Source of the DNA: Acidobacteriota bacterium | GTDB lineage: Bacteria; Acidobacteriota; Vicinamibacteria; Vicinamibacterales; UBA8438 | Reading direction: 5' to 3' | Length of the DNA stretch: 39,113 bases | Assembly (NCBI GenBank): GCA_026706755.1 | Contig: JAPOYG010000567.1 | Coordinates: forward strand, 1 to 39,113 | Shown here: one piece after another, positions 1-39,113 of the stretch | How the letters are laid out: the number at the start of each line of letters is the position of its first letter | How positions within the stretch are numbered: the first letter of the stretch is position 1 | Notes under the pieces: generated by a model | What the model was told of the DNA's origin: nothing | What the model saw: the letters and a program-made list of their open reading frames with translations, nothing else | Database searches by the model: none | Made by a program: the position numbers and the translations under genes

Positions 1-2
1 GA

Positions 3-107
3 CGTCCCGCGCCGCTCCTGGGCCAGCACACGGACGAGGTACTGCGGGAAGCGGGCTACGGCGCCAGCGAGATCGCCGCCCTGCGGGCGGACGGCATCGT
101 GCGCTAG
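3..107 (+). CDS. CaiB/BaiF family CoA-transferase, C-terminal fragment (truncated by window start)
   Basis: In-frame translation ends RPAPLLGQHTDEVLREAGYGASEIAALRADGIVR*, the typical C-terminus of CaiB/BaiF CoA-transferases. Confidence 0.75.
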   Translation, partial: RPAPLLGQHTDEVLREAGYGASEIAALRADGIVR

Positions 108-174
108 AGGCCTGCGCGCGGGCTGTCTCCCTGCGCGGCCGCGAAGGCGCGCCGGGGCGAGGGGACGACACCAG

Positions 175-1245
175 ATGGGCAGCTACGAGATCGCATTGAT
201 ACCCGGCGACGGCATCGGGACGGAGGTGGTGCCCGAAGGCGTGCGCGTCCTGGAGGCCGCCGGGCGCCGCTACGGTTTCGAGTGCCGCTGGCGCAGCTAC
301 GACTGGGGCTGCGAGCGCTACGCGCGTGCCGGCGCGATGGCCGACCCCGACTACCTCGACGAGCTGCGCGGCGTCGATGCGATCTACCTGGGCGCGGTCG
401 GCTATCCGGGCGTCGCCGACCACGTGTCGCTCTGGGGACTGCTGATACCCATCCGGCGCACGTTCGATCAGTACGTCAATCTACGCCCGGTGCGCCTGCT
501 GCCCGGGCTGACGTCTCCGCTGGCGGGGCGCACGCCCGAGGAGATCGACTTCGTGGTGGTGCGCGAGAACACGGAGGGCGAGTACTCCGAGATCGGCGGC
601 CGGATGTTCGCCGGGACCGACGAGGAGCTGGTCGTGCAGCAGTCGGTCTTCACGCGGCGCGGAACCGACCGCATCATCCGCTACGCGTTCGAGCTCGCCC
701 GCACGCGGCCCGACCGTCACCTCACCTCGGCGACGAAGTCGAACGGCATCATCCACAGCATGCCGTACTGGGACGAGCGCTTCCGCGCCATCGCGGCGGA
801 GTACCCGGACGTCCGGACCGACCAGTTCCACATCGACATCCTCGCGGCCCACCTGGTGCAGCACCCCGACTGGTTCGACGTCATCGTGGCCAGCAACCTG
901 TTCGGCGACATCCTGTCGGACATCGGCCCGGCCGCCGCGGGCTCGATTGGACTGGCTCCCGGCGCGAACATCAACCCCGAGCGCCGTCATCCCTCGATGT
1001 TCGAGCCCGTCCACGGGTCCGCCCCCGACATCGCGGGCAAGGGCATCGCGAACCCCATCGGGCAGATCTGGACGGGCGCATTGATGCTCGACCACCTGGG
1101 GGAGCGGGAGGCGGCCGCGGCGGTCGTGCGGGCCGTGGAGGAGCAGGTGGCCGGCGGGGAGCGACTGACGCGCGACCTCGGCGGCACGGCCGCCACCGCG
1201 GAGCTCGGCGCGGCGATAGCCGAACGCGTGACGCACGGGGCGTGA
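175..1245 (+). CDS. Tartrate/D-malate dehydrogenase-like (isocitrate/isopropylmalate dehydrogenase superfamily)
   Basis: 356 aa; [82 protein letters not shown] motifs. Confidence 0.88.
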   Translation: MGSYEIALIPGDGIGTEVVPEGVRVLEAAGRRYGFECRWRSYDWGCERYARAGAMADPDYLDELRGVDAIYLGAVGYPGVADHVSLWGLLIPIRRTFDQYVNLRPVRLLPGLTSPLAGRTPEEIDFVVVRENTEGEYSEIGGRMFAGTDEELVVQQSVFTRRGTDRIIRYAFELARTRPDRHLTSATKSNGIIHSMPYWDERFRAIAAEYPDVRTDQFHIDILAAHLVQHPDWFDVIVASNLFGDILSDIGPAAAGSIGLAPGANINPERRHPSMFEPVHGSAPDIAGKGIANPIGQIWTGALMLDHLGEREAAAAVVRAVEEQVAGGERLTRDLGGTAATAELGAAIAERVTHGA

Positions 1246-1294
1246 CGATCGCCCGCGGCCGCGCCGGGCCGCAGGCGATCGTCCGTGCCCGCCG

Positions 1295-2596
1295 CTACAG
1301 GTTGAACCCGCGCTCGTCGTGCAGCGCGAGGTCGAGGCCTTCGCCCTCTTCCTCTGCGTCCACCCGCAAGCCCATCGCGACGTCGAGCACCTTCGCGATC
1401 ACGAAGGTGAGCACGCCCGAGTAGACGATGGTCGCGCCGGCGCCCGCGAACTGGAGGCCGACCTGCTGGCCGATGCCGACGCCCTCCGCAAGGCCCGCTC
1501 CTCCGAACGCCGTCGCCGTGAACACTCCGGTCAGGATGGCGCCGACGAAGCCGCCCACACCGTGCACGCCGAAGACATCGAGCGAGTCGTCGTAGCCCAG
1601 CTTCCGCTTCAGGCTGCTGGCCGCCCAGTAGCAGAGGGCGCCGGACGCGACGCCGATGGCCAGGGCGCCGGCGGGGCCGACCGTTCCCGACGCCGGGGTG
1701 ATGGCGACGAGGCCGGCGACCGCGCCCGTGGCAATGCCGAGCGCGCTCGGCTTGCCGTGCGAGAACCACTCCACGATCATCCAGGTGAGCGCGGCCGTCG
1801 CGGTGGCGATGTGGGTCACCGCCATGGCCATCCCCGCCACCCCGTCGGCGGCGAGCTGGCTGCCCGCGTTGAAGCCGAACCATCCCACCCAGAGCATCGA
1901 CGCACCGACCACCGTGAGCACGAGACTGTTCGGCGGCATCGGCGTCGTGGGGTATCCGGACCGCGGGCCGAGGACGATGCAGAGGACGAGCGCGGCCACT
2001 CCTGCGTTGATGTGCACGACCGTGCCGCCCGCGAAGTCGAGGACGCCCAGATCGCCGAGCCATCCGCCCCCCCACACCCAGTGGGCCACCGGGGCGTAGA
2101 CGATGGTCACCCAGAGCGCCATGAACGCCATCATCGACGAGAACCGCATCCGCTCGGCGAACGCGCCCACGATGAGCGCCGGAGTGATGATGGCGAACGT
2201 GAGCTGGAACATCTGGAACACGGTCTCCGGGATCGTGCCGTTCATCGAGTCCACGCCCACCCCGGAGAGGAAGAACTTGCCCATCCCGACGAACGCGTTC
2301 AGGCCGCCGCCGTCCCCGAACGCCAGCCCGTACCCGTAGACGGTCCACAGGATCGTGACGAGGCAGGTGATGGCGAAGCACTGCATCATCACCGACAGGA
2401 CGTTCCTGGCGCGGACCAGGCCGGCGTAGAAGAGCGAGAGACCCGGAATCGTCATGAACAGAACGAGCACGGCCGACGTGAGCATCCAGGCCGTGTCTCC
2501 CGAGCTCAGGCCGTCCTGAGCCCAGGCGGTGCGCGGGACGGCGACGGCGAGCGCTCCGCCCAATCCGATCAGAACGGCTTTCGACTTGAACCTCAT
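1295..2596 (-). CDS. amtB: Ammonium transporter (Amt family)
   Basis: 433 aa with signal-like N-terminus; GLSLFYAGLVRARNVLSVMMQCF, DFAGGTVVHINAG, GWFGFNAGSQL; downstream of a P-II gene. Confidence 0.95.
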   Translation of the reverse strand: MRFKSKAVLIGLGGALAVAVPRTAWAQDGLSSGDTAWMLTSAVLVLFMTIPGLSLFYAGLVRARNVLSVMMQCFAITCLVTILWTVYGYGLAFGDGGGLNAFVGMGKFFLSGVGVDSMNGTIPETVFQMFQLTFAIITPALIVGAFAERMRFSSMMAFMALWVTIVYAPVAHWVWGGGWLGDLGVLDFAGGTVVHINAGVAALVLCIVLGPRSGYPTTPMPPNSLVLTVVGASMLWVGWFGFNAGSQLAADGVAGMAMAVTHIATATAALTWMIVEWFSHGKPSALGIATGAVAGLVAITPASGTVGPAGALAIGVASGALCYWAASSLKRKLGYDDSLDVFGVHGVGGFVGAILTGVFTATAFGGAGLAEGVGIGQQVGLQFAGAGATIVYSGVLTFVIAKVLDVAMGLRVDAEEEGEGLDLALHDERGFNL

Positions 2597-2802
2597 GCGT
2601 ATGCTGCCCCTCTCTCCACGGCGTGCGCGGCCGGCCGCGGCGTCAGGTTCACGGCGCCGATGTATGGGTTGCGCTTGCCCGGATTGCGGCGCACCGGACC
2701 GGGGTCGCGGAGGGCGACGCCCGGTCGCGCCGGGCGCTTCCCCCGCTCACCCTCCGCGGCTCGGCGGCAGGTGTCGTCGCGATCCCGGAGCGCGCCGGGC
2801 GG

Positions 2803-3141
2803 TCAGAGCGCGTCCGGTCCCGATTCCCCGGTTCGGATCCGCACGACCTGCTGCATGTCGCTGACGAAGATCTTGCCGTCGCCGATCTGGCCCGTGCGCC
2901 CGGAGGTCTTGACGGCGTCGACGATCGCCTCCGCCCGATCGTCGGCGACGACGATCTCGAGCTTGATCTTCGGCACGAAGTCCACCGAGTACTCGGCGCC
3001 GCGGTAGATCTCCGTGTGGCCCTTCTGGCGGCCGAAGCCCTTGACCTCGGTAGTCGTCATGCCGGCGACGCCGAGGCGCGAAAGGGCGTCGCGAACCTCG
3101 TCCAGCATGTGCGGCTTGATGATCGCGGTGACCAGCTTCAT
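2803..3141 (-). CDS. glnK: P-II nitrogen regulatory protein
   Basis: 112 aa; [21 protein letters not shown]-loop [27 protein letters not shown] Shine-Dalgarno upstream; paired with amtB. Confidence 0.95.
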
Positions 3142-3235
3142 TCTGCGGCTCCTTCCCCGGCGGGCGGTCTCCCGGCCCTGGTCGGGCTCGCGGATTGCGG
3201 CCCGCGGACCGGCGCCACTATATCAAGCGACGGCC

Positions 3236-5020
3236 TCAGGCCGCCGCGAAATCCGGGAGCGCACCGCCCCGTTCGATGAGCGCACGGGCGATCCGGCCGT
3301 CCAGGGCGATGCGGTCCGCCGGCAGGGGCAGGCGCCGATCGACCGCCGCGAGAGCGTCTCGCAGATCGTCGCCGGCGTGCAGCCCGCTCAGAAGCGCGGC
3401 GGCCTCCTGGCGGACGCGGCCGGCCGCCCGCTCGAACGCGAGACGAGCGAGCTCCGCCGCGAGCGAGGTGTCGGCGCCGGGCCTGCTTTCCTCGAGCCTG
3501 CGGACGCGAAGGGCCGTCGACTCCGCGGCGTAGAGCTCGATGGCCGCCGTGGCGATGGCGCCGAGATAGCCTTGCCGGTCGTCGTCCAGGAGCCGGTCGG
3601 TTCCGAACCGCGCCACCGCCTGCGACAGCAGGTCGAGGCAGATCGCACGCAGGCCCGCCACGGGGCCGCGGAGCGCCGCGGCGCGGGCGGGGTCGCCTCC
3701 GGGAGCCTCGAGCCGGAGCGGCAGGATCGGCCGCGGAAGCTCGAGCGACCCGCGGTCGAGACGCTTCAGCATCGCCTTGCCGATCGACAGCCGGCAGATC
3801 TCGCTCGTGCCCTCGTAGATGCGCGTGATCCGCGAGTCGCGGTACATGCGGGCGACCGGGTAGTCTTCGCTGAAGCCGTTCCCGCCGAAGATCTGCAGCG
3901 CCTCGTCGGCGAGACCGTGGTACGTCTCGGTGCCGAACACCTTCGCCATGGCGCACTCGGCGGAGAACTCGGCCAGCGTGGCGAGCTTCGCGTCGAGCGA
4001 GTCGCGCGCGCCGTCGTCGAGCGCGCCGAGCGCCGTGTAGACGAGGCCCGCGGTGCGATAGGCGACCGACTCCGCCGCGTAGGCGCGTGCCGCCATCTCG
4101 GCCAGCTTGGCCTGGATCAGCCCGAAGCTCGCGATGGGGCGACCGAACTGCTGCCGCTCCGCCGCGTACGCGCAGGCCGTGGCCAGCGCCTTCTTCGACG
4201 TGCCGGCGCAGTTGGCGGCCATCTTCATCCGCCCGAGGTTGAGCGTGCAGAGCGCCACCCGGTGCCCCTTGCCGATCTCTCCGAGCACGTTCTCCACCGG
4301 AATGGCCACGTCCTCGAGCGTCAGGGCGCAGACCGACGAGCCGTGGAGCCCGAGGAGACGCTCGTGGGGACCGACGGTCAACCCCGGCGTCTCGCGCTCG
4401 AGCAGGAAGGCGGTGAACCTCGTCCCGTCCACCTTGGCGAACAGGATGAACAGGTCGGCCCAGCCGGCGTTGGTGATCCACTGCTTCGCGCCGTTGACGA
4501 CGTAGTGCGTGCCGCGCTCGTCGAGGACCGCCGTGGTGCGGATGTTCATGGCGTCCGACCCCGAGCCCGGCTCCGTCAGGGCGAACGCGGCCATGATGCG
4601 GCCGTCCATGCAGCGTTGGAGATAGCGGGCCCGCTGCGCCTCGGTGCCGAAGTTGATGAGCGGCAGCGTGCCGATGCCCTGGTGCGCGAAGACGGTGGAG
4701 GCCAGGCCGCCGAACGCGGAGCGCTTCTCGCTCATCCCGGCGATCGCGAGGACATTGAGCCCCAGCCCGCCGTGCTCCTCCGGGACCTCCGCCATGAAGA
4801 TGCCGAGGTCCGCGGCCTTGCGGAAGAGCGGCAGGATGACCTCCTCGTCCCGCTGCTCGATGCGCTCGAGGTGCGGCGCGACCTCCTGGGCCGCGAACTC
4901 CTCGATGGACCGCATCAGGAGGCGCTCGTCCGCCCCCATGTCGTCGGGAATGACGATCTCGTCGGGTGAAGACTCGTCGACGAGGAACCGGATGCCGCGA
5001 AGCCGGGACGCTACGCTCAT
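3236..5020 (-). CDS. Acyl-CoA dehydrogenase family protein with C-terminal extension (about 594 aa)
   Basis: ACAD signatures (FALTEPGSGSDAMNIRTTA, QIFGGNGFSEDYPVARMYRDSRITRIYEGTSEI); start taken at MSVASRLRG, preceded by GGAG; about 200 aa beyond the core domain. Confidence 0.9.
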   Translation of the reverse strand: MSVASRLRGIRFLVDESSPDEIVIPDDMGADERLLMRSIEEFAAQEVAPHLERIEQRDEEVILPLFRKAADLGIFMAEVPEEHGGLGLNVLAIAGMSEKRSAFGGLASTVFAHQGIGTLPLINFGTEAQRARYLQRCMDGRIMAAFALTEPGSGSDAMNIRTTAVLDERGTHYVVNGAKQWITNAGWADLFILFAKVDGTRFTAFLLERETPGLTVGPHERLLGLHGSSVCALTLEDVAIPVENVLGEIGKGHRVALCTLNLGRMKMAANCAGTSKKALATACAYAAERQQFGRPIASFGLIQAKLAEMAARAYAAESVAYRTAGLVYTALGALDDGARDSLDAKLATLAEFSAECAMAKVFGTETYHGLADEALQIFGGNGFSEDYPVARMYRDSRITRIYEGTSEICRLSIGKAMLKRLDRGSLELPRPILPLRLEAPGGDPARAAALRGPVAGLRAICLDLLSQAVARFGTDRLLDDDRQGYLGAIATAAIELYAAESTALRVRRLEESRPGADTSLAAELARLAFERAAGRVRQEAAALLSGLHAGDDLRDALAAVDRRLPLPADRIALDGRIARALIERGGALPDFAAA

Positions 5021-5108
5021 GGTCTGCTCCATGCCCCGCCGGCGGATGCCGGGAGCGGCCGGCCGCCGCGGGGACCGAGGCGATTGTAGCGCGCGGTAGG
5101 ATCTGCCC

Positions 5109-6002
5109 ATGCGAGTCGGTTTCATCGGCCTGGGCGCCATGGGGCGTCCCATGGTCCTCAATCTGCTGCGCGGCCGGCACACGGTCACGGTCTACGCGCG
5201 GCGGGCGGCATCGGCGGCGCCCGTGGTCGAGCGGGGGGCTGCCGTCGCGTCGACCCCCGCTGCGCTGGCCGCCGGGTGCGACGTCGTCTTCACGATGGTG
5301 ACCGGCACGTCGGACGTCGAGGGCGTGCTGCTCGGCGACGACGGCGTGGTCCACGGAGCCCGGCGGGGTGCGGTGGTGATCGACACCAGCACCATCGATC
5401 CCCAGGCGGCGCGGGCCATCGCTGCGACCCTGGGCGAGCGCGGCATCGAGATGCTCGATGCGCCGGTTTCGGGCGGACCGCAGGGAGCGCGGGACGCTAC
5501 GCTCTCGATCATGGTCGGCGGCAAGCTCGAGGTGCTGGAGCGCGTCCGGCCGCTGCTCGAGTGCGTGGGCACGAAGGTCCGCCACATGGGTGGGTCCGGA
5601 GCCGGACAGGCGACCAAGGCATGCCATCAACTGCTGCTGCTCGTCACGGCCCAGGGCGTTGCGGAAGCCCTGACCCTCGCCCGGCGCAGCGGTCTCGACC
5701 CGGGGCGCGTGCGGGAGGCGATGCTGGACGGGATGGCGTCGAGCCGCGTGCTGGACTTCTTCGGCGACCACATGGTGCGCCGGGACTTCGCGGCCGGCAT
5801 CGAGAGCCGCCTCTACCACAAGGATCTCGACATCGTGCTGAGCCTCGCCCACGAGCTCGGCGTCGCCCTGCCCGCCGGGGCCGTCACCATGCAGTCGATC
5901 AACGGCCTTCACGGCCGGGGACTCGGCCGTAGCGATCTGTCGGCCCTGCTGGCGCTGGTGGAGGAGATGGGCACGGGCCGGCCGCCGGAGGAGCCGTCCT
6001 GA
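5109..6002 (+). CDS. NAD(P)-dependent 3-hydroxyisobutyrate / 2-hydroxy-3-oxopropionate dehydrogenase family
   Basis: 297 aa; MRVGFIGLGAMGRPMVLNLL, DAPVSGGPQGARDATLSIMVGG, GSGAGQATKACHQLLL, KDLDIVL. Confidence 0.92.
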   Translation: MRVGFIGLGAMGRPMVLNLLRGRHTVTVYARRAASAAPVVERGAAVASTPAALAAGCDVVFTMVTGTSDVEGVLLGDDGVVHGARRGAVVIDTSTIDPQAARAIAATLGERGIEMLDAPVSGGPQGARDATLSIMVGGKLEVLERVRPLLECVGTKVRHMGGSGAGQATKACHQLLLLVTAQGVAEALTLARRSGLDPGRVREAMLDGMASSRVLDFFGDHMVRRDFAAGIESRLYHKDLDIVLSLAHELGVALPAGAVTMQSINGLHGRGLGRSDLSALLALVEEMGTGRPPEEPS

Positions 6003-6073
6003 ACCCCGGGGCCGGGCGCGCTCCGGAGCCCGGGCCCAGGCGCGGCACGGAGCCCGGCCCCAGGCGCCGCTCG

Positions 6074-7111
6074 GTGGTCTGCCTCGCGCTGGTCGCGGGG
6101 TGGTGGTTCGCCGCGGGGTCATGGCTCGTGGAGACCGCGGGCGGCGAGCGAGGTGCGCCCAGTGCGGAGCGCCCGCAGCAGGTCGAGCGCACCGTCTACC
6201 TGATGGGCACGCTGGCCCGCTTCGTCGCCGAGACGCGGGACCGCGAGACGGGCCTCCAGCGACTCGAGCGGATGGTGCAGGTCGTGGAGGCGACGGAGGC
6301 GGAGCTCAGCACCTGGCGGGAGGACAGCGTCCTGAGCCGGCTGAACCGGCAAGCGGTCGGCGTCCCCCATCCGGTGCCGGCATCCGTCTGCGACCTGGTC
6401 GGGCGCCTGACGACATGGCATGCCGCGACAGGGGGAGCGTTCGACCCCGCCGTCGGGCGCCTCGTCGACGCCTGGGGCCTGCGCGGTTCGGGGCCGCCCC
6501 CCGGCGGCTCGCGTCCGGACGAGGCGGCGGCGGGCTTCCGGCACATCGCGTTCGACCGGGCAGCGTGCACCGCCGCCCGCCAGGCCCCGGTGACGCTCGA
6601 CGCCGGCGCGTTCGGCAAGGGCGAGGCGCTGGATCGCGTGCGCCGCGCGGATTCCGGCACGGAGGGCGCCTGGCTGGTCGACTTCGGCGGGCAGGTGGCG
6701 GTGTCGGGACCGGGGGCGGACGGCCCGTGGCCGGTGGACATCGCCCACCCGGAGCAGCGCGCGGAGCCGGCGGCGACGCTCGGCTTGACGGACGGATCGA
6801 TCGCGACCAGCGGCCCCTCGGACCGGGACCTGCGTCTCGACGATGGCCGGCGGCTTGGTCACATCCTCGATCCGCAGTCGGGCCGTCCGGTTCTCCGCTC
6901 CGCCTCGGTGACCGTCTGGCACGAGCAGGCTTTCGTGGCGGACGTGCTGTCGACTGCGCTCTACGTGATGGGCGCCGATGCCGGCCTGGCCTGGGCCCGC
7001 GAGCGCGGCCTCGCGGCCGCCTACCTGATCGCGGACGACGCTTCCGGCGGCGTCCGGCTGCGGGCGACCCCCGCGTTCGAGGAACGCTTCGGGCGGCTGC
7101 AGAAGAACTGA
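6074..7111 (+). CDS. apbE: FAD:protein FMN transferase (ApbE family), membrane/lipoprotein-like N-terminus
   Basis: MGTLARFVAETRD, STWREDSVLSRLNR, TGGAFDPAVGRLVDAWG, DAGAFGKGEALDRV, GHILDPQSGRPV; start uncertain (GTG at 6074, frame is open further upstream). Confidence 0.9.
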   Translation: MVCLALVAGWWFAAGSWLVETAGGERGAPSAERPQQVERTVYLMGTLARFVAETRDRETGLQRLERMVQVVEATEAELSTWREDSVLSRLNRQAVGVPHPVPASVCDLVGRLTTWHAATGGAFDPAVGRLVDAWGLRGSGPPPGGSRPDEAAAGFRHIAFDRAACTAARQAPVTLDAGAFGKGEALDRVRRADSGTEGAWLVDFGGQVAVSGPGADGPWPVDIAHPEQRAEPAATLGLTDGSIATSGPSDRDLRLDDGRRLGHILDPQSGRPVLRSASVTVWHEQAFVADVLSTALYVMGADAGLAWARERGLAAAYLIADDASGGVRLRATPAFEERFGRLQKN

Positions 7112-7249
7112 CCCACGGGCGGACGCTTGTGCCGCGACGCGACGCGGGGGCGCCCCTCCCGGCGGTCCATCACCGCCAACGGACCTTCGTCGGAGGCGAG
7201 GGAAGCCGCGGATGTCGGTCGCCTCGCGTGGTGCTATGGTGAGGGGGAA

Positions 7250-7843
7250 ATGTCGAGATCTGCTGTGCGCGCGCTGCTCGTCGTAGACGTTCAGAACGAT
7301 TTCTGCGCCGGCGGGACCCTGGCGGTCCCGGACGGGGATCGGGTCGTCGAGCCGATCAACCGCCTGATGAACGACTACGCCGCGGCCGGGAAGCCCGTCT
7401 TCGCCACACGCGACTGGCATCCCGCAGGGTCCCGCCACTTCGCCGACCACGGCGGACCCTGGCCGGTGCACTGCGTGGCAGACACTCCGGGGGCCGCGTT
7501 CCACCCGGAGCTGCGCCTGCCCGCCGACACGCTCGTCGTCAGCAAGGGCCAGACGCCGGACACGGACGGCTACTCCGCCTTCGAGGGAACGCTGTCGACC
7601 GGTGCCAGGCTGGGCGACGCGCTCGACGCCGGCGGTGTTCGGGAGCTGCTGGTCTGCGGGCTGGCCACCGACTACTGCGTCCGTGCGTCCGTGCTCGACG
7701 CGATCCGCCACGGCCTGCGCGTCGAGGTGGTTTCCGACGCCATCGCGGCGGTGGATGCGGCGGGCGGCAGGAACGCTACCGCCGAGATGCGCGGCGCGGG
7801 GGCGATCCTCACCACAGCGGACGCTGCTCTTGCGCGCACCTGA
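7250..7843 (+). CDS. pncA: Nicotinamidase
   Basis: ALLVVDVQNDFCAGGTLAVPDGD, FATRDWHPAGSRHFADHGGPWPVHCV, CGLATDYCVRASVLDA; ATG at 7250. Confidence 0.93.
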   Translation: MSRSAVRALLVVDVQNDFCAGGTLAVPDGDRVVEPINRLMNDYAAAGKPVFATRDWHPAGSRHFADHGGPWPVHCVADTPGAAFHPELRLPADTLVVSKGQTPDTDGYSAFEGTLSTGARLGDALDAGGVRELLVCGLATDYCVRASVLDAIRHGLRVEVVSDAIAAVDAAGGRNATAEMRGAGAILTTADAALART

Positions 7844-7867
7844 CGGCGCGCCGCTCAGGGCGCGCCG
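7844..7867 (+). terminator. Strong GC hairpin directly after the pncA stop codon (possible terminator without a U-tract)
   Basis: Perfect 9-bp inverted repeat CGGCGCGCC-GCTCAG-GGCGCGCCG starting at the base after TGA (7841-7843), in a convergent intergenic gap. Confidence 0.5.
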
Positions 7868-7899
7868 GTTGCCTGGTGTCGTCGCTGGCCCCAGCGCGC

Positions 7900-7960
7900 C
7901 CTGACGGAAGCGTTGGGGGTCTGCGCTCGCGCGGAGTCCGTAGCCGGCGGCGCAGACTCC
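7900..7960 (-). repeat. Dispersed palindromic repeat, copy A
   Basis: Minus strand GGAGTCTGCGCCGCCGGCTACGGACTCCGCGCGAGCGCAGACCCCCAACGCTTCCGTCAGG; ends are complementary; aligns with copy B at 22894-22962. Confidence 0.65.
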
Positions 7961-10788
7961 TAGTTGCCGGCTCGGAGGGGGCTCGGCCCACCCCGGAAGG
8001 TGAGCAGGTAGTCGCGGATGGCCTCCATCTGGCGCTCCCCGTCCTGGCCGAACTGCGGGTAGAACGACCCCGGCAACTCCGTCCAGAGCATGGGCATCCG
8101 GGTGCCGGGCTGGATGGCGAGCGGCTCCCGCAGCCAGTCGAGAATCCAGTCGGGCTGCAGGCGCTCGGACGCCATGCGCAGGTCGGGCGCGAGGTTGTCC
8201 GTCGGCTGATCGGCCGGAATCGTGTCGAGCACGTGACACTGCTGGCAGCGCAGCAGATCGAACAACTCCCGCCCTTCCGGCGGCACCTGCGCCAGGGTCA
8301 CCGGATCGTGCGTGCGGAACGGCCCGACGACGTCCGAGATGGCCGCGAAGTAGTCGAGCGCGACGTTCCAGTGCTGGTCCTCGAGGCCGAAGCTCGGCAT
8401 GCGGACGTCGAGCCACGGCCGGATCGTGATCGGCTCCCGGAAGAACGCGTAGAGCCATTCCGGCCGGACCTTGGCTCCCTCCGGCGTCAGCATGGGGGGC
8501 GCCAGCGACGGATCGTCGAGCAGGTCGACGTAGTCGCCGCCGTCCGCCTCGATCTCGTGGCAGCCGACGCAGTTCCGCCTCCGGACCAGGTTGCGTCCCT
8601 CCCGCAGCGCATCGTGACGGGCCGACCGGGGAACCTGGGCAGCCAGCGGCTGCACGTCGGTCTGGAAGCTCATGATGGCCGTCGCGAAGAGCGTGACCTC
8701 CTCTTCGCTCATGCCGAAGTCGGGCATCCGCAGCTTCTCGAGCGGCTGCAGCACGCGGCTGCGATCGAACGCCCGCGGGTCGCGCATCTTCTGCTTGAAC
8801 CACTCGATCTTCGTGTGCGGAATGTCGTGCACGAAGGCGAAGTCGAGCAGCGCCAGGAGCTTGCTCCCCTGCTCCGAGAGCTCGATGCCGATCGGCTGCG
8901 TCTCCTCGAACCCGGCGATGTCGTGACAGCCATAGCAGCCGTAGCGCCCGATGACGCGCCGCCCGAGGTCGAGCTGCCGCTCCTCGACCGACATCCCGGC
9001 GACGAGCTCCTCCGCCTCCGCCGTCGGCAGGACGGAGCGGACGTAGTCCAGGAGCACGTCGCCGACCTCGCCGTCCTCGTAGGTGGCCTCCGCCGGCCGT
9101 CCCGCGGAGCCGGTGAGACCCTCCAGGTAGGCCGCCACGTCGGCCACTTCGCGGTCCGTCAGCCGCAGGTCCGGCATGAACGTCTCGCTGCTGAAGTGCC
9201 GCGGATCGCGGACCCAGTCGAAGAGCCACTCGTAGCTCACCTTGTCGCCGATGCTCTGCAGCGGCTGCCCGAACGTGCGTCGCGGACCGGCTTCGAGGCG
9301 TGACTCGTCACCGACGATGTGGCAGGCGAGGCAGCCCACCGACGCGACGATCTCCTCGCCGCGGGCCGGGTCGCCGCGCGGCGGGCGCCGCACCGCGAAC
9401 TCGTGGTCCTCGGAGTTGGCGAACAGGTAGGCGACCACCGAATCGATCTCGACCTCGCTCCGGCGGGCGTCCTCCGGCGAGTCGGTGTTCGAGTTGTACC
9501 ACACGCGCGGCATCCAGGTGCTGGGCTTCACCGCCCGCGGGTCGCGGATCCAGTCCGCGACCCACTCCGGCGTGAGCTTCGCCCCGATGCGCGTCAGGCT
9601 CGGCCCCGGCTTGCGCAGGCCGTCGAAGCCGCGGGTCCGGTGGCAGGCGTAGCAGCCGGCCCGTTCGTAGAGGCCGTAGGCGACGTTGAGGTTGGCGGCC
9701 TCGGGCACGTACACGGTGTCCTTGTGGCACCTGGCGCACGAGGCCTCTGTCATCTCCGTCGGCAGCATCGGGTAGTCCCACAGGTGGGGCACTGCCCAGT
9801 CGTACTCCTCTTCCCAGCGATGCGTCTGCTCGTCCCCCGTCGGCGTGTGCGACGAGTGGACGAAGCCGACCGACTGCGCCATGCCGTCGTGGCAGACCGA
9901 GCACCCCGTGGAGCCGATCGGATGCGGCGACGCGCTCCCGACGTAGGTTTCGAGGTTGGAGTGCGTCCGGAACGGTTGCGGGTAGTCCTCGAAGCCTTCC
10001 CGGTCGATCGCCAGATGGCAGGTCTGGCAGCGGTCCATCTTCGGCACCCGCGTGAAGTTCACGTCGTCGACGACGTTCGGCGTGATGGTCTGCTGGACGG
10101 TCAGCGTCGGGGCCATGAAGTCGAGCAGCGGCGCGTTCAGCAGGTAGTCGTTGACGAAGTCCACCTCGAGGTCGACGAGGAGCGCCTCGAGGCGCGTCGT
10201 CTCGGCCGTGATCTCCCGGATCTCCGCGTCCGCGTCGCTGACGCCTCCCGTGAACTCGCGAATCTGCTCGCGAAGACCGTCCCGGTCGGCGGTGAGGCGC
10301 TCCACCTCGAGCCCCAGCTCGACCCAGCGCTCGTACATCGCGTCGATCTCGGGGCGCAGCCCCTCCGCCTCCTCGGGGTGCTCCGCCTGCACCTCCTCGA
10401 AGGCGTAGCGTTCGACGTCGTAGTCCGCCTTCTGGAAGTTGAAGTTCTGGTTGGCGAGATAGAGCTCCGCCTCCACGTCCTCGAGCTGGCTCTGGAGCTC
10501 GTCCACGCGCTGCCGGTTCAGCAGCAGGGTCTGCTCGGCCTCGGCGCGCTGGGCGCGCAGCTCCTCGAGGCGCCCCTCGTCGACCGCCTCCTGCGCCGCA
10601 TCCAGGTTGAGACGCGTGACCTCCGATTCGAGCAGCACGAACTGCCGCTGGTAGCCCTTCCACTCGCGGTCGTAGTCGTCCCAGATCATCCAGATGCTGG
10701 TCAGGAACAGAAACAGACACGACGCGGCGAAGACGACGTTCAGGAAGTCGACGTTGTAGGCGTGTCCAACGCTCTTTTTGTCAGCCAT
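7960..10788 (-). CDS. Membrane-anchored coiled-coil octaheme cytochrome c of a Rieske/cytochrome b complex
   Basis: 942 aa; N-terminal TM (FLNVVFAASCLFLFLTSIWMIW), charged helical segment about aa 40-210, eight CxxCH motifs (CQTCH, CSVCH, CARCH, CYACH, CLACH, CYGCH, CVGCH, CQQCH); co-directional with cytochrome b/Rieske genes. Confidence 0.93.
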   Translation of the reverse strand: MADKKSVGHAYNVDFLNVVFAASCLFLFLTSIWMIWDDYDREWKGYQRQFVLLESEVTRLNLDAAQEAVDEGRLEELRAQRAEAEQTLLLNRQRVDELQSQLEDVEAELYLANQNFNFQKADYDVERYAFEEVQAEHPEEAEGLRPEIDAMYERWVELGLEVERLTADRDGLREQIREFTGGVSDADAEIREITAETTRLEALLVDLEVDFVNDYLLNAPLLDFMAPTLTVQQTITPNVVDDVNFTRVPKMDRCQTCHLAIDREGFEDYPQPFRTHSNLETYVGSASPHPIGSTGCSVCHDGMAQSVGFVHSSHTPTGDEQTHRWEEEYDWAVPHLWDYPMLPTEMTEASCARCHKDTVYVPEAANLNVAYGLYERAGCYACHRTRGFDGLRKPGPSLTRIGAKLTPEWVADWIRDPRAVKPSTWMPRVWYNSNTDSPEDARRSEVEIDSVVAYLFANSEDHEFAVRRPPRGDPARGEEIVASVGCLACHIVGDESRLEAGPRRTFGQPLQSIGDKVSYEWLFDWVRDPRHFSSETFMPDLRLTDREVADVAAYLEGLTGSAGRPAEATYEDGEVGDVLLDYVRSVLPTAEAEELVAGMSVEERQLDLGRRVIGRYGCYGCHDIAGFEETQPIGIELSEQGSKLLALLDFAFVHDIPHTKIEWFKQKMRDPRAFDRSRVLQPLEKLRMPDFGMSEEEVTLFATAIMSFQTDVQPLAAQVPRSARHDALREGRNLVRRRNCVGCHEIEADGGDYVDLLDDPSLAPPMLTPEGAKVRPEWLYAFFREPITIRPWLDVRMPSFGLEDQHWNVALDYFAAISDVVGPFRTHDPVTLAQVPPEGRELFDLLRCQQCHVLDTIPADQPTDNLAPDLRMASERLQPDWILDWLREPLAIQPGTRMPMLWTELPGSFYPQFGQDGERQMEAIRDYLLTFRGGPSPLRAGN

Positions 10789-10798
10789 GGGTGTGCGG

Positions 10799-11875
10799 CT
10801 AGATGTTGAAGAAGTACTCGGGGATCGAGACGACGTATTTCAGGTTGAACACCCACCGGGTCAGCATCTTGACCGGCAGCGACAGCATCATCAGGAACAG
10901 CACCACCGTCACGTAGAAGCGCGTCGCGCCGAGCTTCTCGTAGTAGTTCCGGAAGACCGTCCGGGCGAGGATCACCGGCAGCGCGAACACGTATCCGAGC
11001 GTGAGGAGGATCCCGACGCTCTCCCGGAGCAGGATGTTGTCGGGAAGCGACTGGCCGAGCCCGCGCACCCACACGTAGTCGGACAACTGCACGTTGGTGA
11101 GCGCCTCGAGCTTGTGGACGTCCCAGTACTCGAACGGCCCGAAGAAGTTCCAGTTCGGGCCCCGGAGGAAGGTGCCGAGGACGATGAGCGACGACCAGAG
11201 GACGACGAACCCGAAGAGGAAGATGACGATCTCGGCCTTGCGCTCGTTGAACGTGTAGTAGCCGTTGCCCTTCGGGTTGGTGTCGATGTACGGGATGGCC
11301 ATCAGGCCGACGATGATCAGGCTGGGCAGCACGACGCCGGCCAGCCAGGGGTCGAAGTAGACCAGCATCTCCTGGAGGCCCAGGAAGTACCAGGGGGCCT
11401 TCGACGGGTTCGGTGTGGCAGCGGGATTGGCCGGTTGCTCGATGGGAGCCTCGAGCCCGATGGACCAGACGACGAGGATGGCCGTGCAGAGGATCAGGGA
11501 GATCAGCTCGGTGTACACCAGGTCCGGCCAGACCCAGACCCGATCCGACTCCTGCTTCTCGATGACGTCGTCGCCCGCCGCCATCCGCTCGTCGTTGCGC
11601 ACGGCCTCGCGCATCGAGTACCAGGTGAAGAAGATCACCAGGAAGATGAGCGCCACGATCGGCACGTTGTCGGGCTTCGCGATGATCAGCACGAAGTTCT
11701 CGTCGAAGAGCCCGAAGGCGAAGAAGACCGCGAGCACCGCCATCAACCCGTAGCCGACGGCGTTCCTGGCGAAGATCTCCCGCTTCCAGACGATGAGGGC
11801 GAGCGCGACGACCGAGAGGAGGAAGAACAGCCTCGGGTCGGCGAAGATGTTGATGAAGCTCTTGATCGCGTCCAT
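10799..11875 (-). CDS. Cytochrome b C-terminal part / subunit IV-like protein with N-terminal membrane extension
   Basis: 358 aa; ATPNPSKAPWYFLGLQEMLVYFDPW is the subunit IV/cytochrome b C-terminal (PEWY-type) motif; multiple predicted TM helices; additional hydrophobic helices before it. Confidence 0.9.
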   Translation of the reverse strand: MDAIKSFINIFADPRLFFLLSVVALALIVWKREIFARNAVGYGLMAVLAVFFAFGLFDENFVLIIAKPDNVPIVALIFLVIFFTWYSMREAVRNDERMAAGDDVIEKQESDRVWVWPDLVYTELISLILCTAILVVWSIGLEAPIEQPANPAATPNPSKAPWYFLGLQEMLVYFDPWLAGVVLPSLIIVGLMAIPYIDTNPKGNGYYTFNERKAEIVIFLFGFVVLWSSLIVLGTFLRGPNWNFFGPFEYWDVHKLEALTNVQLSDYVWVRGLGQSLPDNILLRESVGILLTLGYVFALPVILARTVFRNYYEKLGATRFYVTVVLFLMMLSLPVKMLTRWVFNLKYVVSIPEYFFNI

Positions 11876-11971
11876 GTCGTCGTACCTGCAACGCCGGCGG
11901 ACCGCCGCCGGCCCTGTGTCTCCCCTCGGACCGCTATCTAGCCCGCCATTCGTGCTACCGCGCGGACCTTG

Positions 11972-12787
11972 CTAGAGCGGCCCCGAGATGCCGCCGTCCT
12001 TCCGCACGCGCCAGAAGTGGACCGCCATCAGGAAGCCGATGGCGAGCGGCAGGGCGACGCAGTGGAGGACGTAGAAGCGCAGCAGCGCCCCCTCCCCGAC
12101 GAACGTCCCGCCCAGCAGGGCGAAGCGGGCGTCGGCGGCGGCGTGAATCAACTGCACGTCGCCCAGCGCCAGCAGCGACGCCCCGGGCCCCTCGTAGCCC
12201 AGGAAGGGCGTGGCGCGCGCCATGTTCGAGCCGACGGTGATCGCCCAGATGGCCAACTGATCCCAGGGCAGGAGATAGCCGGTGAACGAGAGCAGCAGCG
12301 TGAGCACCAGCATGATGACGCCGACGTTCCAGTTGAACTCGCGCGGCGGCTTGTACGACCCGGTCATGAAGACGCGGAACATGTGCAGCCACACGGTGAT
12401 GACCATGGCGTGGGCGGCCCAGCGGTGCATCTCGCGCATGATCCCGAGCGGGACGTGCTCCCGCAGGCCGACGATGTCCGAGTAGGCGTACTCGAGCGTC
12501 GGCCGGTAGTAGAACATGAGCAGCACACCCGTGAACGTCAGGTTCAGGAACAGGAAGAAGCTCAGCCCGCCCATGCACCACGTGTAGCGCAGGCGCACAC
12601 CGTGCTTCTTCAGCCGCACCGGATGCAGGTGCAGAAACACGTTCGACAGCATGACCAGGACCCGGTTGCGGTCGTTGATTGGCGCCGCATGCCGGAAGAC
12701 GGATGTCCAGATCTGCGTCTCGGTCAGCCAGTTCCAGAACCGGACGAGCGAGCTCTCCTGCGGTTCAATCGTCTTCGCGTCGGCCAT
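11972..12787 (-). CDS. Cytochrome b N-terminal part, cytochrome b6-like
   Basis: About 271 aa from [50 protein letters not shown] and [21 protein letters not shown] heme-ligand His pairs, [11 protein letters not shown]-terminus. Confidence 0.94.
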
Positions 12788-12803
12788 CGTGAGCGCCCTG
12801 TCC

Positions 12804-13481
12804 CTATACCTGCAGGAAGGCCTCGGGGTCGGTCCACTGCCCCAGCTCTTCCTGGAACTTCCTCGACTTGTCGACCATGATCTGGCCGTCATCGGCCAGG
12901 ACGATGCGGGCCCGCTCCAGCGGCCGCGGCGCCGGCCCCTCGAAGTTGATCCCGGTAGGCCGGAACCCGCTCCCGTGGCACGGGCACTTGAACTTGCTCT
13001 CGGCCGACAGCCAGTTCGGCGTGCAGCCGAGGTGCGTGCAGGTGACCAGCAGGGCGTAGAAGCCGGCCGCCTCGTGGTAGTCGTCGAACGCCGTACGGAC
13101 GACCCAGACGCCAAAGGCGTTCTTCCAGCGCTCGTCCACGCCGTCGCCGTAGTCGCCGGGGAAGCCGATCGTGAACTGCTGCGGCGGCTCGTTCAGCACG
13201 TTGGGGAACATGAAGCGGGCCGTTCCGCCCACCATGCAGCCGACGAACGACGCGGTGAAGGCACCCCACGCGAGGCCAATCCAGCCGCGACGCCCCATCA
13301 GCGGCGAGCTGTCGTCTGCCGCGGGGGCCGCCTTGCGGGGTGCCCCGCGGGCGGCGGCGGTTGTCGTCCGTCCCGCCAGCGCCGGGTTGGGCGCGGGCGG
13401 GGCGGCAGCCTTCGGCTTCGGCTTCGCCGGCGGAACGGCACCGGCGGGCGGCGGGTTCACGGGACCATCAGTCTCGGCCAT
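12804..13481 (-). CDS. Rieske [2Fe-2S] protein with Pro/Ala/Lys-rich N-terminal extension
   Basis: CTHLGC and CPCHGSGF cluster-binding motifs; single N-terminal hydrophobic anchor preceded by RR; start at MAETDG (13481), ORF could extend to 13520. Confidence 0.93.
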
Positions 13482-13532
13482 CGTCGCTCCCTGCTCCGTC
13501 TCTCCTGTCGCGACCGGCAACGCACCGCCCGG

Positions 13533-14471
13533 TCAACGGATCGCCTGCGCCGCATCCCCGACCTGCCGGGGTCCGGATGCCAGCGCGTCCAGCGTTTCGA
13601 GCGCGGCGTTGCGGACCCGCAGGCTCGCATCGTTCTCGCTCAGCGCCCGGATCTGATCGGTCAGATCGCCCGACCCGAGCGCCGCCACCGCCTGCAACGC
13701 GCTCACCATCACCGCGGCGACGGGATCGATCGCATCCTGCGGCGTCGGCGCGAGCGTCACCATCCGCTCGACGTACGGCCGATCGATCATCCGCCGCAGC
13801 ACGGGCAGGCCGTCGTCGAGGCCGTGCCGCGCCAGCGCCACGGCGGCGTTCCACTGCACGTCGGCAACCGGGTCGTCGAGCGCGTTGCGCAGGGTGGCCA
13901 TGTGCCCCGTGCCCGGCAGCGCGCCGAGCGCATAGATGGACATCTTGCGCACCCCGGCGTCGTCCGCGAGATACATCGCTTCGATGTCGCCGATGGTGCC
14001 CGGATCGCCGAGCGAGGCGAGGGCCCAGATGACGCTGATCCGGACCTCGGTATCGGGACTGCCGAGCGCCTTCACGAGCTCGCCGGCCGCGTCCGGCGGC
14101 GCGTTGTTGAGCCGCCCGACCGCCAGGGCCAGGTACTGGCGCACGCGGGGGTCGTCGCCTTCGGAGTCGACGAACGCCTGCACGATGGCGGCCCCGATGT
14201 TCGGATGCCGGACCTCGGTCTGCGGATCGGCGAGCAGGCGCGACAACTCGAAGGCGGCTGGCCAGCGGCGCTCCCGGCCCCCCGTACGCACGTCGCTCAG
14301 AAATTCCTCGGGCGTTCGCTCGGTCGTCACCAGCGCCCGGAAGCCCCCGTAGACGAGCACGATGACCCCGACCACCGCGAGCGGTATCAGGAAGAACTGA
14401 ACCGCCAGCGCGGGGGCCTTTGCGAGGCGACTCGCACGCAGCCCGGACTCGCGCTCAACCAGCTTGTCCAT
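13533..14471 (-). CDS. Membrane-anchored HEAT-repeat protein
   Basis: N-terminal TM (ALAVQFFLIPLAVVGVIVLVYGGF) then HEAT-like alpha repeats (VRISVIWALASLGDPGTIGDIEAMYL, VRKMSIYALGALPGTGHMATLRNAL, VQWNAAVALARHG); directly upstream of the Rieske gene. Confidence 0.8.
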   Translation of the reverse strand: MDKLVERESGLRASRLAKAPALAVQFFLIPLAVVGVIVLVYGGFRALVTTERTPEEFLSDVRTGGRERRWPAAFELSRLLADPQTEVRHPNIGAAIVQAFVDSEGDDPRVRQYLALAVGRLNNAPPDAAGELVKALGSPDTEVRISVIWALASLGDPGTIGDIEAMYLADDAGVRKMSIYALGALPGTGHMATLRNALDDPVADVQWNAAVALARHGLDDGLPVLRRMIDRPYVERMVTLAPTPQDAIDPVAAVMVSALQAVAALGSGDLTDQIRALSENDASLRVRNAALETLDALASGPRQVGDAAQAIR

Positions 14472-14579
14472 TCGTACGTCTTTGGGGGAACCGCGAACGT
14501 GCCCAGCTGCGCCGCGATGCATGGCATCCGCCCTTCCGGAATGCCAATCCTGCACCAGCGATCGCCTGACGGGCACCGA

Positions 14580-14609
14580 ATAATACTACGGACGTGTCGT
14601 TCGCAGCAA
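14580..14609 (-). promoter_or_regulatory. Candidate sigma70-type promoter for the HEAT/Rieske/cytochrome b/octaheme operon
   Basis: Minus strand TTGCTG (14604-14609), 18-nt spacer, TATTAT (14580-14585), in the 209-bp gap upstream of the HEAT-repeat gene. Confidence 0.35.
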
Positions 14610-14680
14610 GGCGGGACGGGGACGGATCCGGCCTCCCGACGGGTGCCGCCCAGGGCGCCGGTCGGGCCTCCGTCGCGCGC

Positions 14681-14875
14681 TCATCGGCGCAGGAAGGCGA
14701 GGAGGAGGGTGAGCACGATGCTGGCCAGCGCGCAGGTGGCGAGCGGGAGGTGGAGCGTGACGTTACCGCGCCGCAAGACCAGATCGCCCGGCAGGCGTCC
14801 CAGCGGCACGCCCGCCATGAGCAACGCTCCCCCGGCGGCAAGGAGGAGACCGACGACGATCAGCAGTCGGGCCAT
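14681..14875 (-). CDS. DUF2905-family small membrane protein
   Basis: 64 aa, MARLLIVVGLLLAAGGALLMAGVPLGRLPGDLVLRRGNVTLHLPLATC...LLLAFLRR; GRLPGD motif and two TM helices. Confidence 0.8.
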   Translation of the reverse strand: MARLLIVVGLLLAAGGALLMAGVPLGRLPGDLVLRRGNVTLHLPLATCALASIVLTLLLAFLRR

Positions 14876-14905
14876 GCGCGTCGCCGGCTCCGCGGCGCAG
14901 ACTCC
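14876..14905 (-). repeat. Dispersed palindromic repeat, partial copy C
   Basis: Minus strand GGAGTCTGCGCCGCGGAGCCGGCGACGCGC; its first 13 nt (GGAGTCTGCGCCG) are identical to copy A and, as there, overlap the TAG stop of the upstream gene. Confidence 0.5.
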
Positions 14906-15321
14906 TACCGGGCGAACTCGACCCCTCGGAAGAAGAACGCGAGCTCCGCGGCGGCGGTTTCCGGCGCGTCCGACCCGTGCGTCGCGTTGTGCTCGATGGA
15001 CGTCCCGAACTCGTGGCGCAGGGTCCCCCGTTCCGCCTCGCCGGGGTTGGTGGCGCCCATCACCCGCCGCCAGCGCACGATCGCGTCGGAGGCTTCCAGC
15101 GCGAGCACGACCGCCGGGCCGGACGACATGAAGCTGGTGAGAGAGTCGAAGAAGGGCCTGTTCCGGTGCACGTCGTAGAACGCCGCGGCCTCTCCGCGCG
15201 TCAGTCGCACGAGGCGCATCGCCGCGATCCGGAAGCCCTCGGCCTCGATGCGCCGGACGATCGAGCCCACGAGGCGATGCTCCACGGCGTCCGGCTTGAT
15301 GATGGCGAGCGTCCGCTGCAT
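14905..15321 (-). CDS. ndk: Nucleoside-diphosphate kinase
   Basis: 138 aa; MQRTLAIIKPDAVEHRLVGSIVRRIEAEGF, MGATNPGEAERGTLRHEFG, NATHGSDA. Confidence 0.97.
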   Translation of the reverse strand: MQRTLAIIKPDAVEHRLVGSIVRRIEAEGFRIAAMRLVRLTRGEAAAFYDVHRNRPFFDSLTSFMSSGPAVVLALEASDAIVRWRRVMGATNPGEAERGTLRHEFGTSIEHNATHGSDAPETAAAELAFFFRGVEFAR

Positions 15322-15325
15322 GAGG

Positions 15326-16375
15326 TCACCGCAAGTCGTCCATGATGGCCTCGAGCACCGGCTCCGGCGGACGGACGCGCTCCTGCGGCAGGAACGCCAG
15401 CGGCTCGTCCACGAGATTCAGCATCTCGATGAAGTCCGGCTTCGTCGGCTCGACGTAGATGAGGCCGGTCGCGAACGTGCCCCGCGAACGCGTCTCCTGC
15501 AGGACCGACATCGCCTGCAGCTTGTTGCGCGGGTCGTAGTCCTCGGCGAGCTTCGTCAGGTAGAGCGTCGAGCCGTCGTGCAGCGAGACCTCGTGGGTCG
15601 TCCCGGGCTCGTAGTCGACGTCGATCTCCTCGAAGTACGGCACGAAATCGAGCTCGCCCAGCGGATCGTCGTGGCTCTTCGCGTACGCGTAGCTCTTGGT
15701 CGAGCCCTCGTGGTCGTTGAACGTGACGCACGGCGACAGCACGTCGAGCATGGCCGTGCCCCGATGGCTGAGCGCGGCCTTCAGGACCGCCGACAGCTGC
15801 TTCTTGTCGCCGGAGAACGAGCGCGCGACGAAGGAGGCGCCCAGCTCGATGGCCAGCGCGCACGTGTCGATGGGCGGCAGGTCGTTCACGACGCCGGTCT
15901 TCAGCGTCGATCCCAGATCGGCGGTCGGGGAGAACTGCCCCTTCGTCAGACCGTAGCAGCCGTTGTCCTCGATGATGTAGATGATGGGCAGGTTGCGGCG
16001 CATCAGGTGGACGAACTGCCCGATGCCGATCGCGCCGGTATCGCCGTCGCCGCTCACCCCTACGGCCACGAGCCGCCGGTTCGCCAGCATCGCCCCGGTG
16101 CCGACCGACGGCATGCGGCCGTGGACCGCGTTGAAGCCGTGCGCCGAGCCCAGGAAGTAGGCCGGGCTCTTGCTCGAGCAGCCGATGCCCGAGAGCTTGA
16201 CGACACGATCCGGATCGATGCCCATCTCGAAGCAGGCGTGGATGATGCGCTCCGAGATCGCGTTGTGGCCGCACCCGGCGCACAGCGTCGTCTTCGTGCC
16301 GCGGTACTCCTGCGACGCCAGTCCGATGCGGTTGACCTTGCCCTTCCCCGCCGGCGGTGTTCCAACGGTCGCCAC
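15326..16375 (-). CDS. korB: 2-oxoacid:ferredoxin oxidoreductase, beta subunit (probably 2-oxoglutarate)
   Basis: LCAGCGHNAISERIIHACFEMGI, GDGDTGAIGIGQFVHLMRRNLPIIYIIEDNGCYGLTKGQFSPT (TPP-binding). Confidence 0.93.
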   Translation of the reverse strand: MATVGTPPAGKGKVNRIGLASQEYRGTKTTLCAGCGHNAISERIIHACFEMGIDPDRVVKLSGIGCSSKSPAYFLGSAHGFNAVHGRMPSVGTGAMLANRRLVAVGVSGDGDTGAIGIGQFVHLMRRNLPIIYIIEDNGCYGLTKGQFSPTADLGSTLKTGVVNDLPPIDTCALAIELGASFVARSFSGDKKQLSAVLKAALSHRGTAMLDVLSPCVTFNDHEGSTKSYAYAKSHDDPLGELDFVPYFEEIDVDYEPGTTHEVSLHDGSTLYLTKLAEDYDPRNKLQAMSVLQETRSRGTFATGLIYVEPTKPDFIEMLNLVDEPLAFLPQERVRPPEPVLEAIMDDLR

Positions 16376-16406
16376 GTCGCCCTTTCGTGCGCCTCGACGG
16401 ACGCGG

Positions 16407-18302
16407 TTACTCGCCCCCGACGCCCGCGCTCTGCGGCACGTCGGACGGCTCGGCCCGGGTGGTCTCGACCCGGTAGCCCTCCTGGATCAGAATGCTCTCG
16501 GTGATGGTCCGCGCATCGATGGGATGGCCGCTGTAGTGCAGCACGCTGCGCAGCCGCCCGGCCAGCTCCGGCGCCAGATCGAGCTTCATGAGCGACAGCA
16601 TCTGCGCATCGCGGTTCTGCTCGATGACGTAGACGCGGTCGTGCCGCTCGACGAACGACGTCAGCGCGTCGCGGAACGGATAGGCGCAGACGCGGTAGTA
16701 CGAGGTCTGGACGTCCTCCTCGTTCACGAGCTGGTCGCGGCTCTCCACGACCGCCCAGTGCGTCGTCCCGTAGGCGATCACGCCGATCGACGCCTTGCGG
16801 TTGATGGTGACCACGGGCGCCGGCAGCCAGTTGCGCGCCGTCTCGAGCTTCGATCGCAGCCGGTCGATGTTCTTCCGGTAGTCGTCGGGGCGCTCGCTGT
16901 ACTGCGCCCACTCGTTGTGGCCCGAGCCGCGGCAGAAGTAGGCCGGCATCGAGTCGCCGGGAACGCTGCGGTAGGGGATCCCGTCACCATCCACGTCCCG
17001 GTAGCGCCCGAACTTGCCGATCCGATCGAGCGTCTCGGCGTCGAGCACCTTCCCCCGGTCGAGCGGCTTCTCCGGATAGCGGAACGGCTGCGACATCCAG
17101 GTGTTCATGCCGAGGTCGAGGTCGGTCATCACGAAGACCGGCGTCTGGAACCTCTCGGCGAGGTCGAACGCCTCGATGGCCATCGTGTAGCACTCCTCGA
17201 CCGACGAGGGAAACAGCATCATGTGGCGCGTGTCGCCGTGGGAGAGGAACGCCGTGGACAGCACGTCACCCTGCGCCGTGCGGGTCGGGAGCCCCGTCGA
17301 CGGTCCCACGCGCTGCACGTCGAAGATGACCGCCGGGACCTCCGCATAGTGCCCCAGCCCCGCGAACTCGCTCATCAGCGAGACGCCCGGTCCGGAGGTG
17401 GACGTCATGCTGCGCGCGCCCGCCCAGCCGGCCCCTATCGCCATGCCGATGGCGGCAATCTCGTCCTCGGCCTGCACCACGGCGAAGGTTGCCTTGCCGC
17501 TGTCCTTGTCGATGCGGTGCTGCCGGAGATAGTCGATGAGGGTCTCGCACAACGAAGACGACGGCGTGATCGGGTACCAGGTGACGACGGTGACGCCGGC
17601 CATCATCGCCCCGATGGCGGCCGCTGCGTTGCCGTCGATCAGCACCTGGCCGGCGGTGGCGTCCATCGGCTCGACGAGGTACGGATCCCGCTTCTCGAAA
17701 TGCTGCTCGGCGTATGCGAAGCCGACGTCGAGCGCCTCCCGGTTGAGGGCCACGGCCTTCGGCTTTCGCCCGAGCTGCTTCTCGAGCGCCCGCTCCATCT
17801 CTGCGCGGTCAATCTTGAGCAGGCTCGCCAGCACGCCGTCGTAGATCATGTTGCGCACGAGGCGCCGCAGCTTGGCATCGCGGCACACCCCGGCGACCAG
17901 CTTGTCGAACGGCACGGGGTAGAACGTGAGGTCGTCGCGCAGGGTGGCCAGGTTGAGCGGCTCGTCGTAGACCACGGCGGCGCCCGGCCCGAGCGACACC
18001 ACGTCCTCCTGCGCCGTCTGCGCGTTCATGGCGACGAGGAAGTCGATGTCCTGCTTGCGCGCGATGTAGCCGTCGCGGTTGGCGCGAATCGTGTACCACG
18101 TGGGCAGTCCGGCGATGTTCGACGGGAAGAGGTTCTTGCCCGAGACGGGGATGCCCATCCGGAAGATGGAGCGCAGCAGCACGAGGTTCGCCGTCTGGCT
18201 CCCCGAGCCGTTGACGGTCGCGACCTGTATGCTGAAATCGTTGACGATCCGGCGGGTTGTGGGTTGGGAGGGAGCTTCCTGGACCGCGACCTCGGGTGCC
18301 AT
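16407..18302 (-). CDS. korA: 2-oxoacid:acceptor oxidoreductase, fused gamma/alpha subunit
   Basis: 631 aa; GSGSQTANLVLLRSIFRMGIPVSGKNLFPSNIAGLPTWYTIRAN, GVTVVTWYPITPSSSLCE, ARSMTSTSGPGVSLMSEFAGL; next to korB. Confidence 0.93.
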   Translation of the reverse strand: MAPEVAVQEAPSQPTTRRIVNDFSIQVATVNGSGSQTANLVLLRSIFRMGIPVSGKNLFPSNIAGLPTWYTIRANRDGYIARKQDIDFLVAMNAQTAQEDVVSLGPGAAVVYDEPLNLATLRDDLTFYPVPFDKLVAGVCRDAKLRRLVRNMIYDGVLASLLKIDRAEMERALEKQLGRKPKAVALNREALDVGFAYAEQHFEKRDPYLVEPMDATAGQVLIDGNAAAAIGAMMAGVTVVTWYPITPSSSLCETLIDYLRQHRIDKDSGKATFAVVQAEDEIAAIGMAIGAGWAGARSMTSTSGPGVSLMSEFAGLGHYAEVPAVIFDVQRVGPSTGLPTRTAQGDVLSTAFLSHGDTRHMMLFPSSVEECYTMAIEAFDLAERFQTPVFVMTDLDLGMNTWMSQPFRYPEKPLDRGKVLDAETLDRIGKFGRYRDVDGDGIPYRSVPGDSMPAYFCRGSGHNEWAQYSERPDDYRKNIDRLRSKLETARNWLPAPVVTINRKASIGVIAYGTTHWAVVESRDQLVNEEDVQTSYYRVCAYPFRDALTSFVERHDRVYVIEQNRDAQMLSLMKLDLAPELAGRLRSVLHYSGHPIDARTITESILIQEGYRVETTRAEPSDVPQSAGVGGE

Positions 18303-18406
18303 GCAATCGCCTCGAACGTTGTAGAGCCTGCCGCTTCCACGGAGGCGCGCGCCAGATGCCCGTTCTCGCGTCGCGCCAACCCCGGATTATTGCATGAAAC
18401 GAACCG

Positions 18407-19279
18407 TCATGCACGGACCATGCCCGCGACGGCGGATCCGATCTCGGCGGGGCTCCGGACCACGCGCACGCCGGCCCCCTCGAGAGCGGATATCTTGTCG
18501 GCCGCCGTTCCGCGCCCACCGGAGATGATGGCTCCCGCGTGCCCCATCCGCCTCCCCGGAGGCGCGGTCAGCCCCGCGACGAACCCGACCACCGGCTTGC
18601 CGAACCCCTGGCGAATGAAGGCGGCCGCCTCCTCCTCCGCCGAACCGCCGATCTCGCCGATGAGCACCACCGCCTCCGTGTCGGCGTCCGCGCCGAAGAG
18701 ACGCAGCGCGTCGACGAAGGTCGTGCCGATGAGCGGGTCGCCGCCGATGCCGATGCACGTCGACTGCCCGAGGCCCAGCCGGGTCAGCTGGTGCATGGCC
18801 TCGTAGGTCAGGGTCCCGCTCCGGGAGACGATGCCGACCCGTCCTTCCTGGCTGATGTGGCCCGGAATGATCCCCGCCTTCGCCTGGCCGGCGGTGAGCA
18901 CGCCCGGGCAGTTCGGGCCGACGAGCCGCGTCCCGCCCCCGTCGAGCCGCCGCACCACGCCCAGCATGTCGAGCGTCGGGACGCCCTCCGTGATGCAGAC
19001 GACGAGCGGCACCCCGGCGTCCGCCGCCTCGAGGATCGCGTCCGCGGCGGCCCGCGGCGGAACGAAGATCACCGACGCATCGGCGCCCGTCTCCCGGACC
19101 GCGTCGGCCACCGTGTCGAACACCGGCCAGCCGTCGTGGGTCGTGCCCCCCTTGCCCGGCGTAACCCCCCCGACGACCGTGGTGCCGAACTCGGCCGCCT
19201 GCCGCGCGTGGAAGGTCCCTTCGCGGCCGGTCAGCCCCTGGACGAGCAGGCGTGTGTGTCGATCGACGAGGACCGCCAT
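18407..19279 (-). CDS. sucD: Succinyl-CoA synthetase, alpha subunit
   Basis: 290 aa; [71 protein letters not shown]-like C-terminal segment. Confidence 0.96.
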
Positions 19280-19285
19280 CGATGC

Positions 19286-20443
<1,158 letters not shown>

Positions 20444-20480
20444 GATCGAGGCCCGCTCGAAGTGTGGACGGAGTCCGAAC

Positions 20481-21407
20481 CTACACGCCGATGGTCGTCA
20501 CCAGCTCACGCACCGCATCGGCGGACTTCCGGAGCGCCGCCGCCTCGTCCGGCGCCAGCGTGATCTCGACGACCTGCTCCACCCCGCGGGCTCCCAGCTT
20601 GACCGGAACGCCGACGAAGAGGTCGCGTATGCCGTACTCGCCCTGCAGGAAGACGGAGCACGGGAGGATCTTCTTCTTGTCCTTCAGGATGGCCTCGACC
20701 ATCTCGACCACGGAGGAGCCGGGCGCGTAGTAGGCGCTGCCCGTCCCGAGCAGCTTGACGATCTCCGCGCCGCCCTGGGCCGTCCGCTGCACGATGGCTT
20801 CCACGGCCGCCGCGTCGAGAAGCTCCGTGATGGGAATGCCGGCGACGGTCGAATAGCGCGGCAGGGGCACCATCGTGTCGCCGTGGCCGCCGAGCACGAA
20901 CGCGTGCGTGTTCTCCACCGAAACGTCGAGCGCTTCGGCGATGAACGTGCGCATCCGCGACGAGTCGAGCACGCCCGCCATGCCGATCACGCGCTCCCGC
21001 GGCAGCCCGCTCACGCGGTAGACGACCTGCGCCATCGCGTCGAGGGGATTGGTCACCGGAATGATGACGCAGTCGGGCGAGTGCTCCATCACCTGCTCGG
21101 TCACCCCCCGGGTGATCTCGTAGTTCTTCCGCAGCAGGTCGTCCCGGCTCATCCCCGGCTTGCGCGCCAGGCCCGCGGTGATGACCACGACGTCCGAGCC
21201 TGCCGTATCGGCGTAGTCGTTCGTACCCAGCACGCGCGCGTCGGACCCCTCGACGGGGCACGCCTCCAGAATGTCCAGCCCCTTGCCCTGGGGGACGCCT
21301 TCCAGGATGTCGAGGACGACGACGTCGGCAAGCTCCTTGTCGGCGATGCTGCGGGCCGCGGTCGCGCCGACGTTCCCGGACCCGATCACCGTGACCTTCC
21401 GGTTCAT
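20481..21407 (-). CDS. mdh: Malate dehydrogenase
   Basis: 308 aa; [98 protein letters not shown]. Confidence 0.97.
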
Positions 21408-21423
21408 GACCCTCTCTCTCCGC

Positions 21424-22647
<1,224 letters not shown>

Positions 22648-22836
22648 CTCGCAGCTACTCCGTCCCGTCTGCCCTCTCCAAGCGCGCGGGCATCGAGCCC
22701 GACCCGCGCGACGCTCCGCTCAATCGGCCGTGTGGAAGGCGTGCCGCATCAGGTGAACGGCCGCGGCACGCGGGTGATTCCTGCGACGTGCACCATCCTC
22801 GGTGGGGGCGTGTCGACTCGGTCCGAATGGCGCCGC

Positions 22837-22844
22837 ATTATACT
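22837..22844. promoter_or_regulatory. Overlapping divergent -10-like elements between icd and serA
   Basis: CGCATTATACTGC contains TATAAT on the minus strand (22837-22842) and TATACT on the plus strand (22839-22844); the only AT-rich patch in the divergent intergenic region; no clear -35 boxes. Confidence 0.4.
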
Positions 22845-22893
22845 GCATGGCGGCCGGGGGCGGCGGGCGCCCGTCCCGCCCGGCGGTTCGCCG

Positions 22894-22962
22894 GGAGTCC
22901 GCGCCGTGGAACGAGCCACGGAGGACCCCTCGCGAGCGCAGACTCCCAACGCGCCCGTCAAG
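22894..22962 (+). repeat. Dispersed palindromic repeat, copy B
   Basis: GGAGTCCGCGCCGTGGAACGAGCCACGGAGGACCCCTCGCGAGCGCAGACTCCCAACGCGCCCGTCAAG; complementary ends, internal CCGTGG...CCACGG hairpin; aligns to the minus strand of 7900-7960. Confidence 0.65.
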
Positions 22963-22981
22963 TCGCGCAGGCTCCCCCGTC

Positions 22982-24577
22982 ATGAAGATCGTCATCGCCG
23001 ACCAACTCCCCGCCTCCGCGGCCGATCTGCTTCGCGCCGAGGGCTGGACCGTTACGGAGCGCGCCGCCGGGCCGGCCGACACGCTGGCCGCCGACCTCGC
23101 CGACGCCGAGGGCCTCATCGTCCGCAGCGCGACGCGGGTCACCGCGGAAGTCCTGGCCGCGGCCCCGCGCCTCAGGGTGGTCGCCCGGGCCGGCACGGGG
23201 GTCGACAACGTCGACCTCGAGGCCGCCAGCGCACGCGGCGTGCTGGTCCTGAACGCGCCGGGCGCCACCAGCGTGAGCGTCGCCGAGCATGCCTGCGCCC
23301 TGATGCTGGCGCTGACCCGCTCCGTCGCCCGCGCCGATGCGCAGATGAAGGCGGGCGTCTGGGACAAGGCGGGCCTGCGGGGGGCGGAGCTCAAGGGCAA
23401 GACCCTCGGCGTCGTGGGCTTCGGACGGATCGGGCGGGAGCTGGCCCGGCGCGCCGCCGCGTTCGACATGTCGGTTGTCGCGTACGACCCCTTCATCGCG
23501 GAGCAGGTCGCCGCCGACCTGGGCGTCGAGCTCGTCACGTTGGACGAGCTCTGCGCGCAGGCGGACTTCATCAGCCTCCACCTGCCCTCCACCGAGACGA
23601 CGCGCGGGCTCGTGGACCGGGCGTTCCTGGCGCGCTGCCGCCCGAAGGTCCGCATCATCAACACGGCGCGGGGCGACCTCGTCGACGAGGCGGCCCTGAC
23701 CGAAGGGCTGTCGTCCGGACAGGTCGGCGGCGCCGGGCTCGACGTCTTTCGCAACGAACCGTCGCCGGACGCCGCCCTCACCGGCTTGCCCCAGGTGGTC
23801 GCCACCCCGCACATCGCCGCGTCGACGGCCGAAGCCCAGGAGCTCGTCGGCGTCGACGCCGCCACCAGCGTCCGCGAGTTCCTGAGCACGGGCATCGTCC
23901 GCAACGCGGTGAACTACCCGTCGGTGGCGCCGGAAGAGGTGAAGCGGCTGCAACCCTACGTGCGGCTGGCCGAGGGTCTGGGCGGCATCCTCGGGCAGCT
24001 CGCGCGCGGACGCCCGCACACCGTCGGGCTCCGGTACTACGGGGCGCTGGCGGACGGCAGCACGGAGATGCTGGCCGGTGCGGCGCTCGTGGGCCTCTTC
24101 CGGCACGTGCTCTCGTCCGAGGCGACGCTCGTCAACGCGCGCACCGTCGCCGCGCAACGCGGGCTCGAGGTCATCGAGTCGCGAAGCTCGCGCCCCCGGA
24201 ACTTCACCGGCCTCATCTCGCTGAAGCTCCACACGAACGCCGGCGAGCTGTGGGCCGAGGGGGCGGTGTTCGAGCCGGACAGCCCCCGCCTCGTCCGGCT
24301 CGACGACGTGGAGGTGGAGGTTCCGCTGGAGGGCACGCTGATCGTGATCCGCAATCAGGATCGCCCCGGCGTCATCGGCGAGATCGGGTCCATCCTCGGC
24401 CGTCACGACATCAACATCGCCGCCTTCGCACTCGGGCGGGGCGCGGCCGGCGCGGTCGGCGTCATCCGCGTGGAATCGCACCCCTCGCCCGCGCAGGACG
24501 TCGAGATCGGCTCGACCGTAATCGAGGAGATCCAGCGGGTCCCGGCCATCAGCTCGGCCGCCGTGGTCCGGTGCTGA
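22982..24577 (+). CDS. serA: D-3-phosphoglycerate dehydrogenase
   Basis: 531 aa from MKIVIADQLPASAADLL; VVARAGTGVDNVDLEAASARGVLVLNAP, LGVVGFGRIGRELARR, INTARGDLVDEAAL, C-terminal ACT-type IVIRNQDRPGVIGEIGSILGRHDINIA. Confidence 0.97.
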   Translation: MKIVIADQLPASAADLLRAEGWTVTERAAGPADTLAADLADAEGLIVRSATRVTAEVLAAAPRLRVVARAGTGVDNVDLEAASARGVLVLNAPGATSVSVAEHACALMLALTRSVARADAQMKAGVWDKAGLRGAELKGKTLGVVGFGRIGRELARRAAAFDMSVVAYDPFIAEQVAADLGVELVTLDELCAQADFISLHLPSTETTRGLVDRAFLARCRPKVRIINTARGDLVDEAALTEGLSSGQVGGAGLDVFRNEPSPDAALTGLPQVVATPHIAASTAEAQELVGVDAATSVREFLSTGIVRNAVNYPSVAPEEVKRLQPYVRLAEGLGGILGQLARGRPHTVGLRYYGALADGSTEMLAGAALVGLFRHVLSSEATLVNARTVAAQRGLEVIESRSSRPRNFTGLISLKLHTNAGELWAEGAVFEPDSPRLVRLDDVEVEVPLEGTLIVIRNQDRPGVIGEIGSILGRHDINIAAFALGRGAAGAVGVIRVESHPSPAQDVEIGSTVIEEIQRVPAISSAAVVRC

Positions 24578-24634
24578 TGCGCGCGGCCTGACGGGCGCGC
24601 GGGGAGAGGGCCGCCGGGACGCGTGAAGGGCCGC

Positions 24635-27769
<3,135 letters not shown>

Positions 27770-27801
27770 GCCTCCGGGCGCGCCGCACCTATAATGGGAC
27801 G

Positions 27802-28668
27802 GTGCGCGAGGTCGTCGCGGGCGGCGTGGCGTTGGGCGGCGGCCGGCCGCTGGCCCTCATCGCCGGGCCGTGCGTGATCGAGAGCGACCGGCACGCGCAC
27901 GAGCTCGCGCTCGCAATCGGCGAGGTGGCGCGCCGCCGCGGCGTGCCGCTCATCTTCAAGGCCTCGTTCGACAAGGCCAACCGGACGTCGCTCACCTCGT
28001 TCCGCGGACCGGGACTGGTGCGAGGCCTCGAGACCCTCGCCCGCGTAAAGGCCGCGACCGGGGTGCCGATCCTCACCGACGTTCACGAGCCGGCGCAGGC
28101 CGCACCGGCCGCCGAGGTCGTCGACGTGCTGCAGATCCCCGCGTTCCTGTGCCGGCAGACGGACCTCATCGTGGCCGCCGCGGCGACCGGGCGCGCCGTC
28201 AACATCAAGAAGGGGCAGTTCCTCGCCCCGCTCCAGATGCGGCACGCCATCGCGAAGGCCGCGGCGGCCGGGAACGACCGGGTCGTGGTCACCGAGCGCG
28301 GCACCAGCTTCGGCCACGGGGACCTGGTGGTCGACATGCGAGCGTTCCCGCAGCTGCGCTCGCTGGGGTACCCCGTCGTGTACGACGCGACGCACAGCGT
28401 GCAACGGCCCGGCGCGGGCGACGGGGTATCCGGGGGGCAGGCCGAGTTCATCGAGCCGCTGGCCGCCGCCGCGGTCGCGGCCGGCGTGGACGGCGTGTTC
28501 CTGGAGGTGCACGACCGCCCCGCCGAGGCACGAAGCGACGGCCCGAACGCCCTGCCCCTCGACCGTCTCGACGCGCTGCTGGAACGACTCGCGGCGATCG
28601 ATCGACTGCCGGGCCGGCCCGCCGCGGAGGCCGCGCGAGCGGCGCCCCCAGCCGGCCCCGAGCCATGA
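27802..28668 (+). CDS. kdsA: 3-deoxy-8-phosphooctulonate synthase
   Basis: LALIAGPCVIESDRHAHELA, FKASFDKANRTSLTSFRGPG, NIKKGQFLAPLQM, YDATHSVQRPG; GTG start at 27802 (alternative GTG at 27766 overlapping the pyrG stop). Confidence 0.95.
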   Translation: MREVVAGGVALGGGRPLALIAGPCVIESDRHAHELALAIGEVARRRGVPLIFKASFDKANRTSLTSFRGPGLVRGLETLARVKAATGVPILTDVHEPAQAAPAAEVVDVLQIPAFLCRQTDLIVAAAATGRAVNIKKGQFLAPLQMRHAIAKAAAAGNDRVVVTERGTSFGHGDLVVDMRAFPQLRSLGYPVVYDATHSVQRPGAGDGVSGGQAEFIEPLAAAAVAAGVDGVFLEVHDRPAEARSDGPNALPLDRLDALLERLAAIDRLPGRPAAEAARAAPPAGPEP

Positions 28669-29651
28669 GAACGGCCCCACCGGCGCCGGCCGCCGTCGAC
28701 CTCGCGGTCGCCCGACGGGTGCTCCGTATCGAGGCCCGGGCCGTGCTGGACCTCGTCGACCGGGTCGACGAGCGGCTGTCGGCGGCCGTAGCGCACCTGG
28801 CGAGCTGCCGCGGCCGGGTCATCGTCACCGGGATGGGGAAGTCGGGCATCATCGCGCGCAAGATCGCCGCCACCCTCTCGAGCACGGGAACGCCGGCCCA
28901 CTTCCTGCACCCCGCCGAGGCAGTGCACGGCGACCTCGGAGCCGTGCAGCCGGACGATGTCGTCGTGCCGCTCTCGCAGAGCGGGGAAACGCCCGAGGTG
29001 CTGCGGCTCGTGGAGCGGATTCGCCGCCTCGGCGCCCGCATCGTGGCCCTCACCGGCTCCCCCGCGAGCACCCTCGGGCGAGCCGCCGACGTGACGCTCG
29101 ACTGCAGCGTCGACGGCGAGGCGTGCCCGTTGAACCTCGCCCCGACGGCCAGCACCACGGCCGCGCTCGCGTTCGGCGACGCGCTCGCCATGACGCTCCT
29201 CGTCGCGAGGGGTTTCCGGGAGGAGGACTTCGCGCACCTCCACCCGGGCGGCCAGCTCGGCAAGCGCCTGATGCGGGTGGAGCGGCTCATGCACACCGGG
29301 GCGGCCGTGCCCCGCGTCGATGCCGGGAGCCCGATGGCGGACGTGGTGCGCACGATGACCGAGGCCGGCCTCGGGATGACCTGCGTCACGGCCGGGTCCG
29401 GGGAGCTGGACGGGATCATCACGGACGGCGACCTGCGCCGTCGGCTCGCGGGACCCGGGAACGTCCTGGAGCTGACCGCGGCCGACGTGATGACCCGGTC
29501 GCCGCTCACCATCGCGGGCTCGGCGCTGGCGGTGGAGGCCCTGCGCACGATGGAGGCCCGACGGGTCACCTCCCTGATCGTGCTGGACGACCGGCGGCGG
29601 ATAGCCGGGGTCGTCCACCTGCACGACCTCTGGCGGACGGACCTCTTCTGA
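28665..29651 (+). CDS. kdsD: Arabinose-5-phosphate isomerase (KpsF/GutQ type, SIS + CBS)
   Basis: GRVIVTGMGKSGIIARKIAATLSSTGTPAHFLHPAEAVHGDLG, SQSGETPEVLRL, HPGGQLGKRLM, two CBS domains; ATGA overlap with kdsA. Confidence 0.95.
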   Translation: MRTAPPAPAAVDLAVARRVLRIEARAVLDLVDRVDERLSAAVAHLASCRGRVIVTGMGKSGIIARKIAATLSSTGTPAHFLHPAEAVHGDLGAVQPDDVVVPLSQSGETPEVLRLVERIRRLGARIVALTGSPASTLGRAADVTLDCSVDGEACPLNLAPTASTTAALAFGDALAMTLLVARGFREEDFAHLHPGGQLGKRLMRVERLMHTGAAVPRVDAGSPMADVVRTMTEAGLGMTCVTAGSGELDGIITDGDLRRRLAGPGNVLELTAADVMTRSPLTIAGSALAVEALRTMEARRVTSLIVLDDRRRIAGVVHLHDLWRTDLF

Positions 29652-29657
29652 CCGGCG

Positions 29658-30890
29658 GTGCCCGGTGCGATGACCGATACCCTGGCGCTGCTCGCCACGC
29701 TGGTCGCCCTGCTGATCGGCCTCGCGATCGGCAAGGCCTGGGAGCGCTACAAGCTGCGGGAGGGGCGTTGGTTCGATCGCCGCCGGGCGCGCGAGTCGCC
29801 CCATTACATACTCGGCCTCCAGTTCCTGGTGTCGAACCAGGTGGACCTCGCCATCGAGGAGCTCGCCCAGGCGGCGGCGCTCGACTCGGCCGCCCTCGAG
29901 ATCCACCTGATTCTCGGCAACCTCTACCGCGACCGCGGACAGGTGGGCAAGGCGGTCCGGCTGCATCAGAACCTGTTGCAGGACCCTCGCCTCGGCAGGA
30001 CCGAGCAGGCCTACGTGCAGCTCAGCCTGGGGCTCGACTACAAGCAGGGAGGGTTCGTCGATCGGGCGTTCCAGGCCTTCTCCGAGGTTACGAAGATCGA
30101 TCCCGACAACAAGTACGCGCTGCTCAATCTGCAGAAGCTGCACGAGGAGCAGCAACAGTGGCGCGAGGCGCGCGCGATCCGCCGGCGGCTGACCGACATC
30201 GCGGACGAGACGGGGAAGCCGCGCGACCAGGCCATTCTCGCGTTCATCGAGAACGAGCTGGGGCTCCAGGCCGTCCGGCGGGGGGACCCGCAGGAAGCGA
30301 TCGCCCACTTCGGCTCCGCGCTGGACCTCGACGACGGCACCGTGCCCGCATCCCTGAACCTCGGCGATGTCCACCTGCGCGGCGGCCGCCCCCGCGAGGC
30401 CATCGCGGTGTGGGAGCAGATCCTGGACAAGTCCCCGGAGCGGGCCTATCTCACCTTCGATCGACTGCAGGCGGCGTACGCGCAGGTGGGCGCGCCGACG
30501 CGATTTCGCGGCCTGTGCGAGCGGCTCATCGCCGACAACCCGCGGGATTGGCGTGCGCGGCTGGCCCTCGGCCGGCACGCCCTCGACGAAGGGGATGCGG
30601 GGCGGGCGCTCGATCTGCTCCTCGAATCGCTGCGCCACAACCCGCACGCGCTCGCCGTCCATCAGGTGATCTGGCGCACGCTGGAAGCGCTGGAGTTCCG
30701 GCCGCCCCCCGTGCGCCGCTACCTGGAGTTGACGGGCAGGGTCGTCTTCTACCTGGACCCGCACGTCTGCACCCGCTGCCGCTACCGCAGCACCGAGCTC
30801 CTGTGGCAGTGCCCGCAGTGCCACGAGTGGAACACGTTCGTGGAGGAGCGGCCGGCGCAGGCCGAGAACGTGGTGGAGGCTTCCGCGTGA
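29658..30890 (+). CDS. lapB: LapB/YciM-like TPR protein with C-terminal rubredoxin-type zinc ribbon
   Basis: N-terminal TM, FDRRRARESPHYILGLQFLVSNQVDLAIEELAQAA, TPR repeats, C-terminal CTRCRYRSTELLWQCPQCHEWNTF. Confidence 0.88.
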   Translation: MPGAMTDTLALLATLVALLIGLAIGKAWERYKLREGRWFDRRRARESPHYILGLQFLVSNQVDLAIEELAQAAALDSAALEIHLILGNLYRDRGQVGKAVRLHQNLLQDPRLGRTEQAYVQLSLGLDYKQGGFVDRAFQAFSEVTKIDPDNKYALLNLQKLHEEQQQWREARAIRRRLTDIADETGKPRDQAILAFIENELGLQAVRRGDPQEAIAHFGSALDLDDGTVPASLNLGDVHLRGGRPREAIAVWEQILDKSPERAYLTFDRLQAAYAQVGAPTRFRGLCERLIADNPRDWRARLALGRHALDEGDAGRALDLLLESLRHNPHALAVHQVIWRTLEALEFRPPPVRRYLELTGRVVFYLDPHVCTRCRYRSTELLWQCPQCHEWNTFVEERPAQAENVVEASA

Positions 30891-31561
30891 CGGGGCGCTC
30901 CCCCGCGCGGCAGCCGGACGGCCTGCTGCGGGTGGCCCTCACGGGCGGGATCGCGACCGGCAAATCCTACGTGCTGGCGCAGCTCGAACGGCGCGGGGTG
31001 CCGACCATCGACGCCGACCGGGTGGCCCGTGACGTCGTCCGACCCGGCCGACCGGCCTGGTCGGCCCTCGTGGAGCGCTTCGGGGCCGACATCTGCTGCC
31101 CCGACCGGCAGGTGGACCGCGCTCGCCTCGGGAGCATCGTCTTCGCGGACGCCGGCGCGCGCGCCGACCTGGAGGCCATCGTCCATCCGCCGGTGCGCCA
31201 GGCGATCGCGGAGTGGTTCGACGCCCGCGAGGCGGAGGCCCGCGTCCTCTTCGCCGTGGCCGACATTCCCCTGTTGTACGAGACGGGGCGGGAGGGGTCC
31301 TTCGACCGCGTCGTCGTCACCGCCTGCCCGCCGGAGATGCAGGAGCGGCGCATCGTCGCCCGGGACGGCCTGCCCGTGGCGGAGGCTCGGCGGCGCATCG
31401 CGGCCCAACTGCCGATCGAGCACAAGGCCGCGCGTGCCGACTTCGTCATCCGGACGGACGGCACGTTCGAGGAGACGGACCGGCAGGTGGATGCCGTGCA
31501 CGAGGCGCTCCGTCGCGGCGCGCCCGGCGCGAAGTCCGGGACCCGGCCGGGCGCGTCCTGA
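30887..31561 (+). CDS. coaE: Dephospho-CoA kinase
   Basis: GTG start overlapping the lapB stop (GTGA); LRVALTGGIATGKSYVLAQLERRGVPTIDADRVARDVV, VADIPLLYETG. Confidence 0.94.
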   Translation: MTGRSPARQPDGLLRVALTGGIATGKSYVLAQLERRGVPTIDADRVARDVVRPGRPAWSALVERFGADICCPDRQVDRARLGSIVFADAGARADLEAIVHPPVRQAIAEWFDAREAEARVLFAVADIPLLYETGREGSFDRVVVTACPPEMQERRIVARDGLPVAEARRRIAAQLPIEHKAARADFVIRTDGTFEETDRQVDAVHEALRRGAPGAKSGTRPGAS

Positions 31562-31582
31562 CGGGGCGCCGCCGCCTCCTCG

Positions 31583-32557
<975 letters not shown>

Positions 32558-32599
32558 CGCGCTTCCAGTCTACCGCGTGGCGGCTGCCAGAGTGCCGGC

Positions 32600-32608
32600 T
32601 GCTAAGAT
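32600..32608 (+). promoter_or_regulatory. Candidate extended -10 promoter element for agcS
   Basis: TGCTAAGAT matches TGnTAnnAT in the divergent folD/agcS gap; no clear -35. Confidence 0.35.
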
Positions 32609-32613
32609 GCGGC

Positions 32614-32644
32614 GCGCCCCGGGGTTCCGCGCGGGGGCGCTTTT
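32614..32644 (+). terminator. GC hairpin followed by TTTT in the agcS leader (attenuator/terminator-like)
   Basis: GCGCCCC-GGGGTTCCGCGCG-GGGGCGC followed by TTTT, 30 nt before the agcS ATG. Confidence 0.4.
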
Positions 32645-32675
32645 CCTCCAACCCTGACGCCGCGGAGGGCACGCC

Positions 32676-34088
32676 ATGGGCGACACCACCTTGACCGACC
32701 GCATCCTGCAACTGAACGACCTGGTCTGGCAGCCGTTCGCCATGCCTCTGGTGCTCGTCGTCGTCGGCGGACTGATCACCGTCATGACCGGGGTGATCCA
32801 GATTCGCCGCTTCCCCGTCGCCCTGCGCATGGTGACGGGGGGCGCCTTCTTCCGCGGCGGAAAAGGCGGCGGGGAAGGGACCATCACGCAGTTCCAGGCG
32901 CTCTCCACCGCGCTCGCCTCCACGGTGGGCAACGGGAACATCGGAGGCGTCGCCACGGCGATCCTGATCGGCGGACCGGGGGCGATCTTCTGGATGTGGG
33001 TGACCGCCGCCGTGGGCATGGCGACGAAGTACGCGGAGGCCGTAGCCGGCGTGCACTACCGGGTCACGCGGGACACCGGCGAGTTCGCGAGCGGGCCGAT
33101 GTACTACATCAAGCGGGCCGTGCCGCAGCGGCAGCTCGGCGCGGGGCTCGCCGGCATGTTCGCGTTCTTCGGGGCCTGCACGGCACTGTTCGGCACCGGC
33201 AACATGGCCCAGTCGAACACCGTGGCGCGAACCTTCGTGGAGGCGGCCCGGACGATCGCCGGCGTGGAGGTGCCGCTGTGGGTCCCCGGGCTGCTCATCA
33301 CGGTGGCGGTCGGCCTGGTGCTGCTGGGCGGCATCCGCCGCATCGCGGCGGTGGCGGCGCGGCTCGTGCCGGCCATGATCGTGGTGTACGTCCTGGCCGC
33401 GTCCGCCTACCTGCTCATCAACCTGACCGCCATCCCCGCTGTGATCGCGCAGATCGTCTCCAGCGCGTTCACGCCATCGGCGGCCGTGGGCGGCTTCGCC
33501 GGGGCCACCGCGGCGCAGGTCATTGCAGCCGGCGTCAGCCGCGGGGTGCTGTCGAACGAAGCCGGCCTGGGGAGCGCGCCGATCGCGCACGGCATCGCCA
33601 AGGTGAACCACCCGTCGGAGCAGGGCCTCGTCGGCGTCTTCGAGGTCTTCGTGGACACCATCGTGGTCTGCTCGATGACGGCGTTCGTCATTCTCACGTC
33701 GGGCCTCTGGACGGACCCTGCCTACCAGGGATCGAGCGGGGACCTGACGGCGGCCGCCCTCAGCACGTCGGTGCCCCTCGCGTCGCTCGTGGTGGCCCTC
33801 TGCTCGTTCCTGTTCGGCTTCTCCACGCTCATCGGGTGGTCGTACTACGGCGAGGCCTGCGTGGAGTTCCTCTTCGGGACACGGGCGGTGATGCCGTACC
33901 GCGTGGTCTTCACGGGGATGATCCTGATCGGGGCGGTGGTCTCGGTTCCCCTGGTCTGGGCCATCGGCACGCTGCTGAACGGGTTCATGGCGTTCCCGAA
34001 CCTCATCGGCATCGCGTTCCTCGTCGGCACGGTCCGCAGCCTGACGAAGGACTACTTCAGCGGCTCGTCGCCGAGGGCGTCCAGGTAG
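32676..34088 (+). CDS. Sodium:alanine/glycine symporter (AgcS family)
   Basis: 470 aa; GGEGTITQFQALSTALASTVGNGNIGGVATAILIGGPGAIFWMWVTAAVGMATKYAE, SNEAGLGSAPIAHG; GGAGGG Shine-Dalgarno. Confidence 0.95.
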   Translation: MGDTTLTDRILQLNDLVWQPFAMPLVLVVVGGLITVMTGVIQIRRFPVALRMVTGGAFFRGGKGGGEGTITQFQALSTALASTVGNGNIGGVATAILIGGPGAIFWMWVTAAVGMATKYAEAVAGVHYRVTRDTGEFASGPMYYIKRAVPQRQLGAGLAGMFAFFGACTALFGTGNMAQSNTVARTFVEAARTIAGVEVPLWVPGLLITVAVGLVLLGGIRRIAAVAARLVPAMIVVYVLAASAYLLINLTAIPAVIAQIVSSAFTPSAAVGGFAGATAAQVIAAGVSRGVLSNEAGLGSAPIAHGIAKVNHPSEQGLVGVFEVFVDTIVVCSMTAFVILTSGLWTDPAYQGSSGDLTAAALSTSVPLASLVVALCSFLFGFSTLIGWSYYGEACVEFLFGTRAVMPYRVVFTGMILIGAVVSVPLVWAIGTLLNGFMAFPNLIGIAFLVGTVRSLTKDYFSGSSPRASR

Positions 34089-34753
34089 GTCCGCACCCTG
34101 GCCTCGGGGTCGCCGCCGGCGACGAGGTCCCCGATCACGGCCACCGCGGCGGCGCCGGCGGCTACGACGGCCGGCGCTCGCCCGAGCGTGATGCCGCCGA
34201 TCGCGACCACGGGTCGTTCCGGGCGGCGGAGCGCCGCGGCGCGGACCGCCTCCAGACCGACCGGCGCGTACCTCGTCGCCTTGGTCGACGTTCCGTACAC
34301 CGGTCCGACCGCCACGTAGGTCAGGGGTTGCGACCAGGCGTCGTCCCGCTGGCCGGCGGTGTGCGTGGAGAGCCCGACGATCGCCTCCGGGCCGAGCTGC
34401 CGGCGCGCCGCCGGCGGCGGCAGGTCGTCCTGCCCGAGATGCACGCCGTCCGCCCCGGACATGCGCGCCACGTCGACCCGGTCGTTCACGATGACGGTGG
34501 CTCCATGACGCCCGGCCATGCGCACGATCTCGTCGCACCAGCGCAGAAGGACGCCGGTCGCTACTCCGGCGCCCCGCACCTGGAGCCAGCGCGCCCCCCC
34601 GGCCAGGAAGGCAGCGGCGAGATCGGGCACGCTCCAGGCCTGCGACGCGGCGGTGCGGGCATCCACGATGGCGTACAGGCGCGGCATCGTCCTGGCAGGC
34701 GACAGGCTCCCGGCCCGTGGCGGCGCGCCTGCGCGGCCGGCGCCGGCTGTCAT
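34052..34753 (-). CDS. thiE: Thiamine phosphate synthase
   Basis: PRLYAIVDARTAA, WLQVRGAGVATG, VIVNDRVDVARMSGADGVHLGQDDLP, VGPVYGTSTKATRYAPVGLE, AIGGITLG; ATG overlaps the accC stop (ATGA). Confidence 0.9.
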   Translation of the reverse strand: MTAGAGRAGAPPRAGSLSPARTMPRLYAIVDARTAASQAWSVPDLAAAFLAGGARWLQVRGAGVATGVLLRWCDEIVRMAGRHGATVIVNDRVDVARMSGADGVHLGQDDLPPPAARRQLGPEAIVGLSTHTAGQRDDAWSQPLTYVAVGPVYGTSTKATRYAPVGLEAVRAAALRRPERPVVAIGGITLGRAPAVVAAGAAAVAVIGDLVAGGDPEARVRTYLDALGDEPLK

Positions 34754-36132
34754 CCGCCCCTCCCGGCCGGGAGCCCCGCCGCGGCCCGCGAGCCGCTCGC
34801 GAATCGTTCCAGGAAGTCCGTGCTCACGCGCCCCGCAAGGAAGTCCGGATCGCTCAGGATTCGAAGGTGGAGTGGAATCGTCGTGTCGATTCCGGCGATC
34901 ACCGTCATCGTCAGCGCGCGCCGCATGCGGGCAATCGCCTCGCCGCGGTCGCGGCCGTGCGCGACGACCTTGGCCACCAGCGAATCGTAGTGCGGCGTCA
35001 CGACGCCTCCTGCCCGGAGGTCCGTGTCGATGCGGACGCCCGGCCCCGTGCCGCCCTGCAGGGTGAACGCCGCGATCGTCCCCGGCGAGGGCCGGAACGT
35101 CTCCGGGTGCTCGGCGTTCACGCGACACTCGATGGCGTGCCCGCGCGGCGCCGACGCGCCGCCGCCGGGCAGCTCCTGCCCTGCCGCAATCCGGAGCTGC
35201 TCCTTGACGATGTCGACCCCGGTGACCATCTCCGTGACGGGGTGCTCGACCTGCAGCCTGGCGTTCACCTCGATGAAGTGGAACGCGCCGCCCTCGTCGC
35301 GCAGGAACTCGAAGGTCCCCGCGTTCCGGTAGCCGACGGCGCGGGCGGCGCGGGCGATCCGTGCCCCCAGATCCCGGCGGGTCGGCTCGTCGACGGCGGG
35401 CGAAGGGGATTCCTCCAGGAGCTTCTGGTGCCGCCGCTGGATGGTGCATTCCCGCTCACCGAGGCTCAGCGACGTGCCGGCGCCATCGACGAGCACCTGG
35501 AACTCGATGTGGCGCGCCGCCGCCAGGTACCGTTCCAGGTAGAGCCTCGAATCGCCGAACGCCGACTGTGCCTCGCGTTGCGCGGTACGCCACGCGGGCT
35601 CGAGCGAGGCGGCGTCGGGGACGATCCGCATGCCCCGGCCTCCGCCGCCGCCCCGCGCCTTGACGATCACCGGGTAGCCGAGCGACTGCGCCGCGTCGTG
35701 CACGGCGGCGGGCGATTCGACGGACACCTCGGCGCCCGGCAGGACCGGGAGGCCGGCGCGGCGCATCGCCGCCCGCGCCGCCACCTTGTCGCCGAAGAGG
35801 CGCAGGACGGCAGGCGGCGGCCCGACGAAGACGATCCCCCGCGCGGCGCACGCTTCTGCGAGGTCCGCGCTCTCGGCGAGAAATCCGTAGCCGGGGTGCA
35901 CGGCGTCGGCGCCCGAGAGTCGAGCCGCCTCGATGATGGCCGCCACGTCGAGGTAGCTCCGCTCCGCGGGCGCGGGTCCGATGCAGACGGCGCGATCGGC
36001 CGCCTGCGCATGGAGGGCCCGTCGATCCGCCGTCGAGCAGACGGCGACGGTCTCCACGTCGAGCTCCCGGCAGGCTGCCATCACGCGCAGCGCCACCTCG
36101 CCCCGGTTGGCGACGAGTACCCTCTTGAGCAT
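34750..36132 (-). CDS. accC: Acetyl-CoA carboxylase, biotin carboxylase subunit
   Basis: 460 aa; MLKRVLVANRGEVALRVMAACRELDVETVAVCSTADR, KARGGGGGRGMRIV, FHFIEVNARLQVEHPVTEMVTGVDIVKEQL. Confidence 0.97.
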   Translation of the reverse strand: MLKRVLVANRGEVALRVMAACRELDVETVAVCSTADRRALHAQAADRAVCIGPAPAERSYLDVAAIIEAARLSGADAVHPGYGFLAESADLAEACAARGIVFVGPPPAVLRLFGDKVAARAAMRRAGLPVLPGAEVSVESPAAVHDAAQSLGYPVIVKARGGGGGRGMRIVPDAASLEPAWRTAQREAQSAFGDSRLYLERYLAAARHIEFQVLVDGAGTSLSLGERECTIQRRHQKLLEESPSPAVDEPTRRDLGARIARAARAVGYRNAGTFEFLRDEGGAFHFIEVNARLQVEHPVTEMVTGVDIVKEQLRIAAGQELPGGGASAPRGHAIECRVNAEHPETFRPSPGTIAAFTLQGGTGPGVRIDTDLRAGGVVTPHYDSLVAKVVAHGRDRGEAIARMRRALTMTVIAGIDTTIPLHLRILSDPDFLAGRVSTDFLERFASGSRAAAGLPAGRGG

Positions 36133-36191
36133 CCGCTTGGGGCGCGAGCGCGCTGACCGGCCCGTTGGGGAGGGCCGGGAGCTGCGCCGTT

Positions 36192-36647
36192 CTACGGCCC
36201 GGAATCCCGGGCGGGGTCGATGGCCAGCAGACGCTCGCCGTACTCGACCGCCTGCCCGTTCTCGATGAAGATGGCGACCACCGTGCCGTCCTCCTCGGCG
36301 TCGATCTCGTGCATCAGCTTCATCGCTTCGATCAGGCAGAGCACCTGGCCCTTCCGCACGCGGGCGCCGACCTCCACGAAGGGTGCCTGATCCGGCGCGG
36401 GGGCGCGGTAGGCGGTACCGACGATCGGGGCTCGCATGACGCGAGGCCCCGGCGCCCCGCCGGAGTCGCCGGTCGCGGGCGGAGCGCCGCCGTCGGCTTC
36501 CGACGGCGGGCCGCCGCTCGTAACCGGCAGGGCGCGCGCGGCGCGCTTGCGGAAGCGCACGCGAAGGCCCGCCTGCTCGACCTCCATCTCCTCGAGGTCG
36601 TGCTCTGCCATCAGGGCCAGGAAGCGCTTCAGTTCGTCGTCAGCCAT
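36192..36647 (-). CDS. accB: Acetyl-CoA carboxylase biotin carboxyl carrier protein
   Basis: Biotinylation motif [44 protein letters not shown]. Confidence 0.96.
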
Positions 36648-36689
36648 CCTGCGGCGCCGCCGGCCGACCGCACGGGCCCGCTCACCGGG

Positions 36690-37859
36690 TCAGCAGACGC
36701 GGAGCTCCCTCGGCACGCGGGTCAGCAACTCGTGCCCGTCTTCCGTCACCAGGACGTCGTCCTCGATGCGTACCCCACCGACTCCGGGCAGATAGACACC
36801 GGGTTCCACCGTGAAGACCATCCCGGGCGCCAGGAGGGGGTCTTCCGCATCCGCCGCCGCGGCTTCGCCCTCGACCCGCCGACGACCGACGCGCGGCGCC
36901 TCGTGCACCTCGATCCCCAGCCCGTGCCCGGTGCTGTGCCCGAACGCCTCCGCCAGCCCGTGCCCGGCCAGCACGTCCCGTGCCGCCGCGTCGACGTCGC
37001 TCGCGTGGATGCCCGGCCGAATCGCGGCGAGCGCCGCGGCCTGTGCGGCGTGGACGGCCCCATGCAGGCGGCGCGCCTCCGCGCCCGCGCGACCCACGCA
37101 GACGGTTCGGCTCAGGTCGACGCAGTATCCGTGGTGCATGCCGCCGAAGTCCAGAACCACGAGGTCGCCGGCAACGAGGCGCCGACCCGTGGGTTGCGCG
37201 TGCGGCAGCGCGCTGTTGGGCCCCCCGGCGACGATCGCCTCGAACGCCGGCCGCTCGAAGCCCGCATCGCGCAATGCCGCCTCGATCTGCGCGGCGAGCT
37301 CCCGCTCCGTACACCCGACCCCCACACGATCCAGCACGCGGGCCGTGACCGGCCCCAACCGCTCCCCCGCCGCGCGCAGCACCGCGATCTCGTGGTCGTC
37401 CTTCCGCATCCGGAGGCGCTCGACGAGGCCCACCGTCGCGGCGATTGCGGCCCGCAGGGCGCCCTCGAGCCACTGCCAGCGCCGCACGCTGAGATGATCG
37501 GCCTCGACCCCGATCCGTTCCCATCCCGCGTCCGACGCCACGCGGCGGAGCGTCTCCTCGTAGCTGCCGTCGACGTCGACCCGGCGGAGGCCGGACGGAA
37601 CCGCCCCCGCCGCCACCAGCTCCGCCGCCACGGTCCGGTAGCGGAAATCCACGAGAAGCTGCGCGTCCGCCGGCGTGACGACCAGCATCCCCGCGCTCGC
37701 ACGCACGTTCGCGAGGTAGAAGAGGTGGGGCAGGTGGGTGACGACGAAGGCGTCGAGGCCGAGCCTGACCAACTCGGCGCGCACTGCCCGCAGCCGTGCG
37801 TCGAGTCTCGACGCGCCGGCCATGCCGTCCCCCATGTCCACCGCTTCCCAACCTATCAT
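36690..37859 (-). CDS. pepP: Xaa-Pro aminopeptidase (M24B)
   Basis: VLDFGGMHHGYCVDLSRTVCVG, GHSTGHGLGIEVHEAP, MVFTVEPGVYLPGVGGVRIEDDVLVTEDG; ATG (MIGWEAVD) overlaps the upstream stop (ATGA); alternative starts 37835 and 37823. Confidence 0.93.
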   Translation of the reverse strand: MIGWEAVDMGDGMAGASRLDARLRAVRAELVRLGLDAFVVTHLPHLFYLANVRASAGMLVVTPADAQLLVDFRYRTVAAELVAAGAVPSGLRRVDVDGSYEETLRRVASDAGWERIGVEADHLSVRRWQWLEGALRAAIAATVGLVERLRMRKDDHEIAVLRAAGERLGPVTARVLDRVGVGCTERELAAQIEAALRDAGFERPAFEAIVAGGPNSALPHAQPTGRRLVAGDLVVLDFGGMHHGYCVDLSRTVCVGRAGAEARRLHGAVHAAQAAALAAIRPGIHASDVDAAARDVLAGHGLAEAFGHSTGHGLGIEVHEAPRVGRRRVEGEAAAADAEDPLLAPGMVFTVEPGVYLPGVGGVRIEDDVLVTEDGHELLTRVPRELRVC

Positions 37860-39113
37860 GCCCGCCCCGGGGGGGCGCTCATGCCCTCCGGGGGGCCGCG
37901 CGCGGAGGCAGCCGCCGCCTCGACGGTCACCGTGGCACTCGCCGTGGACGACGCGCCGCGGTCGTCCGTCACGACGAGGGTGACGACGTAGGTGCCTGCC
38001 ACGCGATACGTGTGCGTCACGCTGCCCCCTCGCGCCTCGGCCGCGGCGTCGCCGAACACCCAGGCGTGCTCGACGATCGTCCGTCCGGGGCGGGCGATGG
38101 AACGCAGCCCGGAGAAGGAGACCGGCCGGCCGACAACCGGCCGCTGCGGCGACACGTCGATTACCGCCGTCGGGTCGCCGCTGCCGACGGTGATCTCGCG
38201 CGTGGCGGTGGCGGAACTCCCTCGGTCGTCGCTCACGGCGAGCGTCACCGCGTAGACGCCCGCGCGTGCGTACCGGTGCTCGACCACGCGCCCGCGGCCG
38301 GCGGCCCCGTCGCCGAGCTTCCATTCGTAGGCCACGATGGGCCGGGCGGAGGTCGTCCGGCCCGCGTCGAAGACGACGGACGAGCCGGCGTCCGGCAGAG
38401 CGGGTGACACGTCGAAGGCCGGTGCGGGCACGGCCGCCGCATCCACGCCGACCACCTGCGTGACGGAGGCCGTGCGCTGATACGGATCCGTGACCTCCAG
38501 CCGGACCGGGTACGAACCCGGGGCCTCGAAGACATGCGAGACGGTCTGTCCGGCCGCGTGCACCCCGTCGCCGAAGCTCCACGTGAAGCCGGTCACGAGG
38601 CGCCGGGGGTCGTCCACGCACGCCGGAGGGCTGGGCCCTCCGCTCCGCGACGCGTCACAGAAGGGGGCGCTGAACAGCGTGGGTTCCCCAGCCGTCGCGG
38701 GGCTCGGGGCGTGGGTGAAGCCGGCCGCAACTCCGAACCCCGGAATGACCCGACCGGGGGGCACCAGCCGGATCGCCACGACTCGTGCGAGCGCGTTCGC
38801 ATGGTCCTCCGTCCTCGGCGTCACCCGAATCGTCACGGCGGTGCCGGGGTCGGGCTGCCCGGCGGGATTCGTCGACACGCGCGGCGCCGTGTACGAGAAG
38901 CGGGCTCGTCCTTCGGGGCCGGTTACGACGGAACGTGCCGAGAGCGCGCCAAAGTCCTGCCGCTCGCCCGACGCCACGATCTGGAGCGTCAGCGGGAGCC
39001 GCGGCACGGGTCGCGCGCGCCCGTCGAGGGCGAGCACCGACACGACCGAGCGGGCGATGCCGTCGAGGGGCAGCACGTCGGGAACGGCAGCGAGCTGCAG
39101 GGACAGCGCGAGC
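37856..39113 (-). CDS. PKD-repeat extracellular/surface protein, N-terminus outside the window
   Basis: Frame open to the window edge (LALSLQLAAVPDVLPLDGIARS...); three PKD-type repeats (FTWSFGDGVHAAGQTVSHVFEAPGSYPVRLEVTD, YEWKLGDGAAGRGRVVEHRYARAGVYAVTLAVSDDRG, HAWVFGDAAAEARGGSVTHTYRVAGTYVVTLVVTDDRG). Confidence 0.88.
   Translation of the reverse strand, partial: LALSLQLAAVPDVLPLDGIARSVVSVLALDGRARPVPRLPLTLQIVASGERQDFGALSARSVVTGPEGRARFSYTAPRVSTNPAGQPDPGTAVTIRVTPRTEDHANALARVVAIRLVPPGRVIPGFGVAAGFTHAPSPATAGEPTLFSAPFCDASRSGGPSPPACVDDPRRLVTGFTWSFGDGVHAAGQTVSHVFEAPGSYPVRLEVTDPYQRTASVTQVVGVDAAAVPAPAFDVSPALPDAGSSVVFDAGRTTSARPIVAYEWKLGDGAAGRGRVVEHRYARAGVYAVTLAVSDDRGSSATATREITVGSGDPTAVIDVSPQRPVVGRPVSFSGLRSIARPGRTIVEHAWVFGDAAAEARGGSVTHTYRVAGTYVVTLVVTDDRGASSTASATVTVEAAAASARGPPEGMSAPPGRA

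Follow-up and report, generated by a model that had tools for sequence, protein, structure and literature searches.

An open reading frame at positions 7960-10788 of the 39,113-nucleotide stretch of DNA analysed here (the window) had been read from its sequence as the gene of a modular octaheme cytochrome c, whose monoheme domains would have arisen by serial duplication and might form a heme wire; the operon context was missing from that reading. The question that the locus raises is what a protein with eight hemes does in the cell, i.e. whether it is a wire in its own right, an enzyme or a part of a larger complex.

Reading frame, layout and fold of the octaheme protein

The region is filled by a single ORF encoding 942 amino acids (P0001), a candidate c-type subunit according to its reading frame, its CxxCH motifs and its Pfam matches. 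The ORF lies on the minus strand; the original prediction gave no strand. The eight CxxCH motifs had been claimed at residues 254, 296, 351, 379, 486, 618, 740 and 848, and these positions are exact in the ORF. Shuffling the protein 2000 times gave a mean of 0.0075 CxxCH motifs and a maximum of 1, which rules out a chance origin. Pfam matches were obtained with Cytochrom_C (6.8e-25), CBB3 and FixO, and the top NCBIfam score was that of SoxX (TIGR04485, 9.2e-27). An ApbE-family gene (flavin transferase; window 6074-7111, plus strand) is convergent with the octaheme gene, and an isochorismatase-like gene lies between them.

All parts of the proposed modular plan, i.e. a transmembrane helix, a helical arm, a triheme segment and five monoheme domains, are present in the protein (coordinates in this paragraph refer to the minus strand). 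Hydropathy analysis predicted one transmembrane segment only, at residues 18-36, and an AlphaFold2 run of the octaheme protein with 30 orthologues, the models of which contain no heme, placed there an N-terminal helix at residues 13-39 (10672-10752), followed by long helices at residues 42-207 that make up a helical (coiled-coil) arm of about 170 residues (10168-10665) and by small helices round each heme site. The triheme segment (residues 240-362; 9703-10071), recognised by conservation, carries CxxCH 254, 296 and 351 and the conserved His 276, 289 and 314. The class-I-like monoheme domains D4 (9385-9693; CxxCH 379, Met 426) and D5 (9091-9384; CxxCH 486, Met 538) were recognised by Pfam, conservation and profile alignment, D6 (8644-8991; CxxCH 618, Met 688) by conservation, profile alignment and a tree (97/94), and D7 (8323-8625; CxxCH 740, Met 797) and D8 (7984-8307; CxxCH 848, Met 898) by conservation, the domain tree and profile alignment. 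The W..W/P...MP repeat described after each of the last five CxxCH motifs was found in five out of five cases.

Since a fold search with the full-length model was dominated by coiled-coil matches, a separate model of the heme part was built and used for searching. This model had a pLDDT of 89 and a pTM of 0.86, and this confidence argues for a fixed arrangement of the heme part rather than for beads on a string. A single known multiheme fold, which had been named as the observation that would speak against repeated cytochrome c folds, was looked for with Foldseek against the PDB, and none was found. The search matched only single class I cytochrome c domains (SoxX) or diheme cytochromes c, with no whole-length multiheme match and no E-value below 0.001, and because of this pattern the heme part, as modelled, is not one known multiheme fold.

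Conserved heme ligands and origin of the monoheme domains

Relatives within the phylum supplied 29 further loci with eight CxxCH motifs each, and a scan of named genomes added many more from other phyla. The eight motifs, Met 426, 538, 688, 797 and 898, and His 276, 289 and 314 are kept in 94 out of 94 long-form sequences, a set that includes the window and was selected for at least seven CxxCH motifs; in two full-length exceptions outside this set, the absent motifs correspond only to ambiguous bases (X). In agreement with this, all CxxCH motifs, the five MP Met and the three His are invariant in a 64-row alignment (window residue = column + 214) of sequences with 32-76% identity to that of the window. 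The simplest reading of these patterns is that three bis-His hemes in the triheme part would be followed by five His/Met hemes, His 276, 289 and 314 being the proposed distal ligands of the triheme hemes, and the conservation of the five Met in every long form aligned lends support to the MP Met as candidate axial ligand, as originally suggested. Because short 8-heme forms (L044, L046, L132, L133, L141 and L144) do not keep the Met of the last domain or the third of the extra His, at least two hemes are probably ligated differently in these proteins.

Profile-profile alignment of D4-D8 gave E-values from 1e-7 to 2e-31. When the CxxCH and MP columns were masked, nine of the ten domain pairs still matched with E-values from 2e-6 to 1e-22, and the D6-D8 pair dropped to 0.004; under the same masking, the column-scrambled, triheme and coiled-coil controls gave no match to the D4-D8 profiles, and the triheme segment was without homology to these domains. 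As judged by profile comparison, the five monoheme domains are homologous.

Within the same phylum, Rieske/cytochrome b operons encode relatives with six, seven or eight hemes. The transmembrane helix, the triheme segment and two monoheme domains, and thereby hemes 1-5 alone, are common to the three forms, and the number of later domains varies. When a tree was built from the shared core, a well-supported branch set apart each of the 6-heme, the 7-heme and the long 8-heme forms, and for the short 8-heme forms the support was weak. In the domain tree, D6 and D7 of the 8-heme forms each cluster by position, D6 being orthologous between short and long 8-heme forms (97/94), and the domain or domains after D5 in the 6- and 7-heme forms, i.e. 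the sixth and the seventh, sit among ordinary monoheme cytochromes. AU tests on 107 columns, with groups named after inspection of the tree, rejected the placement of all D6 together (p 0.006) and of all D4-D8 of every form together (p 0.004), but not that of the 8-heme D4-D8 with all D4-D5 (p 0.22). With these post hoc groupings, the tests reject one serial duplication as the source of the domains in every form. The serial duplication of the original prediction holds in part, i.e. a common origin of D4-D8 is compatible with the data within the 8-heme forms and does not extend to the domains at the C-terminus of 6- and 7-heme forms, for which the tests are suggestive of an origin other than that of the 8-heme D6-D8. 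Judging from the orthology of the domains by position across phyla, the duplication is ancient.

Among the proteins measured, the spacer between the transmembrane helix and heme 1 has 217 residues in the window, 215-227 in the remaining long 8-heme forms and about 50 in the 6-heme, the 7-heme and most of the short 8-heme ones, with 197 in the short-form ORF L132; the predicted helical arm is a module, like the C-terminal domains. Octaheme relatives of 1244-1516 residues, with the eight hemes still in register, were observed in Planctomycetota (L259 8864-13411 and L258 9397-13128). About 1.5 kb downstream of the seven-heme gene, four out of four seven-heme operons carry an ORF for a monoheme cytochrome c, about 195 residues long (L129 3009-3590, L130 9313-9894, L131 2749-3336 and L140 9115-9714), a possible electron acceptor.

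Operon partners and proposed electron path

The octaheme gene is the last one of a minus-strand operon with the order HEAT-repeat protein, Rieske protein, cytochrome b6, subunit-IV-like protein and octaheme cytochrome c. The first gene (13533-14471; 312 residues; Pfam HEAT_2, 1e-20) encodes a membrane-anchored HEAT-repeat protein, with a transmembrane segment at residues 20-38 of the 310-residue fragment analysed, and the second one (12804-13481; 225 residues) a Rieske [2Fe-2S] protein with the CTHLGC and CPCHGSGF motifs, assigned by Pfam Rieske, b6f-type PetC matches and conservation. The cytochrome b6-type protein (11972-12787; 271 residues; Pfam Cytochrome_B, PRK03735 cytochrome b6 and ExtP, conservation) carries the b-heme His pairs 121/135 and 242/257 with the b6 spacing (14/15), and Cys71 (TWCMGG), at the heme-ci position of cytochrome b, is present in 83 out of 83 sequences covering the column; from the motif match, we take it to be the position of b6 Cys35. 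The subunit-IV-like protein (P0002; 10799-11875; 358 residues; Pfam Cytochrom_B_C and NCBIfam cytb6_f_IV) has eight predicted transmembrane segments and the Qo motif KAPWYF, which is found in 90 out of 90 sequences covering the site.

The complete gene order recurs in about 70 fetched loci from at least eight phyla, including Acidobacteriota, Planctomycetota, Omnitrophota, Neomarinimicrobiota, Bdellovibrionota and Spirochaetota. The operon is also present in a cultured relative, Bacteriovorax BSW11_IV (L111). Of the 95 loci that could be tested (not deduplicated), 71 have a HEAT gene close to the Rieske gene, and no such gene was found there in any short 8-heme, 7-heme or 6-heme operon; no report of a HEAT-containing version of the complex was found in the literature searched. 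Because the operon order with the Rieske, b6 and subunit-IV genes is kept to this extent, the octaheme protein is very probably, with a likelihood that we estimate at roughly 0.87, a periplasmic protein serving as the c-type subunit of a quinol-oxidising, b6f-like complex of Rieske protein and cytochrome b.

For such a complex, we infer the assembly, the heme ligation, the direction of electron flow and the order of the hemes as follows. Cytochrome b6 and the subunit-IV-like protein would oxidise quinol at their Qo site; one electron would pass to the b hemes (b, b and probably ci), and the other one to the Rieske cluster and from there to the octaheme subunit, which would be held by its N-terminal helix and reach round the complex with its helical arm. 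The octaheme hemes would then conduct this electron to an acceptor that docks close to the C-terminal domain. Bis-His hemes usually have a low potential, which makes them poor as the first to take electrons from a Rieske cluster of high potential. Should the triheme hemes be of this kind, the cluster more likely reduces a His/Met heme, which may be the entry point, the triheme segment having another job.

The cytochrome b of the octaheme operon is the sole cytochrome b match in the genome, which also encodes an aa3-type oxidase and in which class I cytochrome c domains were matched 77 times. An alternative complex III is encoded as well (ActBCD-like; FeS/NrfD/ActD-like genes), and its presence is against the bc complex being the only route from quinol to a c-type carrier.

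Anammox relatives, alternative readings and comparison with known complexes

The Rieske/cytochrome b complexes of Kuenenia stuttgartiensis were modelled in 2025, with the long helices of the octaheme subunit Kustd1485 wrapping the complex, and NAD(P)H formation by low-potential bifurcation was proposed for them (PMC12954380). The same study numbered Ser114 and Phe116 of the Rieske protein Kustd1480, a homologue of which has a cluster at 335 mV, and His62, Arg266 and Lys267 of the cytochrome b Kustd1481, which are used by an unexpected interface heme b in the AlphaFold3 model (PMC12954380). The counterparts of the latter three residues in the window, His53, Arg262 and Lys263, show 95-100% conservation across 87 homologues that come from many phyla, which suggests that the interface heme b, if real, may be general to the octaheme Rieske/cytochrome b class.

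One locus from a Planctomycetota genome search, L251, has the order Rieske, b6, a 570-residue NAD(P) oxidoreductase, subunit IV and octaheme, and its Rieske Ser114/Phe116 and cytochrome b His62/Arg266/Lys267 bear the residue numbers published for Kustd1480/1481. Because these numbers are equal to those of PMC12954380, L251, identified by residue numbers and not by name, is on this evidence Kuenenia or nearly identical to it. The octaheme proteins of the window and L251 align over their full length with 29% identity and with the eight CxxCH motifs, three His and five Met all in register; this alignment shows the homology of the window protein to the Kustd1485-type subunit, and the two proteins fall in different, sister groups of long forms. 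A gene for the NAD(P) oxidoreductase (Pyr_redox_2 + Fer4) is present in the L251 and L254 operons and was not found in the window operon or its HEAT-bearing relatives. At L252, a large molybdopterin oxidoreductase gene (13114-16467, minus strand; Pfam Molybdopterin, TAT signal), possibly encoding a nitrite oxidoreductase, adjoins an anammox-like octaheme/Rieske/b6 operon, and L253 contains an equally long ORF (835-4191; 1119 residues).

These comparisons bear on the alternative readings. Bifurcation towards a low-potential acceptor, which has been put forward for Kuenenia, instead of a normal Q cycle would fit the homology to Kustd1480-1485, the common Rieske Ser/Phe pair and the shared His of the interface heme b (window His53 = Kustd1481 His62; PMC12954380), but we regard it as quite unlikely, given that the NAD(P) oxidoreductase gene of the anammox operon is absent from that of the window and that the other HEAT-bearing long-form loci have subunit IV after b6, with no room for an oxidoreductase. 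A serially duplicated wire that stands alone, serves extracellular or long-range transfer and adjoins bc genes by accident would account for the eight hemes, the five homologous monoheme domains and the single-domain matches to soluble cytochromes c. This is nevertheless a very unlikely reading of a protein that is anchored in the inner membrane, is homologous to a subunit modelled in the Kuenenia complex, has no outer-membrane or porin partner in its operon and keeps its gene order with Rieske, b6 and subunit IV across at least eight phyla; it is because these genes adjoin that we favour a subunit of the bc complex over a wire.

We give even less credit to a catalytic octaheme with one heme as active site (e.g. 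for the reduction of nitrite or sulfur compounds), like the HAO-like octahemes. The eight hemes and the top SoxX score would suit such an enzyme, but a candidate distal ligand is conserved for every CxxCH motif (three His and five Met), with no obvious open heme site, and searches of Pfam, NCBIfam and PDB sequences and folds gave no similarity to HAO, OTR or NrfA.

In the usual picture, complex III is either bc1 or b6f, with a c subunit that has one or two hemes. With the bc-complex reading preferred, multiheme Rieske/cytochrome b complexes form a known class that has received little study, and the window complex is a variant of it that has a HEAT protein and lacks the NAD(P) oxidoreductase. 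An eight-heme complex III with conserved partners would be common in Acidobacteriota and several little-studied phyla and have a core of five hemes in common with relatives of six and seven hemes, the anammox version with its NAD(P) oxidoreductase being one branch of a larger group, and the family offers comparative material on the purpose of the many hemes. In a tentative and rather doubtful extension, such complexes would make up a class of complex III that is widespread and as yet undescribed, with a HEAT subunit, a wrapping octaheme arm and an extra interface heme b, and would pass quinol electrons through a fixed heme chain straight to a partner oxidase without soluble cytochrome c.

Among known systems, the HAO/OTR-type octahemes differ from the window protein by their compact multiheme fold and their sequence family. 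Cytochrome b6f has in common with the window complex a four-helix b6 with a ci-type Cys, a subunit IV and a Rieske protein with both cluster motifs; however, the window has an octaheme cytochrome c instead of cytochrome f, a HEAT protein in addition, and a subunit IV with eight predicted transmembrane segments and APWY (KAPWYF) where b6f has PEWY. The actinobacterial QcrC of the bcc-aa3 supercomplex, although it has only two hemes, no triheme segment and no arm, is likewise a multi-domain class I cytochrome c serving as c1 equivalent, with fold and profile matches per domain (NF050122). Kustd1480-1485 resembles the window complex in its split b6/subunit IV, its Rieske Ser/Phe pair and its octaheme c with an N-terminal transmembrane helix and a long helical arm, whereas the anammox operon includes an NAD(P) oxidoreductase gene and no detected HEAT gene, the reverse of the window operon. 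An octaheme c beside a b6-like operon has been described in Nitrospina, Kuenenia and Methylomirabilis (PMC3578206), and, compared by that description, the complexes of Nitrospina gracilis and Methylomirabilis oxyfera are like that of the window in having a Rieske protein, a split cytochrome b and an octaheme c as sole c subunit.
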